Below, in pieces: positions 1 through 64,000 of a stretch of DNA of 64,000 nucleotides. Each line of letters starts with the position of its first letter. Positions within the stretch are counted from its first letter, which is position 1. This DNA is from Bacillota bacterium. Its GTDB lineage: Bacteria > Bacillota > Dethiobacteria > DTU022. The stretch lies in contig JAWSUE010000010.1 in the NCBI GenBank assembly GCA_033549065.1, positions 1 through 64,000 on the forward strand, in the 5' to 3' direction. The notes below the pieces were generated by a model that made no database searches, was not told the origin of the DNA, and was given only the letters and a program-made list of their open reading frames with translations. Position numbers and translations under genes: made by a program.

Positions 1-142
1 TCATACTTAAATCCGTTGATTTTTCAGGGTTATCGCAACACGCTTCCCACTGTAGAACTTACTTTGGGAATTTACGTATTTGTTAAAACGAATAGGTATT
101 TATGTTTGATCTTACAGAAATTATTAGGGAGGACTGGTTTAA

Positions 143-904
143 ATGAGAATAATCAGTGGCAGATTAATCATCGGTTTGGCAGTACTGATTGTAGGGGTGC
201 TCTTACTGCTGAATAACTTAAACCTGGGTGTGGAGATAGAGATGAGCCAAATTCTACGGTTATGGCCGGTTATTCCGCTAATACTCGGTTTAAACTGGTT
301 GTTTCTCTCTTTCAGTTCAACCGGTTCAGCAGAGGGTAAAAAGATATATTTTTCCTGGGGTCAGTTTGTAACAGCCTTGATATTTATTGTATTCGGAGCA
401 ATTTATCTCGGCAGGAATTTAGGCCTTTTTGAAGTAGAGGTGCGGTTATTTTGGAACATCTTATGGCCGCTTGTCTTGATCCTGATCGGTATTAACCTTT
501 TAAAAGGTAAAACGTTCAGTGGTGTTAAGGGCGGTCGCTTTACTTTCCTTGGCGGCTCAAATGTCGGTAGCCCTCATCCTTGGAAACTGGAAAGCGGTAG
601 TTACTTTGCCCTTATGGGGGGCATAGAGATGGATCTGACTGCAGCGGAACTTGATGAAGGGGAAACAATTCTTGATTTAACGGCTGTCATGGGTGGAATT
701 GAAGTTAAAATTCCTCGTGATATGGCTGTCATATACGAAGGTTCGGTTGTCCTTGGCGGGGTAACATTTAAAGATCTGGAAGACGGGGGTATAGTTGCCG
801 GACGAAGGGTTGAAGATAACCTTACAGAAACAGCTTCCAAAGTGCTAAGGATTCAAGCCCGGGCTGTTATGGGTGGTATAGAAATTAAAGAAGCGAAATC
901 TTAA
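143..904 (+). CDS. LiaF-like membrane protein
   Basis: 253 aa. The N-terminal half has four hydrophobic segments (about residues 5-27, 37-55, 73-92, 102-119). Two are followed or preceded by the R/I-L-W-P motif common in LiaF/LiaI-type membrane domains. The C-terminal half (about 145-253) is soluble and carries three MGGIE motifs spaced along a beta-rich domain, as in the LiaF C-terminal domain (cell-wall-active antibiotic response). In Bacillus, LiaF restrains the LiaRS sensor kinase; no LiaRS pair is visible here, so the role in envelope sensing is inferred from the family only. The start is supported by AGGGAGGA about 9 nt upstream. Its last bases overlap the stop of the convergent Mur ligase gene. 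Confidence 0.7.
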   Translation: MRIISGRLIIGLAVLIVGVLLLLNNLNLGVEIEMSQILRLWPVIPLILGLNWLFLSFSSTGSAEGKKIYFSWGQFVTALIFIVFGAIYLGRNLGLFEVEVRLFWNILWPLVLILIGINLLKGKTFSGVKGGRFTFLGGSNVGSPHPWKLESGSYFALMGGIEMDLTAAELDEGETILDLTAVMGGIEVKIPRDMAVIYEGSVVLGGVTFKDLEDGGIVAGRRVEDNLTETASKVLRIQARAVMGGIEIKEAKS

Positions 905-2439
905 ATTCCGGCTACCCTGTTTTTTAAGGCGGCAAATACCTTGAGTTCAGGAAGATCAGGCCTCAACTGGTGAATCTGGTTCAGGCATACCGAAGCACCG
1001 TAATCCATACCCTGGCATCCTGCTAACAGCAGGATATCGCCGGGGTTTGTTTCTTCCAGCCCCTGTGCGATCGCTTCTGAAAGATTGTCATGTATTACTG
1101 TTTCGATCCCGGCTTCGCTCATAACCTGCCTGTAAACGTCACGTTCTTCGTGAGTAACCAGATCTTTTTCCCCAACAAAATCACAACTGGTGGTAGCTAT
1201 TACATGATCCAAATTAAGCAGTTTAGCCCAGTGAACTATCGCTTCCGCATTTTCACGATTTACCGTTACTCCACGACTGCCCCTTATTGCATATACCAGG
1301 TGTAATTTTTTGTAGTCCATCATCTGGAGGGTTTCCAGGGTAACATGAATGTTTCCACTGTTGGCGAAGTGATCATCAATTACTTTGAAGTCATCTTCAA
1401 AGATAAGTTCAAAACGGCGTTCAACCCCCCTGAAATTCTTCAGAGCACTCTGAATGACCGGAACAGGTATATCCTGCAATAAGGCTACAAGTATGGCTGC
1501 CATGGCATTGTAGACGCTGTGCAGACCCAGCACAGAAAGTTCAATCGCAAAGGTTTCCGGTTTTACATGCAGCGGTTTGGTTTCCTCTTGGTTTTTCACT
1601 TCCACAATAAAACATGCCCTGCCGGTGCTGAGATCCAGTTCGTGAACCAGGCAGTCGGCATCGCGGTTTTTAATCCCATAGGTAAATGTTTTTGCCTTTG
1701 TTTCTCCAACCAGAGACGCGGTGTAGGGGCAGTCCATATTAAAGACAGCAAACTGGGCTTCTGTTGCTTCGCGGGCCAGGCTCGATTTTGCTTTGAAATA
1801 AGCCTCAAATGAGCCATGCAGATCAATATGTTCACGACTTATATTGTTGATAACTATAGTATTAAAATCAACGCTTCCGACCCTTTTAAGTTCAAGACCG
1901 GATGAAGAAACTTCCATAACCGCATGAGTGACCTTTTGCTCAACCATTTCGTTAAAATAGCCGTGTAAATCAAGAGATTCTGGAGTGGTTAGTTCAGCTG
2001 CCCGAATAGTTTTGCCGGTCTTAACGATAACCGTTCCGACCAGTCCTGTATTGAATCCATATTCTTCAAAAATTGCGTTGATCATGTAAGTGGTTGTTGT
2101 TTTGCCATTTGTGGCGGTAACCCCCGTCAGGTTAAACTTTTTTGAAGGATGATCATAGTATTTATCGGTAAGGGCAGCAAGAGCCCGGCGTGAATCGGCA
2201 ACCTGGTACTGCGGGATTGCAAGATCTTTCCGAAACTCTTCAACCACAGCGGCAACTGCACCATTTTCCCGGGCTTGATCAAGAAAAAGATGACCGTCTG
2301 TTTTATATCCTCTGATACAGACAAAAAGATTACCGGGTTGAACTCTTCCGGAATGATAGGCCAATCCTGATATTTTGATATTTCCGGCATAAATAGAATC
2401 CAAAACATCAACGGCTTCTAATAATTTCTGCAGTTTCAA
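901..2439 (-). CDS. murE: MurE-like Mur ligase (divergent)
   Basis: 512 aa. Mur ligase fold: an N-terminal domain with the MurE-type S-x-R-V-x-P-G-N-L-F-V pattern (about 30-40), an ATP P-loop TATNGKTTTT at 108-117, TTPE at 151-154, SREHIDLHG near 201-209, and a C-terminal ligase domain from about 338 (GVERRFE). Family members add the third amino acid to UDP-MurNAc-Ala-Glu in peptidoglycan synthesis. Odd points: the DNPR loop that recognises diaminopimelate is absent (the equivalent stretch reads TTSCDFVGEKD), the late GKGHE motif is replaced by GCQGMDYG (474-481), and the DYAHTP-type motif reads DDHFANSG (355-362). The substrate is therefore uncertain. The gene stands alone, not in a dcw cluster. 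GGAGAGG lies upstream of the ATG. The family is clear; murE itself is tentative. Confidence 0.75.
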   Translation of the reverse strand: MKLQKLLEAVDVLDSIYAGNIKISGLAYHSGRVQPGNLFVCIRGYKTDGHLFLDQARENGAVAAVVEEFRKDLAIPQYQVADSRRALAALTDKYYDHPSKKFNLTGVTATNGKTTTTYMINAIFEEYGFNTGLVGTVIVKTGKTIRAAELTTPESLDLHGYFNEMVEQKVTHAVMEVSSSGLELKRVGSVDFNTIVINNISREHIDLHGSFEAYFKAKSSLAREATEAQFAVFNMDCPYTASLVGETKAKTFTYGIKNRDADCLVHELDLSTGRACFIVEVKNQEETKPLHVKPETFAIELSVLGLHSVYNAMAAILVALLQDIPVPVIQSALKNFRGVERRFELIFEDDFKVIDDHFANSGNIHVTLETLQMMDYKKLHLVYAIRGSRGVTVNRENAEAIVHWAKLLNLDHVIATTSCDFVGEKDLVTHEERDVYRQVMSEAGIETVIHDNLSEAIAQGLEETNPGDILLLAGCQGMDYGASVCLNQIHQLRPDLPELKVFAALKNRVAGI

Positions 2440-2526
2440 ATTTATATACCCGACCTCTCCGGAAATTCTTTGTTTCCCAGCAACAATTCTTCAATACAGA
2501 ATAAACTCCTTCTTCAAGGATAGTAA

Positions 2527-2553
2527 AAGAACCCACCGCTCAAGTGGGTTCTT
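2527..2553 (-). terminator. Terminator after ferredoxin gene
   Basis: AAGAACCCAC and GTGGGTTCTT form a perfect 10-bp stem with a 7-nt loop. Read on the minus strand the stem is followed by a short T run. It lies 26 nt after the ferredoxin stop and upstream of the Mur ligase gene, so it should separate the two transcripts. Confidence 0.8.
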
Positions 2554-2578
2554 AGAATGATTATAACGCAGGATTAAC

Positions 2579-2764
2579 TTACTCGGAAATCTCAATCGAT
2601 TCGGTAGGGCATTCCTCAGCCGCTTCGCGAACCTTTTCTTCATGTTCTGCCGGAACCGGGTTTACTTTCACCTCAGCTTTTTCATCACCAAGTTCAAAAA
2701 CCTCAGGACAGATATCCTCGCAGATGCCACAGGCGCTGCAATCGTCGTTTACTTTAACCTCCAT
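2579..2764 (-). CDS. Single-cluster [4Fe-4S] ferredoxin
   Basis: 61 aa, acidic. Cysteines C9, C12 and C15 (C-x2-C-x2-C) together with C52 in ECPT match the one-cluster [4Fe-4S] ferredoxins of Thermotoga and many Clostridia; C19 is extra and need not be a ligand. It would act as a soluble one-electron carrier for the ferredoxin-dependent enzymes elsewhere in the window (Kor, AOR, Rnf), which is inference. AAGGAGG sits 8-9 nt upstream of the ATG. It is monocistronic: a strong terminator follows and a long AT-rich gap precedes it. Confidence 0.92.
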   Translation of the reverse strand: MEVKVNDDCSACGICEDICPEVFELGDEKAEVKVNPVPAEHEEKVREAAEECPTESIEISE

Positions 2765-3178
2765 GCCGATGCCTCCTTAAATTAAAAATATAGATATTAC
2801 CAATTAAATATTATTCGCTAGTTATTTTGTTTTCCCTCTTTTTTTCCCTCTTTTTTATGAGTAAAGATGTTAAGTGATAAATCAATTATTGTGCCATCTA
2901 TTTTTTAAGAAATTGAACTCTAAGTTATGGTTACCACTGGCGAATTTTGTGGAAAATTGGTTCGGTCCATAGGTATAAAGGAATTTACCTGTGGATAACC
3001 CTGTGCATATTGTGAGTAGAACAGATATTTGCCTTTTAAAAATGTTTTGTTTTGGGGCATAAATCTTTTTTCAATTTATTTTTGGTTACATAATTAATTA
3101 GTAATATTCTCCAGAAACGATTGCTAATTAATGGTGTTTGTGTTATTAATATTATTAATTATTTGGGGAGGTGCGTCA
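2765..3178. other. AT-rich intergenic stretch, no gene seen
   Basis: A 414-bp AT-rich gap between the ferredoxin gene (leftward) and the tiny lipoprotein gene (rightward). It must hold the promoters of both. A single TGTGGATAA (2990-2998; TTATCCACA on the other strand) matches a DnaA box and TTGTGGAAA lies nearby, but there is no cluster of boxes and no dnaA/dnaN context. I see no open frame with a ribosome binding site apart from the one starting at 3179. Confidence 0.5.
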
Positions 3179-3259
3179 ATGAGAAGAATTAATCTATTAT
3201 TTTTAGCCCTTATGCTGCTAAGTCTGCTGCTTGTTTCCGGGTGTTTTCCCAGCACCTGA
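3179..3259 (+). CDS. Tiny lipoprotein, 26 aa
   Basis: A very short frame with strong translation signals: GGGGAGG at 3165-3171 and ATG 7 nt later. The product has two Arg, a hydrophobic stretch and a lipobox L-V-S-G-C (Cys at residue 22), followed by only F-P-S-T before the TGA. It looks like a lipoprotein signal peptide whose mature part is a lipidated five-residue stub. A hairpin terminator follows at 3314. No homolog is recognised. It could be a real micropeptide, the source of a signal-peptide-derived pheromone, or a remnant of a longer lipoprotein gene. Confidence 0.6.
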   Translation: MRRINLLFLALMLLSLLLVSGCFPST

Positions 3260-3313
3260 TAAATATTGATCATTGAACCGGTTCGGTTCTAAAAATCTGT
3301 GAACATGCAAGTA

Positions 3314-3339
3314 GGGGTGTTCGTTATCGTGAACGCCCC
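3314..3339 (+). terminator. Terminator between convergent genes
   Basis: GGGGTGTTC and GAACGCCCC pair (one G-T wobble) around an 8-nt loop, followed on the plus strand by a T-rich ATTTGTATTT. It lies after the tiny lipoprotein gene and 31 nt beyond the stop of the convergent M24 peptidase gene, so it may serve both directions. Confidence 0.6.
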
Positions 3340-3370
3340 ATTTGTATTTAATACCGTGAGATCTGTTTAA

Positions 3371-4546
3371 TCAAAGTATTTCAAGCTGATCACTATAATC
3401 AGTCAACTGTTCCAGCTTGCTGCAGCCTACAACAAATGTATCTTCTATACCGACTGTGCCCTCACCGGGGAAGATGAATTTTGGTTCCAGGGCAAAAACC
3501 ATTCCTTCTTCCAGGAGGTGATCAACACCCCTGGCGATTACCGGGAGCTCATCTAACTCCAAGCCTACCCCGTGACCGACGAAATTTACTTTTTCAACAT
3601 AACCCATAAAATGATTGGCCAGGCCGGCTTGTGCGGCCAGTTCTTCAGCTTTATCGTAAAGAAGGTTTGCGGCTGTGCCCGGCTTTCCCATCTCGATTAA
3701 ACTGTGCTTGATTTTTAAAGCCTGGTTGTATGCTTCTACAAGATGCGGTGATGGAGAACCCAGTGAGAATATACGGGTTTGATCAACCATGTAACCGCCG
3801 TATACGCTCACGAAATCAACCAATATCGGTTCGTTGTTGCTGATTATAGAAATACCGGCTCCCTGGGGAAAAGACGGATTCAATCCGGAACCGCCGGTCG
3901 GGCCATCGAAAAAGGTAACTGCAGCGGCATTTCCCCCGGTCATAATATGACCGTAATAAAGTTCCTGGTTAAAGCCACGCATCCGTACGGAGCCCTGATG
4001 GCCCAGTTTGCGGGCGTGTTGTTCCAGCAGGGAAGCTAATTCTATTTCTGTCATTCCTTTTCTGATCACAGCTTTGGCGTGTTCAAGAACCGAGCGGCTG
4101 ATATCGGCTGCCTTTTTCATCAACTCTATTTCATGAGGGGATTTAACAGATCTGACCTGGCGGATTAGCATGGAGATATCTGCCAACTGAAACCCATTTA
4201 ACAATTTCTTGTAACGGAAGTAAAGGTTGGCGGGAAGAACATCGGCTTCAACGCCGATTCTGCTTCCCGCGGGAATTTCGCTGTTGATTAATTCAAACAG
4301 CTTGTCCCAACCGGTAAAGGGGATTACATTCTCCAAAGAGCTTTCTTCCCTGGCCCGGGTTAACGACTTCCGGACAATAAGTGAAGGTTCTCCATCTAAC
4401 GGTATAAAAAGATGGGCGTTTTGACCGGTTCCGCTGAAATAAAAAAGATCGGCTCGTTGAATGATCAGGGCTGCGGCAACATCAGCTTTTTTCATCTCTG
4501 CTTTTAATTTGGTTAATCGCTTTTTTAACTCTTCAAAAGGTGTCAT
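3371..4546 (-). CDS. M24 family Xaa-Pro peptidase
   Basis: 391 aa, two domains. The N-terminal creatinase-like domain spans about 1-130 and the pita-bread metallopeptidase domain about 138-391. All five metal ligands can be placed: D244 and D255 (in VDFVSVYGG and MVDQTR), H325 (VGHGVG), E354 (ALEPKF) and E368 (GIEDTF). The family removes N-terminal residues before proline (aminopeptidase P) or splits Xaa-Pro dipeptides (prolidase). Length and architecture fit a PepQ/YpdF-like cytosolic enzyme, but substrate choice cannot be read from sequence. AAGGAGGG lies 5-6 nt upstream of the ATG. The gene follows the terminator of the fad operon and is probably transcribed alone. Confidence 0.85.
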   Translation of the reverse strand: MTPFEELKKRLTKLKAEMKKADVAAALIIQRADLFYFSGTGQNAHLFIPLDGEPSLIVRKSLTRAREESSLENVIPFTGWDKLFELINSEIPAGSRIGVEADVLPANLYFRYKKLLNGFQLADISMLIRQVRSVKSPHEIELMKKAADISRSVLEHAKAVIRKGMTEIELASLLEQHARKLGHQGSVRMRGFNQELYYGHIMTGGNAAAVTFFDGPTGGSGLNPSFPQGAGISIISNNEPILVDFVSVYGGYMVDQTRIFSLGSPSPHLVEAYNQALKIKHSLIEMGKPGTAANLLYDKAEELAAQAGLANHFMGYVEKVNFVGHGVGLELDELPVIARGVDHLLEEGMVFALEPKFIFPGEGTVGIEDTFVVGCSKLEQLTDYSDQLEIL

Positions 4547-4587
4547 TATACCCTCCTTACATAAAATAATATCATAAAGAATAAAGA

Positions 4588-4614
4588 GGGGACACCTTTT
4601 AATAAGGTGTCCCC
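4588..4614 (-). terminator. Terminator of the fad operon
   Basis: GGGGACACCTT and AAGGTGTCCCC form a perfect 11-bp stem with a 5-nt loop, followed on the minus strand by the T-rich tract TCTTTATTCTTTAT. It lies 56 nt beyond the thiolase stop and before the M24 peptidase start. Confidence 0.88.
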
Positions 4615-4669
4615 AGAAATTATAAAACCTTGGTTTAATGTAATTACCCAGTGAAAAAGCGGTTGTTAT

Positions 4670-5848
4670 TTATGCAAGCTCGAATAATCCGGCTGCTCCC
4701 ATACCTCCGCCGATGCACATTGAAACTACGCCATATTTTGTTTTGCGGCGCAGCATTTCATGTAATAACGTGGCAGTGAGCTTTGCTCCGGTGCAGCCCA
4801 GGGGGTGTCCCAGGGCAATTGCCCCACCGTTAACGTTTACAATATCCGGATTGAGATCCAGTTCACGCATACAGTAGAGAGCCTGGGAAGCGAAAGCTTC
4901 ATTTAATTCAAAAAGGCCGATATCTGCAATTTTTTTACCGGTCAGTTCCATCAGCTTTGGAATGGCCACTGCCGGACCGATCCCCATTATTTCCGGCGGA
5001 CACCCGGCGACTGCAAAACCGCGGAATACGGCAATTGGTTTAAGGCCCATTGCGGCTGCCTTTTCAGCAGACATGACCACAGCGGCAGCGGCGCCATCAC
5101 TTGTTTGTGATGAATTGCCCGCTGTAACACTACCCTTAACGTGAAATGCCGGACGAAGTTTGGATAGCGCCTCAAGAGTTGTGTCCGGACGGACTCCTTC
5201 ATCGACTTCGAAGATTGACTCTTTTTCCGCAATCTTGTTATCGGAGTCTACATATCGGTCGATAATTTTCAAAGGAACAATCTCATCCTTGAAACGTCCT
5301 TCTTTGATCGCTGCTGTTGCTTTCTGATGGCTGGTAAGCCCGAATTTATCCTGATCTTCGCGGGATATATTAAACCTCTGTGCAACGTTTTCTGCGGTTA
5401 TGCCCATAGGGGTGTAGGTTTCGATGTGGTTATCTACAAGCTCAGGGCTGGGAGCCAGTTTGTTGCCGCCCATGGGAACGATGCTCATACTTTCGACTCC
5501 ACCGGCGACAATAACATCAGCAAAACCGCACATGATCCTTTCAGCAGCCAGAGCGATTGACTGCAGTCCCGATGAGCAGAAGCGGTTTACAGTCTGACCC
5601 GGAACACTATCGGGTAAACCTGCCTGCAGGGCAACAATCCTGCCCAGGTTCATGCCCTGTTCAGCTTCGGGGAAGGAACAGCCAAGAATAACATCTTCTA
5701 TTTCAGCAGGATCCAGCCCCTTGGCTCTGGCGACAGCTTCTTTAACTACTACCGATCCCATATAATCGGGACGGGTAAAGCGCAGTGAACCTTTTGGAGC
5801 CCTGCCAACTGCGGTCCTGACACTGGAAACAATTACAGCTTCTTTCAT
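4670..5848 (-). CDS. fadA: Thiolase (acetyl-CoA acyltransferase)
   Basis: 392 aa, the full length of type II thiolases. The acyl-accepting cysteine is C91 in [10 protein letters not shown]. The catalytic His is H348 in GHPLGCTGA, and the second cysteine is C378 in MCIGGGMG; the NEAFA motif is also present. It performs the last step of beta-oxidation (3-ketoacyl-CoA + CoA to acetyl-CoA + shortened acyl-CoA) or the reverse condensation. It starts 17 bp after the fused dehydrogenase/hydratase gene, with AGGAGGAGG upstream of the ATG, so it is in one operon with it under the FadR-like regulator. That makes fatty acid oxidation more likely than butyrate formation, although both directions are possible in syntrophic anaerobes. 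Confidence 0.92.
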
Positions 5849-5865
5849 ACTGGTTACCTCCTCCT

Positions 5866-8274
5866 TTAATTCCTCAAGGGCTTGCCTGTTGTGAGAATAT
5901 GGCTGATTCGCTCATGTGTTTTCTCCTCACCAACAAGCCGCAAGAATGCTTCTCTTTCAATATCCAGCAGGTATTGTTCACTGACCAGAGAATCAGGTTT
6001 AATATTGCCGCCACAGAGGACAAACGCTATTTCGTTTGCTATTTTCATATCATGTTCACTAATGTAGCCGCCCCAGAACATGTTCTGAACACCCGCTTTG
6101 AATGCGGCCAGGCCATATTCGCCGATAACCTTAATCGGTTTCGGACGCGGCGGTTCATAACCTTCAAGAACCATGGCCAGTACTGTGTTTTTTGCATCAT
6201 GGAGCAGGTAATCCTGATTAACGGTAACTTTATCCGTTGGCCTGAGGAAACCCAGTTCCTGGGCATGGCGGGCACTGGTTGCAACGGTGGCCATAGCTAT
6301 AGCTTCGAAAGCTTTTTGAACATAAGGTAGCCTGTCTACCTTGGTGTCATCCCTCAATCCTTCAGTAAAACGTATCAACAGCTCTTTATTGCCGCCCCAA
6401 CCGGGCAGAATGCCGACACCCATTTCAACCTGCCCCATGTAGGTTTCTGCTGCAGCATGGATCCGGTCGCAGTGCAGCACTATTTCCATGCCTCCGCCTA
6501 AGGTCATCTGGAAAGGTGCTCCGACCACAGGGATTTTTGAGTACTTGATGGCCATAAAGGCATCCTGTCCCGACTTAATAGCACTTTCCAGCATTTCCCA
6601 TTCTCCACCCTGGGCAGCCATCATGATCAAAGCAACATTTGCACCAACACAGAAGTTCGATTCCTGATTGCCGACTACCATGCCAATATAGTTTTTCTGG
6701 GCTTCTTCTACAGCCTGGTGAACCATTTCAATGAACATGGGTGAGGCAGCCTGGCGAGGGCTGTGCATTTCTAAACAGCATACTCCATCACCCATATCGA
6801 TCAGGCTGGCATCATCATTGCCGATTATCAGTTTGCCCTGTTTTTTCAGAGCAGGCAGGCTGATAATTTCCGGACTGACCGGAACGGGTTTGTAGTTTTT
6901 ACTGGCGAAATCATAGTAGGATCGTTTGCCTGTTTCATCTTCCATGTAAAAACTCTCGAAGCCTTTTTCGAGCATTTCTACCACATTTGCCGGTATATTT
7001 TCACCCTCATTCTTCATCCGTTCTACACTTTCCCTGACTCCGATGGCATCCCAGGTTTCAAATGGTCCTAATTTATGATTGAATCCCCAGGTTATTGCCC
7101 GATCGACGTTAACTATGTCATCCGATATTTCTGGTATCATTGAAGCACTGTATAGCAGCTGTTTTTTGGTTAAATTCCAGGCAAATTTTCCAGCCTTATC
7201 ATCTGAGTCGATGAGCATCTTAAAACCGGTAACCAACTCTTCATGTTTGGTTTTGCCAAGAATTTCGAAGCGTGGTTTCTCTTTTGGCCGGTATTCCATA
7301 TTTTCATAATCTAGGACAAATATTTCAGAACCGGCTTCACCCTTAACTTTTTTATAGAAACCCTGTTTCGTTTTATCTCCCAACATCTTGCCATCAACCA
7401 TTTTTTGTAGTAGTTCTGGTATATTGAATACTTCCTTTTCTTCCGGATTTGTTGTTTTTTCATATACTGTACGTGCAACATGACAAAAAGTATCTAACCC
7501 GACAAGATCAAGTAAACGGAAAGAAGCCATTTTGGGTCGTCCCATTGGCGGCCCGGTAATGGTATCGACTTCTTCAACAGTCATTTTTTCTTCTAACATT
7601 AACTTGACAGCATATACCCCACCGAAAGTACCGATTCTGTTGGCTATGAAATTCGGGGTATCCTTGGCAAAAACCACACCTTTGCCGAGTACTTTCTCAC
7701 AGAAGCGGTGCATATACTTCAGGACTTCATCCGTTGTTTCTTTACAGGGGATAATTTCTAATAATTTCATATAACGGGGTGGGTTAAAAAAGTGAGTTCC
7801 CAAAAAGTACTTGCGAAATTCAGCTGAATTCTCTGATACCATTTCGTTAATGGAGAGACCCGAAGTGTTTGAGGAAACAATCGTCCCAGGAGCCCAGTTT
7901 TCTTCAACCTGCTTGAATACCTTCTTCTTGATATCCATATTTTCGACGATTACTTCAATTATCCAGTCAACATCTTTGAGCTTCGCCATATCATCTTCGA
8001 AGTTACCGGGTGTGATCAGTTCTATAGTTGACTGGCGGTATAGTGGAGCAGGTTTTTGTTTGAGCAGGGCTTCCTTGCCACTTGCAGACAAGCGATTGCG
8101 AACTTCCGGACTGTTAAGGGTTAAACCTTTTTTCTCTTCCTCCGGAAGCAGCTCACGGGGGACAATATCAAGCAGGTAAACCGGAATTCCCACGTTGGCG
8201 AGGTGGGCAGCAATGGTGGCACCCATAACTCCGGCACCTAAAACAGCAGCCTTACGAATTTCTTTCAAGGCCAT
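5866..8274 (-). CDS. fadN: 3-Hydroxyacyl-CoA dehydrogenase/enoyl-CoA hydratase
   Basis: 802 aa from the preferred start. Domain order: NAD-binding 3-hydroxyacyl-CoA dehydrogenase first ([12 protein letters not shown] Rossmann motif near residues 11-22, [17 protein letters not shown]), a second dehydrogenase-type helical domain (about 300-430), then a crotonase-type hydratase domain (about 480-720). This is the Bacillus FadN order, the reverse of proteobacterial FadB. It would convert enoyl-CoA to 3-hydroxyacyl-CoA to 3-ketoacyl-CoA, which the next gene product cleaves. Start choice: an ATG seven codons upstream (8295) is in frame, but AGAAGGAGG lies inside that stretch, 7 nt before the ATG at 8274. 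The sequence [28 protein letters not shown] carries the hydratase active-site region. Confidence 0.9.
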
Positions 8275-8333
8275 TAAAATACCTCCTTCTGACATTAAAT
8301 AGGATTCGATAACGGCGGAGAGATTGTTTATGT

Positions 8334-8915
8334 TTAATGCAGTCCTCTCAGCAGCAGGTCGAATACAGGTTTTCTAAGTTCGGTCAGGTCGTAAGGTTTG
8401 CTTGACATGACCCAACAGGTTACAACTTCATCGATTGCACCGAATATAACTTTTCTGGCTGTCCTGGTATTCAAGCCAATTCTGAAAAGACCTTCATTCT
8501 TTCCTTCCTCGATCACCTCCTCGATCAGTCGAAAGTAGTTCATCAGCGGTTTTGAAATTCCTTCGTTAATTGTTTTATCGATCTGTCTTAGCTCAATTTG
8601 GGTTACCCTTGCCTGGTCATGTTTCTGCCCCAGGGTTGTCAGATGGTAATTTATAATGGAACTTAACTTTTGATCTGCAGAAGAGCAGTGTACAAGTTCA
8701 GAGCGAAGTCCACTTACAAAATTGTTCATCAGGTTTTGGAAAAGAGAAATTAACAGGTCTTCTTTATTTTTAAAATAGATATAGACGGTTCCATCGGCAA
8801 CTCCGGCCTCACGGGCAATGTCTGCCACCCGGGTACGGTGATAACCGGTTTTGGCAAAGGTTTTTACTGCTGCTTCCAAAATAACCTGGTATTTATCTCC
8901 GGTCCGTCTGGCCAA
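8334..8915 (-). CDS. fadR: TetR-family fatty acid regulator, FadR-like
   Basis: About 193 aa. The N-terminal HTH reads VADIAREAGVADGTVYIYFKNKEDLL, very close to Bacillus FadR, and the ligand domain keeps Q-x-E-L-R-Q and the late FGAIDEVVTCWVM stretch. Bacillus FadR represses beta-oxidation genes and is released by long-chain acyl-CoA. It is the first gene of the fadR-fadN-fadA operon (59 bp to fadN). Start choice: an ATG at 8930 gives five more residues but has no ribosome binding site; GGGAGG at 8926-8921 fits a TTG at 8915. The palindrome at 8933-8950 just upstream matches the FadR operator, which suggests autoregulation of the whole operon. Confidence 0.85.
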   Translation of the reverse strand: MARRTGDKYQVILEAAVKTFAKTGYHRTRVADIAREAGVADGTVYIYFKNKEDLLISLFQNLMNNFVSGLRSELVHCSSADQKLSSIINYHLTTLGQKHDQARVTQIELRQIDKTINEGISKPLMNYFRLIEEVIEEGKNEGLFRIGLNTRTARKVIFGAIDEVVTCWVMSSKPYDLTELRKPVFDLLLRGLH

Positions 8916-8932
8916 ATTTGCCTCCCGCATAG

Positions 8933-8950
8933 TGAATGAATACTCATTCG
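8933..8950. promoter_or_regulatory. FadR-type operator
   Basis: TGAATGAATACTCATTCG is a palindrome (GAATGA, 4 nt, TCATTC). It agrees with the Bacillus FadR box TGAATGAMTANTCATTCA at every position except the last base. It lies immediately upstream of the fadR-like start, where bound repressor would block the operon promoter. Confidence 0.85.
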
Positions 8951-9056
8951 TTTTCAGTTATTGTATATTATTTTGAAATAATAAGCAAGAGTTATCGCAA
9001 TTATTTGTAACTGTTGTATCTATTTTTTTTATATGGTAATATATTATTGCTTTTGG

Positions 9057-9077
9057 CGCCTGTGTTTAGGCGTTTTT
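9057..9077 (+). terminator. Hairpin plus T run ahead of tig
   Basis: CGCCT and AGGCG pair around a 6-nt loop and are followed by TTTTT. It sits in the 253-bp gap between the divergent fadR-like gene and tig, about 90 nt before the tig start and in the tig direction. A promoter upstream of it would make it a leader attenuator; otherwise it has no obvious gene to terminate. The stem is short. Confidence 0.4.
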
Positions 9078-9168
9078 ATTATTGCCCAGCACAGAGGCGT
9101 ATTTTGCAATTTAACCTGGATAATAATCGTTTCAGATTTAACTTTTTATGGTAAGGAGAGGAAAGGAA

Positions 9169-10611
9169 ATGCTCAAAAAATGGGAAAAAATTGAGAATAG
9201 CAAGGTAAAGTTGGAAATAGAGGTAGCATCACCTGATGTTGATACCGCTCTGGCCAAAGCATACCGCAAAGTGGTAAAAGATATAAATCTGCCTGGTTTT
9301 CGCAAGGGTAAAGTACCGCGCAGGATTTTGGAATCTCGATTCGGACCGGAAATTTTTCATGAAGAAGCGCTGGAAATACTGGTACCTGAGGCTTACGAAG
9401 CAGCAATAGAAGAAACAGGCCTGGATCCGATCAACCATCCCGATTTTGAATTAGTGCAGATTGAAGAGGGAAAAGAACTGCTTTTTAATGCTGTAGTTGA
9501 AATCCTACCGGATGTAGACCTTGGTGAATTCCGTGGCCTTGAGGCCGAGCAGGAAGAAGCTGAAGTCGATGATATACAGATCGATCACCACCTTTACATG
9601 CTGAGGGAGCAAAATGCCCGGCTGGTCCCCCGTGAAGAGGGGCGGACTAAAGAAGGAGATCTGGTTACACTTGATTTCAAGGGCTATATTGAAGGAGAGG
9701 CTTTTGAAGGAGGAGAAGCAGAAAATTATTCACTGGAGCTTGGTTCTAACTCTTTCATCCCCGGATTTGAACAACAGTTGGTAGGGGTGGGTCTTGATGA
9801 GGAAGTTGATGTTAAAGTTAAATTTCCCGAAGACTATAGCCAGGAGCAGTTGGCCGGTAAAGATGCATCATTCAAAGTCAGGGTCAAGCAGATAAAAGAA
9901 AAGCAGCTTCCCGAACTGGATGATGAATTTGTCAAGGAAGTTAGTGAGTTTGAATCACTGGAAGATATGAAAGCGGATCTTAAAGAAAAACTATTGAAAA
10001 ATGCTGAGGAGCAATCTAAATCAAAGCTTGAGGAATCGCTAATTCAAAAAGTTACTGAAGTTTCAACAGTTGAAGTACCGAAAATACTGATCGATCGTCA
10101 GGTGGACCGGATGCTGGGAGACTTGGAGAATTATCTCCGCTACCAGGGAATGAGCCTGGATCAGTTTGTTCAGCTTTCAGGAAAGACTATGGATGATCTG
10201 CGGGCTGATCGGTTAGAGGAAGCAGAGATGCGAGCCAAGGCCAACCTGGTGCTTGATGCAATCGCGAAAAAAGAAGGAATTTCCATAGATGACAGCGAAT
10301 TAGAAGCTAAAATCGTATCAATTGCTGAAAGTTATAATGACGAAGCGGAGCGGATTAAAGAACTTCTTGAAAAGCAGGGCAGATTGCCTGTTATTCGGGA
10401 AGAGCTTCGCGTACGAAAAGTAATAGATTTGCTGGTTGCTGAAGCTAAAATTAAGAAAGTTAAAAAGAAGAAACCATCAAAACCAAAGGCAGCAGGGGCA
10501 AAAAAAGTAACGAAGAAGAAGGCATCAACTCCTGAAAAGACAGCTAAAAAGCCTTCAAAAACACCGGCCAAAAAGAAGAAAGTAGTTGCTGAAGAAAAAA
10601 CTGAAGAGTAA
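9169..10611 (+). CDS. tig: Trigger factor
   Basis: 480 aa. Order: ribosome-binding domain with the signature GFRKGKVPR (about 44-52), an FKBP-type peptidyl-prolyl isomerase domain (about 155-240, GDLVTLDFKGYIEGE), and the alpha-helical chaperone domain to about residue 430. It binds near the ribosomal exit tunnel and receives nascent chains. Odd point: the protein continues for about 50 residues with a Lys/Ala/Pro/Thr-rich, histone-H1-like tail (many KK and KKK) that trigger factors usually lack. Start choice: an ATG at 9148 is in frame, but AAGGAGAGGAAAGG between them points to the ATG at 9169. It is followed by clpP, clpX and lon, the common clustering of tig with Clp protease genes. Confidence 0.94.
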   Translation: MLKKWEKIENSKVKLEIEVASPDVDTALAKAYRKVVKDINLPGFRKGKVPRRILESRFGPEIFHEEALEILVPEAYEAAIEETGLDPINHPDFELVQIEEGKELLFNAVVEILPDVDLGEFRGLEAEQEEAEVDDIQIDHHLYMLREQNARLVPREEGRTKEGDLVTLDFKGYIEGEAFEGGEAENYSLELGSNSFIPGFEQQLVGVGLDEEVDVKVKFPEDYSQEQLAGKDASFKVRVKQIKEKQLPELDDEFVKEVSEFESLEDMKADLKEKLLKNAEEQSKSKLEESLIQKVTEVSTVEVPKILIDRQVDRMLGDLENYLRYQGMSLDQFVQLSGKTMDDLRADRLEEAEMRAKANLVLDAIAKKEGISIDDSELEAKIVSIAESYNDEAERIKELLEKQGRLPVIREELRVRKVIDLLVAEAKIKKVKKKKPSKPKAAGAKKVTKKKASTPEKTAKKPSKTPAKKKKVVAEEKTEE

Positions 10612-10651
10612 TATAGTAATCAAGTCTTAAATATTGCAGGGAGGTTAAACG

Positions 10652-11239
10652 ATGAGTGTTTTAGTTCCGATGGTTGTTGAACAGACTAGCCGTGGTGAAA
10701 GAGCCTATGATATTTACTCACGTTTGCTGAAAGATAGAATTATATTTCTAGGCAGTGTAATTGATGACAATGTAGCAAATTTGGTCGTCGCTCAAATGCT
10801 ATTCCTTGAATCAGAGGATCCGAAGAAGGACATAAACCTATATATAAACTCTCCCGGCGGTTCGGTGCATGCCGGTATGGCCATATATGACACCATGCAT
10901 TATGTTAAACCATCCATATCAACCATTTGTGTAGGATTGGCCGCCAGCTTTGGAGCAGTTTTGCTTGCTGCAGGTGAAAAGGGGAAACGTTTTTCCCTGC
11001 CAAATTCGAGGATTATGCTGCACCAACCGGCTGGAGGAGCCCAGGGGCAGGCAGTCGATATAGAGATACATGCCAGAGAGATCCTGAAGATCAGGGAAAC
11101 CCTGAATCAGATTCTGGCTGACAATACAGGTCAACCTGTGGAAACTATTGCCAGGGATACGGATCGTGACTTCTTCATGTCTGCTGAAGATGCAAAAAAA
11201 TACGGTTTGGTTGACGAGATCTTGGTTAACAGAACTTAG
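10652..11239 (+). CDS. clpP: ATP-dependent Clp protease, ClpP
   Basis: 195 aa, normal length. Catalytic triad S99 (GLAASFGA), H124 (MLHQP) and D173 (DTDRDFF). It forms the tetradecameric serine protease chamber fed by ClpX or ClpC. N-terminal pattern [14 protein letters not shown] is conserved. GGGAGG lies 8 nt before the ATG. It sits 40 bp after tig and 34 bp before clpX, so tig-clpP-clpX probably form one operon. Confidence 0.97.
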
Positions 11240-11273
11240 GAACTTAGAAGCGGAGACGAGGTGAACTCTCGCG

Positions 11274-12533
11274 ATGTTTAAATTTAACGAAGAAAAAGGG
11301 CAGTTAAAGTGCTCATTTTGCGGAAAAACCCAGGAGCAGGTCCGTAAGCTGGTTGCCGGTCCGGGAGTCTATATTTGCGATGAGTGTATTGAGTTATGCA
11401 ATGAAATTATTGAAGAAGAAATCGGTGAAGAACCGGAATTAGGTTTTGTTGAACTGCCGAAGCCGCAGGATATTAAAGATGTTCTCGATCAGTATGTAAT
11501 CGGCCAGGAAGAGGCAAAGAAGACTCTTTCAGTGGCAGTATATAATCATTACAAGCGGGTTAATGCAGGCCAGAAAATGGATGATGTCGAACTCCAGAAA
11601 AGTAATATAGTTCTGGTTGGCCCTACCGGAGTTGGAAAAACACTGCTGGCACAAACTCTGGCGCGTATCCTGAACGTGCCTTTTGCAATTGCCGATGCTA
11701 CTTCACTGACCGAGGCAGGTTATGTTGGTGAAGATGTAGAGAACATTCTGTTGAAGTTAATCCAAGCGGCCGATTATGATCTGGAAAAAGCGGAAAAAGG
11801 CATTATTTACATTGACGAGATCGACAAAATCGCCCGCAAGACAGATAATCCTTCAATTACCCGCGATGTATCAGGCGAGGGAGTCCAGCAGGCTTTGCTG
11901 AAAATTCTTGAAGGGACAGTAGCCAGCGTTCCACCCCAGGGTGGGCGCAAGCACCCACATCAGGAATTTATGCAGATTGACACAACGGATATTCTGTTTA
12001 TCTGTGGGGGTGCCTTCGATGGTCTGGAAAAAATCATTCAGAACCGGGTCGGGAAAAGAGGGATCGGTTTCGGTGCCGAGGTAGTATCAAGCGATGATAA
12101 AAACCTGGGTGCAATTCTGAAACAGATATTACCTCAGGATCTGTTGAAATATGGCCTGATACCCGAATTTGTCGGCCGGATACCGGTTATTGCAACCCTC
12201 GATCCTCTGGACATGGAAGCATTTGTCAGAATTCTAAAGGAGCCGCGTAATGCGTTAACCAAGCAGTACCAGAAAATTTTTGAACTGGATGGGGTAGCAC
12301 TCGAATTTAAAGATAACTGCCTCCAGGCTATTGCGGAAGAAGCAATGAAGCGTAATACCGGGGCAAGGGGTCTGCGTGCCATACTTGAGGAAGTTTTGCT
12401 TGATGTTATGTTTGATCTTCCTTCCCGTGACGATATTGAGCGGTGTGTAATAACCAGGGATGTGGTACTTAACTGTGAAGCTCCGATCCTGGTAACCCGT
12501 GAAAAACGTAAAAAGAAAGAAGAAACAGCCTGA
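11274..12533 (+). CDS. clpX: Clp protease ATPase subunit ClpX
   Basis: 419 aa. The N-terminal zinc-binding domain has C13, C16, C35 and C38 (C-x2-C-x18-C-x2-C). The AAA+ module has Walker A GPTGVGKT at 116-123, the GYVGEDVEN pore-loop region at 149-157 and Walker B IIYIDEID at about 177-184. It unfolds substrates and threads them into ClpP. GAGGTGA precedes the ATG. An inverted repeat follows the stop (12589-12628) and may terminate this operon. Confidence 0.97.
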
Positions 12534-12581
12534 CGGGAAGCAAACTATTTATACAGTAGTTTATCTGATTGGTTTTTAAGG

Positions 12582-12628
12582 TATAATTAAGCGAGAAGCA
12601 AATACAGAAAAACACGAGCTTCTCGCTT
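12582..12628 (+). promoter_or_regulatory. Inverted repeat and -10 element before lon
   Basis: A consensus TATAAT lies at 12582-12587, with only a weak -35 (TTTATC, 12560-12565). It is directly followed by AAGCGAGAAGC (12589-12599) and, 18 nt later, its exact complement GCTTCTCGCTT (12618-12628), then a T-rich TATATTTTT. The repeat could be the clpX terminator, or an operator or 5' structure controlling lon, since it would start at the transcription start site. It is not a CIRCE or CtsR box. Confidence 0.55.
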
Positions 12629-12659
12629 TATATTTTTAAAGCAAAGGTGGTTAAACTAA

Positions 12660-14984
12660 ATGTCGAAAAAAGAAAAATTACCTGTTCTGCCTTTAAGAGG
12701 CGTCCTGGTATTTCCCAATATGGTACTGCACCTTGATGTAGGCAGGGAAAAATCAATCACAGCGCTAGATCAGGCAATGCTAAAAGATACCCGGATTTTC
12801 CTGGTTGCCCAGAAAGACTCCAAGATGGACGAACCGGCGATTGACGATTTATATCCTATCGGTACTATTGCCCTGGTAAAGCAGATGGTAAAACTACCGG
12901 GTGGAACAATCCGTGTTTTGGTTGAAGGTTTATCAAGAGCCAGTCTCGAGAAACTTGAAGCCGGCAACAAATATATAAAAGCTGAAATCAGAGAGATCAA
13001 CGATGATGACAAGGTGACACCCGAGATAGAAGCCCAGATGCGGACCATGCTAACTCAGTTTGAAAAATATACAAAACTTGGCAGGAAGGTGCCCCCGGAA
13101 ACACTGGCGGCAGTAGCAGATATTAATGACCCGGGGCGTTTTGCGGATATTATTGCATCACACCTGAGCATGAAAATAGAGCAAAAGCAGGATATCCTGG
13201 AAGCTATAGAACCTCTGCAGCGTCTTGAGAAGCTCAATGATATGATCAGCCGGGAAATTGAGATTATTGAAATCGAACGGAGGATCAGTCTCAGGGTACG
13301 CAGACAGATGGAAAAAACACAGAAGGAGTACTACCTTCGGGAACAGATGAGGGCAATTCAGCAGGAATTGGGCGAAAAAGATGAGCGGATGGCCGAGGCA
13401 GATGAATACCGTGAAAAAATTGCTGAAACTGAACTACCGGAAGAAGTTGCCGAAAAAGCGCTAAAAGAAGCTGATCGTTTGGAGAAGATGCCGCCTGCTT
13501 CTGCTGAAGGTGGGGTAATCAGAACCTATCTGGACTGGTTGCTTGAGCTGCCCTGGGTTGAGGCCACTGAAGATCGTCTTGATCTTGATCGGGCGGAAGA
13601 AATACTGGACGAAGACCATTACGGTCTGGAGAAAGTTAAAGAAAGAATCATTGAATACCTGGCAGTCCGCCAGTTAACGGAAAAATTGAAAGGGCCAATT
13701 TTGTGCCTTGTTGGACCTCCCGGTGTAGGGAAAACTTCACTTGCAAAATCAGTGGCACGGGCGCTGGAACGTAAATTTGTCCGTATTTCGCTTGGTGGTG
13801 TAAGGGATGAAGCAGAAATCAGGGGTCATCGTCGCACTTATATCGGGGCTCTTCCTGGTCGGATAATTCAGGGGATGCGTCAGGCCAAGTCGATCAACCC
13901 GGTTTTTCTGATGGATGAAATTGATAAGATGTCAACTGACTTCAGGGGCGATCCATCTTCCGCACTTCTGGAAGTCCTGGATCCGGAACAGAATTCAAAC
14001 TTTAGCGACCATTACATTGAACTGCCTTATGATCTTTCTCATGTAATGTTTATCACAACCGGAAATACAACATACAATATACCCCGTGCCCTTCTCGACA
14101 GGATGGAGTTGATCTATATCCCGGGGTATACTGAGGAAGATAAAGTGCAGATTGCAAAACGACATCTCATACCCAAGCTGCTTGAAGAACATGGTTTAAA
14201 AGTAGAAAACCTGGAACTGTCTGAGGAAGCTGTACGTAAGTTGATCAGGGAATATACCAGGGAGGCCGGAGTGAGAAACCTTGAGAGGAGTATTTCTACG
14301 ATCTGCAGAAAAGTTGCCCGGGAAGTAGCGAAAGATCGAGAGAAGCGAATCAAGCTTACCCGGCAGAATATCCAGAAATATTTAGGTGTTCCCCGTTATC
14401 GGTATGGGTCTGCCGAAAAAGAAGATGAAGTAGGCGTCGCCACAGGTTTGGCCTGGACAGAAACAGGCGGAGATCTTCTGTCAATTGAGATTACCCTGAT
14501 GAAGGGTAAAGGCAATATGATTCTTACCGGGCAGTTGGGGGATGTGATGCAGGAATCAGCGAAAGCCGCTATGAGCTATATTCGAACCCGTTCAAAGGCA
14601 CTGGGACTGGACGAAGACTTTTATGAAAAGAATGATATCCATATCCATGTTCCCGAGGGAGCGATCCCGAAAGATGGTCCGTCGGGAGGAATTGCCATGG
14701 CAACCGCTCTCGCATCTGCTTTGACAAAAATACCTGTACGAAAGGATGTCACCATGACCGGAGAGATAACTCTGCGGGGAAGAGTGCTGCCGATTGGCGG
14801 TATCAAGGAGAAAATGCTGGCCGCGCACAGGGCGGGTATTAAATATATGATCATACCTGAAGAAAATCGCAGAGACCTCAGTGATATACCGCAAAATGTA
14901 CGGCGAAAAGTTGAAGTTAGAATGGTTGAACATATGGATCAGGTTCTGGAAATTGCTTTGGCCAAACCGGTTGAAGAAGGGTAG
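12660..14984 (+). CDS. lon: ATP-dependent protease Lon
   Basis: 774 aa. LonA type: N-terminal substrate-binding domain (about 7-200), helical region, AAA+ domain with Walker [10 protein letters not shown] (about 352-360) and FLMDEIDK Walker B, and a C-terminal protease domain with the Ser-Lys dyad S675 (KDGPSGG) and K718 (GGIKEK). It degrades misfolded and regulatory proteins. AAAGGTGG precedes the ATG. It is separated from clpX by a 126-bp regulatory gap and is followed after 4 nt by engB, so lon and engB should be cotranscribed, as in many Firmicutes. Confidence 0.97.
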
Positions 14985-14988
14985 ATAA

Positions 14989-15576
14989 ATGAGAATCAAC
15001 CAGGTTGAACTTAAATCTTCAGCATACAGCATTAAAGATTTCCCCCAATGGGAACTGCCGGAGTTTTCATTTATCGGCCGTTCCAATGTGGGTAAATCGT
15101 CATTAATCAACAAACTGATCAATAGAAAGAATTTAGCCCGCACCAGTGCGACTCCGGGCAAGACCAGAGGTCTATATTTTTACCTTGTTAATAATAAGTT
15201 CTGTTTCGTTGATCTCCCGGGATATGGCTATGCCAAGGTTTCCAAGCATGAAAGAGAAAGATGGGCTCCAATCATAGAAGAGTATCTTTCCGGCAGGATC
15301 AATCTATACGGCTGCCTGCATCTTATAGACTGCCGTCACGAACCGACAGAGGATGACAGACTGATGTCAGCCTGGCTGCGTGCGCACAGTATAAGGACTA
15401 TTACTGTGGCTACCAAGGCAGACAAGCTATCCCGAAATGCATTGAACAAACAGTTATCCCTGATCAGGAAAAGCCTTGGATTTTTTGAGCAGGAAACACT
15501 GCTGACTTTCTCTGCAAAAACCGGAGACGGGCGTGATCAGCTTTGGAAGTCAATTACCGATCTGCTGCCAAAATGA
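14989..15576 (+). CDS. engB: Ribosome biogenesis GTPase EngB/YsxC
   Basis: 195 aa. Circularly ordinary small GTPase: G1 GRSNVGKSS (about 31-39), G2 region TSATPGKTRG, G3 DLPGYG, G4 TKAD, G5 SAKTGDG. EngB/YsxC is an essential GTPase for assembly of the large ribosomal subunit. It begins 4 nt after the lon stop, with GAAGGG inside the lon terminus as ribosome binding site. Confidence 0.95.
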   Translation: MRINQVELKSSAYSIKDFPQWELPEFSFIGRSNVGKSSLINKLINRKNLARTSATPGKTRGLYFYLVNNKFCFVDLPGYGYAKVSKHERERWAPIIEEYLSGRINLYGCLHLIDCRHEPTEDDRLMSAWLRAHSIRTITVATKADKLSRNALNKQLSLIRKSLGFFEQETLLTFSAKTGDGRDQLWKSITDLLPK

Positions 15577-15629
15577 AATTACTTATAAGTTTACGTATAA
15601 AAGTATTTTCTGACTAGAAGAGGTGGATT

Positions 15630-16406
15630 ATGCCAGTTGCAGGTATTGATATCGGTTCACTATCCGCAGAAGTGGTTATTTTTGAGCAGGGTGAAATAAT
15701 TGATTATATAATCCGCCCTACAGGTTCTAACAGCAAGCTTGCTGCTGAAAAAGCGCTGGAGGAAGTTTTGAACAAGGTAGGTATGAGGAAGGATGCCCTG
15801 GCGTATATTGTTGCAACCGGCTACGGCAGAATAAGTATCGATTATGCTGACAAAAGAATCACTGAAATAACCTGCCATGGACGGGGCGCCCATTATTGGG
15901 ACCCCGATATTCGGACTATAATTGATATCGGAGGACAGGACTCGAAGGTTATCAGGCTTAACGAAGAAGGCAAAGTGATCGATTTTGCCATGAATGATAA
16001 GTGCGCAGCAGGAACCGGAAGATTTCTGGAAGTAATGGCCAATGCCCTGGAAGTGGAACTCGAAGGGCTTGCCGGATTGAGCAGCCGGGCTCAAAATACC
16101 GTTTCAATCAGCAGTATGTGCACGGTTTTTGCTGAATCAGAGGTAGTTTCGCTTATTGCCCAGGGGCTTAACAGGGAAGATATCGCCCGGGGTTTGCACC
16201 AGTCGATAGCCGATCGTACTGCTGGACTTGTCCATCGGGTTGGCCTTATGGAAAGGGTGATGATTACCGGCGGTGTAGCCAAAAACGCAGCTGTGGTGGA
16301 AGCTCTGAATGAAAAACTGAATACAAGTATAATTGTACCACCGGAGCCGCAGATAGCCGGTGCGTTAGGCGCAGCTATCCTGGCCTGGGAAGAGGTCGTT
16401 AATTAA
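15630..16406 (+). CDS. CoA-dehydratase activase, HgdC/BcrA-like
   Basis: 258 aa. ASKHA-fold ATPase of the BadF/BadG/BcrA/BcrD family: phosphate-binding GIDIGS at 5-10, IIDIGGQDSK at 97-106 and ITGGVAKN near 226. Two cysteines, C125 (DKCAAGTG) and C164 (SSMCTVFAES), are spaced as in HgdC, where the homodimer holds one bridging [4Fe-4S] cluster. These proteins use ATP to inject a low-potential electron into 2-hydroxyacyl-CoA dehydratases or benzoyl-CoA reductases. No dehydratase subunits lie nearby, so the partner is unknown. GAGGTGG precedes the ATG; the terminator at 16449-16474 follows. Confidence 0.85.
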   Translation: MPVAGIDIGSLSAEVVIFEQGEIIDYIIRPTGSNSKLAAEKALEEVLNKVGMRKDALAYIVATGYGRISIDYADKRITEITCHGRGAHYWDPDIRTIIDIGGQDSKVIRLNEEGKVIDFAMNDKCAAGTGRFLEVMANALEVELEGLAGLSSRAQNTVSISSMCTVFAESEVVSLIAQGLNREDIARGLHQSIADRTAGLVHRVGLMERVMITGGVAKNAAVVEALNEKLNTSIIVPPEPQIAGALGAAILAWEEVVN

Positions 16407-16426
16407 GTTTATAGTTTAGATATCTA

Positions 16427-16981
16427 TCACTTTTTCAGAATGTGTTCCAGCCTGTTTTGATACAGGCTTTTTTTGATCTGTATGCTTAAAACAGCAGCCA
16501 GAAATGCTTTAAAAAGGTCAAAAGGGATAAAGGGGGCGATACCCAATAGTAAAACCTGTCTAAAGTTGTATCCCATTATTAATCCGAGTTGGATTCCTCC
16601 AACCAGGTAGATGAAAAAGAGAGCCGTAAGCATTGCGGCAGCAGTACGGTATTGGTTTGGTTGTTCTGAACTTTCAATGATTTTTCCGCAAAAATATACT
16701 GCAGGGATAAAACCCCATAAATAGCCGCCGGTTGGACCGGTCAGAATGTAGATTCCACCCCTGGTCAGGGAAAAAACCGGGGCTCCGGCTGCTCCCAGGA
16801 GCAGGTAGGCTGAAATGACCAGCAAACCTGATTTGCTCCCCAGAAGAACTGCGGTCGCCAGCACCCCGATCACCTGACCGGTAAACGGCACCGGGCTGAA
16901 AGGAAGAGGAATGGCGATCTGGGCCAGGATGGCAATTAAAGCAGTAAACATGGCACAGATTATTAATCTTGTTAATGACAT
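16427..16981 (-). CDS. bioY: Biotin transporter substrate-binding BioY
   Basis: 184 aa, six hydrophobic segments, with the BioY patterns PVPFTGQVIGVL near 31-42 and GPTGGYLWGF near 82-91. BioY is the S component of an ECF-type biotin uptake system; no ATPase or T component is next to it, so it would use shared ECF subunits. GACAGGAG lies 8 nt before the ATG. It starts 14 bp after birA on the same strand. The last codons overlap a plus-strand terminator. Confidence 0.9.
   Translation of the reverse strand: MSLTRLIICAMFTALIAILAQIAIPLPFSPVPFTGQVIGVLATAVLLGSKSGLLVISAYLLLGAAGAPVFSLTRGGIYILTGPTGGYLWGFIPAVYFCGKIIESSEQPNQYRTAAAMLTALFFIYLVGGIQLGLIMGYNFRQVLLLGIAPFIPFDLFKAFLAAVLSIQIKKSLYQNRLEHILKK
16449..16474 (+). 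terminator. Terminator embedded in bioY 3' end
   Basis: GCCTGT, 6-nt loop, ACAGGC, then seven T (16468-16474) on the plus strand. It is placed to stop transcription from the activase gene, 43-68 nt past its stop, yet it lies inside the coding end of the convergent bioY gene. Confidence 0.75.
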
Positions 16982-16995
16982 CGCGGTTACTCCTG

Positions 16996-17778
16996 TCAGT
17001 TTTTTATTTCTCCGTAGTTTACGTTGTGGATGAAACCATGTTCATCTTCCACAACAAGCGAACCATTTTCACTAAGATCGATCACTTTGCCGGTTAGTGA
17101 TTTGCCGGACCAGATCAGGGTGATAATTTTTCCGGTAGTTTCATTTAGCTCGAGCCATAAATTGTGAAATGGTGCGAAACCCTGTCGGTAAAAAATTTCA
17201 TAAGCTTTTAACAGTGCTTTTCTGATTGAAATCAGCAGTTCTGTCCTGTCAAATAACCTGCCGGTTTCGATAAAAAGTGAAGTTGCCAGAGGTTTTAACA
17301 GTTCGGGAAAATCAGCAGGTTTTTGATTTACATTTAAGCCAATTCCAGCAACTATGTAGTCAATTTTTGTCTGATACCCTTTCATTTCAGTTAAAATCCC
17401 GCCCAGTTTTTTCCCGTTGAGAATCAGATCATTAGGCCATTTTATGGTTGAAGAGATCTCATATTTTTCATTCAAGTGATTAGCTATTACTGCTCCCGTT
17501 ATTAATGTTATTGCCTGAGCATTTTCCGGTTTTAGCATAGAGGGTTTTAAAAGAATAGAAAACCAGAGGCCGCAGCCAGGAGGTGAGAACCAGTCCCTAC
17601 CGCGCCTGCCTCTTCCTTTATTTTGTTCTTCAGCAACAACAGTATAATAATTTTCACTTAGTGCCGCATTTCTGTGTATAGCAAGGCTTGTTGAGTCGAC
17701 TGTCCTGTAATATAAAATTTTTTCTGCTTCCAGCTTTTTGTCATCAAGTAAGCAATATTTTTTGTCTTGATAATCCAT
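16996..17778 (-). CDS. birA: Biotin-protein ligase without DNA-binding domain
   Basis: 260 aa from the preferred start. Catalytic core: GRGRRGRDW (biotin/AMP loop), KWPNDL and KLGGIL, then a C-terminal SH3-like domain (about 210-260). It attaches biotin to carboxylase carrier domains. There is no N-terminal winged helix, so unlike bifunctional BirA it should not repress transcription itself. Start choice: an in-frame ATG at 17796 lacks a ribosome binding site, while GGTGG precedes the ATG at 17778. It forms an operon with bioY. Confidence 0.9.
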   Translation of the reverse strand: MDYQDKKYCLLDDKKLEAEKILYYRTVDSTSLAIHRNAALSENYYTVVAEEQNKGRGRRGRDWFSPPGCGLWFSILLKPSMLKPENAQAITLITGAVIANHLNEKYEISSTIKWPNDLILNGKKLGGILTEMKGYQTKIDYIVAGIGLNVNQKPADFPELLKPLATSLFIETGRLFDRTELLISIRKALLKAYEIFYRQGFAPFHNLWLELNETTGKIITLIWSGKSLTGKVIDLSENGSLVVEDEHGFIHNVNYGEIKN

Positions 17779-17877
17779 ACTACCACCGGCCATCATATTT
17801 TGATAGAATGATAAGCGAGCAGGATATTATTGTCAACCTGCCCCTTTAGCTTGGCCATAATTAAAATAAAAAGAAGA

Positions 17878-17897
17878 CGCAGTTCATATGAACTGCG
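17878..17897. repeat. Perfect 20-bp palindrome
   Basis: CGCAGTTCATATGAACTGCG is a perfect palindrome in the 247-bp gap between the divergent birA and the sigma-54 activator gene. It could be an operator for birA-bioY (whose BirA lacks a DNA-binding domain), for the activator gene, or a small hairpin. It resembles no biotin-regulator box I know. Confidence 0.5.
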
Positions 17898-18025
17898 CCC
17901 AGTGATATATATAAAAAGAGGGGGTCAACTCACATTCATTATAAAACCTTAACATTACAGGAATATTACAAACAGGTTGTTTTTTTATTACATTACTTTT
18001 GATCTGACTTAAAAAGAGGATATTT

Positions 18026-19777
18026 ATGGCCAGAATCAATGATTATCTGATAAAAAAACTATCTTGTGTCGAGAGGGAAGAATCGGCAGAGGCTTTTTTT
18101 GCTGTTTTGAAGAGTTTACATACCGAGATGCTGTTTACTCTTGATAAAGGAAAAAGAAAAGGAATCATAACCCCTCACTCAATTATTCACACCCTTACAA
18201 ATAAAGAAAAACACAGCGATCTGAAAGTATCTGATTTTGAGTTGAAACCGCTACCGGTAGCCAATGACGATGACGATCTTGTTGAAATCGGGGAAAAGAT
18301 AGAAAAGCACGGGATCCTGGCAGTTCTGGATAAAGATGGAGAGATTGAAGGAGTGATCACTCCGGAATCAATTATTAAATATTATGCTCACTTATATTCG
18401 GCGCTGGAACGAGAGCTTGATGCAGTTATCAATTTTTCCTCTGACGAAATTCTTGTCGCCGATGGCAATGGTATAATTCTCCGGGCAAATTCCATATTTG
18501 AAGAAAATTTTGGGGTTAAACTATCCGATGTGCTTGGAAAGTCTGTAGATGAACTGGTAGATAAAAAAGTATTTTTCCCTTCTGTAACAAGGATGGTTAT
18601 TGAGAAAGGAAGCGCACAGACAGTAATTCAGTCGAAACGTGACGGACGTAAGCTGTTGGCCACCGGGACACCTGCATTTAATGAAGACAATACGCTATTC
18701 AGGGTTGTTGTGAATACCAGGGATATAACCAGGCTGAACAACCTTAAGAGACAACTGGAGGAAGCAGAACTTTTAAAAAATCGTTATCAACAGGAGTTGG
18801 TCGAGCTCAGGCAGGGTTACCTGAGGAAGAATGAGATTGTTGCTAAAAGCAGCACTATGCAGGAATTGATTAAAATAGCCCGGCGAATTGCTGATGTAGA
18901 ATCAACGGTGCTGCTGACTGGAGAGTCGGGCTCAGGAAAAGGTATGGTGGCGCGATATATTCACAGCTGCAGTCCCAGAAATGCAAAACCTTTTACTACT
19001 GTCAATTGCGGGGCAATACCGGAAAACCTGCTGGAGAGTGAACTTTTTGGTTATGCAGGAGGTGCATTCACTGGAGCTCTTCGTGAAGGGAAAATAGGTA
19101 AGCTTGAACTGGCCAATAAAGGAACACTTTTTTTGGACGAGATAACTGAACTACCCCTTTCCCTGCAGGTTAAGCTGCTGCATGTCATGCAGGAAGGCAT
19201 GATCTGCCGGGTTGGTGGAACCAAAGAAATAAAACTTGATCTACGTTTCATTGCAGCAACAAACAGGGATATAACAAAGATGGTTGAAGAAGGCAGGTTT
19301 CGTGAAGATCTTTTCTTTCGCCTCGATGTGATTCCTCTGCATGTTCCTCCTCTTCGAGAACGGTTAGAAGATATCAGGCCTCTTACAGAACTCTTTTTAG
19401 AAATGCTGAATCAGCGGTATCAGCAGCAGAAAATGATCAACCCGGAGGTGATTAAATATTTTAAAAAGTATCATTGGCCGGGTAATATCCGGGAAATGGA
19501 AAACCTGGTGGAACGGCTTGTTATCGTTGTTGAAGGGACTGAAATAGGTGTTGAGGATTTGCCGGATCATATCCTCAGCGATTCAGGTAAAAGTGAAAGC
19601 AGGATTAAACCGAAAAACGCAGCACCTTCTCTCCGGGAAGCCAGGGAGGCTGCAGAAAAAGATCTGCTTGCAGATACTATGCACCGCTGCAGGAATACTT
19701 ATGAAATTGCTGAAATGCTCGGTGTAGATCAGTCAACGATCGTCCGCAAATTTAAAAAGTATAAATTGCGGTTTTAA
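18026..19777 (+). CDS. Sigma-54 activator: CBS-PAS-AAA+-HTH
   Basis: 583 aa. Order: a CBS-pair-like N-terminal domain (about 10-120, with two G-(I/V)-I-T-P-x-S-I-I motifs), PAS (about 128-235), a short coiled linker (236-268), sigma-54 AAA+ domain with Walker A GESGSGKG at 299-306, the sigma-54 contact loop GAFTGA at 346-351 and Walker B GTLFLDEI at 366-373, and a TyrR/Fis-type HTH at the end (about 550-583). It should respond to a small ligand through CBS or PAS and drive a -24/-12 promoter. Such a promoter lies right downstream, ahead of the aminotransferase gene, with a large inverted repeat at enhancer distance. AGAGGA precedes the ATG. Confidence 0.92.
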   Translation: MARINDYLIKKLSCVEREESAEAFFAVLKSLHTEMLFTLDKGKRKGIITPHSIIHTLTNKEKHSDLKVSDFELKPLPVANDDDDLVEIGEKIEKHGILAVLDKDGEIEGVITPESIIKYYAHLYSALERELDAVINFSSDEILVADGNGIILRANSIFEENFGVKLSDVLGKSVDELVDKKVFFPSVTRMVIEKGSAQTVIQSKRDGRKLLATGTPAFNEDNTLFRVVVNTRDITRLNNLKRQLEEAELLKNRYQQELVELRQGYLRKNEIVAKSSTMQELIKIARRIADVESTVLLTGESGSGKGMVARYIHSCSPRNAKPFTTVNCGAIPENLLESELFGYAGGAFTGALREGKIGKLELANKGTLFLDEITELPLSLQVKLLHVMQEGMICRVGGTKEIKLDLRFIAATNRDITKMVEEGRFREDLFFRLDVIPLHVPPLRERLEDIRPLTELFLEMLNQRYQQQKMINPEVIKYFKKYHWPGNIREMENLVERLVIVVEGTEIGVEDLPDHILSDSGKSESRIKPKNAAPSLREAREAAEKDLLADTMHRCRNTYEIAEMLGVDQSTIVRKFKKYKLRF

Positions 19778-19831
19778 TGCCCGTTTCCGGCAAATATATT
19801 TGCTTAAAAAGTTCTTGACAGCTTTAGAGAG

Positions 19832-19889
19832 ATCAAAGTAATGCGTTTTAATGTAAAAACGCATTACTTTGATGCAATAATGCATCAAA
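19832..19889. promoter_or_regulatory. Long inverted repeats, likely enhancer site
   Basis: An 18-bp arm ATCAAAGTAATGCGTTTT (19832-19849) and its exact complement (19856-19873) flank a 6-nt centre. A second, overlapping repeat TTTGATGCA / TGCATCAAA (9 bp, 4-nt centre) covers 19868-19889. The pair lies 110-170 bp upstream of the sigma-54 promoter, the usual place for an activator-binding site, and just after the activator gene. It could also act as that gene's terminator, as a T-rich tract follows. Confidence 0.6.
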
Positions 19890-19998
19890 TAGGTTTTTCT
19901 TTTGCTTGAATTTATTAACATTCCGAGCTATATACCTGAATATATCTTATATTAAAGGATTCTATAATTCTCTAGATGCTGCCTTCAGTTCGAAGCTA

Positions 19999-20015
19999 TT
20001 GGCATAGCAATTGCT
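19999..20015 (+). promoter_or_regulatory. Sigma-54 promoter
   Basis: TTGGCATAGCAATTGCT has GG (20001-20002) and GC (20013-20014) separated by exactly 10 bp, in a TTGGCA-N5-TTGC context matching the -24/-12 consensus. The predicted start of transcription is near 20026, about 40 nt before the aminotransferase start. A sigma-54 activator is encoded immediately upstream. Confidence 0.85.
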
Positions 20016-20064
20016 ATATTATATTAAAAATATATTTATACAGATTCAGGAAAGGGGACTAACA

Positions 20065-21411
20065 ATGAGCGATCATCAAGGAAGGGTGGTTTCATTTGAA
20101 CCGGGACCAAAAGCGCGCGAGCTTCTGGCTTTACGTGATGAAAATGTAGCCAGGGGAATATCTTACGTGCTCCCTACATTCATCAAAGAAGCCAGGGGTG
20201 CAATGGTTACCGATGTTGATGGAAATGAATTTTTAGATTTTGCAAGCGGGATCGGCGTAGTTAACTTTGGCCATAATCATCCTGCAGTGGTGGAGGCGAT
20301 AAAGAACCAGGCTGATCATTACCTGCATACCTGTTTCATGGTTGCCATGTATGAGCCTTATGTTCAGCTCGCCGCCCGATTGAACAAACTGACACCGGGT
20401 GATTTCCCTAAAAAGACTGCATTTTTTAACAGTGGAGCCGAAGCTGTTGAAAACTCGGTTAAATTAGCCCGCCGGTTCACCAGGAAAACAGCCATTGTTT
20501 CCCTGGAATGTGCTTTTCATGGCCGGACCCTGATGGCAATGACCCTTACTTCCAAGGTCAAGCCTTACAAGTACGGGTTTGGACCATTCGCACCGGATGT
20601 TTATAAAATACCGGCACCTTATTGTTATCGCTGTCGATTCGGGCTTACTTATCCTGGATGTGATCTGCATTGTGCTCGTTATCTTGAGCAGTTCTTCGCT
20701 GTAGAGTGTACTGCCGATAATGTAGCTGCTGTTATTGCCGAACCTGTCCAGGGTGAAGGCGGTTTCATTGTCCCTCCGCAGGGCTATTTCAAAGTACTGC
20801 AGGATATCTGCAAACGGAACGATGTTCTGTTGATTCTTGATGAAATCCAATCAGGTTTTTACCGAACAGGTCCCAAATTGGCCAGTTACTATTTTGATGT
20901 GACTCCCGATCTGATTACAATGGCAAAATCTCTGGCCGGTGGTGTTCCAATCAGCGCCCTGACCGGTCGCTCTGAGGTAATGGATGCAGCCGGACCGGGA
21001 GAAATAGGTGGAACATATGGAGGTAATCCTCTTGGTTGTGCTGCATCACTGGCAGTTCTGGATATAGCTGAAAAAGAAGATATTGAAAGCAAGGCTATGG
21101 AAACCGGGAAAATAACTTCTGAGCGGTTGGAAGACATGAAAGAAAAGTTCCCGCTTATCGGTGAACACCGCGGGTTGGGGGCAATGCAGGCAATTGAGTT
21201 GGTTAAGGATCGCAAAACCAAAGAACCGGCACCTGAAGCAGCAAAAGCGATTATCAAGCGCTGCCATGATCAGGGCCTGATCATTATTACAGCCGGTATT
21301 TTCAGCAATGTTGTCAGGTTGTTAATGCCGGTAAATATCCCTGCAGATCAGCTGAACAGGGGTCTCGATATCCTTGAAAACGCTATTGCAGAGGAGCAGG
21401 GAGGTCGCTGA
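20065..21411 (+). CDS. gabT: Class III aminotransferase, GabT-like
   Basis: 448 aa. PLP fold type I, class III: NSGAEAVENSVKLAR near 122-136, LILDEIQSG with D259, the PLP lysine K288 in TMAKSLAGG, and the late GTYGGNPLGC motif. GABA and related omega-amino acid aminotransferases belong here; the substrate (GABA, beta-alanine, 5-aminovalerate, ornithine) is not settled by sequence. Start choice: AGGAAAGGGG precedes the ATG at 20065; an upstream in-frame ATG at 20011 would lie before the predicted sigma-54 transcription start. The next gene, an aldehyde oxidoreductase, begins 5 nt after the stop, so the aldehyde formed here is a plausible substrate for it. Confidence 0.88.
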   Translation: MSDHQGRVVSFEPGPKARELLALRDENVARGISYVLPTFIKEARGAMVTDVDGNEFLDFASGIGVVNFGHNHPAVVEAIKNQADHYLHTCFMVAMYEPYVQLAARLNKLTPGDFPKKTAFFNSGAEAVENSVKLARRFTRKTAIVSLECAFHGRTLMAMTLTSKVKPYKYGFGPFAPDVYKIPAPYCYRCRFGLTYPGCDLHCARYLEQFFAVECTADNVAAVIAEPVQGEGGFIVPPQGYFKVLQDICKRNDVLLILDEIQSGFYRTGPKLASYYFDVTPDLITMAKSLAGGVPISALTGRSEVMDAAGPGEIGGTYGGNPLGCAASLAVLDIAEKEDIESKAMETGKITSERLEDMKEKFPLIGEHRGLGAMQAIELVKDRKTKEPAPEAAKAIIKRCHDQGLIIITAGIFSNVVRLLMPVNIPADQLNRGLDILENAIAEEQGGR

Positions 21412-21415
21412 TCTC

Positions 21416-23182
21416 TTGTATGGGTCACACGGTAAACTGCTGTTAATAGACTTGAGCAAATCAGATATTACCGAAAAGGGTATCGGTGAAGACATTTATA
21501 AAAACTATATCGGTGGTAAAGGCCTGGGCAGTTACCTGCTGTTGAAAATGCTGCCACCGGAAGTCGATCCTCTTTCTGCTGACAATTTACTGATCTTCAC
21601 AACCGGTCCGGCAGTTGACACCGTTCTTTCACCGGCGAGCAGATATGGTGTGTTCAGCAAATCTCCCGCAACGGGGCTTTATGCAGAATCATACAGTGGT
21701 GGCCATTTGCCTCCCCTGATGAAAAGAACAGGATACGATGCCCTGATTATCTCAGGCAAATCACCCAAACCTTGTTATATCAGCATTTCAGAAGAAGGTG
21801 TGAGTTTTTTTAGCGCTGAGGAGATATGGGGCAGGGAATCCTATGAAGCAGAAGAAATTCTCTTAAAAGATACCGGATTGAAAAATGCCCAGGCATTGGT
21901 TATCGGGCCGGCCGGGGAAAAAATGCTGCCCTTTGCCTGTATTAAAAACAACCGCTGGCGCAGTGCCGGAAGAACAGGGCTCGGGGCGGTCATGGGATCG
22001 AAAAACCTGAAAGGTATTGTATTTAGCGGTAATACAAAAGCTTCTATCGCAGATGAGGAAGGCCTGAAGGAGTGGAATCAACGTTTTTACCAAAACCACA
22101 AGGATTCACCTGCTGCCCAGTTATATCGCCGCAAAGGAACCCCGGCACTGGTTGCAGTTACCAATAATGCCGGCTGTTTTCCTACCCGTTACTGGTCTGA
22201 AGGATCGCTTCCGGGCTGGGAAACCATAAGCGCAGAATACATGCAGGAATCGATGGAGGTTAAATCACGCGCCTGTTACCGCTGCTTTTTTGCCTGCGGA
22301 AAATTATCAAAAGTTCTACACGGCAGGCATAAAGATTTAGTTGTTGAAGGTCCCGAATTTGAAACCATTTATTCCTTCGGAGGGCTTTGCTGCCTGACTG
22401 AAATGGAAGAGATTCTTTACCTGAATGATCTATGTGATCGATGGGGTATTGATACTATTAGCGCCGGGAATATTGCGGCATTTGCTATTGAAGCAGGGTT
22501 GAAAGGTTTGCTGTCCCAAGCCCCTTCATACGGTGACGCTGAATCAATTGCCCGTTTTTTGAAAAAGGTAGTTAACATTGAAGATGAAGGAGCCATATTC
22601 CGACATGGGCTCAGGAAGACAGCAGAAACACTGGGGTTGGAAAATTTTGCAATCCATGTCAAGGGATTGGAACCGGCAGGTTATGACCCGCGGGTATTGA
22701 AAGGCATGGGATTAGCCTACGGGACATCCGACCGTGGGGCATGCCACCTGCGTTCGACTTTTTATAAACCTGAATTAAGCGGGATGATCGATCCCGGTCA
22801 AATTGAAGGAAAAGCCCGCATGTTCATCGACTATGAAGATCGTCTTAATATTTATGACTGCCTGATATTCTGCCGTTTTTACAGGGATCTGATTCACTGG
22901 GAAGAGTTAATCACTGTTCTCCACTTACTAACGGGGGTAAGGTACAGCGCAGCGGAGCTGCATCTTATTTCCGGAAAAATCCAGAATCTGACCAGGTTAT
23001 TTAACCTGCGTGAAGGAGCAACCATACAAGATGATATGCTACCCAAACGCTTTTATGATCAGCCGATCAATAATGGGAAAGATATAATTACCAAAAAAGA
23101 GTATGAGTTTATGCTTAAAGATTATTACCTGTTACGCGGATGGGATGAGTATGGTATTCCCCGACAGGTAGCGCCGCTATAA
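21416..23182 (+). CDS. aor: Aldehyde:ferredoxin oxidoreductase
   Basis: 588 aa. AOR family (tungsten/molybdenum bis-pterin). N-terminal L-Y-G-S-H-G-K-L-L-L-I-D-L-S matches the family start. Cys ligands for [4Fe-4S] are C-Y-R-C-F-F-A-C in the middle and D-C-L-I-F-C near the end. Other family marks are EFETIYSFGG and GLAYGTSDRGACH. It oxidises aldehydes to acids with reduction of ferredoxin. Start choice: TTG at 21416, with GGGAGG at 21399-21404; an ATG at 21374 lies inside gabT and precedes that site. With gabT it would form a transaminase-plus-oxidase pair under sigma-54 control. No maturation genes are nearby. Confidence 0.9.
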   Translation: MYGSHGKLLLIDLSKSDITEKGIGEDIYKNYIGGKGLGSYLLLKMLPPEVDPLSADNLLIFTTGPAVDTVLSPASRYGVFSKSPATGLYAESYSGGHLPPLMKRTGYDALIISGKSPKPCYISISEEGVSFFSAEEIWGRESYEAEEILLKDTGLKNAQALVIGPAGEKMLPFACIKNNRWRSAGRTGLGAVMGSKNLKGIVFSGNTKASIADEEGLKEWNQRFYQNHKDSPAAQLYRRKGTPALVAVTNNAGCFPTRYWSEGSLPGWETISAEYMQESMEVKSRACYRCFFACGKLSKVLHGRHKDLVVEGPEFETIYSFGGLCCLTEMEEILYLNDLCDRWGIDTISAGNIAAFAIEAGLKGLLSQAPSYGDAESIARFLKKVVNIEDEGAIFRHGLRKTAETLGLENFAIHVKGLEPAGYDPRVLKGMGLAYGTSDRGACHLRSTFYKPELSGMIDPGQIEGKARMFIDYEDRLNIYDCLIFCRFYRDLIHWEELITVLHLLTGVRYSAAELHLISGKIQNLTRLFNLREGATIQDDMLPKRFYDQPINNGKDIITKKEYEFMLKDYYLLRGWDEYGIPRQVAPL

Positions 23183-23220
23183 GTTATATGTCTGTAACTT
23201 TTTAATGTATATTTATTTAG

Positions 23221-24573
<1,353 letters not shown>

Positions 24574-24597
24574 AACCTACCTGAGAATATCTGAAAA

Positions 24598-24633
24598 CTT
24601 ATGCGCTTTCTCTTTGCAGGGGGAGCGCATAAG
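24598..24633. repeat. Inverted repeat after gdhA
   Basis: CTTATGCGCT and AGCGCATAAG form a perfect 10-bp stem with a 16-nt loop, 25 nt past the gdhA stop. There is no clear T run, so it is either a weak terminator for gdhA or an operator for the following gene. Confidence 0.5.
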
Positions 24634-24733
24634 CGCGGTTTGTTGATAACAATTTGACCGGGAATTATATATTATGTTAATCTTAATCCGTCATAAGCAA
24701 GCAAACGAGAATACGGGCGGTTGACATTCGAAG

Positions 24734-27706
24734 ATGGATCTAAAAAAACTAAATTACTATTACACAAAATTTAAGTTTGGTGAAGATAACTTTCATGATT
24801 TAATGCAGTTCAGGGTTCGGGAAATACTGCTGATTTCCACCCTTTATGATGCCTACACATTTGAACAGGAATCCCGTCTCAGTCAGCAGTTGGTTGGTGA
24901 GTACCACGAATTGAAGCTCACTACCATACCGAGAATAACCAATGTGCCAACAACAGAAGATGCTTTAAGTAAGTTGGAAGAACAGCATTTTGATCTGATA
25001 ATAACCACCATGCGTATTTCCGGTTTATCAGCTTTTGAACTGGGAAAGCAGATCAAAGAAAAACACCCTGATATCCCCATACTGCTGCTGTTAACCAATA
25101 AAGCCGATCTCAGTATTGTATCCGGAAAACGGGACGAAATGGACTGCTTTGACAACGTATTTCTCTGGAACGGAGACTCCAAGCTGATTTTGGCCATGAT
25201 CAAATACATCGAAGATAGAAAAAATGTCGAATACGATACAAGAAACGGCCTTGTCAGGGTTATTCTTCTTGTAGAAGATTCGGTTAGTTTTTATTCAATT
25301 TACCTGCCTACTCTTTATACCGAGATAATGATCCAAACCCAGAGATTAATTTCTGAAGAGTTAAATGATGCCCAGAAATACTACCGGATGAGAGCAAGGC
25401 CGAAAGTACTATGCGCCCGTAATTATGAAGAGGCTATGGATATTTGCAGTCAGTATAAAGAATTTATGCTCTGCATAATCTCTGATGTCCGTTACGAGAA
25501 AGATGGGGATATTAACTGTGAAGCCGGTATAGAGCTAACCAGAACTTTAAAAGACGAAAAATGGGATATACCGATTTTGCTCCAATCATCGGAGATAGTT
25601 GACAAAGAGATTGCTGAGTCGATGCAGGTGCATTTTATACACAAATACTCACCTAACCTGCTGTATGAACTAAAAAGTTTTATTCTGAATAACCTTGGTT
25701 TCGGTGATTTCATATTCAGGAATGAAAAGGGGGAAGAGATTGGAAGGGCTACATCACTTGCCGATCTGGAAAATAAAATAACCCAAATCCCTAAAGAGTC
25801 ATTACTATATCATAGCAAACGAAATCATTTTTCTGCATGGTTAATTGCTCATGGAGAAATACAGGTTGCCCGAAAAATCAAGCCTGTAAAAGGCACTGAT
25901 TTTCCGGATACTGACGCCCACCGTCAATTTTTGGTTGATGTTTTCAATAAAACAAGAAATGATCGCCGGAAAGGCAAGGTAATCGAATTTGAAAAAAATT
26001 CCCTCTCCATGGAAAACCAGATAGTGAAATTAACCGAAGGTTCTCTGGGCGGCAAAGGCCGGGGGATTGCATTTTTTAACAGCCTTTTTACAATTATCGA
26101 GCTTGACAGGCACGATGAAAATGTAGAAATAAAGATTCCAAAAACGGTTATAATCGGGACCGACGAGTATGACCTCTTTATTGAAAGAAACGGTTTACGT
26201 AGCCTTATGTCCTCTGATGACGATCAGCTGATCCAGCGCCAGTTTCTAAAAGGTGAACTGACCGAGACCTTGAAGGGAAAACTGTCTGATCTTCTCGATG
26301 TTATTGAAAAACCGCTGGCAGTGCGGTCATCCGGACTCCTTGAAGACTCTCAATCACAACCATTTGCCGGTATTTATGACACTTTCATGCTTCCGAATAA
26401 TCATATGTCAAAAACAGTACGGCTCGAACAGCTGATGATGGCTATTAAACTTGTTTATGCTTCTGTATACCACCAGAATGCAAAAAGTTATATTGAAAGT
26501 CTTCGATATCGCCTGGAGGAAGAAAAAATGGCTGTTGTGATCCAGGAGATTGTCGGCAGGGAGAACGATGGATTCTACTATCCGCATATTTCCGGTGTAG
26601 CTCAATCATACAACTTTTATCCTACTTCGCATTTAAAACACCATGACGGGGTGTCAATGCTGGCTGTTGGCCTGGGCCATTCCATAGTAGAAGGTGGCCG
26701 AAATTATCGTTTTTGTCCCCGTTATCCCGATATGAACTTTTTTCCCATAGAGGATCAGGTCCGCTATTCCCAGACTGAAATTTATGCTCTCGATATGCAC
26801 CGGAATGAACAGGTTTTTTCCAATGGTGATTTATTAACCCTTGCCATGCTGCCCATTAAAACTGTTGAAGAACATAAAAATCTAACCCATCTGGCTTCTG
26901 TCTGGGACGCGGAGAACAACAGGATTGATGATGGTCTTTCACTGCCCGGACCACGAGTGGTTAATTTTTCTAATATCCTCAAATACGAAGCCTTTCCCCT
27001 GGCTAAAATTCTGGTTGATATTCTGGATGTATCAGAAGTTGCTTTCGGAGTGCCTGTTGAAATTGAATTTGCTGTGGATCTGACTAAAAATAGAAAATCC
27101 GGAGAAAAGCCGTCCTTTTATTTTCTTCAGGTGAGACCTTTGACAGTCAACACTGAGGATATGAACCTTAACCTTGAAGCAGCCCGCAAAGAAGACCTTA
27201 TACTTTTTACAAACGAGGGCATGGGACACGGAATTGTCGATAATCTTTACGACCTGGTTGTGGTTGATCCGGAACGGTTTGATAAAACACGGACAGCTGA
27301 TATAGAAAAAGAGATTGAGTATTTTAACCAAAAAATGAAAGATGAAAACAGGCGCTACATCCTTATTGGTCCGGGTAGGTGGGGTTCGAGGGATCGCTCT
27401 CTGGGAATTCCGGTTAACTGGGGACAGATATCTCAGGCCCAGGTTATTGTTGAGGCTGGTATAAAAGATTTCAATATTGAACCGTCACAGGGAACTCACT
27501 TTTTCCATAACTTGATTGCAATGAATGTTGGATATTTTAACATTTCCTATGATTCGAAAACAGATTTTATTGATTGGCAGTGGATTAAGTCACAGGAGCC
27601 GCAGGAAATGAGAGCGTATACTGCCCATTTCAGTTGTAGTGAACCACTGGTGGTAAAGATGGATGGTAAAAAGGGCATATCAATGATTTTGAAAAGCAGA
27701 AACTAG
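24734..27706 (+). CDS. Tandem receiver-PEP synthase-like fusion protein
   Basis: 990 aa. Order: a degenerate receiver domain (about 28-165; the phosphorylated Asp position is T92 in IITTMRI), a second receiver (about 174-325) with acidic pair E181-D182, phosphoacceptor D251 (IISDVRY) and K304, a linker, then a pyruvate phosphate dikinase/PEP synthase N-terminal ATP-grasp domain (about 430-845: GSLGGKGRGIAF, LAVRSSGLLEDSQ, FLQVRPL). The C-terminal 140 residues (GPGRWGSRDRS, QGTHFFHNL) are a conserved but unnamed domain. The phosphohistidine domain and the PEP-binding barrel of real PEP synthases are absent, so it is probably a signalling or nucleotide-dependent transfer protein. Function is unknown. 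Confidence 0.75.
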   Translation: MDLKKLNYYYTKFKFGEDNFHDLMQFRVREILLISTLYDAYTFEQESRLSQQLVGEYHELKLTTIPRITNVPTTEDALSKLEEQHFDLIITTMRISGLSAFELGKQIKEKHPDIPILLLLTNKADLSIVSGKRDEMDCFDNVFLWNGDSKLILAMIKYIEDRKNVEYDTRNGLVRVILLVEDSVSFYSIYLPTLYTEIMIQTQRLISEELNDAQKYYRMRARPKVLCARNYEEAMDICSQYKEFMLCIISDVRYEKDGDINCEAGIELTRTLKDEKWDIPILLQSSEIVDKEIAESMQVHFIHKYSPNLLYELKSFILNNLGFGDFIFRNEKGEEIGRATSLADLENKITQIPKESLLYHSKRNHFSAWLIAHGEIQVARKIKPVKGTDFPDTDAHRQFLVDVFNKTRNDRRKGKVIEFEKNSLSMENQIVKLTEGSLGGKGRGIAFFNSLFTIIELDRHDENVEIKIPKTVIIGTDEYDLFIERNGLRSLMSSDDDQLIQRQFLKGELTETLKGKLSDLLDVIEKPLAVRSSGLLEDSQSQPFAGIYDTFMLPNNHMSKTVRLEQLMMAIKLVYASVYHQNAKSYIESLRYRLEEEKMAVVIQEIVGRENDGFYYPHISGVAQSYNFYPTSHLKHHDGVSMLAVGLGHSIVEGGRNYRFCPRYPDMNFFPIEDQVRYSQTEIYALDMHRNEQVFSNGDLLTLAMLPIKTVEEHKNLTHLASVWDAENNRIDDGLSLPGPRVVNFSNILKYEAFPLAKILVDILDVSEVAFGVPVEIEFAVDLTKNRKSGEKPSFYFLQVRPLTVNTEDMNLNLEAARKEDLILFTNEGMGHGIVDNLYDLVVVDPERFDKTRTADIEKEIEYFNQKMKDENRRYILIGPGRWGSRDRSLGIPVNWGQISQAQVIVEAGIKDFNIEPSQGTHFFHNLIAMNVGYFNISYDSKTDFIDWQWIKSQEPQEMRAYTAHFSCSEPLVVKMDGKKGISMILKSRN

Positions 27707-27848
27707 CAGCGAAAATAAATTTCTGGTGGCAGATGAAATAAACAACATGTTTTTTGGTATCTTTCTGTCACTTCTGGTAGGCTGAAGTTTAGAATCAATT
27801 AGAATGACTTCTAATTTATTTGACAATCCTGTAAGGGGGAGATCATTT

Positions 27849-28106
27849 TTGGTTCGCATGGAAAGTCCGGTAACCAATGCCCTGTTAACAATCAACCGGG
27901 AATGGTGTAAAGGGTGTGGAATCTGCATAGCCTTCTGTCCAAGAGAGGCTCTTTTTTTGGATGAAATGGAAAAGGCGGTAAAGGATAATCAGAAGTGCAG
28001 AGCCTGCGGTGTTTGTGAAATGTTTTGCCCAGATTTTGCTATTTCGTTGATCAAGCAAGGGAGGCCTGATAATGCCGGAGATCAAACCGGTCCTGATGCA
28101 AGGTAA
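27849..28106 (+). CDS. korD: 2-Oxoacid:ferredoxin oxidoreductase, delta
   Basis: 85 aa from a TTG start. Two [4Fe-4S] motifs, CKGCGICIAFCP and CRACGVCEMFCP. In KorDABC-type enzymes this subunit carries electrons from the TPP active site to ferredoxin. Start choice: AAGGGGGAG at 27833-27841 is 7 nt from TTG at 27849; an ATG at 27858 is the alternative. The 3' end overlaps the korA start by 35 bp. Confidence 0.88.
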   Translation: MVRMESPVTNALLTINREWCKGCGICIAFCPREALFLDEMEKAVKDNQKCRACGVCEMFCPDFAISLIKQGRPDNAGDQTGPDAR

Positions 28107-29199
28107 TGAAGCCTGTGCTGAAGGTGCGATAAGTGCGGGAGTCCGGTTTTATGCCGGCTACCCGATTACTCCATCAACTGAAGTAGCCGAACACATGGCA
28201 TCCAAGCTGCCTGAAATCGGTGGCGTTTTTATCCAGATGGAAGATGAGATTGCCAGCATGGCAGCTGTTATTGGAGCTTCCATCGGAGGCATGCGCTCTT
28301 TAACCGCGACCAGTGGTCCCGGTTTTTCTTTGAAACAGGAAAACCTGGGATATGCCATCATGGCTGAAATACCATGCGTAGTGGTAAATGTCCAGCGTAT
28401 GGGGCCAAGTACCGGTGTGCCCACTGCACCGGCCCAGGGTGATGTGATGCAGGCAAGGTGGGGGACCCATGGTGATCACCCCATTATTGTTTTTTCTCCG
28501 GCATCAGTTTATGAAACATTTTATCTGACAATTGCAGCGGTTAATTTAAGCCAGAAGCTGAGACAACCGGTGATCATGCTCCTCGATGAGGTAATCGGGC
28601 ATATGAGGGAAAAAGTTCTTATCCCGGAAGCCGGAAAATTAATGGTTGAAAGATCAAGCGATAAAGTGCCATCCGATTGGAAACCTTATGACGAAAAAGG
28701 ATTAACTCCCCTGGTTCCATTTGGTTTTGGCCATTTCTATCACGTAACAGGATTATTCCATGATCAATATGGCTTCCCTACAGGCGATCCCATTCAGGTA
28801 GAGCGCGCTCTTGATCGCATCCACGGAAAACTTGAAAAATACAGAGATGAAATAATTCTGACAAACTATATCGGGCATAAGGAACCCAGGGTAGCAATTA
28901 TTACCTATGGCTGTACAGTTCGGTCGGCAAGAGCGGTGGTTAAGAAAGCTTACTGGCAGGAACGTTTACCGGTTGGGCTCTTAAGTATGCAAACTATCTG
29001 GCCCTTCCCGGCCCGCGAAGTCGAAGCCCTGGCAAATCAGGCCGATGTGATAATCGTTCCGGAAATGAACATGGGACAGATCATCGGTGAGGTGGAAAGA
29101 TATGCCTGTGGAAAAGCAAAAATTGTTCCATTGAACCGCTATGACGGGGAAATGATAACTCCTGAACAAATATTGAATGAGATTGGGAGGTGGCTCTAA
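28072..29199 (+). CDS. korA: 2-Oxoacid:ferredoxin oxidoreductase, alpha
   Basis: 375 aa. Pyrimidine-binding half of the TPP enzyme: GNEACAEGAISAG near the start, YAGYPITPSTEVAEHMA, TATSGPGFSLKQE, then a transketolase-C-type domain (VAIITYGCTVRSAR). The gene set D-A-B-C fits 2-oxoglutarate:ferredoxin oxidoreductase (2-oxoglutarate to succinyl-CoA with reduced ferredoxin), and the nearby gdhA supports it; branched 2-oxoacids remain possible. GGGAGG precedes the ATG inside korD. Confidence 0.9.
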   Translation: MPEIKPVLMQGNEACAEGAISAGVRFYAGYPITPSTEVAEHMASKLPEIGGVFIQMEDEIASMAAVIGASIGGMRSLTATSGPGFSLKQENLGYAIMAEIPCVVVNVQRMGPSTGVPTAPAQGDVMQARWGTHGDHPIIVFSPASVYETFYLTIAAVNLSQKLRQPVIMLLDEVIGHMREKVLIPEAGKLMVERSSDKVPSDWKPYDEKGLTPLVPFGFGHFYHVTGLFHDQYGFPTGDPIQVERALDRIHGKLEKYRDEIILTNYIGHKEPRVAIITYGCTVRSARAVVKKAYWQERLPVGLLSMQTIWPFPAREVEALANQADVIIVPEMNMGQIIGEVERYACGKAKIVPLNRYDGEMITPEQILNEIGRWL

Positions 29200-30011
29200 T
29201 CGAACAGTTAACCAGGGATTTTTTAAGATCACAAAAATTACCACATATCTGGTGTCCCGGCTGCGGCAACGGGATTGTAACTGCCGCTTTGGTCCGGGCT
29301 ATTGAGAGGGCAGGTTATGACCAGAGCGATGTAGTTATCGTTTCCGGTATCGGCTGTTCTTCGAGAGCGGCCGGTTACCTTAACTTTAATACGTTGCACA
29401 CAACACACGGCAGAGCCCTGGCATTTGCCACAGGGCTGAAGATGTCCAGACCGGAGTTGAAAATATTTGTTATTATGGGTGATGGAGATTGCAGCGCAAT
29501 CGGTGGTAATCACTTTATCCATGCTGCCAGGAGGAATATAGATCTAAATGCAGTAATCATTAATAACTACATATATGGCATGACCGGTGGCCAGCATTCT
29601 CCGCTTACCCCCAGGGGCAAAAAAGCAACTACTGCGCCCCGGGGAACTCTGGAAAGGGCTTTTGATCTACTGGAACTGGCAAAAGGTGCAGGCGCAACCT
29701 TTGGAGCCAGGGCAACAGCAGCCCAACCACGTCAGCTTGAGCAGCTCATCCTGCGGGGGGCTAACCACAAAGGGTTTTCAGTTATCGAAGCGCTATCTCC
29801 CTGCCCGATAGCCTATGGCAGACGAAATAAATTGGGAACTGCAGTAGATATGCTTCGGGATATGAAAGAGAAGAGTATATCTGTGGAGAGATCTTTTCAG
29901 ATGGCAGATACTGAACTTGAAGAGAAAACAGTCACCGGGGTTATCTACACTTTGGATGCACCTGAATACTCCGAAGAATACTACCGTTCTATCGAAAAGA
30001 CCGTAAATTAG
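29190..30011 (+). CDS. korB: 2-Oxoacid:ferredoxin oxidoreductase, beta
   Basis: 273 aa as given. TPP-binding half: WCPGCGNGI, GIGCSSRAAGY, MGDGDCSAIGGNHF and NNYIYGMTGGQHSP. It pairs with KorA to form the active site. The start is unusual. The only standard codon is GTG at 29190, but the Shine-Dalgarno GGGAGG (29185-29190) overlaps it. Correct spacing from that site points to ATC at 29199, which would overlap the korA stop TAA (29197-29199) and begin I-E-Q-L-T-R. The coordinates keep the GTG. Confidence 0.9.
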   Translation: MALIEQLTRDFLRSQKLPHIWCPGCGNGIVTAALVRAIERAGYDQSDVVIVSGIGCSSRAAGYLNFNTLHTTHGRALAFATGLKMSRPELKIFVIMGDGDCSAIGGNHFIHAARRNIDLNAVIINNYIYGMTGGQHSPLTPRGKKATTAPRGTLERAFDLLELAKGAGATFGARATAAQPRQLEQLILRGANHKGFSVIEALSPCPIAYGRRNKLGTAVDMLRDMKEKSISVERSFQMADTELEEKTVTGVIYTLDAPEYSEEYYRSIEKTVN

Positions 30012-30028
30012 AGACGGGGGGTTATCCT

Positions 30029-30607
30029 TTGAGTAACAGGCAGGAGATATTACTGACCGGCGCGGGAGGACAGGGTTTGATCCTTGCTTCCATCGTGCTT
30101 GCAGAAGCGGCGGTTAATGATAATAAAAATGTTGTGCAGACGCAGTCATACGGCCCTGAAGCAAGGGGTGGGGCCAGTATGGCCGGGGTAATTATCGATG
30201 TAGATACGATTGAATACCCTAAAGTGACAAATCCGACTGTCCTGCTATGTATGAATCAGGCTTCCTTCAATAAATACCTCCCGAAGATTAAACCCGGTTG
30301 TATTGTTATTGTCGATTCCACGTTTGTCAGCGGACCTTTTCGCGAAGAATATAATGTCATGTCATTTCCGATTACCCGGATGGCCCGGGAAGAGCTTGGA
30401 AAAGAAGTGGTGGCCAACATGATGGCACTCGGTGTTATTAATGCGGCAGCAGGGCTGGTCAACCGTGATGTGTTTAGTCAGAGTATCTTTAAACTTGCAC
30501 CTAAAGGAAGTGGTGAACTCAATCAAAAAGCCTTCGATTTGGGTTACCAGCTTTTTGAAAAAGGCTCGGGGGATAATATCGGAATATCTGCTCAAGCCCC
30601 TCAATAA
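30029..30607 (+). CDS. korC: 2-Oxoacid:ferredoxin oxidoreductase, gamma
   Basis: 192 aa from a TTG start with a G-rich ribosome binding site (GGGGGG) upstream. Gamma-subunit pattern: LLTGAGGQGLILASIVLAEA, QTQSYGPEARGGAS, then MALGVINAAAG. It completes the korDABC operon. Its last 50 bp overlap the start of the sensor kinase gene in another frame, which suggests cotranscription of kor with the two-component genes. Confidence 0.9.
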   Translation: MSNRQEILLTGAGGQGLILASIVLAEAAVNDNKNVVQTQSYGPEARGGASMAGVIIDVDTIEYPKVTNPTVLLCMNQASFNKYLPKIKPGCIVIVDSTFVSGPFREEYNVMSFPITRMAREELGKEVVANMMALGVINAAAGLVNRDVFSQSIFKLAPKGSGELNQKAFDLGYQLFEKGSGDNIGISAQAPQ

Positions 30608-31859
30608 GAGAGTCTTCCTGGTCGTAATTGTCACGGTTATTGCGACAGAACTTTTTATTGTTACCGATATCGGACCTTTTCGTTTTTCCATCGGAACGGT
30701 TGTATTTATTTATGCAATCCTCAGCCTTAATCAACTCCTGATTATTCCCACCACTATTCTGGTTGCTTTATCCACGCTGTTACTAAGAGTGGGACTTGAT
30801 TATTTTTTCTGGATTCCGCGAGAATATTTTAACTTCATGATGGCTCACCAATATTCCGGTGTTGTATATTTTTTAATCCTCTCATTTATCCTCAGACTCG
30901 GAGGGTACAGGCAGGGAGAGCGGACGTTTACCCTGCCCCTGGTACTTTTCCTTGGCGGAGCTGTGACTGTGTCAACTCTTTCCGAAGCGCTGGTAAGGGT
31001 GCCTTCCGGCGAGATATTTACCGGAGGAAACATTATCATATTGATTCTCATGTCTGCAGTTCAGGTATTTTTAGTTATAAGTCTAATTGACATCAGTCAA
31101 TTTCAAAAGACAATGGTTCTTGATGAGCAGCAGCGGGTAAGTTATGAAAAAATGCTGCTGGTTGCTTCCGAACTCTATGATGAGCTCTTTTACATGCAGA
31201 AATCAATGGAAAATATTGAAAATATCATGGCTAAAAGCTATAATTTACATAAACAACTCAAGGAACTAAAGCTCGCCGAACGCACCCTGGAAAAAGCTGC
31301 TCTTGAAATAGCTGAGGAAGTTCATGAAGTAAAAAAGGATACTATTCGAATCCTGGCCGGTCTTGGAGAAGTAATTAAAATCCGGCAAGAAAAACCGATC
31401 CTGAATCTTTCTGAAATACTGGATCTCGTCATAAAAACTAACCGCAACTACAGCCAGAGTCTTGAAAAGAAGATCCAGTTCAAGCTGCGCATTGAAGAAG
31501 ATATGGATGTTATCCAGATCTACCCTCTGCTGGCTATACTTAACAACCTGGTTTCAAATGCTATTGAGGCTATAGAGCAGGAAGGTGAAATTCGCCTGAA
31601 AGCCAGACATAGAAGCGGTATATTGCGAATAGATGTCAGCGATAACGGTATTCCCATCAGGGAAGGTGATCGTAACCTGATATTTGAACCCGGATTTACA
31701 ACTAAATTTTCCCCTGAAGGCGTTCCATCGACCGGGATCGGACTGGCCTATGTGAAAGGTTTGGTTGAAAACTTCAACGGTCGTGTCTTTTTCAGGGAAA
31801 AGAAGCAGGAAAAATGTTTTACCATAATGATCCCTGTTTCAAGTCTTACCGGAGGTTAG
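30555..31859 (+). CDS. glnK: GlnK/YcbA-type sensor histidine kinase
   Basis: About 434 aa. Five or six membrane segments (about residues 19-185), a coiled region, then the kinase core: H257 in EVHEVKKD, N box N335 (NNLVSNAIEAIE), DNGIPI with D363 and N364, and GIGLAYVK. The H-E-x-K-K-D phosphorylation motif and the partner gene point to the B. subtilis GlnK (YcbA) class, which senses glutamine. The start is uncertain: TTG at 30555 is used here, CTG at 30588 is possible, and the in-frame ATG at 30432 would lie deep inside korC. It is cotranscribed with its regulator, one base apart. Confidence 0.75.
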   Translation: MKKARGIISEYLLKPLNKRVFLVVIVTVIATELFIVTDIGPFRFSIGTVVFIYAILSLNQLLIIPTTILVALSTLLLRVGLDYFFWIPREYFNFMMAHQYSGVVYFLILSFILRLGGYRQGERTFTLPLVLFLGGAVTVSTLSEALVRVPSGEIFTGGNIIILILMSAVQVFLVISLIDISQFQKTMVLDEQQRVSYEKMLLVASELYDELFYMQKSMENIENIMAKSYNLHKQLKELKLAERTLEKAALEIAEEVHEVKKDTIRILAGLGEVIKIRQEKPILNLSEILDLVIKTNRNYSQSLEKKIQFKLRIEEDMDVIQIYPLLAILNNLVSNAIEAIEQEGEIRLKARHRSGILRIDVSDNGIPIREGDRNLIFEPGFTTKFSPEGVPSTGIGLAYVKGLVENFNGRVFFREKKQEKCFTIMIPVSSLTGG

Positions 31860-31860
31860 T

Positions 31861-32784
31861 ATGGATTTTACTTTTTTTATTATTGAAGATGATCCTGCCT
31901 GCCGCAGCATTCTGGCCCGGGTAATTGAGGATGAAAATCTCGGGGAGGTAATCGGCGAACTTCCGGATGGACATGGAAATGTCGTTGGAACAATTATTTA
32001 TCACCAACCCGAAGTGCTCATCGTTGATCTCCTGATGCCTGGTAAAGATGGTATAGAAATTGTTGAGCAGCTGAAAAGTAGAAATTACCGGGGTAAGATA
32101 ATTATGATTTCACAGGTTGAAAAGAAAGAGATAGTTGCCCAGGCTTATGCCGCCGGTATTGAATTTTATATTAATAAACCGATTAACAAGGTAGAAGTAA
32201 TTTCAGTTATAAAAAATGTTACTGAAAGAATTCGCATGGAGCGTTCATTTGAACAGATGCGCGACTCCCTGGCAGCATTGGACCATATTGGCAGTTTGAG
32301 AAGAACTGTTAATGTAAAATCAAGCCGGATAATGGACCATGAAACAATCAGGGGGCGGGCCAGGGAAGTACTATCAGATCTCGGCCTGATTGGTGAACCG
32401 GGAAGTCATGATTTGATCCAAATTGCTCTCTTCCTTCATACGGTGCCTGACACGGACCAGTACCTAGGTGACTACAGGCATTTAAAGGAGCTCTATCAGG
32501 CCATTCAGGATAAGTACCTGCTGGAAGAAGATAAGCAGACTGATGCCCGCGCTATAGAACAGCGGGTAAGGCGAGCTATAAAACACGCCATGGATCATAT
32601 GGCCGCGCTCGGCATAGAAGATTATAATAATCCGCTTTTTGAACGTTACGGCCCGAAGTTTTTTGATTTTAATGAACTGAGACTTAAGATGAAAGAACTG
32701 GAACACCCCCCCCAAACCCCTTCAAAGACCAGGGTTAACATCAAGCAGTTTATCAATGCCCTGTACTGGGAGATTAAAAAGTAA
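31861..32784 (+). CDS. glnL: GlnL/YcbB-type response regulator
   Basis: 307 aa. Receiver domain with D10, D11, phosphoacceptor D56 (LIVDLLMPGKDG), S84 and K106, then an unusual C-terminal domain (about 130-307) of the YcbB type, which has its own HTH-like DNA-binding fold. In B. subtilis, GlnL activates glutamine uptake and glutaminase genes. Here the pair follows korDABC and sits in a glutamate block, so 2-oxoglutarate, glutamate or glutamine metabolism is the likely target. GGAGG with the ATG just after the kinase stop indicates translational coupling. Confidence 0.82.
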   Translation: MDFTFFIIEDDPACRSILARVIEDENLGEVIGELPDGHGNVVGTIIYHQPEVLIVDLLMPGKDGIEIVEQLKSRNYRGKIIMISQVEKKEIVAQAYAAGIEFYINKPINKVEVISVIKNVTERIRMERSFEQMRDSLAALDHIGSLRRTVNVKSSRIMDHETIRGRAREVLSDLGLIGEPGSHDLIQIALFLHTVPDTDQYLGDYRHLKELYQAIQDKYLLEEDKQTDARAIEQRVRRAIKHAMDHMAALGIEDYNNPLFERYGPKFFDFNELRLKMKELEHPPQTPSKTRVNIKQFINALYWEIKK

Positions 32785-32851
32785 CCACTGGCATTGACTT
32801 TCAAGCTGTGAAATAATAATATTTATAAGATCATTCATTTGAGGTGAATTT

Positions 32852-35533
32852 ATGTCTGAAAAAATGCTGCCGCCGGTATATGATCCCTCTGAAGTCGAAA
32901 TGAAGAGATATCAATTTTGGCTTGATGGTGAATATTTCAAAGCTGTCCGTGATACAACAAAAGAGCCCTTTACAATAGTAATACCTCCACCAAACGTAAC
33001 AGGATCACTGCATATGGGACACGCACTGAATAATACTGTTCAGGATATACTTATCCGCTGGCGGAGGATGCAGGGCTATGATGCATTATGGATTCCCGGG
33101 TGTGATCATGCCGGAATCGCCACCCAGAATGTAGTTGAAAAGCATTTGGCTGAAGAAGGCATAGAGAGCCGTGAACTGGGAAGAGGAGCCTTCATAGAGA
33201 GAGTCTGGCAGTGGAAAGATACGTATCACGAAAGGATCACCAGGCAGCTTTATCGTCTTGGTGTTTCCTGCGACTGGTCCCGCGAGCGGTTTACCATGGA
33301 CGAAGGCTGTTCCCGGGCAGTTAGAAAGGTATTTGTTGATCTTTATCACGCTGGTTTAATCTATCGCGGCGATTACATGATCAACTGGTGTCCTCGTTGT
33401 CATACTGCTTTATCCGATATTGAGGTTGAACACGAAGATGAGTGCTCCTCACTAACCCACATCCGTTATCCCTTGTCTGATGGCAGCGGTTTCATAACAG
33501 TAGCAACAACCCGACCTGAAACAATGCTGGGTGATACGGGCGTAGCCGTTCACCCTGATGATCATCGTTATATAAAGTTGGTTGGCAAGACTGTAATTCT
33601 GCCACTTTTAAACCGTGAAATACCAATTGTTGCCGATGAATATGTTGATCCGGAGTTTGGAAGCGGTGCGGTTAAGGTAACACCGGGCCATGATCCCAAT
33701 GACTTCGAAATTGGACAGAGACATGATCTTGAAGTTATAAAAATTATTGATGAAGAAGCGAAGATGACAGAGGCAGCCGGGATTTATGCTGGCCTTGATC
33801 GCTATGAGAGCCGTAAAAAAGTTGTAGAGGATCTGGAAAAACAGGGTTTGATCGAAAAGATTGAAGAGCATCAACACTCGGTCGGACATTGCCAGCGCTG
33901 CAATACTGTAGTTGAACCTTTAATATCCCGCCAGTGGTTTGTTAAAATGAAACCTCTGGCCCAACCTGCTCTGGAAGCGGTTAAGGATGGCCGGACCCAA
34001 TTTGTACCTCCCCGGTTCACCCGCATTTATCAGAATTGGGTTGAAAATATCCGTGACTGGTGCATTTCACGCCAAATATGGTGGGGTCACCGGATCCCGG
34101 CCTGGTACTGCTCATGTGGTGAAATCATTGTTTCTTACGAAGATCCGGTAAAATGCCCCCAATGTGGCAATGGTACTCTTGAACAGGACCCAGATGTGCT
34201 CGATACATGGTTCAGTTCAGCTCTTTGGCCATTTTCTACCATGGGATGGCCGGAACAAACGCCGGATTTAGAACATTTTTATCCTACCAGCGTTCTGGTT
34301 ACAGCCTATGATATTATTTATTTCTGGGTTGCCCGGATGATGTTTATGGGTTTGGAGTTCATGAAGGAGATTCCCTTTCATACAGTTTATATCACCGGCC
34401 TGGTTCGCGATGCGCTGGGCAGGAAAATGAGCAAATCGCTGGGAAATGGAATAGATCCCCTTGATGTAATTGAAAATTATGGTGCCGATACACTGAGGTT
34501 TACCCTTGTAACGGGGCAGGCACCGGGAAATGATCAGCGATTCAGACAGGAAAGTGTTGAAGCAGGACGTAATTTTGCCAACAAAATATGGAACGCTTCC
34601 CGCTTCGTTCTGATGAATCTTTATGATGAGGGTGAAGAAGAATTAATGTTTAAATGTTTTAATCCTCTCCAGCTACCCGTTGATTTAAACCGCACAGACC
34701 GGTGGATTCTGCACCGGTACAACGAGACAGTTCAGAAGGTTACAGGGCTACTGGAAAAATATGAGCTGGGCGAAGCTGCACGCCTTATCTACGAGTACCT
34801 CTGGAATGATTTTTGTGACTGGTATGTTGAAATAAGCAAACATTTCCTTTACCGAAAGGGTAAGGATAAGAGTATACGGGAGGATAAAGCTCGCATTCGT
34901 AGCCTACTGGTTTATCTTCTGGATGGGGTAATGCGTCTGCTGCATCCCTTTATGCCGCATATTTCCGAGGAAATATGGCAGCAGCTTCCCGAACGGGCCG
35001 AGAAAGCCCTGGTTGTGGGGGCATGGCCTAAGCCGGAACCTAAAATTTGCTTTAGCAAAGAAAGCAGTGAAGTTATACTACTTCAGGAGTTGATCAGGGC
35101 CATCAGAAATCTTCGCAGTCAGGTTCAAATTCCCCCTGGCATAAAAACTGCCGTCCTGGTTCGTGCAGGAGGTAATGCCGCCGCCTGTTTCAGGGAGGAG
35201 AGCCATCATATTAACCGCCTTGCATTTGCTGAGCCGCTGGAAATAGATCCGGCCGCTGCTAAACCTGCTCAGGCACTGACGTCGATTATCGGTGATGGAA
35301 TAGAGGTTTACCTGCCTCTTAAAGGGGTAATCGACCTTGATGCCGAAGTATCCCGCCTGGAGAAAGAAGTTGTCCAGTTACAAAAAGAAATATTAAAAAC
35401 TGAAGGCAAACTTAATAGTAAAGGCTTCATCGACAAGGCGCCAACTGAAGTTATAGAAAAAGAAAAAGCCCGAAGGAAAGAGCAGGAAATCAGAATTGTT
35501 AAGTTACAGCAGCGTTTACAGGAGCTAAACTAA
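32852..35533 (+). CDS. valS: Valyl-tRNA synthetase
   Basis: 893 aa. Class I synthetase: HIGH-type motif [15 protein letters not shown] near 50, KMSKS in [16 protein letters not shown], the editing-domain stretch [17 protein letters not shown], zinc-knuckle-like Cys pairs (CPRC, CQRC, CPQC), and the C-terminal coiled coil arm typical of ValRS (about 830-893). Its own promoter may be TTGACT-N17-TAATAT at 32794-32822. The 67-bp upstream gap is too short for a T-box leader. GAGGTGA precedes the ATG. folC follows after 3 nt. Confidence 0.97.
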
Positions 35534-35536
35534 CAG

Positions 35537-36892
35537 ATGGATGATCTGGAGTTAATATATCAGGAATCATTGGATTGGATTCATGGGCTGGGCCGATTTG
35601 GTATTAAGCCGGGCCTGGAAAGAATAACGGCATTGCTAAATCTCCTTGATAATCCCCACCACAAAATCAAGTTTATCCATATCGGCGGAACAAATGGCAA
35701 GGGGTCGACTGCTGCCATGCTGGCTTCTATTTTACGATCAGCAGGGTATTCTGTCGGGTTGTACACGTCACCTTACCTTCTTTCCTTTACCAACCGGATG
35801 GCCGTTAACGGCGCTGACGTAGCCCGGTCTGAGCTTGTTAATATTGTGAATCGTATCCGTCCCCTGGTTGAAGAAATAAAGAAAAACCCCGGGCTCGGTC
35901 AAATGACAGAGTTTGAAGTGGTTACAGCCATAGCGTTTACCTATTTTGCCCAGAGAGATGTGGACATGGTAGTCCTCGAAGTAGGTTTGGGCGGCAGACT
36001 TGATGCAACCAATGTTGTTAATCCCCTGCTAAGTATAATTACCAATGTTAGCCTGGAACATACAGATATTCTAGGCGATACGGTTGAAAAAATCGCGATA
36101 GAGAAAGCCGGAATAATTAAAGAGAATAGGCCGCTAATAACTGCTTCAGATGACCCGGCGGTAGTTAGGATCCTGGAGGAACGCTGCCGGCAGGTTAATG
36201 CTCCTTACTATGTCGTTAACCCTGTATTAGATGGAAAACCGGAATCTGAGATTACTCTATCTGCTCACCTGAGAGAAATTACAGAAGAAGGACAGTTTTT
36301 TGATTATAGTGGGGTTGATCTCTCTCTGGATAACCTGTTTGTCACTCTACGCGGTTCTTACCAGGTGATCAATGCAGCTACCGCGCTGGCAGCCATTGAA
36401 TTACTGGGCAGGGCAGGGTATCAAGTGGAAAGTGAGGCGATATACAAAGGTTTAGCTGAAACATCCTGGCCGGGAAGGTTGGAAGTGCTTCGCAGAAACC
36501 CTCTTCTTATTATGGATGGTGCGCATAACCCGGCGGCAGTGAAGGAACTTGCTTCAGACATTACTGCTTACTTCAAGTTCAAGCGACTTATTCTGGTGAT
36601 TGGAATGATGGCCGATAAAGATATCAAAGCGATGCTCGAGTACCTTATTCCTATTGCCGATGTAATTGTCTTTACCCGCCCGGTTTTAACAAGGGCGGCA
36701 GATCCACAGACTATTGCCGACATTGCTGTAAATACACTGAACATGCAAAAAGAATACCAGGTCATTTGGGAGCACGGTGAAGCATTGCGAAAAGCACTTG
36801 ATCTTGCCGGCGAAGATGATGCTGTTCTTGTAACCGGTTCTTTGTATACAGTAAGCGATGCCAGGGCAAGCTGGCTTAAAAGTGATAACTGA
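35537..36892 (+). CDS. folC: Folylpolyglutamate/dihydrofolate synthase
   Basis: 451 aa. Mur-ligase-like fold with the P-loop GGTNGKGSTAAML near 50-62, TSPYLLSFTNR, EVGLGGRLDATN, NVSLEHTDILG and MDGAHNPAA. It adds glutamate to folates. It is the usual partner of valS in Firmicutes and is coupled to it (3-nt gap, GGAG inside the valS end). Confidence 0.95.
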   Translation: MDDLELIYQESLDWIHGLGRFGIKPGLERITALLNLLDNPHHKIKFIHIGGTNGKGSTAAMLASILRSAGYSVGLYTSPYLLSFTNRMAVNGADVARSELVNIVNRIRPLVEEIKKNPGLGQMTEFEVVTAIAFTYFAQRDVDMVVLEVGLGGRLDATNVVNPLLSIITNVSLEHTDILGDTVEKIAIEKAGIIKENRPLITASDDPAVVRILEERCRQVNAPYYVVNPVLDGKPESEITLSAHLREITEEGQFFDYSGVDLSLDNLFVTLRGSYQVINAATALAAIELLGRAGYQVESEAIYKGLAETSWPGRLEVLRRNPLLIMDGAHNPAAVKELASDITAYFKFKRLILVIGMMADKDIKAMLEYLIPIADVIVFTRPVLTRAADPQTIADIAVNTLNMQKEYQVIWEHGEALRKALDLAGEDDAVLVTGSLYTVSDARASWLKSDN

Positions 36893-37008
36893 TAAAAAGA
36901 AAGTTATATGCAGGACTTTAAAGAGATTTAACGAAACTTTTATAGGCGTTTGCATTTTTTCATAACTTAACCACATCAATCAATACCAGGAAAGGGTGAA
37001 CTAATTTT

Positions 37009-38334
37009 ATGAGCAGCACTGGATTTAAGGGAGGCGTTCATCCGGGTTATCATAAAGAAATTACTGCGACCATGGCAGTAATTGCGATGAAGCCGCCCTC
37101 CAAGGTGGTAATACCTTTACAACAACATATCGGTGCACCCTGTGAACCGCTGGATAATATCGAAGTCGGCACCCATGTTAAGCTGGGGCAGAAGATTGCT
37201 GATAGCAGCGGTTTTGTTTCGGCGCCGATTCATGCCACGGTATCGGGTACAATAACGGAGATCGGTCTTTTTAATCATCCCCTGGGAAGACCGGTTCAGG
37301 CAATAACCATAGAATCGGACGGTCAGGATGAATGGGATGAGACGATAAACCCTGCCGGCGATCTGGATGATCTTTCTTCTGATGATATCCGTAAACTTGT
37401 TCGTGAAGCAGGAATTGTCGGGCTTGGTGGTGCAACTTTCCCAGCTCATGTCAAATTATCTCCACCTGCAGAAAAACCTATTGATCTGGTAATTATTAAT
37501 GGAGCTGAATGTGAGCCATATCTTACAGCTGACCATAGGGTAATGCTGGAAAAACCTGAGGAGATAGTTTTCGGACTGAAAGCAATTTTAAAAGCGCTGG
37601 GTGCTGAAAAAGCTGTTATCGGCATAGAAGACAATAAGAGCGATGCTATAAGGGTAATGGAGCAGGCAATCTCAGGAGAAAACAATATAACTGTTGCCCG
37701 GCTACACACTAAATACCCGCAGGGTGCCGAGAAGATGCTGATAAACGTTACTACCGGACGGAAAGTCCCTTCCGGAGGATTACCTCTTGATATTGGTGTT
37801 GTAAATCATAATGTAGGGACAGCTGTAGCTGTTGCTGAAGCTATCCGGGAAGGAAAGCCTCTGATAGAAAGGGTCGTAACCGTAACAGGCTCAGGTGTTA
37901 ATCGACCCTCGAACCTTCTGATCAGGATCGGAACCCTGGTCAGTGATGTTCTGGAAGTTTGTGGAGGCTTGAAAGAAACAACCCAAAAATTGATAATTGG
38001 CGGCCCGATGATGGGATTAGCCCAGCCTGATCCTGATATTCCTGTTATCAAGGGAACTTCAGGAATTCTCGCCCTGACAGACCAGGACATTTACATTGCT
38101 GAAAGCAGTCCCTGCATTCGCTGTGCCAAGTGTATCGATGCTTGTCCGGTTCAACTGTTGCCGACAGAAATTGCCAAATTGGCTGAAAATAAGCTTTATA
38201 AAAAGGCGGAGAAAATTTATGCCCTTGATTGTTTTGAATGTGGCTGTTGTTCTTACGTCTGTCCTTCCAAAATTCCTTTGACGCAATGGATAAGGATTGC
38301 CAAGGCGGAAATCTTGAAAGCAAAAAAAAAGTAA
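37009..38334 (+). CDS. rnfC: Rnf complex subunit RnfC
   Basis: 441 aa. N-terminal GGVHPGYHKE and the barrel-sandwich domain, the NADH/FMN-binding SLBB region (GLGGATFPAHVK, INGAECEPYLTADHR), and two [4Fe-4S] motifs near the end (CIRCAKCIDACP and CFECGCCSYVCP). RnfC is the peripheral subunit that exchanges electrons with NAD. It opens the cluster rnfCDGEAB, the clostridial order. The complex oxidises reduced ferredoxin with NAD+ and pumps Na+ or H+. AGGAAAGGGTGA precedes the ATG. Confidence 0.95.
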   Translation: MSSTGFKGGVHPGYHKEITATMAVIAMKPPSKVVIPLQQHIGAPCEPLDNIEVGTHVKLGQKIADSSGFVSAPIHATVSGTITEIGLFNHPLGRPVQAITIESDGQDEWDETINPAGDLDDLSSDDIRKLVREAGIVGLGGATFPAHVKLSPPAEKPIDLVIINGAECEPYLTADHRVMLEKPEEIVFGLKAILKALGAEKAVIGIEDNKSDAIRVMEQAISGENNITVARLHTKYPQGAEKMLINVTTGRKVPSGGLPLDIGVVNHNVGTAVAVAEAIREGKPLIERVVTVTGSGVNRPSNLLIRIGTLVSDVLEVCGGLKETTQKLIIGGPMMGLAQPDPDIPVIKGTSGILALTDQDIYIAESSPCIRCAKCIDACPVQLLPTEIAKLAENKLYKKAEKIYALDCFECGCCSYVCPSKIPLTQWIRIAKAEILKAKKK

Positions 38335-38357
38335 AGGCTGAGTAAGGGAGGGAAGTG

Positions 38358-39329
38358 ATGAATATGGAAAAGAAAATGTTAGTTTCATCTTCTCCGCATA
38401 TACGGACTATTGAGTCAGTACAGAGTGTTATGACTGATGTTTTAATTGCTCTTTTTCCGGTAGCCCTCATGTCGGTGCTGCTATTCGGGTATAAAGCTCT
38501 TCTGACCATGATTATTTCGGTAGTTACAGCGATGCTGGTGGAAGCGATCTGGCTGCGCAAACGTGATATTTTCAGTGATGGCAGCGCAGCTGTAACCGGA
38601 TTACTGCTGGCAATGACTCTTCCCCCGGCTCCCCCGTGGTGGCTGGTGGTGATCGGTGCTGCAGCAGCGATAATTATTGGCAAACAGGTTTTTGGAGGGA
38701 TTGGTTATAATATTTTTAATCCCGCTTTGGTCGGCAGGGCAATTCTTGTTGTTTCATGGGGAGGGCATATGGTCGGACGTATTTGGCCGCAGCCACAACC
38801 ATTTGCCTTTGGAGCCGATATTTCGGCTGTAACAATGGCAACCCCACTTGCCGGTCAGGAAGAAGCTTTGGCAGTTAGTCTTACTCAGCTCTTTGTTGGT
38901 AATGTGGCCGGCTGTCTGGGAGAAACATCAGCCCTGGCCCTTTTGATCGGTGGCTTGTGGTTATTTTACAAGGGACATATTGACTGGCGTATACCCGGCG
39001 GTTACCTCGGAACCGTTTTTATTCTGGGAGTACTACTGGGCGGCGGTTTTTACGAGAATAACTTTTTAACCGGGCTCTTTCATGTGCTGGCCGGAGGGGT
39101 CATGCTCGGAGCGCTGTTCATGGCGACCGATATGGTTACCTCACCGGTTACGCCCAGGGGCAGGTTGATTTTCGGCATAGGCTGTGGATTGATCACAATG
39201 TTGATCAGAGTCTGGGGAACTATGCCGGAAGGTGTAACATTTGCTATTCTGATCATGAATGCGGTTACCCCGATTATTGATAATTTTACAGTTCCCAGGC
39301 AATTTGGGGGGGTGAAGAAAAGTGCGTAA
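38358..39329 (+). CDS. rnfD: Rnf complex subunit RnfD
   Basis: 323 aa, about ten membrane segments. Covalent-flavin region reads SAVTMATPLAG (T162 is the expected flavinylated Thr). Also GYNIFNPALVGRA and MATDMVTSPVTPRG. It is a membrane part of the Na+/H+-pumping Rnf core. GGGAGGG lies 5 nt before ATG 38358; GTG 38355 and ATG 38364 are neighbouring alternatives. The 3' end overlaps rnfG by 8 bp. Confidence 0.94.
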   Translation: MNMEKKMLVSSSPHIRTIESVQSVMTDVLIALFPVALMSVLLFGYKALLTMIISVVTAMLVEAIWLRKRDIFSDGSAAVTGLLLAMTLPPAPPWWLVVIGAAAAIIIGKQVFGGIGYNIFNPALVGRAILVVSWGGHMVGRIWPQPQPFAFGADISAVTMATPLAGQEEALAVSLTQLFVGNVAGCLGETSALALLIGGLWLFYKGHIDWRIPGGYLGTVFILGVLLGGGFYENNFLTGLFHVLAGGVMLGALFMATDMVTSPVTPRGRLIFGIGCGLITMLIRVWGTMPEGVTFAILIMNAVTPIIDNFTVPRQFGGVKKSA

Positions 39330-40491
39330 TATATTAAGGTTATCGTTAACTCTGGCTCTTGTCGGAATAGTGTCAGCCCTGCTTTTAACTGGTTTGTTCA
39401 ACCTTACCGAGCCTATAATAACGGAAAGACAGGAAAGAGAGTATCTGGAGACTCTGGAAGCCTTTTTCCCGGATATAGATACTTTTGAGACGGAAGTTCT
39501 GGAAGCAGATGCTTACGACATGGTTTATGATGTTTCAGGTCAGCTGCTGGGGGTAATGGGTACAATTAAACAGCAGGGTTATGACGGTGATATTACGTAC
39601 AACCTGGCAATAAATCAATCCGGCGAAGTAGTCGGAATCAGAATTGTATCCCATTCGGAAACTCCGGGAATCGGAGATGTAATTGAAACTGAAGCTTTCC
39701 AGGAGCAGTTTAAAGGAAAATCTTATGAAGACCCGATCGCTGCAGGAGAAGATGTAGACAGCGTTAGCGGCGCTACGGTCAGTTCTTCGGCAATGATTAA
39801 TTCAATCCGGCGTGTCGTCGGTGTTGTGGCTGAGAATTATCTGGGCATAGAAGCAGTTACCGTAGAGATTTCTGAAGTTCCTGATGGAGTTTATGAGGGA
39901 TCTGCACCCGGTTTAATGGGACTGATTGTCGTTGAAGTGGAAGTTTCCGGGGGAGCTATCACGCGGATAGAGGTGCTTGAACACGAAGATACTCCGACTT
40001 ACTTTATTGAAGCTTATCCACTTATCGCTGAAAGGATTATTGAAGCCCAGGATTTTGATATTGATATCAGAACCGGAGCAACTGTAAGTTCTGAAGGAAT
40101 ATTGAATGCTGTTATCAATGCGCTCCTCGGTGCTCTCGGAATTGACAGTGGTGATGTGGAAGAGGTGGAAGATGAGCCGGTCGCTGTTGATTTTTCTGAA
40201 GTTCCTGACGGAGTTTATGAAGGCACCGCTGAAGGCTTTTTAAGTCCGATAGTGGTAGAAGTTGAAGTATCCGGAGGGGAAGTAATCTCCATTAGCATAA
40301 TCAATCATGAGGAAACCGCTGAATATTTTGTTCAGTCCAATCCTCTCGTTCCGGAAAGAATAATTGAAGAGCAAACCCTTGATGTAGATATTATTACCGG
40401 TGCAACTAATTCTGCACGAGGTATTGTCAATGCTGTTAGAAATGCCCTGATCGGGGCATTGCAAGATGGTACTGGAGGTGACGGCAACTGA
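39322..40491 (+). CDS. rnfG: RnfG with three FMN-binding domains
   Basis: 389 aa, about twice the usual RnfG length. One N-terminal membrane helix (about 8-27), then three FMN-binding domains: about 65-175 with the classic SGATVS flavinylation motif at 149-154; about 183-272 with TGATVS at 251-256; and about 291-380 with TGATNS at 359-364. Domains 2 and 3 are 108 residues (324 bp) apart and remain similar at DNA level. An acidic linker (278-288) separates them. Ser would be the flavin acceptor in each motif. RnfG holds covalent FMN outside the membrane and relays electrons. GTG start with a G-rich site upstream. Confidence 0.92.
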   Translation: MRNILRLSLTLALVGIVSALLLTGLFNLTEPIITERQEREYLETLEAFFPDIDTFETEVLEADAYDMVYDVSGQLLGVMGTIKQQGYDGDITYNLAINQSGEVVGIRIVSHSETPGIGDVIETEAFQEQFKGKSYEDPIAAGEDVDSVSGATVSSSAMINSIRRVVGVVAENYLGIEAVTVEISEVPDGVYEGSAPGLMGLIVVEVEVSGGAITRIEVLEHEDTPTYFIEAYPLIAERIIEAQDFDIDIRTGATVSSEGILNAVINALLGALGIDSGDVEEVEDEPVAVDFSEVPDGVYEGTAEGFLSPIVVEVEVSGGEVISISIINHEETAEYFVQSNPLVPERIIEEQTLDVDIITGATNSARGIVNAVRNALIGALQDGTGGDGN

Positions 40492-41120
40492 TGAAATCGA
40501 GTAATCCTTATCTACAGGATCTAACCAGGGGTATTGTCAAAGAAAATCCTGTATTCGTAATGCTGCTCGGTATGTGCCCGGTATTGGGAGTTACTGCATT
40601 CATTGTCAACGGGTTTGGGATGGGGCTTGCTGCTACTGCTGTTTTGATCTGTTCCAATCTGGTGGTTTCGCTTCTTCGCAATTACATACCGCCGCAGGTG
40701 CGTATTCCCTGTTTTATTGTAATTATTGCAACCTTCGTAACAATCATTGAGATGGTCCTAAAGGCTTTTCAACCAGTATTATATGATGCGCTTGGTGTAT
40801 TTGTTCCGCTAATTGTGGTTAACTGTATTATCCTGGGCAGAGCTGAAGCCTTTGCCAGCAAGAGGCCGGTATTACGTTCGCTTATGGACGGCATCGGCAT
40901 GGGTATCGGATTAACTTTAGCGCTGGTTATTCTCTCGACTGTTCGTGAGGTTATCGGTCAGGGCACAATCCTTGGTCCGGATCCGGCAAGCGCTATTCAC
41001 TTATTTGGATCGAGCTATGAACCGATGGCGCTATTTGCACTGCCACCGGGAGCATTCATTGCACTTGGATTCCTGCTGGCAATTGTAAATGTGCTCTTCA
41101 AACGCTTTAATATCAAATAG
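40491..41120 (+). CDS. rnfE: Rnf complex subunit RnfE
   Basis: 209 aa, six membrane helices. Family marks NPVFVMLLGMCPVLGV and PLIVVNCIILGRAEAFASK. RnfE and RnfA are paralogous membrane subunits with inverted topology that hold an intramembrane iron-sulfur site. The ATG overlaps the rnfG stop (ATGA), so the two are translationally coupled. Confidence 0.95.
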   Translation: MKSSNPYLQDLTRGIVKENPVFVMLLGMCPVLGVTAFIVNGFGMGLAATAVLICSNLVVSLLRNYIPPQVRIPCFIVIIATFVTIIEMVLKAFQPVLYDALGVFVPLIVVNCIILGRAEAFASKRPVLRSLMDGIGMGIGLTLALVILSTVREVIGQGTILGPDPASAIHLFGSSYEPMALFALPPGAFIALGFLLAIVNVLFKRFNIK

Positions 41121-41162
41121 CTCAGTAACGGGCCTCTGAACCGGCCCGGGTAGGAGGGTAAT

Positions 41163-41744
41163 ATGGAAAAACTGCTGTCGATAATTTTTATCTATATTTT
41201 TGTAGACAATTTTGTTCTCCAGCGTTTCTTTGGGATATGTCCTTTTTTAGGGGTTTCCCGCAAAATGGAAACGGCGATGGGTATGAGTATGGCTGTTGTA
41301 TTTGTGATGACCCTGGCTACTCTCGTGACCTGGTTGATTTACACATTTGTATTGACCCCTTTTAATTTGACATACCTGCAGATTGTAACATTTATTCTTG
41401 TTATAGCCTCCCTTGTACAGCTGGTGGAGATCATTCTGCGTAAAATAAGCCCCACTCTGTACCAGGGATTGGGTATATTCTTGCCCCTTATTACCACTAA
41501 CTGTGCAGTTATGGCAGTAGCACTCTTGGCAGTACGTCAGGAATTTACCCTGGTTGAGTCGGTGGTTTTCGCCATCGCAGCTTCTCTCGGATTTTCTCTG
41601 GCCCTGATCATCATGTCTGGTATCCGGGAAAGACTTGAACTGGCAAAAATACCGGAAGCTTTAAAGGGTTCGGCAGTGACATTAATTACGGCTGGTATCC
41701 TGTCCCTGGCTTTCTTGGGTTTCAGGGGGATGCTTACGCTTTAA
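41163..41744 (+). CDS. rnfA: Rnf complex subunit RnfA
   Basis: 193 aa, six membrane helices. Family marks DNFVLQRFFGICPFLGVS and LPLITTNCAVMAVALL, with the conserved Cys residues in each half. Paralog of RnfE. TAGGAGGGTAAT precedes the ATG. Confidence 0.95.
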   Translation: MEKLLSIIFIYIFVDNFVLQRFFGICPFLGVSRKMETAMGMSMAVVFVMTLATLVTWLIYTFVLTPFNLTYLQIVTFILVIASLVQLVEIILRKISPTLYQGLGIFLPLITTNCAVMAVALLAVRQEFTLVESVVFAIAASLGFSLALIIMSGIRERLELAKIPEALKGSAVTLITAGILSLAFLGFRGMLTL

Positions 41745-41795
41745 CAGTTGCTTAATATAAAGTTGTTCCAAATATTGCTGTGAGGTGAAAATATC

Positions 41796-42650
41796 GTGCT
41801 TATTATATATGCAATAGTTGCCCTGGGTCTCATCGGCCTACTTTTCGGATTACTCCTGGCTGTCGTGGCCAGGAAGTTTGCCGTGCAAACCGACCCGCGG
41901 GTCGAGGCGGTAAAAGAAATATTACCTGGGGCCAACTGTGGGGCCTGCGGATATGCCGGATGTTCAAATTTTGCCGAAGCGGTTGCCCAGGGAGATACCA
42001 AGACCAGCGGTTGCATTCCAGGTGGAGAAGAAACAGCAAAGGCAATAGCTGAGGTCCTTGGTGAAGAAGTTACTGCTGAAGCTCAGCCGGTTGCAACGGT
42101 ATTTTGTATCGGTGACTGTTACAAAACTACCGATCGATATGTATATGACGGAGTAGAAGATTGTGTAGTGGCTAATGAATTTGTTGGTGGTTTTAAATCA
42201 TGCAGTTATGGCTGCCTCGGTTTCGGAAACTGTGTGAACGCCTGCCTTTTCGATGCGATTAAAATGGGTTCTCATGGTCTGCCGGTAGTCGATCCGGAAA
42301 AATGTACCGGCTGTGGTTTGTGTGCATCGGCCTGTCCGCGGCATATTATCCAAATGCTGCCTAAGGGTAGTGAAGGACACCTGGTTCTATGCAGTTCTCA
42401 CGATCGGGGCAAAACCGTTTCCCGGGCCTGTGAAATTGGCTGCATTGCCTGTAAGGCCTGTATAAAAGCCTGTCCACAGGAAGCAATTGAAATGGATGAA
42501 TACCTGGCAGTAATTGATCTTGAAAAATGCGATGACTGCGGGGAGTGTGTTAAAGTATGCAAGCCTGGAACTATACACCGGCGATCAGAAATACCTTCGG
42601 AGGAAGATGCTAAAGCTGCAGCAGCAGAAAAGGTTGCTGAGTCTGCATAA
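41796..42650 (+). CDS. rnfB: Rnf complex subunit RnfB
   Basis: 284 aa from a GTG start with AGGTGA upstream. One N-terminal membrane helix (about 3-25), then an Fe-S domain with C-G-A-C-G-Y-A-G-C and a later GC, followed by a row of ferredoxin-type motifs: CSYGCLGFGNCVNAC, CTGCGLCASACP, CIACKACIKACP and CDDCGECVKVCK. RnfB is the ferredoxin-oxidising entry point. The number of clusters (about five or six) fits clostridial RnfB. Confidence 0.95.
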   Translation: MLIIYAIVALGLIGLLFGLLLAVVARKFAVQTDPRVEAVKEILPGANCGACGYAGCSNFAEAVAQGDTKTSGCIPGGEETAKAIAEVLGEEVTAEAQPVATVFCIGDCYKTTDRYVYDGVEDCVVANEFVGGFKSCSYGCLGFGNCVNACLFDAIKMGSHGLPVVDPEKCTGCGLCASACPRHIIQMLPKGSEGHLVLCSSHDRGKTVSRACEIGCIACKACIKACPQEAIEMDEYLAVIDLEKCDDCGECVKVCKPGTIHRRSEIPSEEDAKAAAAEKVAESA

Positions 42651-42672
42651 TAAATAGCGGGTTGTTGATATT

Positions 42673-43164
42673 ATGAAAAAGCAATGGTTAAACTACATTG
42701 GTATAACCATTATTTTCTTTCTCTTCTGGGTGGCCGTAAGCGGCTCCCTGGAATGGCCGCAGCTTGTTGTCGGTTTAGCAGCGGCCTCTTTTGTTACGTA
42801 CTTCAACCGGCAAATGATCATTACTGCAGAGGAAAGGCCACCAATCAGGTTAAAAACTGTTATTTGGCTGGTCGGTTATTTTTTAAAACTTATATTTGAC
42901 ATAGTAGTAGCAAATTTTCAGGTAGCCTGGATAGTGCTCCACCCTAAAATGCCTATTGAACCTAACTTTGTTTCTCTGACGGTTGATATTGACAAAGTCA
43001 CCAGCAGGGTGCTTCTGGCAAATTCAATTACCTTAACACCAGGAACATTAACAGTCCTTGCTGATGAAAAAGAATTTTTGGTCCATGCTCTGACTTTTAA
43101 AAATGGTGAAGGATTGGCCGACTGGCCCCTGATCGGCAGGTTAGAGAGAATGGAGGAAGAATAG
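42673..43164 (+). CDS. mrpE: Mrp/Mnh antiporter subunit E
   Basis: 163 aa. Two N-terminal hydrophobic segments, then the MnhE pattern VANFQVAWIVLHPKMPIEPNFV and LLANSITLTPGTLTV. First gene of a ten-gene cation antiporter cluster that starts only 22 bp after rnfB, so rnf and mrp are probably one transcript or closely coupled. The ribosome binding site is weak. Confidence 0.9.
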   Translation: MKKQWLNYIGITIIFFLFWVAVSGSLEWPQLVVGLAAASFVTYFNRQMIITAEERPPIRLKTVIWLVGYFLKLIFDIVVANFQVAWIVLHPKMPIEPNFVSLTVDIDKVTSRVLLANSITLTPGTLTVLADEKEFLVHALTFKNGEGLADWPLIGRLERMEEE

Positions 43165-43166
43165 AT

Positions 43167-43448
43167 TTGAGTTTACCTCAGATACTGGATTATATGTATA
43201 ATATTGGTGCTATCATAGTAATGTTGATGATTTTCATGTCACTGATCAGAGCGCTTGTTGGACCAACAGCTCCTGACCGGGTGACGGCTATCAACATTAT
43301 TGGAACCAAGACCTTGATTATTATTACCCTGATTGCCCGTATCTATGAACAAAAATACTTCTTAGATATTGCCATGGTTTATGCCCTGATGAGTTTTATC
43401 ACCACTATTGGGGTAGCCAAATATCTTGAGAAGGGGGCGTTGGACTGA
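43167..43448 (+). CDS. mrpF: Mrp/Mnh antiporter subunit F
   Basis: 93 aa from a TTG start with GGAGGAAG upstream. Three membrane helices and the MnhF pattern RALVGPTAPDRVTAINIIGTK. Small membrane subunit of the Mrp complex. Confidence 0.9.
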   Translation: MSLPQILDYMYNIGAIIVMLMIFMSLIRALVGPTAPDRVTAINIIGTKTLIIITLIARIYEQKYFLDIAMVYALMSFITTIGVAKYLEKGALD

Positions 43449-43777
43449 TTATCGCTTCGATTACTTTAATAATTGATATCCTGGCACTCATATTTTTAAT
43501 CGGGGGGCTCTTCTTTCTTTTTGTCGGGACGCTCGGATTGCTGCGTCTGCCTGATGTTTACAACCGGCTCCACGCAACGACCAAGTGCGATACCCTTGGA
43601 GCAGGTCTGGTCTTACTATCTCTGGCCTTGCAGAGTACAACCGTAATCGGTATCAGACTTGCTTTGCTTATATTATTTATTTTGATTACCAACCCGACTG
43701 CAGCTCATTTGATTGCACGCGCAGCCTATAAGACAGGTATTCGGCCGGTACTTGCCCGGAGGGATAAAGATGGTTGA
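43445..43777 (+). CDS. mrpG: Mrp/Mnh antiporter subunit G
   Basis: 110 aa as given. MnhG pattern G-T-L-G-L-L-R-L-P-D-V-Y-N-R-L-H-A-T-T-K, then two more helices. The first standard start codon in frame (TTG 43538) falls inside the conserved motif and would lose the first helix. AAGGGGG at 43431-43437 is 7 nt from CTG 43445, which overlaps the mrpF stop; ATT 43448 is another possibility. The length then matches the family. The non-standard start is inference. Confidence 0.82.
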   Translation: MIIASITLIIDILALIFLIGGLFFLFVGTLGLLRLPDVYNRLHATTKCDTLGAGLVLLSLALQSTTVIGIRLALLILFILITNPTAAHLIARAAYKTGIRPVLARRDKDG

Positions 43778-44009
43778 ACTGCTTAATATATTGCTGTTGC
43801 TGTTCTTAATAGTTTGTGCCCTGGGTGTTGCTTATATCCGTGATCTTCTCAGTGCAGTAGTCCTCTTTTCGGCATTCGGCCTGATTATGGCCATAATCTG
43901 GCAGCAGCTAAGTGCTCCTGATGTTGCCATGGTTGAGGCGGCATTGGGAACAGGTGTTGCAGCCCTGCTGATGATAGCTGCTATCAGTAAAACAAAAAGG
44001 GTTGAATAA
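43770..44009 (+). CDS. MbhD-like/MrpA C-terminal subunit (DUF4040)
   Basis: 79 aa, three hydrophobic segments. Pattern R-D-L-L-S-A-V-V-L-F-S-A-F-G-L and APDVAMVEAALGTGV is typical of the DUF4040 domain, which is the C-terminal part of MrpA in Bacillus and a separate MbhD subunit in membrane-bound hydrogenases. GGAGGGATAAAG precedes the ATG, which overlaps the end of mrpG. Here MrpA is split into several genes. Confidence 0.85.
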   Translation: MVELLNILLLLFLIVCALGVAYIRDLLSAVVLFSAFGLIMAIIWQQLSAPDVAMVEAALGTGVAALLMIAAISKTKRVE

Positions 44010-44032
44010 CCTTAGTCAGGAGTGGTTATTCT

Positions 44033-44371
44033 ATGACGTACATTGTTCTTGCATTCGCTTTTTTTCTGGCAATATTCCTGAGGTTCATCATCGGAATTGA
44101 ACTGAGGACTATCCTGACAGTATATCTTCTTGGATTGATTATATACCTGTTTGGGTTTACTGTGGCAGAAATGCCCCCATTTGGAGATCCTGGAAACCCC
44201 GTTTTTAATGAAGTTTCAGTTCGCTATCTTGGACAGGGAGTTTCTGAAACAGGGGCAGTGAATATTGTGAGCAGTGTAATCCTAGATTACCGTGCATTCG
44301 ATACCCTGGGAGAAGCGACTGTTCTCTTTGTTGCTATTGCAGCGGTAATAGCAACCTTAAAATCGCATTAG
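44033..44371 (+). CDS. MbhE-like/MrpA C-terminal subunit
   Basis: 112 aa. Two or three membrane segments and the conserved tail V-N-I-V-S-S-V-I-L-D-Y-R-A-F-D-T-L-G-E-A-T-V-L, found in the last domain of MrpA and in MbhE. AGGAGTGG precedes the ATG. Confidence 0.85.
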   Translation: MTYIVLAFAFFLAIFLRFIIGIELRTILTVYLLGLIIYLFGFTVAEMPPFGDPGNPVFNEVSVRYLGQGVSETGAVNIVSSVILDYRAFDTLGEATVLFVAIAAVIATLKSH

Positions 44372-44393
44372 GAACGCCTGGAGGTATTATCCT

Positions 44394-44819
44394 ATCGAAG
44401 ATCAAATTGTGCGTATTACCAGCCGTCTGGTTACACCCTTCATTCAGGTTTACGGAATATACGTGATCCTGCACGGTCATCTCTCGCCCGGTGGAGGTTT
44501 TTCCGGTGGAGCGATATTCGGGGCCAGCCTGGTCCTTGTAGCCTTATCTTTTAATTTGGAAGCCGGATCAAAACAGATATCCCATCGTACAGCTTCAATC
44601 CTTGAAAGCGGAGGAGCACTGGGCTTTACCATCACCGGCCTGGTTGCCATTATCCTGGGAAGCAGCTTCCTGGCCAACCGTGCAGCAGGTTTTCCAATGG
44701 GTGAGGCAGGTTCGCTTTTCAGCGCCGGAGCAATAGCAATAATAACCGTATTCCTGGGAATCAAGGTAGCCAGCACAATTGTTACCCTCTTTTATAACAT
44801 AATCGAAGGAGAGAAATAG
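44394..44819 (+). CDS. mrpB: Mrp/Mnh antiporter subunit B
   Basis: 141 aa as given. MnhB/MbhF pattern I-V-R-x-x-S-R-L-x-x-P-F-I-Q near the start and YVILHGHLSPGGGFSGGAI. Start: GTG at 44409 would cut off the conserved E-D-x-I-V-R and is 24 nt from the ribosome binding site. GGAGG at 44380-44384 is 9 nt from ATC at 44394, which gives I-E-D-Q-I-V-R as expected for the family. An AUC start is unusual; see findings. Confidence 0.85.
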   Translation: MEDQIVRITSRLVTPFIQVYGIYVILHGHLSPGGGFSGGAIFGASLVLVALSFNLEAGSKQISHRTASILESGGALGFTITGLVAIILGSSFLANRAAGFPMGEAGSLFSAGAIAIITVFLGIKVASTIVTLFYNIIEGEK

Positions 44820-44820
44820 C

Positions 44821-45189
44821 TTGGATTTCTTGTCCGGACTGATGGAAAATTATTATTACATGGTGGCAATAATCCTTTTTGTCATCGGCATGCATACCAT
44901 GCTTACCCATTCAAACATGATAAAAAAGATTATTGCGATGAATATAATGGATACTTCCGTTTTCCTGCTCTTCGTAGCGATCGGCTATTCCTATGGCGGT
45001 AAAGCTCCTATTATCACAGAAGGAGCAGATATTGTTTATGCCAACCCCCTGCCTGGATCACTTATTTTAACCGGGATAGTTGTTGCGGTAAGTGTCACTG
45101 CCTATGCTTTAAGCCTGGTGGTTAAGATCTACCGATACTACGGAACATGCGATTATGATGAAATTTGTGAGATAAGGAGTAAGGAATAG
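44821..45189 (+). CDS. mrpC: Mrp/Mnh antiporter subunit C
   Basis: 122 aa from a TTG start with AAGGAGAG upstream. NuoK-like: three helices, GMHTMLTHSNMIKKIIAMNIMDTSVFL, and PLPGSLILTGIVVAVSVTA. It starts 1 nt after the mrpB stop. Confidence 0.92.
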   Translation: MDFLSGLMENYYYMVAIILFVIGMHTMLTHSNMIKKIIAMNIMDTSVFLLFVAIGYSYGGKAPIITEGADIVYANPLPGSLILTGIVVAVSVTAYALSLVVKIYRYYGTCDYDEICEIRSKE

Positions 45190-46667
45190 TGACCTTTTCT
45201 GATCATCTTCCGGCATTGGTGGTTGTCATTTTTTTGATCAGTGCTTTTTCTGCGCCACTCGTTTTCAGGTGGGCAAGAAATTTAAGCGCCCCGCTTCTTC
45301 TCACTACACTGATTCTTGCTTTTGCTATGGCCATTTATCTTTTAAGTATGGTTAATACTCGGGGAACTATTTTATACCATATGGGAGGTTGGCCGCCGCC
45401 ATGGGGCATTGAACTGCAGGTTGATCGATTGCGTAGTTACATGCTTCTTGTAGTAACCGGAGTCAGCTTGTGGATCTTTTTTTATGGTTTAAAAGATCTC
45501 CAGCATGAATTAAAACCGGAAGTGATAGGTTGGTACTACTCACTTTATGCTTTACTTGTCGGGTCAATGGTCGGGATTACTCTGACCAACGATCTTTTCA
45601 ACCTTTTTGTAATGATGGAAATTTGCGCAATTTCTGCATGTGCGATTATTTCAATCAAGGAAGACAGGGAATGCCTTGAAGCCAGCTTCAAGTACTTGAT
45701 CCTGAGTGCCATGGGAACAGGCTGTTTCCTACTCGGTGTAGCTATGTTATACATGGCGACCGGGTATTTAAACTATGGATTGCTTCAGGAGGCTCTTTCA
45801 GAAGCATTTTTGCTGTATCCGAGAAACATTTTTACTGCCGGAGCACTTTTCATTGTAGCTTTTGGAACAAAAGCAGCGCTCTTCCCTATGCATGTATGGC
45901 TCCCGGATGCTCATGCATCAGCACCTTCACCTTCAAGCGCTATGCTGTCTGGAGTCGTGATCAAGATCTATGCATTTGCTTTGTTTTTAATGTTTTTCAG
46001 AGTATTTCCAAGAGAACTTCTTGAAGCGGTTCCCTTGAGTGAAATTATTCTCTGGCTTGCCTCACTGGGTGTTATGTTTGGTTCCATCTATGCCATGCTG
46101 CAGACAGATCTGAAAAAAATGCTGGCTTTCTCGAGTATCGGTCAGATCGGATACATTTTCATGGGTATCGGTTTTAACCATGGATTAGCGGCAGTGGGTG
46201 GATTTTATCATATCCTGGTTCATGCGATGACAAAGGCGATGCTTTTTATGGTTGCAGGAGTAATAATCTATTCAACAGGAGTTCGGCAGATAAAAGATCT
46301 GGCTGGCATAGGAAGGGTGCTGCCTTTGACCATGGTGGCATTTACCATAGGTAGCGCATCAATGATCGGTATCCCGGGTACCGGCGGTTTGATCAGCAAA
46401 TGGTATTTAGCGCTTGGTGCGCTTGAAATAGGCAGGCCTCTTTTTGTTATTGTAATTCTGGCCAGTAGTTTACTGAATGCTATATACTATATGCCGATTG
46501 TGATCAATGCCTTTATGCATCAGGAAGATTTTAAGTTGAAGAGCAAACCGGTACCCCGCTTCATGCTCATTTCACTGGTTTTCGGGATGACCGGTGTTAT
46601 CCTTTCCGGGATCTTCTCCAAGCCTGTTATCCTGCTCCTCGAACAGGCATTAATTCAGTTTTTTTAA
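45189..46667 (+). CDS. mrpD: Antiporter-like subunit 1, MrpD-like
   Basis: 492 aa, about 14 helices. Proton_antipo_M family: conserved Glu in MEICAISACAII (helix 5), Lys in FGTKAALFPMHVWLPDAHASAPSPSSAMLSG, and Lys/His in HAMTKAMLFMVAG. GTG start overlaps the mrpC stop. It is the first of three paralogous ion-pumping subunits in the cluster. Confidence 0.92.
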   Translation: MTFSDHLPALVVVIFLISAFSAPLVFRWARNLSAPLLLTTLILAFAMAIYLLSMVNTRGTILYHMGGWPPPWGIELQVDRLRSYMLLVVTGVSLWIFFYGLKDLQHELKPEVIGWYYSLYALLVGSMVGITLTNDLFNLFVMMEICAISACAIISIKEDRECLEASFKYLILSAMGTGCFLLGVAMLYMATGYLNYGLLQEALSEAFLLYPRNIFTAGALFIVAFGTKAALFPMHVWLPDAHASAPSPSSAMLSGVVIKIYAFALFLMFFRVFPRELLEAVPLSEIILWLASLGVMFGSIYAMLQTDLKKMLAFSSIGQIGYIFMGIGFNHGLAAVGGFYHILVHAMTKAMLFMVAGVIIYSTGVRQIKDLAGIGRVLPLTMVAFTIGSASMIGIPGTGGLISKWYLALGALEIGRPLFVIVILASSLLNAIYYMPIVINAFMHQEDFKLKSKPVPRFMLISLVFGMTGVILSGIFSKPVILLLEQALIQFF

Positions 46668-46695
46668 AAACAGCCTGGGAAAAAGCAGCTTGATT

Positions 46696-46726
46696 GTTGA
46701 AATATTCAACTAACAAGGGCTATAAT
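46696..46726 (+). promoter_or_regulatory. Internal promoter with palindrome
   Basis: TTGAAA (46697-46702), 18-bp spacer, TATAAT (46721-46726). The -35 lies inside the perfect palindrome GTTGAA-ATA-TTCAAC (46696-46710). It occupies the only sizeable gap (89 bp) in the antiporter cluster, so the last two antiporter subunits, apbE and following genes may have their own regulated promoter. Confidence 0.7.
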
Positions 46727-46756
46727 AGTCTATAGTGTAATTCGGAGGTGTAATTA

Positions 46757-48271
46757 TTGGAAAAAACAACAGTAATAACTCTCTTAATAATTATAGTTTT
46801 ATTACCAATCGTCATGACTCCGGTTATTTATTATATATGCCGGTTTTCAGAAAGGCTGCGAAACATAGTTGCGGTTTTAACCAGTGGAGTTACATTTGTT
46901 CTCACCCTGTTCCTCTATCCGGCTATTTCCGGAGGGGGAGGGGTCCAGCATACACTTTTTGAGATCTTACCTAACCTGGAAATCTCAATCCGCCTGGATG
47001 TTCTCAGCTTCAGCCTGGCTGCAATTGCTTCATTGATCTGGTTCATGTGTACCATTTATTCGATTGATTACATGGCCAAAGAGCACGCCTGCGGCCGCTA
47101 TTACCCTGTTTTGATTTTTACTCTGGGCAGCTGCCAGGGAATTTTCTTTGCCGGGGATCTTTTTACTCTATTTGTATTTTTTGAGCTCATGTCTTTAATC
47201 GCCTATATCCTGATTATCCATGAAGAAACCGAAGAAGCGCTGAAAGCCGGTTATAAATACCTGGTAATGACCATTATTGGCGGTCTCGCCCTCTTTTTCG
47301 GCATAATTATTGTTTTTGAACTGGGAGGAACGGTATCCCTGGGTGTGGGGGTTATAATCAGTGAAAATAGTCTGTTAGCCCTGATAGCTTTTATCTGTTT
47401 TTTGATCGGTTTTGGTATGAAAGCCGGGATGTTTCCCCTGCATGTGTGGCTGCCTGACGCTCACCCGGTAGCACCATCACCGGCTAGCGCTCTGCTGTCG
47501 GGAGTTATGCTTAAAACCGGGGCATATGGTTTATTGAGAGTATTATTTCATGTTTATTCCATCGATCTTATCAGGGATAGCAACTGGGATCTGATTCTGG
47601 GAGTCTTGGCTGTTATTACTATTCTTCTGGGATCTGCAGTAGCTTTAACCCAAACCGATATAAAACGCCGGCTGGCCTATTCCAGTATCAGCCAGTTGGG
47701 TTATATTCTACTCGGAATGAGTATTCTTAACAATAATGGCGTAACCGGAGCAGTTTTTCATATCTTCAGCCATGCTTTTATGAAAAGCGTTCTTTTCCTT
47801 GCAGCCGGAGCGGTTTTATGGAAAACCGGGAAGCGCAATATTGCAGATTATGGCGGTATAGGGCGACAGATGCCTTTCACCATGGGCTGTTTTTCAATTG
47901 CTGCCCTGGCGATGATCGGAATACCACCTCTTAATGGATTTCTCAGTAAATGGACCCTGGCTTTGGGTGCACTTGATGCTGGAATGACCCTCTATGTACC
48001 GGTGTTATTGATCAGCAGTCTTTTAAATGCACTTTATTACCTTCCGATTATAATTCCTGCATTCTTTGAGATGCCTGCCGGAGAGAAGACTCACAGGGAA
48101 GATGACAGCCATGAAATAAAATTTGACATCAGGGAAGCAACTTACCGCATGCTGATACCCCTGGTATTTCTTGCTCTCTGTACCATCTTTTTCGGTTTAA
48201 CACCCAACAATATCACCTTTACTCTCTCCCGCTATACAGCTGCTTTCCTGTTGGGAGGGGGGATTTTCTAA
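46757..48271 (+). CDS. Antiporter-like subunit 2, MrpD-like
   Basis: 504 aa from a TTG start with GGAGGTG upstream. About 14 helices; conserved E in FFELMSLIAYILIIHEE, K in GMKAGMFPLHVWLPDAHPVAPSPASALLSG, and HAFMKSVLFL. Proton_antipo_M family. It is more similar in motifs to the third antiporter-like subunit than to the first (both share the HPVAPSPASALLSG stretch), which suggests a duplication. Confidence 0.9.
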   Translation: MEKTTVITLLIIIVLLPIVMTPVIYYICRFSERLRNIVAVLTSGVTFVLTLFLYPAISGGGGVQHTLFEILPNLEISIRLDVLSFSLAAIASLIWFMCTIYSIDYMAKEHACGRYYPVLIFTLGSCQGIFFAGDLFTLFVFFELMSLIAYILIIHEETEEALKAGYKYLVMTIIGGLALFFGIIIVFELGGTVSLGVGVIISENSLLALIAFICFLIGFGMKAGMFPLHVWLPDAHPVAPSPASALLSGVMLKTGAYGLLRVLFHVYSIDLIRDSNWDLILGVLAVITILLGSAVALTQTDIKRRLAYSSISQLGYILLGMSILNNNGVTGAVFHIFSHAFMKSVLFLAAGAVLWKTGKRNIADYGGIGRQMPFTMGCFSIAALAMIGIPPLNGFLSKWTLALGALDAGMTLYVPVLLISSLLNALYYLPIIIPAFFEMPAGEKTHREDDSHEIKFDIREATYRMLIPLVFLALCTIFFGLTPNNITFTLSRYTAAFLLGGGIF

Positions 48272-50551
48272 TTGTTTGCTGCGGCTTCCGAAAACATAGT
48301 CGATACAAGCCATATATACTATTCCATTCTGCCGCTCCTGGCTGCCCTGATTCCCCTCCTAACCGGAATTGCAATTTATTTTCTCAAAGATAGCTGGGAA
48401 GTCCTCAGAAAAGCGGTAGCCCTGGCTGCTGCTCTCTTTGCCTTATTGGCAGTGATCAGCCTCTTTCCACTTGTCATGAGCGGAAAAGTATATTTTGATT
48501 TGATCGATTTTATGCAGATGGGGCTTTTTTTCAAAGTTGATCTGGTTGCCTGGGTATTTGCTTTTTTGATTACCTTCATCTGGTCTCTGGCTACAATATT
48601 TTCCTTTGCTTACATGGATCACGAACATAACAGGCGGCGTTATTATAGTTTCTTAATCTTTACGCTGGGGGCAACGCTCGGCGTTGTTCTTGCCGGAGAT
48701 TTCTTTACACTTTTCCTTTTTTTTGAGTTAATGACCCTCAGTTCCTTTGTCCTGGTCATTCATGAACAGAATGTTGAGGCGATGAAAGCAGGTATGCTCT
48801 ACCTGTACCTGGGTATAGCCGGAGGACTTAGCCTGCTTTTTGCCATAATGATGTTATATGGAGGTACCGGAACGGTTGATATTGCTCCTGCCCTCGAGCT
48901 CCTGGACCGGAACAGGACAGCAATTTATATTTTATTTTTGATCGGTTTCGGGATCAAAGCAGGATTGGTTCCTTTGCACATTTGGCTGCCTCAGGCTCAT
49001 CCTGTAGCGCCGTCCCCGGCCAGCGCCCTACTTTCAGGGATTATGATCAAGGCTGGGGCATACGGCATACTGAGAGTTTCACTGATATTATTTTCTACCA
49101 CAGGCGAATTAAGTGCTCTGGATGCTTCCTATTTATTTACTGTCGGCAGTGCTTTGATGTGGATCGGAATTGTGACTATGCTGCTTGGTGCCGTAATGGC
49201 CCTGCTGCAGAGTAATATGAAACGGATTCTGGCTTACAGCAGTGTCAGCCAGATCGGTTATATTGCAACAGGACTGGGAGTAGCGACTTTTATGGGCATT
49301 GAAGGAGGTATGGGATTTGCAGGCGCCGTGTACCATATCATAAATCATGCCTTTTTCAAGGCCGGACTATTTATGATGGTCGGTACAGTTTATGTTTACA
49401 CCCATGAATTGGAGCTCTCCCGTTTAGGTGGAATGTTAAAAAAGATGCCGGTTGTAGCAGTGGCATTTCTGGTAGCTGCCTTTGGTATTGCCGGTGTGCC
49501 TGGATTTAACGGTTACCCCAGCAAAACCCTGGTGCATGATGCTCTGCTGATTGCAATCAAGTTCAATGAATTGCTCAGCATTGAAATTGCTGAAAAAATA
49601 TTTGTATTAACCAGTGCGTTAACCATATGTTACTTTATTAAATTATTCAGGGGTATTTTCCTGGGACCAGTTCCTGAGAAGCTGGACCGTAACTACAAGT
49701 TGCCTTTTTCCATTAATTTTGTTATGACCAGTTTTATAATAATTATTACAGGTATTGGCCTTTTCCCAAACTATATTTTGGAGAAAATTCTGGTTCCTGC
49801 GGCAGAAATGTTTCGATACGAAGGATATGCTATGGAACATCTCTATCATTTTCATTTTTTTGAGTGGCACCCCCTTGAAGCCATGCTGATTGTAGGTGCA
49901 CTGGCACTTATTATTTACATTCCGGGTGCTTACCGTGGGTGGTTCAACTGGACACCCCCGGAATGGTTAAGTATCCATCGGTTGGTCTATGGCCCCCTGA
50001 CAAAACAGCTGATGATCATCACCTGCCGGGCAGGAATTATTCTGGACTCGTCGGTAGACGGAGCCTATGATCGTTCGGGTAACATTGCCCGTAACATGTG
50101 TCGTTACATCGGAGATGCAGATATCGGTCTGGATAAATTTTACGAGAAGACAGGCAAAATGGCCAGAAGCCTGGCTGACCGTTCTACTGACATGGATTCC
50201 AAGCTTGATCAATTTTATGAAAAATCGGGAGAAATGGCCCGTAAGATCGCAGACAGGACTTCTGAAATGGACTCCGCTCTTGATGACATATACACTAAAT
50301 CGGGAAAGCAGGCGCAAAAATTGGCCAGGCAGACTTCTGATATTGACCGGGCAATAAATGTTGTATATGATCAGGCGGGCCAGAAAGCCCGTAACGAAGT
50401 TGAGAGAAGGCTGTCGGAGAAAGAGAAAAAAACCGGTCGTTTCGATTCGACCAAATGGACAACAAAAAACCTTAGTTTTGATACCTTGCTCCTCTTTCTT
50501 GTGCTGGGTGTGGTTTTGTTCATTATTTTCTATTTTGGACGCCTGAATTAA
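48272..50551 (+). CDS. Antiporter-like subunit 3 with repeat tail
   Basis: 759 aa from a TTG start directly after the previous stop. Residues 1-540 are a Proton_antipo_M subunit (FFELMTLSSFVLVIHEQ, GIKAGLVPLHIWLPQAHPVAPSPAS, HAFFKAGLFMMVG). An extra helix region (about 540-590) follows, then five exact 25-residue repeats (about 596-720) and a final membrane helix (about 735-755). The antiporter part would move H+ or Na+. The repeat tail, anchored by its own helix, is not part of known Mrp subunits to my knowledge. Confidence 0.9.
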   Translation: MFAAASENIVDTSHIYYSILPLLAALIPLLTGIAIYFLKDSWEVLRKAVALAAALFALLAVISLFPLVMSGKVYFDLIDFMQMGLFFKVDLVAWVFAFLITFIWSLATIFSFAYMDHEHNRRRYYSFLIFTLGATLGVVLAGDFFTLFLFFELMTLSSFVLVIHEQNVEAMKAGMLYLYLGIAGGLSLLFAIMMLYGGTGTVDIAPALELLDRNRTAIYILFLIGFGIKAGLVPLHIWLPQAHPVAPSPASALLSGIMIKAGAYGILRVSLILFSTTGELSALDASYLFTVGSALMWIGIVTMLLGAVMALLQSNMKRILAYSSVSQIGYIATGLGVATFMGIEGGMGFAGAVYHIINHAFFKAGLFMMVGTVYVYTHELELSRLGGMLKKMPVVAVAFLVAAFGIAGVPGFNGYPSKTLVHDALLIAIKFNELLSIEIAEKIFVLTSALTICYFIKLFRGIFLGPVPEKLDRNYKLPFSINFVMTSFIIIITGIGLFPNYILEKILVPAAEMFRYEGYAMEHLYHFHFFEWHPLEAMLIVGALALIIYIPGAYRGWFNWTPPEWLSIHRLVYGPLTKQLMIITCRAGIILDSSVDGAYDRSGNIARNMCRYIGDADIGLDKFYEKTGKMARSLADRSTDMDSKLDQFYEKSGEMARKIADRTSEMDSALDDIYTKSGKQAQKLARQTSDIDRAINVVYDQAGQKARNEVERRLSEKEKKTGRFDSTKWTTKNLSFDTLLLFLVLGVVLFIIFYFGRLN
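50057..50431 (+). repeat. Five 75-bp in-frame repeats
   Basis: Units start at 50057, 50132, 50207, 50282 and 50357 with no slippage. Each encodes 25 residues with a consensus of D/N-x-x-Y, a small residue, G, then A-R or A-Q, a variable middle, and D-x-x-L/I at the end (for example DQFYEKSGEMARKIADR followed by TSEMDSAL). Twenty-five residues is seven turns of an alpha helix, so each unit would present the same face. The last unit is degenerate after its first half. Confidence 0.85.
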
Positions 50552-50562
50552 GGAGCTAAAAA

Positions 50563-51591
50563 TTGCCACCTATTAAAATAAAACCATCCATCGCGATCCC
50601 TCTTTTTTCCCTGATCGTTGTTGCTTTATTTTTTTATATCCGGGTAGTCAATGCTGAGAAAATGAATGTCTATTACCGGGTAACCATGGATACTTCTGTT
50701 GAGCTGCGATTCAGCAGTAATTCATCAGTTGATCCCGATGTGATAAAAGAGGCAGTATTTGATGAAATCAAGAGAATGGAGAACATATTCAGCCGCAGCA
50801 TTGAGGAAAGTGAAATTAGCAGAATAAACAGGATGGCCGGAGTCAGCCCGGTTGCAGTAAGCCCGGAAATGCTGGCAGTGCTGGAAATGGCTCTTCAGTT
50901 TACAGAGCTGACCGGCGGTGCATTTAATCCGGCAATAGCACCGGTTATTGATGCCTGGGGTTTTTTTAGTCAGGTATACAAGATACCCTCAGGCAGCGAC
51001 CTGAAAAATACCCTGGAGGTTTCAGATTACCGGAATGTTGAGATTGATTATGAACAGTCTACTGTTTTCCTGTCCGAAAAAGGAATGGCCCTGGAGTTGG
51101 GCGGGATCGCCAAAGGATTCATTATTGATCAGGCTATGGCTGTCTTAAATAATTATGGGGTAGAGCATGCTTTTATCAATGCCGGAGGAGATATACTTCT
51201 GAAAGGGACGAAAACTGACGGCAGCCTGTGGAAAATCGGTGTACGCAATCCCCGTGAAGAGGAAAAAATTATTGCCGTATTTCATGTTTCCGAAGGAGCT
51301 GTTGTAACCTCCGGAGATTATGAACGCTTTTTTGAAGAGGGCGGAAAGCGATATCACCATATTCTTGATCCCCTTACCGGGTATCCGGCCGGTGAATTGG
51401 CCAGTGTAACTGTTCTCGCCCCTTCTGCAGTTATAGCCGATACACTATCGACTGCCATCTTTATTCTCGGCCCTGTCCAGGGAATAAATCTGGTGGAGAG
51501 TTTGCCGGAAGTCGAAGCCCTGCTAATTACTCCCGGTTTGGAAATTATACAATCAGGGGGACTGCATGATAATGTTGAAGTGCAGTTTTAA
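50563..51591 (+). CDS. apbE: FAD:protein FMN transferase ApbE
   Basis: 342 aa from a TTG start. N-terminal signal/anchor helix (about 9-29). ApbE marks: TGGAFNPAIAPVIDAWGF, ELGGIAKGFIIDQA, NAGGDILLKG, and VTSGDYERFF with HHILDPLTGYPA. It transfers FMN from FAD to Thr/Ser in S/D-G-A-T-x-S/T motifs outside the membrane. RnfG (three such motifs) and RnfD in the same block are the obvious substrates. It begins 11 nt after the last antiporter gene. Confidence 0.93.
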   Translation: MPPIKIKPSIAIPLFSLIVVALFFYIRVVNAEKMNVYYRVTMDTSVELRFSSNSSVDPDVIKEAVFDEIKRMENIFSRSIEESEISRINRMAGVSPVAVSPEMLAVLEMALQFTELTGGAFNPAIAPVIDAWGFFSQVYKIPSGSDLKNTLEVSDYRNVEIDYEQSTVFLSEKGMALELGGIAKGFIIDQAMAVLNNYGVEHAFINAGGDILLKGTKTDGSLWKIGVRNPREEEKIIAVFHVSEGAVVTSGDYERFFEEGGKRYHHILDPLTGYPAGELASVTVLAPSAVIADTLSTAIFILGPVQGINLVESLPEVEALLITPGLEIIQSGGLHDNVEVQF

Positions 51592-51612
51592 ACAACCCGA
51601 AAGGAAATATTA

Positions 51613-52170
51613 ATGACGCAACAAGCAATTGAATTACGGAACCGTTTAACTTACCTGATCTACCTGGCTCTGTTGATCACATTTGCCGTGGTAATTCATA
51701 CAATTGAAGCAGCACTGCCGCTGCCAATGCCTGTTCCGGGGGTTAGGCTGGGACTCGCTAACATCATTACACTATTAACCCTGGTTCTCTTCGGTTTGAG
51801 GAGTGGGCTGCTTGTATCAATAATTAGGACTATCCTTGGCAGTCTTTTTGTCGGGGGACTGTTCGGTTTCGGTTTTTGGCTCAGCATTACTGCCGGCGTA
51901 ACAAGCTGCCTGGCCATGGCACTGGTTTTAACCTTTCAAAAAAAAGGATTGATCAGCCTGCTATCGGTTTCCGTGATCGGAGCCGCAGTGCATAACATAA
52001 CCCAGTTGACCCTGGCCAGCATTATTATCGCAAACATGGTCTTGCTTCGGGGTTATTACCCCTTACTGCTGCTATTATCAGTTCCAACAGGAATATTTAC
52101 CGGTTTGGCAGCTTTTTATCTCGAGGGGATAACCAGGAATATGTTCAAACAGGCAAGCCGGAGGGGTTGA
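51613..52170 (+). CDS. Gx transporter/HepI-like membrane protein
   Basis: 185 aa, about five helices. Pattern PMPVPGVRLGLANIITLLTL and GGLFGFGFWLSITAGVTS belong to the Gx transporter family (older name heptaprenyl diphosphate synthase component I), often found next to rnf and apbE genes. An S-component-like transport role is assumed from the family; the substrate is unknown. AAAGGAAATATTA precedes the ATG. Confidence 0.8.
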   Translation: MTQQAIELRNRLTYLIYLALLITFAVVIHTIEAALPLPMPVPGVRLGLANIITLLTLVLFGLRSGLLVSIIRTILGSLFVGGLFGFGFWLSITAGVTSCLAMALVLTFQKKGLISLLSVSVIGAAVHNITQLTLASIIIANMVLLRGYYPLLLLLSVPTGIFTGLAAFYLEGITRNMFKQASRRG

Positions 52171-52171
52171 A

Positions 52172-52774
52172 ATGGATATAATCCTCGCTTCAGCATCACC
52201 ACGCAGGGCCAAACTTCTCAGACAGGCTGGAATACCATTCAGGGTAATATATCCCTCTGTCAGTGAAAAGTTTGAAGAAAGCGAAGATCCGGAAAAAATC
52301 GTTCTGAAGCTGGCTTATGACAAGGCCGCAATAGTTGCCGGAAAAATTGAACATGGATATATTATCGCTGCCGATACACTCGTTGTTTTCGAAAACAATA
52401 TCTTAGGGAAGCCAAAGGATCGGGAAGATGCCCTGAGGATGCTCCAAAGGATTAACGGGAAAATGCATAAAGTTATAACCGGTTTGGTTCTTTTCGACGC
52501 TGCTTCAAAGAATTGGCTTGAAGGGGTAGCGGTAACGAAAGTATGGTTTAAGAAGTTGTCGGATGATGCGATAGATGCTTACCTGGATACCGGGGAGCCT
52601 TTGGATAAAGCCGGTGCCTATGGAATTCAGGAAAAGGCGGCCTTATTTGTTGAAAAAATCGAAGGTTGCTATACGAATGTTGTTGGTCTGCCCCTGGGCT
52701 TGCTTTATAACATGATGAACCAGATGAATGTATCATTATGGCTGAACAGAAAGGATGGCGATCATGCAAAATGA
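52172..52774 (+). CDS. maf: Maf-like nucleotide pyrophosphatase
   Basis: 200 aa. Maf marks: ILASASPRRAKLLRQAGI at the start, AADTLV, GKPKDREDALRML and the late YTNVVGLPL. Family members hydrolyse dTTP/UTP or m7GTP to monophosphates; they have also been linked to septum control. It lies next to radC, as in Bacillus. GAGGGGTTGAA precedes the ATG. Confidence 0.92.
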   Translation: MDIILASASPRRAKLLRQAGIPFRVIYPSVSEKFEESEDPEKIVLKLAYDKAAIVAGKIEHGYIIAADTLVVFENNILGKPKDREDALRMLQRINGKMHKVITGLVLFDAASKNWLEGVAVTKVWFKKLSDDAIDAYLDTGEPLDKAGAYGIQEKAALFVEKIEGCYTNVVGLPLGLLYNMMNQMNVSLWLNRKDGDHAK

Positions 52775-53453
52775 TTCAATAATGATTAAAGACCTGCCTT
52801 TTGAAGAAAGACCCCGTGAAAAACTCAAACAATTTGGTTCAGGCGCTCTTTCCAATGCAGAACTACTGGCAATCCTGCTCAGAGTTGGAAATCGGCAGGA
52901 ATCTGCTGTACAGCTCGCGACCAGGATTCTGGCCCAGAGCGGAGGACTGCGAAGCCTCCCGGATCTTACACTTGAAGATCTTCAACAGAACAAGGGTATC
53001 GGACCGGACAAGGCAGTGATGATTAAAGCTGCTTTAGAGCTTGGTTGCCGGTTGGCTACGACTCCACGCGAATCTTCAGGAAGTATTACTAATCCAAGGC
53101 AGGCTGCCGATCTCTTCATGGAGGAACTTCGTTATAAAAAGAAAGAGTACTTTAAAATCCTATTGTTAAATACCAAAAATCATGTGCTATCGAGAGAAGA
53201 GATTTCTGTAGGCAGCCTGAGCGCATCAATTGTCCATCCCCGCGAGATATTTAATATTCCACTGCGCAAAAGTGCATCTTCAGTAATTTTAATTCATAAT
53301 CACCCCAGTGGCGATCCTTCACCCAGCAGGGAAGATCTTGAAGTGACCCGGCGGTTGGTTGATGCAGGCAATATACTGGGCATAAATGTCCGGGATCACA
53401 TTATTATCGGAGACGGTTGTTTTTTCAGTTTCAGGGAAAAGGGGTTGTTATAG
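52764..53453 (+). CDS. radC: RadC family JAB-domain protein
   Basis: 229 aa from ATG 52764. An N-terminal helix-hairpin-helix region (MIKDLPFEERPREKL..., NKGIGPDKAVMIKAALE) and a C-terminal JAB/MPN metalloprotein domain with HNHPSGDPSPSREDL. The exact biochemical role of RadC is not established. Start choice: GGATGG precedes ATG 52764, which overlaps maf by 11 bp; ATG 52755 is less well placed. Confidence 0.92.
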   Translation: MQNDSIMIKDLPFEERPREKLKQFGSGALSNAELLAILLRVGNRQESAVQLATRILAQSGGLRSLPDLTLEDLQQNKGIGPDKAVMIKAALELGCRLATTPRESSGSITNPRQAADLFMEELRYKKKEYFKILLLNTKNHVLSREEISVGSLSASIVHPREIFNIPLRKSASSVILIHNHPSGDPSPSREDLEVTRRLVDAGNILGINVRDHIIIGDGCFFSFREKGLL

Positions 53454-53512
53454 GATAGACTTATCAAAGCAGGAATTTTATGGTATTATATTTTCAAAAC
53501 GTGGAGACAATA

Positions 53513-55315
53513 ATGAACGATCTGGAATATAAATATGAAGAAATTATCTCTCAGGTTCAAAAGCCCGGACGCTATATCGGCAATGAATGGAATTCATACC
53601 AGAAAAATCATTCAAAATCCAAGGTTAAAATGGTTATAGCTTTTCCCGATCTTTATGAAGTCGGGATGTCAAACCAGGGTATTAAGGTACTATATGAAGC
53701 AGTTAACCGGCAGCCTGAAATGTTATTGGAACGGGTTTTTGCTCCTGCTGATGATATGGAAAAGTTGCTTCGGGATAATGCCCTCCCTTTATTTACACTG
53801 GAGAGTCATAAGCCGATTTCTGAGTTTGATGTAATCGGTTTTTCACTGCAATATGAGCTCAGTTATACCAATGTTCTAAATATGCTCGATCTGAGCGGTA
53901 TTGAGTTTTACAGCAACATGCGTGGTGAAGATTCACCTTTGATTATCGGTGGCGGCCCCTGCACATATAATCCCGAACCTTTAGCCAATTTTTTTGATCT
54001 CTTTGTTCTAGGTGAAGCTGAGGAATTGTTACCTGAACTTCTGGAGTCATTGGGAGATATGAAACAGAAAGGATTAAAACGCCAGGATATTCTTATCAAG
54101 CTTGCATCGATCCAGGGTGTCTATATCCCATCCCTCTATGAACCTTTATACCGGAAGCAGGTCTTAACCGGAATTAATAAATTAGATCACAATGCTCCGG
54201 ATCTGGTTAGAAAAAGGATAGTTGCAGATCTTAATCTGTCTCTTTATCCGGAAAAACCTCTAGTACCCTATATCCAGGTAATCCACGACCGGGCAGTTAT
54301 TGAACTCTTCAGGGGCTGTGGGCGGGGATGTCGTTTTTGCCAGGCCGGCTATATTTTTCGACCGGTGAGAAGAAGGAACAGGGAGAAGATTATAGATCTG
54401 GCAGCGAAGATGATTGCTTCTACTGGCTATGATGAACTATCTTTATCTTCATTGAGCAGTGCAGACTATCCGGAGATCGGCGAATTGATCAACGATCTTA
54501 CTGAAGCGTTATCAGGGAACAGGGTTAAGTGTACGCTGCCATCTCTCCGTCTCGATTCTTACTCGGTTAAATTGGCTGAGCTTTTTCATCGCGGGAAGCG
54601 CAGCAGCCTGACTTTTGCTCCCGAAGCTGCTACGGAGCGCCTGAGGAATGTCATTAATAAAAATATTACCGAAGATGAAATTTTTCAAGCCCTTAAGGAT
54701 GCTGTCAATGCTGGATGGGAGGGATTTAAATTATATTTTATGATTGGCTTGCCTACTGAAACGGATGAAGATGTTGAAGCAATTATCTCCATGTGCCGGG
54801 AAATCAGAGATCATTTCAAAGAGAATATGAAGCGAAAGATCAGGTTATCGATCAGTGTGGCGACCTTTATTCCAAAAGCACATACACCTTTTCAGTGGGA
54901 GCAACAGCTGCCTCTGGGTGAGGTAATTAAAAGACAGCAGATATTAAAAGAAGGATTTAGGATGATTCCCGGAGTTGAATTCAGCTGGCATGATGCTGAA
55001 GCGAGTCTCCTTGAAGCTGTTTTTGCCAGGGGAGATCGTCGTCTGGCTGAAGTAATTGAAAAGGCATGGTCCCTGGGCTGCCGTTTTGATGGGTGGTCGG
55101 AACACTTCAATTACCAAACCTGGGAACGGGCTTTTAAAGAAACAGGGCAGGATCCGGGGAGTTATGCACAGCATTCATACCGGTATGATGATATTCTGCC
55201 CTGGAGCCATCTGAATTGTGGAACAGTCAAAGAAGTTTTTATACGGGAACATCAGAAATCACTCGCAGCAGATTCCGGAGGAGGAGCAGAAAAAAATGGA
55301 CCGGATCAGGTTTAG
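53513..55315 (+). CDS. B12-binding-type radical SAM protein
   Basis: 600 aa from ATG 53513 (GTGGAG upstream). N-terminal cobalamin-binding-like domain (about 30-190), radical SAM core with C269-x3-C273-x2-C276 in GCGRGCRFCQAGY, and a C-terminal extension. This is the family that is nearly always paired with a DUF2344 protein (the next gene, overlapping by 20 bp) and that often neighbours rng and L21. Substrate unknown; an RNA or ribosome-related modification is a guess from its neighbours. Confidence 0.85.
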   Translation: MNDLEYKYEEIISQVQKPGRYIGNEWNSYQKNHSKSKVKMVIAFPDLYEVGMSNQGIKVLYEAVNRQPEMLLERVFAPADDMEKLLRDNALPLFTLESHKPISEFDVIGFSLQYELSYTNVLNMLDLSGIEFYSNMRGEDSPLIIGGGPCTYNPEPLANFFDLFVLGEAEELLPELLESLGDMKQKGLKRQDILIKLASIQGVYIPSLYEPLYRKQVLTGINKLDHNAPDLVRKRIVADLNLSLYPEKPLVPYIQVIHDRAVIELFRGCGRGCRFCQAGYIFRPVRRRNREKIIDLAAKMIASTGYDELSLSSLSSADYPEIGELINDLTEALSGNRVKCTLPSLRLDSYSVKLAELFHRGKRSSLTFAPEAATERLRNVINKNITEDEIFQALKDAVNAGWEGFKLYFMIGLPTETDEDVEAIISMCREIRDHFKENMKRKIRLSISVATFIPKAHTPFQWEQQLPLGEVIKRQQILKEGFRMIPGVEFSWHDAEASLLEAVFARGDRRLAEVIEKAWSLGCRFDGWSEHFNYQTWERAFKETGQDPGSYAQHSYRYDDILPWSHLNCGTVKEVFIREHQKSLAADSGGGAEKNGPDQV

Positions 55316-55976
55316 TTTTTCCTGCAGCGGAAAGTTAAAATATATTTCACACCTTGACATGATGCGATTATTCGTCAGGGCTTTACGGAGAACAGGCCTG
55401 CCTGTTGCTTACAGCCAGGGTTATAATCCACATCCACGTTTTAATCTGGCCCTTCCCTTACCCACCGGTGCTGCGGCAGAAGAAGATTATGGGGAGGTTT
55501 ATTTTGACGGAATAGTTAAACCTCAGCAGTTTATTGATTATCTGAAACACCAGCTCCCGAATGATATTAAGATTAAATCCGCTTTTTCTGTCGATCCGGT
55601 CAGCCCGGCTTTACCCGCAGAGGTTAGTGGAGCAGTTTACAAAGCCCTGTTGCTGACTGGCGGTGATGAATATATTGAAACTAAGATAATGCAGACTGCC
55701 CTGGATATGCTTATGGCAAAAGAGGAAATACTGGTGGATTATACCGGTAAAAAGAAGAAAGCCACCAAGAGAGATATAAGATCCTATATATACGAGGCGG
55801 AGATACATGATGGAGAAAAAAATTTATTGGAATTAATACTGGTTTTGCAGGCAGGAAGTGAAGGTGGCGTATCACCGGTTCAGTTTCTGGAACTGATTCG
55901 AAAGGAACTTGATACCGGATGGACAGCAAACTTCCGTTGGGAATTAACCAGAAAGAGGATTATATTTAAAAACTAG
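55296..55976 (+). CDS. Radical SAM-linked DUF2344 protein
   Basis: 226 aa from ATG 55296, with GGAGGAG 9 nt upstream; longer in-frame starts lie inside the preceding gene. Pattern FSFSCSGKLKYISHLDMMRLFVRALRRTGLPVAYSQGYNPHPR is diagnostic for the DUF2344 family, which occurs as a separate protein or fused to the preceding radical SAM family. Function unknown. Confidence 0.85.
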   Translation: MDRIRFSFSCSGKLKYISHLDMMRLFVRALRRTGLPVAYSQGYNPHPRFNLALPLPTGAAAEEDYGEVYFDGIVKPQQFIDYLKHQLPNDIKIKSAFSVDPVSPALPAEVSGAVYKALLLTGGDEYIETKIMQTALDMLMAKEEILVDYTGKKKKATKRDIRSYIYEAEIHDGEKNLLELILVLQAGSEGGVSPVQFLELIRKELDTGWTANFRWELTRKRIIFKN

Positions 55977-56012
55977 AATGTAGTATATCTGACCATAAGG
56001 ATGTGAAATTAA

Positions 56013-57704
56013 ATGGATAAAAAGATCATAGTTAACTGTGATAACCGGGCAACAAGAGTCGCCCTGCTTGAAAAAGGGAAACTTGTTGAACTGGATATAG
56101 AAAGACCTCTGCAGCACAGGGTTGTCGGTAATCTCTACAAAGGTATTGTTGCGAATGTCTTACCGGGGATGCAGGCTGCATTTGTTGATATTGGCCTGGA
56201 GAAAAATGCTTTTTTATACGTTGATGATATATTCCCTGATTGGGACGATGAAAGTCCCCCACCGGCCCGAAATTCAATTGATAAGCTGTTAAGAGTTGGG
56301 GAAGAATTAATGGTCCAGGTGATCAAAGAACCTTTTGGCAGCAAAGGAGCGAGAGTTACCGGACAGATTACCATCCCCGGTCGCTACCTGGTTCTTGTTC
56401 CCGGAGCTGATTATATTGGTGTATCAAGGCGGATAGAGAGCCAGGCAGAACGTGATAGACTCAGAAAAGAAGTAGAGAAATTAAAGCCGGAGGAACTTGG
56501 TTTGATTGTCCGCACAGTTGCGGAAGGTGTGGATAATGAAATAATGGCCCAGGACCTTCAGTTTTTGGTTCAGCTCTGGAAGAGAATTTTATCCAGGTTC
56601 CAGCAGAAGAGTGCCCCTGCCACCCTGTATCAGGATCTTTCGCTAACCTGTCGGATAGCCCGTGATTTATTTGTGGAGGAATTCAGCAGTTTCTTGATTG
56701 ATAATGAGCATGAGTATGATAAGGTTCGTGAAATTGTTGACTATATATCACCCCACTTGAAAAATAAAGTTAAATATTACCAGGAAGACGAACCAATATT
56801 TGAGCGATACGGTGTTGAAAAAGAGATAGAAAAGGCGCTTGCACGACAGGTATGGCTAAAGAGCGGTGGTTACCTGGTCTTTGATGAAACTGAAGCGTTG
56901 ACCGTTGTGGATGTTAATACCGGAAGATACATTGGACGCCGTAACCTTGCTGAGACCATACTGAAAACAAATCTTGAAGCAGCGGAAGAGATAGCCCGCC
57001 AGGTTAGACTGAGGGATATCGGTGGCATAATTATTATTGATTTTATTGATATGAGTATCGAAGATCACAGGCGCAAGGTTTTGGAGAAACTGCAGAATTC
57101 TATAAAAAATGACCGGACCAAGACATATGTGCTCGGATTAACCAACCTTGGCCTGGTGGAGATGACGAGAAAAAAAGTACGGCAGGATCTTTCAGAATAT
57201 CTCCAGCAGCCCTGCCCGTATTGTGGAGGATCGGGTCGGGTACTTTCACCGCTGGTGATCAGCACCCGTATTGAGATAGATCTGAAACGACAGCTCCAGG
57301 AAGAGAGGAGCAAGGCAGTTTTGGTGGAGATGCACCATGAAGTTGCCGCAATTATTATAGGCAGCGGGGGCGGCAATTTAAAGAAACTGGAAGATGAACT
57401 GGGGAGACATATCTTTATCCGGGGAACCGAAGATATACATGTTGAGCAGTATCGGATAGTTGCCCGGGGAAGCCACAAGGAGATCCAGGCCCTGGCTCTT
57501 CCGGTAAAAGCGGGAGACAGCCTTGAACTTACTATAGAAGGGCAGCATACAACCAACCCACATCACGGTATAGCGCGGCTCCAGGGTTTTGTAATAAATG
57601 TTGAAGATGCCGGTGAAAAGGTTGGTGAAAAAGTCATGGTAGAAATCAAAGATGTTAACCGGACTTTTGCCCGGGCAGTATTATCATCAAAGCAGGATAG
57701 GTAA
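56013..57704 (+). CDS. rng: Ribonuclease G/E family
   Basis: 563 aa. S1 RNA-binding domain (about 38-120), RNase H-like and DNase I-like catalytic regions with the metal-binding Asp residues in VVDVNTGRY and IIIIDFIDMS, and the zinc-link CPYCGGSGRV near 405. A TRAM-like or beta-barrel extension covers about 500-563. It cleaves single-stranded RNA, including rRNA precursors and mRNA. It precedes rplU, as in many Clostridia. The ATG is preceded by AAGGATG. Confidence 0.93.
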   Translation: MDKKIIVNCDNRATRVALLEKGKLVELDIERPLQHRVVGNLYKGIVANVLPGMQAAFVDIGLEKNAFLYVDDIFPDWDDESPPPARNSIDKLLRVGEELMVQVIKEPFGSKGARVTGQITIPGRYLVLVPGADYIGVSRRIESQAERDRLRKEVEKLKPEELGLIVRTVAEGVDNEIMAQDLQFLVQLWKRILSRFQQKSAPATLYQDLSLTCRIARDLFVEEFSSFLIDNEHEYDKVREIVDYISPHLKNKVKYYQEDEPIFERYGVEKEIEKALARQVWLKSGGYLVFDETEALTVVDVNTGRYIGRRNLAETILKTNLEAAEEIARQVRLRDIGGIIIIDFIDMSIEDHRRKVLEKLQNSIKNDRTKTYVLGLTNLGLVEMTRKKVRQDLSEYLQQPCPYCGGSGRVLSPLVISTRIEIDLKRQLQEERSKAVLVEMHHEVAAIIIGSGGGNLKKLEDELGRHIFIRGTEDIHVEQYRIVARGSHKEIQALALPVKAGDSLELTIEGQHTTNPHHGIARLQGFVINVEDAGEKVGEKVMVEIKDVNRTFARAVLSSKQDR

Positions 57705-57761
57705 TATTATATTATCAGTTTTGAATTCCAAAAATTTGCCGGTTTTGCAGGCCTGGATTGT

Positions 57762-57790
57762 TTGACAAAGGCGTATAAGCGTGTTAAAAT
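57762..57790 (+). promoter_or_regulatory. rplU promoter
   Basis: TTGACA (57762-57767), 17-bp spacer, TAAAAT (57785-57790). It lies in the 179-bp gap after rng. The predicted start near 57797 leaves an 87-nt leader before rplU. Confidence 0.85.
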
Positions 57791-57796
57791 CTCGAT

Positions 57797-57883
57797 TAGG
57801 CTTAATACCGCACGAAGAAGGTCCAAAATGCCCCGTTGCATAAGGGCAACCAGCTTCGGCGAGTCCTTACGGGGGGTTTATTT
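57797..57883 (+). ncRNA. Putative L21 leader
   Basis: An 87-nt structured leader between the promoter and rplU. It contains several complementary segments, for example GCCCCGTTGC with GCATAAGGGC-type pairing and a G-rich end that includes the ribosome binding site. Firmicutes often carry an L21 leader here that lets L21 repress its own operon. The assignment is by position and not by structure search. Confidence 0.5.
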
Positions 57884-58198
57884 ATGTACGCAATCATTGA
57901 AACAGGCGGTAAGCAGTACCGCGCTGAAGAAGGCAAAGTTATCCGTGTTGAGAAATTGCCGGCCGAGAAAGGTGAAACAGTCACTTTTGATCGAGTTCTC
58001 ATGCTGAGCGATGAATCCGATCTTAAAGTGGGGAAACCATTCCTAGAGGGCTGCCTGGTTGAAGGAAAAGTGGTGGCTTCAGGTCGGGGCAGGAAGATCA
58101 TCGTCTTTAAGTATAAGCGGAAAAAGAACTACCGTCGGAAGCAGGGGCACAGACAGCCCTTCAGTGATGTTCTGATTAGCAGTGTAAACTGCAAATAA
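57884..58198 (+). CDS. rplU: Ribosomal protein L21
   Basis: 104 aa from ATG 57884 (GGGGGG upstream; an in-frame ATG at 57836 lies in the leader). L21 marks: [25 protein letters not shown] and [21 protein letters not shown]. Binds 23S rRNA. It is followed directly by rpmA without the usual Firmicutes protease gene prp between them. Confidence 0.96.
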
Positions 58199-58255
58199 TT
58201 CATATTTTGCTAATCAAATTTTATAGTAACATGGCATGAAAGAGAGGTGTCTTAA

Positions 58256-58528
58256 ATGGCTCATAAGAAAGGTGTCGGAAGTTCCCGTAACGGTAGGGAC
58301 AGCAATGCTAAAAGGCTGGGTATAAAAAGGTACGGCGGCCAGCTGGTAAAAGCGGGTAGTATTATTGTCAGGCAGCGAGGCACTCGTTTCCATCCCGGCA
58401 TCAATGTCGGCAAAGGCAGCGATGATACATTGTTTGCTACTGTAGAAGGCCGTGTTGTATACGAGTATAATGGTCGTGCTAAAAAACAGGTTAGCGTTTA
58501 TCCTGAAGAAAACGTTGTTGTCAGTTAA
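58256..58528 (+). CDS. rpmA: Ribosomal protein L27, no leader peptide
   Basis: 90 aa. Begins [10 protein letters not shown], so the mature L27 N-terminus is encoded directly. Many Firmicutes encode an extra N-terminal segment (about nine residues ending in F-F) that the protease Prp removes; neither that segment nor prp is here. The L27 N-terminus reaches the peptidyl transferase centre. AGAGAGGTG precedes the ATG. Confidence 0.96.
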
Positions 58529-58540
58529 CTAAACCTGTTT

Positions 58541-58572
58541 AAGTCCGGGGTAAGCCCGGACTTTTATTTTTA
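58541..58572 (+). terminator. Terminator after rpmA
   Basis: AAGTCCGGG and CCCGGACTT form a 9-bp stem with a 5-nt loop, followed by TTTTATTTTT. It ends the rplU-rpmA transcript 12 nt after the rpmA stop. Confidence 0.88.
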
Positions 58573-58621
58573 TAAACCTTTTTATTTAATCTTTTGCATA
58601 TCAGCAGGTGATTATTAAGTA

Positions 58622-59908
58622 ATGTTTGTCGATGAGCTCGAACTGTTAGTTCGTGGTGGACGTGGTGGAAACGGTGCGGTATCTTTTCGCCGGGAAAAAT
58701 ATGTTCCCCATGGGGGCCCTGATGGTGGAGACGGCGGAGATGGTGGAAATGTCTATCTCTACGCCGATTCATCAAAACATAGTTTTTTGGATCTGCGCTA
58801 TCTCCATACCCTGAAAGCGGCCGATGGAGCCCACGGCCGGGGCAGGGATCAACATGGTGCCAGAGGCGCAGATTTGCTTGTACCGGTTCCCCTGGGGACA
58901 ATTGTTCGTGATGATAAGCAGCGGGTATTGGCCGATTTAACCAGTGCTGGACAAAAAGCAAAAGTGGCTGCCGGAGGAAAAGGCGGCAGGGGCAACGCCA
59001 GATTTGCCAGTTCCCGTAAGCGTGTGCCGCGGGTTGCTGAAAAGGGCTTGCCGGGTGTTGAGCGTATTCTGAAACTGGAACTTAAACTTATTGCTCAGGT
59101 GGGACTGGTTGGTTTCCCCAATGCCGGTAAATCTACTCTATTGGGTCGAATTTCTTCAGCGAAGCCTAAGGTAGCCGCCTATCCTTTCACAACCCTTGTC
59201 CCCAACCTGGGAGTAGTTAAAGTTGGTAATGAGGGAAGTTTCGTAGTAGCCGATTTGCCTGGATTGATCGAAGGGGCTCATCAGGGCGCCGGTCTCGGAC
59301 ATCAATTTTTGCGTCATGTTGAACGTAACCTCCTGCTCTTATTTCTCATCGATCTTTCTCCTGATGCACATCCCGCTCCCACAGATGCATATCGTCTGCT
59401 GAAGGATGAGCTGAACATTTTCAGCTCTTTACTGGCGAATTATCCACGGGTTATTGTGGGTAACAAGATCGACCTGCCTGGAGCGGCAGAGAATATGGAT
59501 ATATTCCGCAGGATAATTGCCGAAGAAGAGGGAGAAGGCATACCTTTATTTGCCATTTCTGCAGTAACCGGTGAGGGAGTAGATACACTGGTTTATGACC
59601 TTTTCAGAAGAGTCAATGAGTTAGCTGCAGAGTCCGGCAGAACCAGAAATGAGGAAGTAACATTAATCGGTGAAGAAAATATTACAGAAAAACTTTTAAC
59701 TATTGAAAAAAAAGGAGAAATTTTTATGGTAAGCGGTGACGCTATTGAAAGAATGGCCGCAAAAACAGATTTTGAAAATGAAGAAGCGCTTAAACGTTTT
59801 CAACATTTCTGCAGCAGGATTGGACTTGACAAAAAATTAAAAAAGGCCGGTATCAGTGAAGGGGATACGGTCCGGGTGGGCGAAGAAGAATTTTATTTTT
59901 ATGAATAA
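58622..59908 (+). CDS. obgE: GTPase ObgE/CgtA
   Basis: 428 aa. The N-terminal Gly-rich Obg fold (about 1-158: GGRGGNGAVSFRREK, GGDGGDGG, GGKGGRGNARF), G domain with G1 GFPNAGKST, G3 DLPGLIEGAHQGAGLG, G4 NKID, and a C-terminal OCT domain (about 345-428). It acts in late large-subunit assembly and the stringent response. An AGGTGATT site precedes the ATG. Confidence 0.96.
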   Translation: MFVDELELLVRGGRGGNGAVSFRREKYVPHGGPDGGDGGDGGNVYLYADSSKHSFLDLRYLHTLKAADGAHGRGRDQHGARGADLLVPVPLGTIVRDDKQRVLADLTSAGQKAKVAAGGKGGRGNARFASSRKRVPRVAEKGLPGVERILKLELKLIAQVGLVGFPNAGKSTLLGRISSAKPKVAAYPFTTLVPNLGVVKVGNEGSFVVADLPGLIEGAHQGAGLGHQFLRHVERNLLLLFLIDLSPDAHPAPTDAYRLLKDELNIFSSLLANYPRVIVGNKIDLPGAAENMDIFRRIIAEEEGEGIPLFAISAVTGEGVDTLVYDLFRRVNELAAESGRTRNEEVTLIGEENITEKLLTIEKKGEIFMVSGDAIERMAAKTDFENEEALKRFQHFCSRIGLDKKLKKAGISEGDTVRVGEEEFYFYE

Positions 59909-59931
59909 ATGGGTAAAAGGAGTTCATTACC

Positions 59932-60600
59932 GTGTTTTTTAATAGCAATGCAAAAAAAACCGGGAATTTACATATCGGCCTGATGGGTGGTACATTTGAT
60001 CCAATCCATATGGGACATCTGGTAACAGCCGAAGAAGCAAGGCAGCAGTTTGATCTTGACTATGTTGTATTTGTTCCAGCGGGGACACCACCACACAAAG
60101 ACGAGAAAGGGATTTCCCTTCCAGAACATCGCTTTTTGATGACTTCTCTGGCGGTAATGTCAAATCCGTCATTTTTCGTCTCCAGGATAGAAATAGACAA
60201 GGAAGGACCAACTTACACCATTGATACTGTAAGGCACTTTGCCTGTGAAAAAGAGCATTGTCCTGAAATCTTCTTTATTACCGGTGCCGATGCTATACTC
60301 GAAATATTTACCTGGAAAAACTATGAAGAACTGCTGCGGATTTGTACTTTTATTGCAGTTTCCCGGCCAGGTTACTCACTTGATCATTTTCATGATACCC
60401 TGGATCGCAGCTGCCCTGAAATGAAAAACAAGGTACATCTTCTTGAAATACCTGCCCTGGCAGTCTCGTCAACATTTATTCGTGAACGTGTTGCCCTGGG
60501 CAAGACGATAAAATATCTTACTCCTGAACCGGTTGAACAGTACATCAAGAAACACGGTTTATACCGTTCAGAAAGTAAAAATGGTTTTAATGACCTGTAA
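59932..60600 (+). CDS. nadD: Nicotinate-nucleotide adenylyltransferase
   Basis: 222 aa from a GTG start with AAGGAG upstream. Marks: GLMGGTFDPIHMGHLVTAEEA (nucleotidyltransferase GxFxPxHxGH) near residue 17 and VSSTFIRERVALGKTIKYL (ISSTxIR) near the end. Makes deamido-NAD+ in NAD synthesis. About 12 extra residues precede the catalytic core. Confidence 0.95.
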   Translation: MFFNSNAKKTGNLHIGLMGGTFDPIHMGHLVTAEEARQQFDLDYVVFVPAGTPPHKDEKGISLPEHRFLMTSLAVMSNPSFFVSRIEIDKEGPTYTIDTVRHFACEKEHCPEIFFITGADAILEIFTWKNYEELLRICTFIAVSRPGYSLDHFHDTLDRSCPEMKNKVHLLEIPALAVSSTFIRERVALGKTIKYLTPEPVEQYIKKHGLYRSESKNGFNDL

Positions 60601-60633
60601 ATAGGTTATAATATAACCGGAGGTGGATTATTA

Positions 60634-60885
60634 ATGGCCAAAACGTTGTATGTAGGGAATATTCCATGGAGCACCAAGGAAGCAGATTTACAGCAGTTTT
60701 TTGCCCAGTATGGAGAAGTAATTGAATGCAGGATAATTACCGAAAGAGCAACAGGGCGTTCCCGTGGTTACGGGTTTGTCGAAGTGAACGACGATAACCT
60801 GGATGATATCATGGAAAAGACCAATGGCGCCGAACTTGAAGGGCGTAAGTTGGTTGTAAATGAAGCAAAACCGCGAGAGCAATAG
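60634..60885 (+). CDS. Small RRM RNA-binding protein
   Basis: 83 aa, a single RRM: RNP2 LYVGNIPW near 5-12 and RNP1 RGYGFVEV near 46-53. Such one-domain proteins occur in cyanobacteria and various bacteria as RNA chaperones; targets unknown. GGAGGTGG precedes the ATG. The 15-bp palindrome GGTTATAATATAACC (60604-60618) just upstream includes a TATAAT and may be its promoter or operator. Confidence 0.92.
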   Translation: MAKTLYVGNIPWSTKEADLQQFFAQYGEVIECRIITERATGRSRGYGFVEVNDDNLDDIMEKTNGAELEGRKLVVNEAKPREQ

Positions 60886-60915
60886 CGGAAAATCGTTCTA
60901 ATTTATAATTTATTT

Positions 60916-61488
60916 ATGTTAAAACCTGACTATTATCAAAACTTAATAAAGGAACATCTCGGTGATAAGTTATACCGTCATTCCCTCAGTGTTGCTGACT
61001 CGGCAGAAAAATTGGCCATTAGGCACGGGGCAGATGCCGGTAGAGCTTACCTGGCCGGGGTAGTTCACGATTACGGTAAGCCTTATTCCCATAAAAAACT
61101 GCTGGAGCTGGCAGTCAAGCTGGAACTGCGTTTAGACCGCATAACCAGGGGTGAATCACGTTTGCTGCATGCTCCGGTTGGAGCAGCTCTTTTAAGAAGT
61201 GAACACCAGCTTGATGATCCTGAAGTTATTCAGGCAGTCACTTATCATACAACAGGGCGTCCGGGAATGAGTTTGCTGGAAAAAGTGGTATATCTGGCTG
61301 ATTATATTGAAATTGGCCGGAATTACAAGGGAGTAGAGATAATAAGAGAGGTTGCTTTTGAAAATCTTGACCGTGCTATGCTGAAGGCAGTTGAAATTGC
61401 AATATGCTCTATAATAGAAAGAGGCCTTTTACTTCACCCTCGTTCCGTTGCACTACGCAACTGCCTTCTGGCAGGCTTAAGAACTTAA
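60916..61488 (+). CDS. yqeK: HD-domain Ap4A hydrolase YqeK
   Basis: 190 aa. HD domain: RHSLSVADSAEKLA, VVHDYGKPYSH (metal-binding H-D) and later VYLADYIEIGR. YqeK proteins symmetrically split diadenosine tetraphosphate to ADP. It keeps the common order nadD-yqeK-rsfS. The ribosome binding site is poor, which suggests low expression or coupling to the RRM gene 30 bp upstream. Confidence 0.9.
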   Translation: MLKPDYYQNLIKEHLGDKLYRHSLSVADSAEKLAIRHGADAGRAYLAGVVHDYGKPYSHKKLLELAVKLELRLDRITRGESRLLHAPVGAALLRSEHQLDDPEVIQAVTYHTTGRPGMSLLEKVVYLADYIEIGRNYKGVEIIREVAFENLDRAMLKAVEIAICSIIERGLLLHPRSVALRNCLLAGLRT

Positions 61489-61511
61489 CATTTTTGAGGA
61501 GGTGATTCTAT

Positions 61512-61904
61512 TTGACAGGGAAACCAAAGCTTGGCTCCCGGGAGCTGGCTTTGTATGCCGCCCAATTGGTGGCTGAGAAAAAGGCACATGATGTGCAGCT
61601 GTTGGAAGTCGGCCAGGTTTCAATAATTGCCGACTATTTTTTACTTGCAACTGGAACTTCTTCCATTCAGGTTCATTCATTGGTTGATCATTTGATTGAA
61701 AACCTGAAAAAAGAGGGTTATTATGCCCTGCATATAGAGGGTTCCAGGGAGAGCTGGTGGGTTGTCCTTGATTATGGCAGCCTGATGATACACCTGTTCC
61801 AGCCGGAAGCAAGGGAATTTTATAACCTGGAAAGACTATGGTGTGAGGCCCCGCAGGTGGATATTGGCAATCAGGCCGGTAGCCCACTCAGGTCGGGAGA
61901 TTGA
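61512..61904 (+). CDS. rsfS: Ribosome silencing factor RsfS
   Basis: 130 aa from a TTG start with GAGGAGGTGAT upstream. Marks: DVQLLEVGQVSIIADYFLLATG, EGSRESWWVVLDYGSLMIHLFQPEAREFYNLERLW. RsfS binds L14 and blocks subunit joining under starvation. Confidence 0.94.
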   Translation: MTGKPKLGSRELALYAAQLVAEKKAHDVQLLEVGQVSIIADYFLLATGTSSIQVHSLVDHLIENLKKEGYYALHIEGSRESWWVVLDYGSLMIHLFQPEAREFYNLERLWCEAPQVDIGNQAGSPLRSGD

Positions 61905-61936
61905 GATAAGTAATGATTGGCGGGTGATCTTTTAAG

Positions 61937-62806
61937 TTGAGCTCTATTTCCATCAGAAAGGCAATAAGTGAGTTGTCGACAGAAACTGAAAACCCGGCAG
62001 GAGAAAAATATATCTCTTTATCAGTAAAAGGCACTGAGAAACTTTCAGCAGTTTTCAATATGGAGCGATGTGAAGTTGAAATAACTGCTCTTGAAATGAA
62101 TATTATACCGGAGCGCTACCATCGAAATATCGGAACAATCGGTCTTGATGGGCAGATCAAACTGTTAAAATCAAAAGCAGGTGTAATTGGAGCAGGTGGA
62201 CTTGGTGGTTTCGTTCTCGAGATGCTGGCCAGGGCTGGTGTCGGGAAAATGGTTGTTGTTGATAATGATTACTTTTGTGACAGCAACTTAAACCGACAGC
62301 TTTTTTCCACGGAAAATAACCTGGCGGAGTCGAAGGTTGACGCGGCTGTTAGAAGAGTAAAAGATATAAACAAGGCCGTAGAGATAGAAGGATTCCAAAT
62401 CTGCGGTACTCGCCAAACGCTACCTCCAATTTTATCAGGTTGCAATATCGTAATCGATTGTCTGGATAACCTACAGTCACGATTCGAGCTTGAAGAGGTA
62501 TGCAGCAGGCTTAATATTATACTGGTTCACGGAGCGATTGCCGGCTTTCTCGGTCAACTGGCAGTCATCAGGCCCGGCAAACCGCTATTACAGTCGATAT
62601 ACGGTTGTGAAAAAGATGGGGATATTAAAAGGGGTGTTGAGGTACAACTGGGCAACCCGGTTATAACACCGGCCATGTTAGCAGCGTGGCAGACCGGAGA
62701 AGCACTGAAAATCCTGGCTGGCCTGGATGGGATTTTACCTGAGAACAGGCTCTTGATAATGGATATGCAGGCCGGGAATTTTTACCAGGTAGATATTTCA
62801 CCTTAA
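61937..62806 (+). CDS. ThiF/MoeB-like E1 adenylyltransferase
   Basis: 289 aa from a TTG start. An N-terminal extension of about 60 residues precedes the E1 core: GVIGAGGLGGFVLEMLARAGVG (ATP-binding), D-S-N-L-N-R-Q-L-F, and DCLDNLQSRF. E1-like proteins adenylate the C-terminus of ubiquitin-like sulfur carriers (ThiS, MoaD) or related peptides. The paired CxxC zinc motifs of MoeB/ThiF are missing. The N-terminal extension could be its own small partner domain; no ubiquitin-like gene is adjacent. Substrate unknown. Confidence 0.8.
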   Translation: MSSISIRKAISELSTETENPAGEKYISLSVKGTEKLSAVFNMERCEVEITALEMNIIPERYHRNIGTIGLDGQIKLLKSKAGVIGAGGLGGFVLEMLARAGVGKMVVVDNDYFCDSNLNRQLFSTENNLAESKVDAAVRRVKDINKAVEIEGFQICGTRQTLPPILSGCNIVIDCLDNLQSRFELEEVCSRLNIILVHGAIAGFLGQLAVIRPGKPLLQSIYGCEKDGDIKRGVEVQLGNPVITPAMLAAWQTGEALKILAGLDGILPENRLLIMDMQAGNFYQVDISP

Positions 62807-62816
62807 TATACCGCTA

Positions 62817-62845
62817 TTGACAAGCCCTGGCAGGGTGCTTATAAT
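62817..62845 (+). promoter_or_regulatory. Consensus promoter of T-box leader
   Basis: TTGACA (62817-62822), exactly 17 bp, TATAAT (62840-62845): a perfect sigma-A promoter. Such strength is typical of stable RNA genes and fits the tRNA encoded 190 nt downstream. Predicted start near 62852. Confidence 0.92.
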
Positions 62846-62851
62846 GTTATG

Positions 62852-63178
62852 TGTACTCGAGGTGCCATATATATTCTGTGAAGGGAAGTAGTAAGCGGGA
62901 ATGCTTAATCAGAGAGCCGGGTTAAGGTGAAAACCGGCAGGCAGAACTGCTGAACTCGTCCCGGAGAAACAGCAGTGAAACCAAGTAACTGCTGACGTAA
63001 AGCCGGCGTTAACGGTGATAAGCGGGCAGCAAAACGGGGGGCTGTAGCGCAGTGGGAGCGCGCTTCCTTGGCATGGAAGAGGTCGCGGGTTCGACTCCCG
63101 CCAGCTCCACCATAAGTTTAGCCAATAAGGGTGGTACCGCGGGTATAAATCCGTCCCTTGACCGGGCGGATTTTTTAT
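62852..63178 (+). promoter_or_regulatory. T-box leader of leuS (Leu, CTC)
   Basis: Stem I: AAGTAGTAAG, GA motif AGAGA (62911-62915), a GCCGG/CCGGC apical stem (62916-62938), the specifier CTC (Leu) in GAACTC at 62955-62957, and the closing CGGGA/TCCCG pairing. A hairpin CAGCAGT/ACTGCTG follows (62970-62994). The antiterminator holds the T-box core AAGGGTGGTACCGCG (63127-63141) with the tRNA-binding TGGT (63132-63135). The competing terminator is ATCCGTCCC and GGGCGGAT with a run of T (63149-63178). Uncharged tRNA-Leu would favour readthrough into leuS. A whole tRNA-Ala gene sits between the second hairpin and the antiterminator. Confidence 0.9.
63038..63112 (+). tRNA. tRNA-Ala (GGC), CCA encoded
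   Basis: A complete cloverleaf. Acceptor GGGGCTG with CAGCTCC includes the alanine identity pair G3-U70. D stem GCGC/GCGC, anticodon stem CTTCC/GGAAG with loop TTGGCAT (anticodon GGC at 63070-63072), T stem GCGGG/CCCGC with loop TTCGACT, discriminator A and encoded CCA (63110-63112). U8, A14, GG in the D loop and A58 are all present. It lies inside the leuS T-box leader and would be transcribed from the leader promoter. Confidence 0.96.
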
Positions 63179-63203
63179 TTTCAAAAAGGAAGGAATGATT
63201 TGG

Positions 63204-64000
63204 GTGACAGCTAACTATAATCCAGCCGAAATCGAGGAACGGTGGCAAAATATTTGGGACAGCGAAGACGCCTACAGGTCTGAAATAGATGCAGCCAGGA
63301 CGAAATACTATGTGTTGGAGATGTTTCCCTATCCTTCCGGAAAACTGCATATGGGGCACATGCGAGTTTATTCAATTGGTGATGTCCTGGCCCGGTTTTT
63401 GAGAATGCGCGGTTTGAACGTGATTCATCCCATGGGATGGGATGCTTTTGGCTTACCGGCAGAAAATGCCGCCATTGAGCATAAGGTGAATCCTGCGCAG
63501 TGGACAGCCCAGAATATTGAGCATATGAAAATGCAGCAGAACCGCCTGGGAGTCAGTTATGACTGGAGCAGGGAGGTAAATACTTCCGCCCCTGATTATT
63601 ATCGCTGGTCTCAGTGGCTATTTCTTTTAATGCACAAGAGAAACCTTGCTTATAAAAAGAAAGCAAGCGTAAACTGGTGCAATAATTGCGAAACAGTTTT
63701 GGCCAATGAGCAGGTTGAAAAGGGCTTATGCTGGCGCTGTTCTTCAGTAGTTGAAACCAGGGAACTTGAGCAGTGGTTTTTAAGGATAACCGAATATGCT
63801 GAAAGGCTTTTACGCGATCTTGATCGGCTTGAAGACTGGCCGGAAAGGGTAAAAGTTATGCAGCAAAATTGGATCGGCCGCAGTAAAGGAGCGGAAATTG
63901 TATTTAGGGTTAAAGAATTTCCAGGTGAAGAAATCCGGACGTTTACTACCAGGCCCGATACTCTTTTTGGCGTAACTTACATGGTTTTAGCGCCTGAACA
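63204..64000 (+). CDS. leuS: Leucyl-tRNA synthetase, 5' part
   Basis: Partial: 265 codons before the window ends. Begins (V)[21 protein letters not shown]-type motif [15 protein letters not shown] near 43-57, [16 protein letters not shown], zinc-type CNNC and CWRC, and [13 protein letters not shown] of the editing domain. It is the target of the Leu-specific T-box immediately upstream. Start: GTG 63204 is well spaced from AAGGAAGG; an in-frame ATG at 63195 is the alternative. Confidence 0.95.

Follow-up and report, generated by a model that had tools for sequence, protein, structure and literature searches.

Tandem 25-residue units in the putative lateral helix of a terminal antiporter-like subunit encoded beside Rnf in Bacillota

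Introduction

The lateral helix (HL) of complex I has been debated for a long time as a piston, a brace or no more than a clamp. In E. coli complex I, the insertion of 6-7 flexible residues in HL between NuoL and NuoM ruins pumping, and several other HL insertion sites are tolerated (PMC3274701). In the superfamily, an HL between TMH15 and TMH16 is known that braces Mrp and whose length differs according to how many antiporter subunits there are (PMC9474812, PMC7419157, PMC9568556). The helix of NuoL is not repetitive and "does not have a clear conserved pattern" (PMC3274701); that of MrpA lies on the cytosolic surface between TMH15 and TMH16 (PMC7419157, PMC9568556), with no repeat described; and HycC of formate hydrogenlyase, a subunit of 16 TMHs, carries between TMH15 and TMH16 a short HL that serves a single antiporter subunit (PMC9474812).

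Here we analysed a window, a stretch of 64,000 nucleotides of a Bacillota genome (contig JAWSUE010000010.1, positions 1 to 64,000), in which the last antiporter gene of an Rnf-Mrp operon, D3, encodes five tandem 25-residue units. D3 shares with NuoL the antiporter fold, an amphipathic segment at the TM15-TM16 site and its place on one terminal subunit, and the cytosolic side of the D3 tail is assigned by homology to NuoL; unlike the NuoL helix, the D3-type helix consists of 2-7 units of 25 residues, whose number varies among operons of like composition. With MrpA, which gives the best Foldseek matches to the D3 model (7qru, 6z16), it has Mrp-type partner subunits in common, but D3 ends at TM16, without the fused C-terminal (ND6-like, MbhD/E) domain, mbhD and mbhE being separate genes. 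What is new is the repeat construction, the TM15-TM16 lateral helix itself being already known; in the open-access literature, we found no account of a lateral helix with repeats or of an Rnf-Mrp supercomplex.

Results

The operon follows the order rnfC-D-G-E-A-B, mrpE-F-G, mbhD-E, mnhB-C, D1, D2, D3, apbE and a gene resembling heptaprenyl diphosphate synthase component I, with these positions:

37009..42650, + strand: rnfC, rnfD, rnfG, rnfE, rnfA, rnfB, immediately upstream of the Mrp-type genes
42673..45189, + strand: mrpE, mrpF, mrpG, mbhD, mbhE, mnhB, mnhC
45189..46667, + strand: D1, antiporter-like subunit without a tail
46757..48271, + strand: D2, antiporter-like subunit without a tail
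48272..50551, + strand: D3, NuoL/MrpA-type antiporter-like subunit of 759 aa, the operon's last antiporter gene
50563..51591, + strand: apbE (PF02424, 2.9e-90), the operon's next gene after D3

From what is known of its family, we take the apbE product to be the flavin transferase for RnfG/RnfD-type proteins. The RnfG of the window (39322-40491) has 389 aa and three FMN_bind stretches, and one relative (L152) encodes an RnfD-RnfG fusion with four. As far as an excerpt of the published account goes (PMC10608574), the Rnf genes of 'Candidatus Contubernalis alkaliaceticus' (HUE98_01685-01710) adjoin multisubunit antiporter genes (01720-01765), apparently in the same layout as the window's operon, and that excerpt makes no mention of a repeat.

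D3 starts with a TTG codon and contains Proton_antipo_M (PF00361) at E 2.5e-61, above cut-off; its model aligns with MrpA/NuoL at Z 43-45 (VIA-align; E. coli NuoL 43, MrpA 44). Residues E152, K229 and K363 are invariant across 28 sequences, and, from what is known of the family, presumably occupy the places of the TM5 Glu, TM7 Lys and TM12 Lys of the buried proton path. The AlphaFold2 helices form a 14-TM core, with pLDDT mostly 65-95, followed by TM15 and by TM16, the latter at low confidence. The tail lies between these two, where five 25-residue units adjoin with zero indels (aa 593-717, 50048-50422):

49865..49933, + strand: TM15, aa 532-554, AlphaFold2 helix
49964..50047, + strand: start of the putative lateral helix, aa 565-592 (WLSIHRLVYGPL...), with fixed spacing from Trp565 to Tyr599 of unit 1
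50048..50122, + strand: unit 1, from aa 593, SSVDGAYDRSGNIARNMCRYIGDAD
50123..50197, + strand: unit 2, from aa 618, IGLDKFYEKTGKMARSLADRSTDMD
50198..50272, + strand: unit 3, from aa 643, SKLDQFYEKSGEMARKIADRTSEMD
50273..50347, + strand: unit 4, from aa 668, SALDDIYTKSGKQAQKLARQTSDID
50348..50422, + strand: unit 5, from aa 693, RAINVVYDQAGQKARNEVERRLSEK, a degenerate end unit
50423..50476, + strand: exit linker to TM16, with the conserved motif WTTKNL, variable in length among relatives
50477..50539, + strand: TM16, aa 736-756, AlphaFold2 helix, spanned by the HycC alignment (16..752)

Over the array, the mean BLOSUM62 score at lag 25 was 2.05, against -0.69 +/- 0.20 in shuffles (13.6 s.d.; 0 of 20,000 as high), and within aa 561-740 lag 25 ranked first, with lag 50 as runner-up. 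A preliminary description of this DNA had reported five exact 25-residue repeats at 50057-50431; it is the same array and there are indeed five units, exact in length and without an indel, but their phase was three residues off and their sequences are not exact, protein identity between pairs averaging 33% (range 16-60%). As DNA identity at lag 75 is likewise low (51%), the units being exact in length only, the array went unreported by Tandem Repeats Finder. Identity between units at the three codon positions (0.49/0.62/0.30) suggests old duplications in which the protein sequence was constrained and silent sites were not. The minus strand has an open reading frame of 200 aa over the array (49967-50569), which we regard as shadowing the coding strand.

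Relatives, mostly sediment MAGs filed under Syntrophomonadaceae or Bacillota, were searched with a position matrix built up from the window's five units. This genome search with a repeat profile, which the preliminary description had proposed, detected 296 distinct units in several families of the phylum (consensus SALDEAYEKSGKAARKLADRTGDFD), with Y7 conserved in 96%, G11 in 83% and D25 in 77%, and no Pfam family exceeded its cut-off with the window tail, the consensus or a 7-unit tail (three queries). In 106 non-redundant relatives, 275 of the 279 unit-to-unit intervals equal 25 residues; three others equal 50, each with one sub-threshold unit, and one comes from a spurious body hit. Intervals of 23, 24 or 26 did not occur among the 279, though the search would accept them. 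Comparing repeat number among relatives, also proposed, revealed 2 to 7 units per protein, with differences even inside one genus, three members of which have 6, 6 and 7. The length of the 25-residue block is under strong constraint, and the number of blocks is free between species.

Copy number as a ruler of antiporter number was considered and rejected (Spearman -0.04; n = 32, uncorrected for descent, mostly three-antiporter operons). Five-antiporter operons have four units. Since unit number is unrelated to antiporter number, the tail is no simple ruler.

Repeats of other lengths were also seen. The lateral-helix position of another Mrp locus (L158:13923-16343, G345:C28) is occupied by a different, 23-residue repeat (SSLDPTRAVPLGQEAARLAAVVD) in six copies, with prolines within the unit, and may be a separate instance of a lateral helix made of repeats. 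In the lateral-helix region of a relative that lacks the 25-residue repeat (L147:1577-3742, G361), 26 residues appear to be duplicated once.

The tail is in a fixed position at its start. The Trp that follows TM15 and the Tyr of the first unit are 34 residues apart in 66 of 71 repeat-bearing proteins, divergent D4 bodies included, and the xNL motif before TM16 comes 6-87 residues after the last unit among relatives. The helix thus begins in a fixed register and its end is free, and TM16, given the variable exit linker, need not occupy a fixed place. The selection on length that had been suggested for this tail thus holds for the unit and for the entry register (34), and not for the tail as a whole (2-7 units, exit 6-87).

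The D3 model superposes from 18..594 on E. coli NuoL 1..561 (rmsd 2.8), from 18..598 on MrpA 1..588 (rmsd 3.4) and from 16..752 on HycC 2..605 (rmsd 3.0), the last crossing to TM16, so that the D3 tail, with a model pLDDT of about 35-50 in that part, appears to begin where their HL begins. On the repeats proper, Foldseek and VIA are uninformative, the low-pLDDT part being barely aligned, and a missing match there carries no meaning. As modelled, the tail is most readily understood as an HL that tandem units have extended, rather than a new appendage. The statement that tails of this kind are unknown from NuoL/Mrp-type subunits is consequently not supported, as the TM15-TM16 region is the known HL of NuoL, MrpA and HycC; the lateral helix, one of three readings offered with that statement, turned out to be the best of them.

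Structure prediction, the remaining check proposed, assigned helix to nearly all of D3 568-718 in two AlphaFold2 runs. With pLDDT of 34-50, the path of the tail in space is not confidently predicted; the model of the second run, based on 11 similar sequences, was poor (pLDDT 43), and its helix assignment alone was used. The hydrophobic moment of the units peaks at 100.5-100.8 degrees, an angle that fits 7 turns into 25 residues, and none of 2000 shuffles reached so high a peak. Together with the predicted helix and TM16 at 736-756, this value agrees with the earlier proposal of seven-turn units followed by a final membrane helix; it departs from the heptad period of coiled coils (peak at 100.8 degrees, not 102.9). 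Strip positions 3, 6, 7, 10, 11, 14, 17, 18, 21 and 24 are charged in 2% of cases and the others in 54%, Pro accounts for 17 of 7400 unit residues, and the D3 units carry 23 positive and 23 negative charges, net zero. At 1.5 A per residue, a single helix of five units plus the entry segment would measure ~228 A, and one of seven units ~300 A. Such a helix of ~228-300 A is long relative to a row of three antiporters, which counts against reading it as a brace.

A search with the D3 body covered 398 genomes of the phylum, the gene context being read afterwards. Lag-25 z exceeded 4 in 16 of 19 Rnf-adjacent operons, the other three having 2-3 weak units; the L152 operon, with a divergent Rnf-like set, has no repeats. 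No 25-residue repeat was found in ~19 proteins of Mrp/Mbh-like loci not adjoining Rnf, the window's genome with three other NuoL-like tails included. A strict need for Rnf adjacency is ruled out by family f25, by L076 and by orphan copies in L072 and L090, all of which bear repeats: f25 and L076 keep them with Rnf encoded elsewhere in the genome, although in f25 an RnfG-like FMN-binding gene still adjoins. The presence of Rnf in a genome is useless as a predictor of repeats, Rnf being found in 24 of 24 genomes checked. Since the repeat trait follows the D3 clade, its association with Rnf could stem from descent alone.

Variants of the gene context were seen as well. A second Mrp/Mbh-like locus of the window's genome (L144, C9:106500-125500) has eight antiporter-like genes in 19 kb, of 733, 518, 491, 530 and 718 aa on one strand and 535, 529 and 666 aa on the other, together with mrpE/F/G, mbhD/E and mnhB/C; its NuoL-like tails lack repeats. 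In L083, L085, L086, L156 and L159, Rnf operons are followed by D2 and D3 only, with no recognisable mrpE-mnhC or D1 adjoining.

In the body tree (a quick search with SH-aLRT support only), most repeat-bearing D3s of Rnf operons form one clade (SH-aLRT 97), and family f25 and L076 fall outside it, on long or open branches. Nine D3s of one genus, a nested clade (SH-aLRT 100), have lost their repeats; the operons of this genus have four or five antiporter genes, the final one, D4, being a separate long-branched body lineage with 4-5 units and the same entry register. In other families, D4 replaces D3 and bears the repeats. The full repeat tail is on just one gene in each operon read. This gene is the last one except in L095, where the full-repeat gene lies upstream of two repeat-poor antiporter genes; that it is always the last was therefore rejected. 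In genus g3 (L043, L047, L091, L092), five antiporter-like genes stand in a row: D1, D2, two repeat-less D3 and a repeat-bearing D4. The orphan D3 genes with 25-residue repeats (L072:1727-4108, L090:3-2159) lie away from Mrp genes in genomes that also carry an Rnf-Mrp operon, and their products may be exchangeable subunits.

Repeat-less relatives (L101 of the window's genome; D3s of g3) retain the first half-unit motif at +34, and the repeats can thus have grown from an ancestral HL segment. Adjacent units are up to 96% identical in DNA (L074), which shows recent duplication.

Discussion

We propose, with a probability of about 0.6, that the repeats form the HL of a NuoL/MrpA-type terminal antiporter subunit and serve as a brace or tether for an Rnf-Mrp assembly. 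The TM15-TM16 site, the strict 25-residue unit of 7 helical turns and a single charge-free strip, the fixed entry register, the variable copy number and the restriction of full copies to one antiporter gene per operon are read from sequence. A 25-residue segment would have been duplicated in frame, making the HL longer, and the tail would run along the cytosolic face as a single, almost straight amphipathic helix, starting on D3, with its apolar strip resting against the antiporter row and perhaps a neighbouring Rnf complex, and terminating in TM16 through a loose linker. Such a helix could keep the Rnf-Mrp assembly together. Whole-unit steps would be tolerated, partial steps not being seen: as each unit restores the helical register, the gain or loss of a unit would spare earlier contacts, which would explain a strict period with a free copy number.

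A docking platform, to which Rnf (through RnfC/RnfB on the cytosolic side) or multiple copies of some other partner attach and whose copy number sets valency or reach, would account for the fact that the repeats mark Rnf-linked operons and are missing from other Mrp/Mbh loci, and Y7, G11 and D25 with the small residues resemble a specific protein interface. We consider it unlikely, since family f25 has repeats with Rnf in another operon (its RnfG-like neighbour notwithstanding) and since the periodicity tracks the D3 clade, so that the link with Rnf may be mere common descent.

Less probable again is a long amphipathic helix lying on the membrane as in apolipoproteins, where it would shape or sense the bilayer and make no specific contacts with proteins. 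A single narrow apolar strip runs along the whole length, both tail ends are in the membrane, and ApoLp-III resembled the units weakly in the Pfam search, with an E of 0.0017 that falls short of its cut-off; apolipophorins and apolipoproteins also have amphipathic helical segments in tandem, but with a sub-threshold profile match only we claim no homology. Binding to anionic membranes usually goes with an excess of positive charge, which the window's net-neutral units lack, and the conservation of Y7, G11 and D25 is more specific than lipid binding requires.

Mrp forms dimers, and the tails of two complexes might pair through the small-residue strip as a coiled-coil strut, the 25/7 periodicity corresponding to three heptads and a stutter. 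Positions 3, 7, 10, 14, 17, 21 and 24 do follow a 3-4 spacing with one stutter, and large residues alternate with small ones in a way that favours tight packing of helices. Against this, both tail ends are membrane-anchored, the tail start overlays HL, and S/T/G/A at 10, 11, 14 and 21 would make a weak core for a free coiled coil, leaving such a strut quite improbable. The functionless tandem expansion of a tolerated loop, for which copy-number differences between close relatives and the near-identical adjacent units of an ongoing duplication could speak, is hardly credible given only whole-unit indels in 279 intervals, conserved positions alongside silent-site divergence, and the presence of the repeats on D4, the next gene, in operons whose D3 has lost them.

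In conclusion, these operons, otherwise alike in composition, offer a natural series in which the helix at the HL site grows by whole units of 7 turns, their count running from 2 to 7. With its start in register and its end free, this series argues against a length-critical piston in Rnf-Mrp complexes, and it supplies ready-made natural variants of HL length. The repeats also draw attention to the Rnf-Mrp operon, which is widespread and little described and whose products may work as one machine. Tentatively, Rnf and Mrp might form one physical supercomplex with the repeat-built HL as its adjustable spine and each unit a contact module; if so, the HL of the superfamily would be a modular part, often varied in length with its helical register kept.

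Follow-up and report, generated by a model that had tools for sequence, protein, structure and literature searches.

The leuS leader of the Bacillota genome under study is probably a working leucine-responsive T-box whose Stem III loop contains a functional gene for tRNA-Ala(GGC), in most carriers the sole copy of the genome, with one promoter serving both and the tRNA contained in both the terminated and the read-through RNA. The leader was analysed within a stretch of 64,000 nucleotides, hereafter the window, and compared with leaders from other genomes (loci designated L, genomes G). The features are collected in Table 1.

Table 1. Parts of the leuS leader and of the embedded tRNA gene, with window positions.
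Feature	Position	Strand	Basis
Promoter TTGACA-N17-TATAAT	62817..62845	+	12/12 consensus; no other such match in the window
T-box Stem I, predicted tRNA-Leu sensor	62869..62966	+	RF00230 alignment
Specifier codon CTC (Leu)	62955..62957	+	Motif TGAACTCGTCCCGGAG, conserved across leaders
Stem II and Stem IIA/B region	62970..63015	+	RF00230 alignment
Purine motif RRRNG (AAGCG), 5' of Stem III	63020..63024	+	Sequence; motif as given in available sections of PMC7583486 and PMC7778990
Stem III 5' strand (GGC)	63025..63027	+	Covariation with the 3' strand in relatives
tRNA-Ala(GGC) gene, CCA encoded, within the Stem III terminal loop	63038..63112	+	ARAGORN; RF00005, 70.2 bits; G3:U70
Stem III 3' strand (GCC)	63121..63123	+	Covariation with the 5' strand in relatives
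AA after Stem III, conserved motif	63124..63125	+	Sequence; motif as given in available sections of PMC7583486 and PMC7778990
Antiterminator, T-box bulge UGGU at 63132-63135	63127..63160	+	RF00230 alignment; fold
Intrinsic terminator, 10-pair stem 63147-63173 followed by a T tail	63147..63180	+	Fold and sequence
leuS coding start (about 63195; extends beyond the window)	63195..64000	+	Pfam PF00133 (tRNA-synt_1) and PF13603 (LeuS editing domain)

Architecture of the leuS leader

The leader lies between a thiF-like gene, encoding a ThiF-family protein, and leuS; further upstream the window contains ribosomal protein genes, obgE, nadD, a gene for an RNA-binding protein, yqeK and rsfS, all names except leuS and ThiF being read from translations. 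Positions 62869-63161 matched the T-box model RF00230 with 114.7 bits (E 4.7e-26) over all 219 model positions (1-219), the curated cut-off being 93 bits, and the alignment accommodated the tRNA as an insertion where Stem III is located. The same cut-off was exceeded by the leaders L073, L083, L138 and L153, the last of these from a subspecies of the cultured Syntrophomonas wolfei. The specifier CTC (Leu) agrees with the downstream leuS gene, and the leader carries both a UGGN-bulge antiterminator and a competing terminator; folding of 63122-63162 paired AAGGG with CCCUU in the antiterminator. Every sequence test places the leader in the T-box family, as a variant of it, and it presumably responds to uncharged tRNA-Leu. 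None of the remaining 8 T-boxes of the same genome was found to contain a tRNA.

A first-pass annotation had described a leuS T-box containing a complete tRNA-Ala(GGC), to be checked with the T-box and tRNA models, and the RF00230, ARAGORN and RF00005 results confirmed this assignment. The perfect consensus promoter that it had reported was also recovered and would serve both the tRNA and leuS. Its placement of the tRNA at the site of Stem III was correct, whereas the implied replacement of Stem III was not, as the Stem III strands bracket the tRNA; Stem II and Stem IIA/B are present as well.

The embedded tRNA-Ala(GGC) gene

The insert shows a tRNA fold, the anticodon GGC, the G3:U70 pair and an encoded CCA. 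G3:U70 was present in 115/115 embedded tRNAs, a set for which the anticodon GGC was a selection criterion, as it was not in the scan of species genomes described below. Among the 33 tRNA genes found in the genome, the GGC anticodon occurred only in the embedded gene, in an incomplete assembly (97.8%) where a second copy might be missed. Across the phylum, 56 of the 65 carrier genomes had no GGC match besides the embedded gene (pattern matches, counted by eye); the other 9 had more than one, and in at least 4 of these the additional matches did not resemble tRNA-Ala when inspected by eye. A spare or pseudogene copy was rejected on the basis of these two results.

Of 79 leaders outside the genome's own family, 67 have U directly before the tRNA (position -1). 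T accounts for 19% of the preceding bases in these leaders, and a U at this place is favourable for bacterial RNase P. The proposal that RNase P processes the leader is therefore plausible from the relatives, while the window itself has G, not U, directly 5' of the tRNA. Taken together, the embedded gene is most likely a working tRNA gene that shares its promoter and terminator with a leucine-responsive T-box; its tRNA would be released and charged, and is presumably essential. The cloverleaf was not recovered by single-sequence folding of the leader, and this fold was not used as evidence. An Rfam match to tmRNA, below its cut-off, was discarded as it corresponds to the acceptor and T arm of the tRNA-Ala.

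The integrity of the tRNA bears on two other explanations. The insertion lies between sensor and terminator, so that about 90 extra bases could act as a timing element, delaying the polymerase long enough for tRNA-Leu to bind Stem I ahead of terminator synthesis; we consider this improbable, because a plain spacer would not always keep the anticodon GGC, the CCA and G3:U70, nor would it be the only copy. Still less credible is a role of the tRNA as a ligand or decoy in cis, its ACCA end being complementary to the T-box UGGU about 20 nt away. The first-pass annotation had suggested that this pairing might bias the switch. However, the tRNA would be 3'-extended until processed, and T-boxes reject such tRNAs, one extra 3' nucleotide being sufficient according to PMC7583486 (Ex1C). 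Moreover, the anticodon of tRNA-Ala is wrong for CUC, and the embedded tRNA is complete and usually the only copy.

Conservation of Stem III around the tRNA

The T-box motif 5'-RRRNG-StemIII-AA-3' is described as conserved in PMC7583486 and PMC7778990. The window follows this order, with AAGCG (63020), GGC, a spacer, the tRNA, a second spacer, GCC, AA (63124) and then UAAGGGUGGUACCGCG. Outside the own family, pairing over the six initial Stem III positions averaged 5.49/6 (74 leaders); controls in which 5' and 3' strands were exchanged among species, with anchors chosen as freely as in the real leaders, gave 4.14/6 and a maximum of 4.57 (2000 permutations). Sliding the 3' strand by 1-3 bases lowered pairing to 2.4-3.8. 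Compensatory changes affected both strands across relatives, with the pair types GC, AT, CG and TA at position 1, GC, AT, TA and CG at position 2, and TA, CG and GC at position 3.

The covarying strands on either side of the tRNA thus reveal the RRRNG-StemIII-AA arrangement with a paired Stem III, more weakly in the own family, where Stem III is shorter and weaker (mostly 4/6 pairs); in relatives the strands are longer than 63025-63027 and 63121-63123 of the window. Empty sites were also found: leuS T-boxes of the same phylum that contain no tRNA (L251, L254, L256, L262 and others) carry a short hairpin of the usual kind as Stem III, bounded by the same motifs, as in GAGTG-GGCTTTACAAAGGCC-AA of L251. 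Stem III is thus kept, and its terminal loop holds the tRNA.

Distribution of the element

A strict pattern matched in 34 of the 43 genomes of the own family, and in G026 and G030, from another family of the class, the element occurs with a variant motif. Phylum-wide, 65 of 398 genomes matched and a reversed-pattern control gave 0 matches; in Chloroflexota, the phylum of locus L117, matches occurred in 14 of 251 genomes. L081 and L161 were excluded, as they matched the pattern without leuS and without T-box features. A scan for any CCA-bearing tRNA in a T-box, drawn on 84,980 species genomes, returned at least 120 matches. Among the matches listed, about 70 were tRNA-Ala(GGC) in a T-box, each one judged a real T-box held Ala(GGC), and the element was carried by Syntrophomonas, Thermosyntropha, Desulfofundulus and Symbiobacterium as well as by Chloroflexota, Thermomicrobiota, Armatimonadota, Coprothermobacterota and Caldisericota. 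Other tRNAs among the matches listed look like chance, having no T-box.

The possibility of an assembly artefact, a chance insertion or a decayed T-box, which had been raised with the original observation, can practically be set aside. The genome is indeed a 61-contig assembly and decayed leaders do occur in some relatives, but the same join is found in the 34 own-family genomes, in the 65 of the phylum and in the 14 Chloroflexota genomes, the design is conserved across phyla, and both the compensatory changes in Stem III and the full Rfam score speak against artefact or decay.

The specifier was CTC in 87 of the 90 leaders in which it was read by pattern, and it was visible by eye in nearly all others. 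Promoter-like sites were present in 90/108 leaders and terminator-like sites in 97/115. No clear terminator was found in the GC-rich Chloroflexota leaders, so that a route through terminated RNA may not apply there.

The gene following the tRNA-bearing T-box is mostly leuS. In Armatimonadota and Anaerolineae an ilvE-like aminotransferase gene comes next, followed by leuS in most such loci; leuS was not found in the stretch examined at the ilvE-like loci L077 and L142. In some Chloroflexota a GNAT protein is encoded downstream of the T-box, then leuS. In Desulfofundulus and relatives (L086, L147, L107, L172) a gene resembling AMP-binding acyl-CoA ligases, not leuS, follows the Leu T-box.

Several variants were observed. 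In the GC-rich Chloroflexota loci L074, L104, L112, L125, L128, L157 and L181 it is a GNAT acetyltransferase gene that separates the T-box from leuS, and these are possibly translational T-boxes. A further group from at least two families (L084, L131, L148, L151, L189, L206-L213) combines a Leu T-box and the tRNA with an apparent absence of Stem II and Stem IIA/B; only 38-45 nt separate the CTC specifier from the tRNA downstream of it. Natural absence of Stem II is reported for glycine T-boxes in PMC7583486. In the Anaerolineae/Caldilineales loci L077, L129, L141, L142, L143 and L167 a second alanine tRNA, tRNA-Ala(CGC), immediately precedes Stem I, some 230 nt 5' of the embedded tRNA-Ala(GGC). 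Finally, L026 (genome G012) has an intact tRNA and antiterminator and an unrecognisable Stem I at the usual upstream place, which may reflect local decay, rearrangement or an assembly fault.

Evolution of the tRNA-bearing leader

In a LeuS tree, carriers were spread over many distinct lineages of Bacillota and also fell in the Chloroflexota/Armatimonadota part. They were clustered, requiring 12 changes compared with 22 when shuffled; well-supported branches forced at least 5 changes, and many deep forks were weak. Since tRNA, loop and specifier are the same throughout, the data argue for either a single ancient origin with later losses or transfer of the leader. In L241, L242 and L244, relatives within the order, and in the more distant L261, a tRNA-Ala and a terminator lie upstream of leuS and the T-box motif is lost. 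These sites are decayed T-boxes in which the tRNA has been retained, a pattern that would follow if cells require the tRNA but can dispense with the regulation. Empty, occupied and tRNA-only sites thereby make an evolutionary series available.

This series bears on whether the switch involves the tRNA or its maturation. Cleavage by RNase P and at the 3' side might detach Stem I from the antiterminator, with the effect of committing, resetting or stabilising the leuS mRNA; alternatively, the folded tRNA might stack on Stem III and tune the discriminator. Such a role is suggested by the position of the tRNA exactly between the sensor and the decision helix, by the occurrence of the same tRNA at the same site across phyla, and by the indispensability of Stem III for sensing aminoacylation, as stated in PMC7583486. 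We regard it as unlikely nonetheless, as many leuS T-boxes of the same phylum do without the tRNA, relatives lacking the T-box have kept the tRNA, and the spacers on either side of the embedded tRNA differ in length among leaders. The existence of T-boxes without a tRNA and of tRNAs without a T-box indicates that neither part needs the other.

Proposed mechanism

On sequence grounds the comparisons establish the architecture, the conserved Stem III, the Leu specifier, the integrity of the tRNA, its usual single copy and the wide conservation of the element. In the preferred reading, that of a functional tRNA gene nested in a functional leucine T-box, we infer switching by tRNA-Leu and output of tRNA-Ala in both states. 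A single promoter would drive the transcription of tRNA-Ala(GGC) and leuS. Uncharged tRNA-Leu would read CUC in Stem I and pair with UGGU, allowing the antiterminator to form and leuS to be made, and the purine motif of Stem III, still flanking the insertion, would hold the pairing between tRNA-Leu and the antiterminator. With charged tRNA-Leu the terminator would form instead, doubling as the terminator of the tRNA gene. A short terminated RNA would be produced when leucine is plentiful and a long read-through RNA when it is scarce; both would contain tRNA-Ala, which RNase P and 3' trimming could release from either transcript.

Since the tRNA lies upstream of the choice between terminator and antiterminator, it would be present in both RNAs and only leuS would be regulated. 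The expectation of the first-pass annotation that the tRNA is made with or without termination is in line with this order of parts; its further idea of coupled leucine sensing and alanine supply is not supported in the sense of control of the one by the other, because the regulated step is downstream of the tRNA and the shared promoter is the only coupling. Once the tRNA is processed, Stem I would be cut off from the antiterminator; sensing must therefore precede processing. A bolder proposal, which we put forward tentatively and consider unlikely, is that maturation of tRNA-Ala by RNase P is itself a regulatory step: the T-box would be cut in two, tRNA-Leu would be sensed only until the tRNA is released, and riboswitch and tRNA gene would have evolved as a nested unit. 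If this were true, tRNA processing capacity would be coupled with synthetase expression.

Comparison with known systems

The first-pass annotation knew of no T-box of this design, and no description of a tRNA gene inside a T-box was found in the open-access literature searched, which does not prove that none exists. No T-box with a tRNA gene is mentioned in the available parts of a survey of 242 genomes (PMC2494555) and of TBDB (PMC7778990), nor is a tRNA-gene insertion in those of a 2020 review (PMC7583486), which refer only to curious insertions with no assigned function.

The closest known system is the leuS transcriptional T-box (RF00230, CUC), with which the leader shares Stem I with CUC, Stem II, Stem IIA/B, RRRNG-StemIII-AA, the UGGU antiterminator, the terminator and leuS. 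There, however, the Stem III loop is short, whereas here a complete gene for tRNA-Ala(GGC) occupies it. For translational T-boxes, PMC7583486 notes insertions in Stem III or Helix A2, and they likewise place additional sequence in the discriminator domain; here, in contrast, the insert is a tRNA gene and most cases look transcriptional.

A tRNA gene, usually single-copy, resides at the heart of a T-box sensor, in the domain needed for aminoacylation sensing, and is kept there across several phyla. Stem III tolerates a whole folded gene, the terminated T-box RNA, usually regarded as waste, would gain a product, and the timing of RNase P processing relative to the riboswitch decision becomes testable.

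tRNA genes can also be co-transcribed with protein genes, one transcript giving rise to a processed tRNA and an mRNA. The leuS leader resembles these units in that a tRNA, by processing, and an mRNA would derive from one transcript, and it differs from them in that the tRNA interrupts a riboswitch between its sensor and its decision helix, upstream of a regulated terminator.
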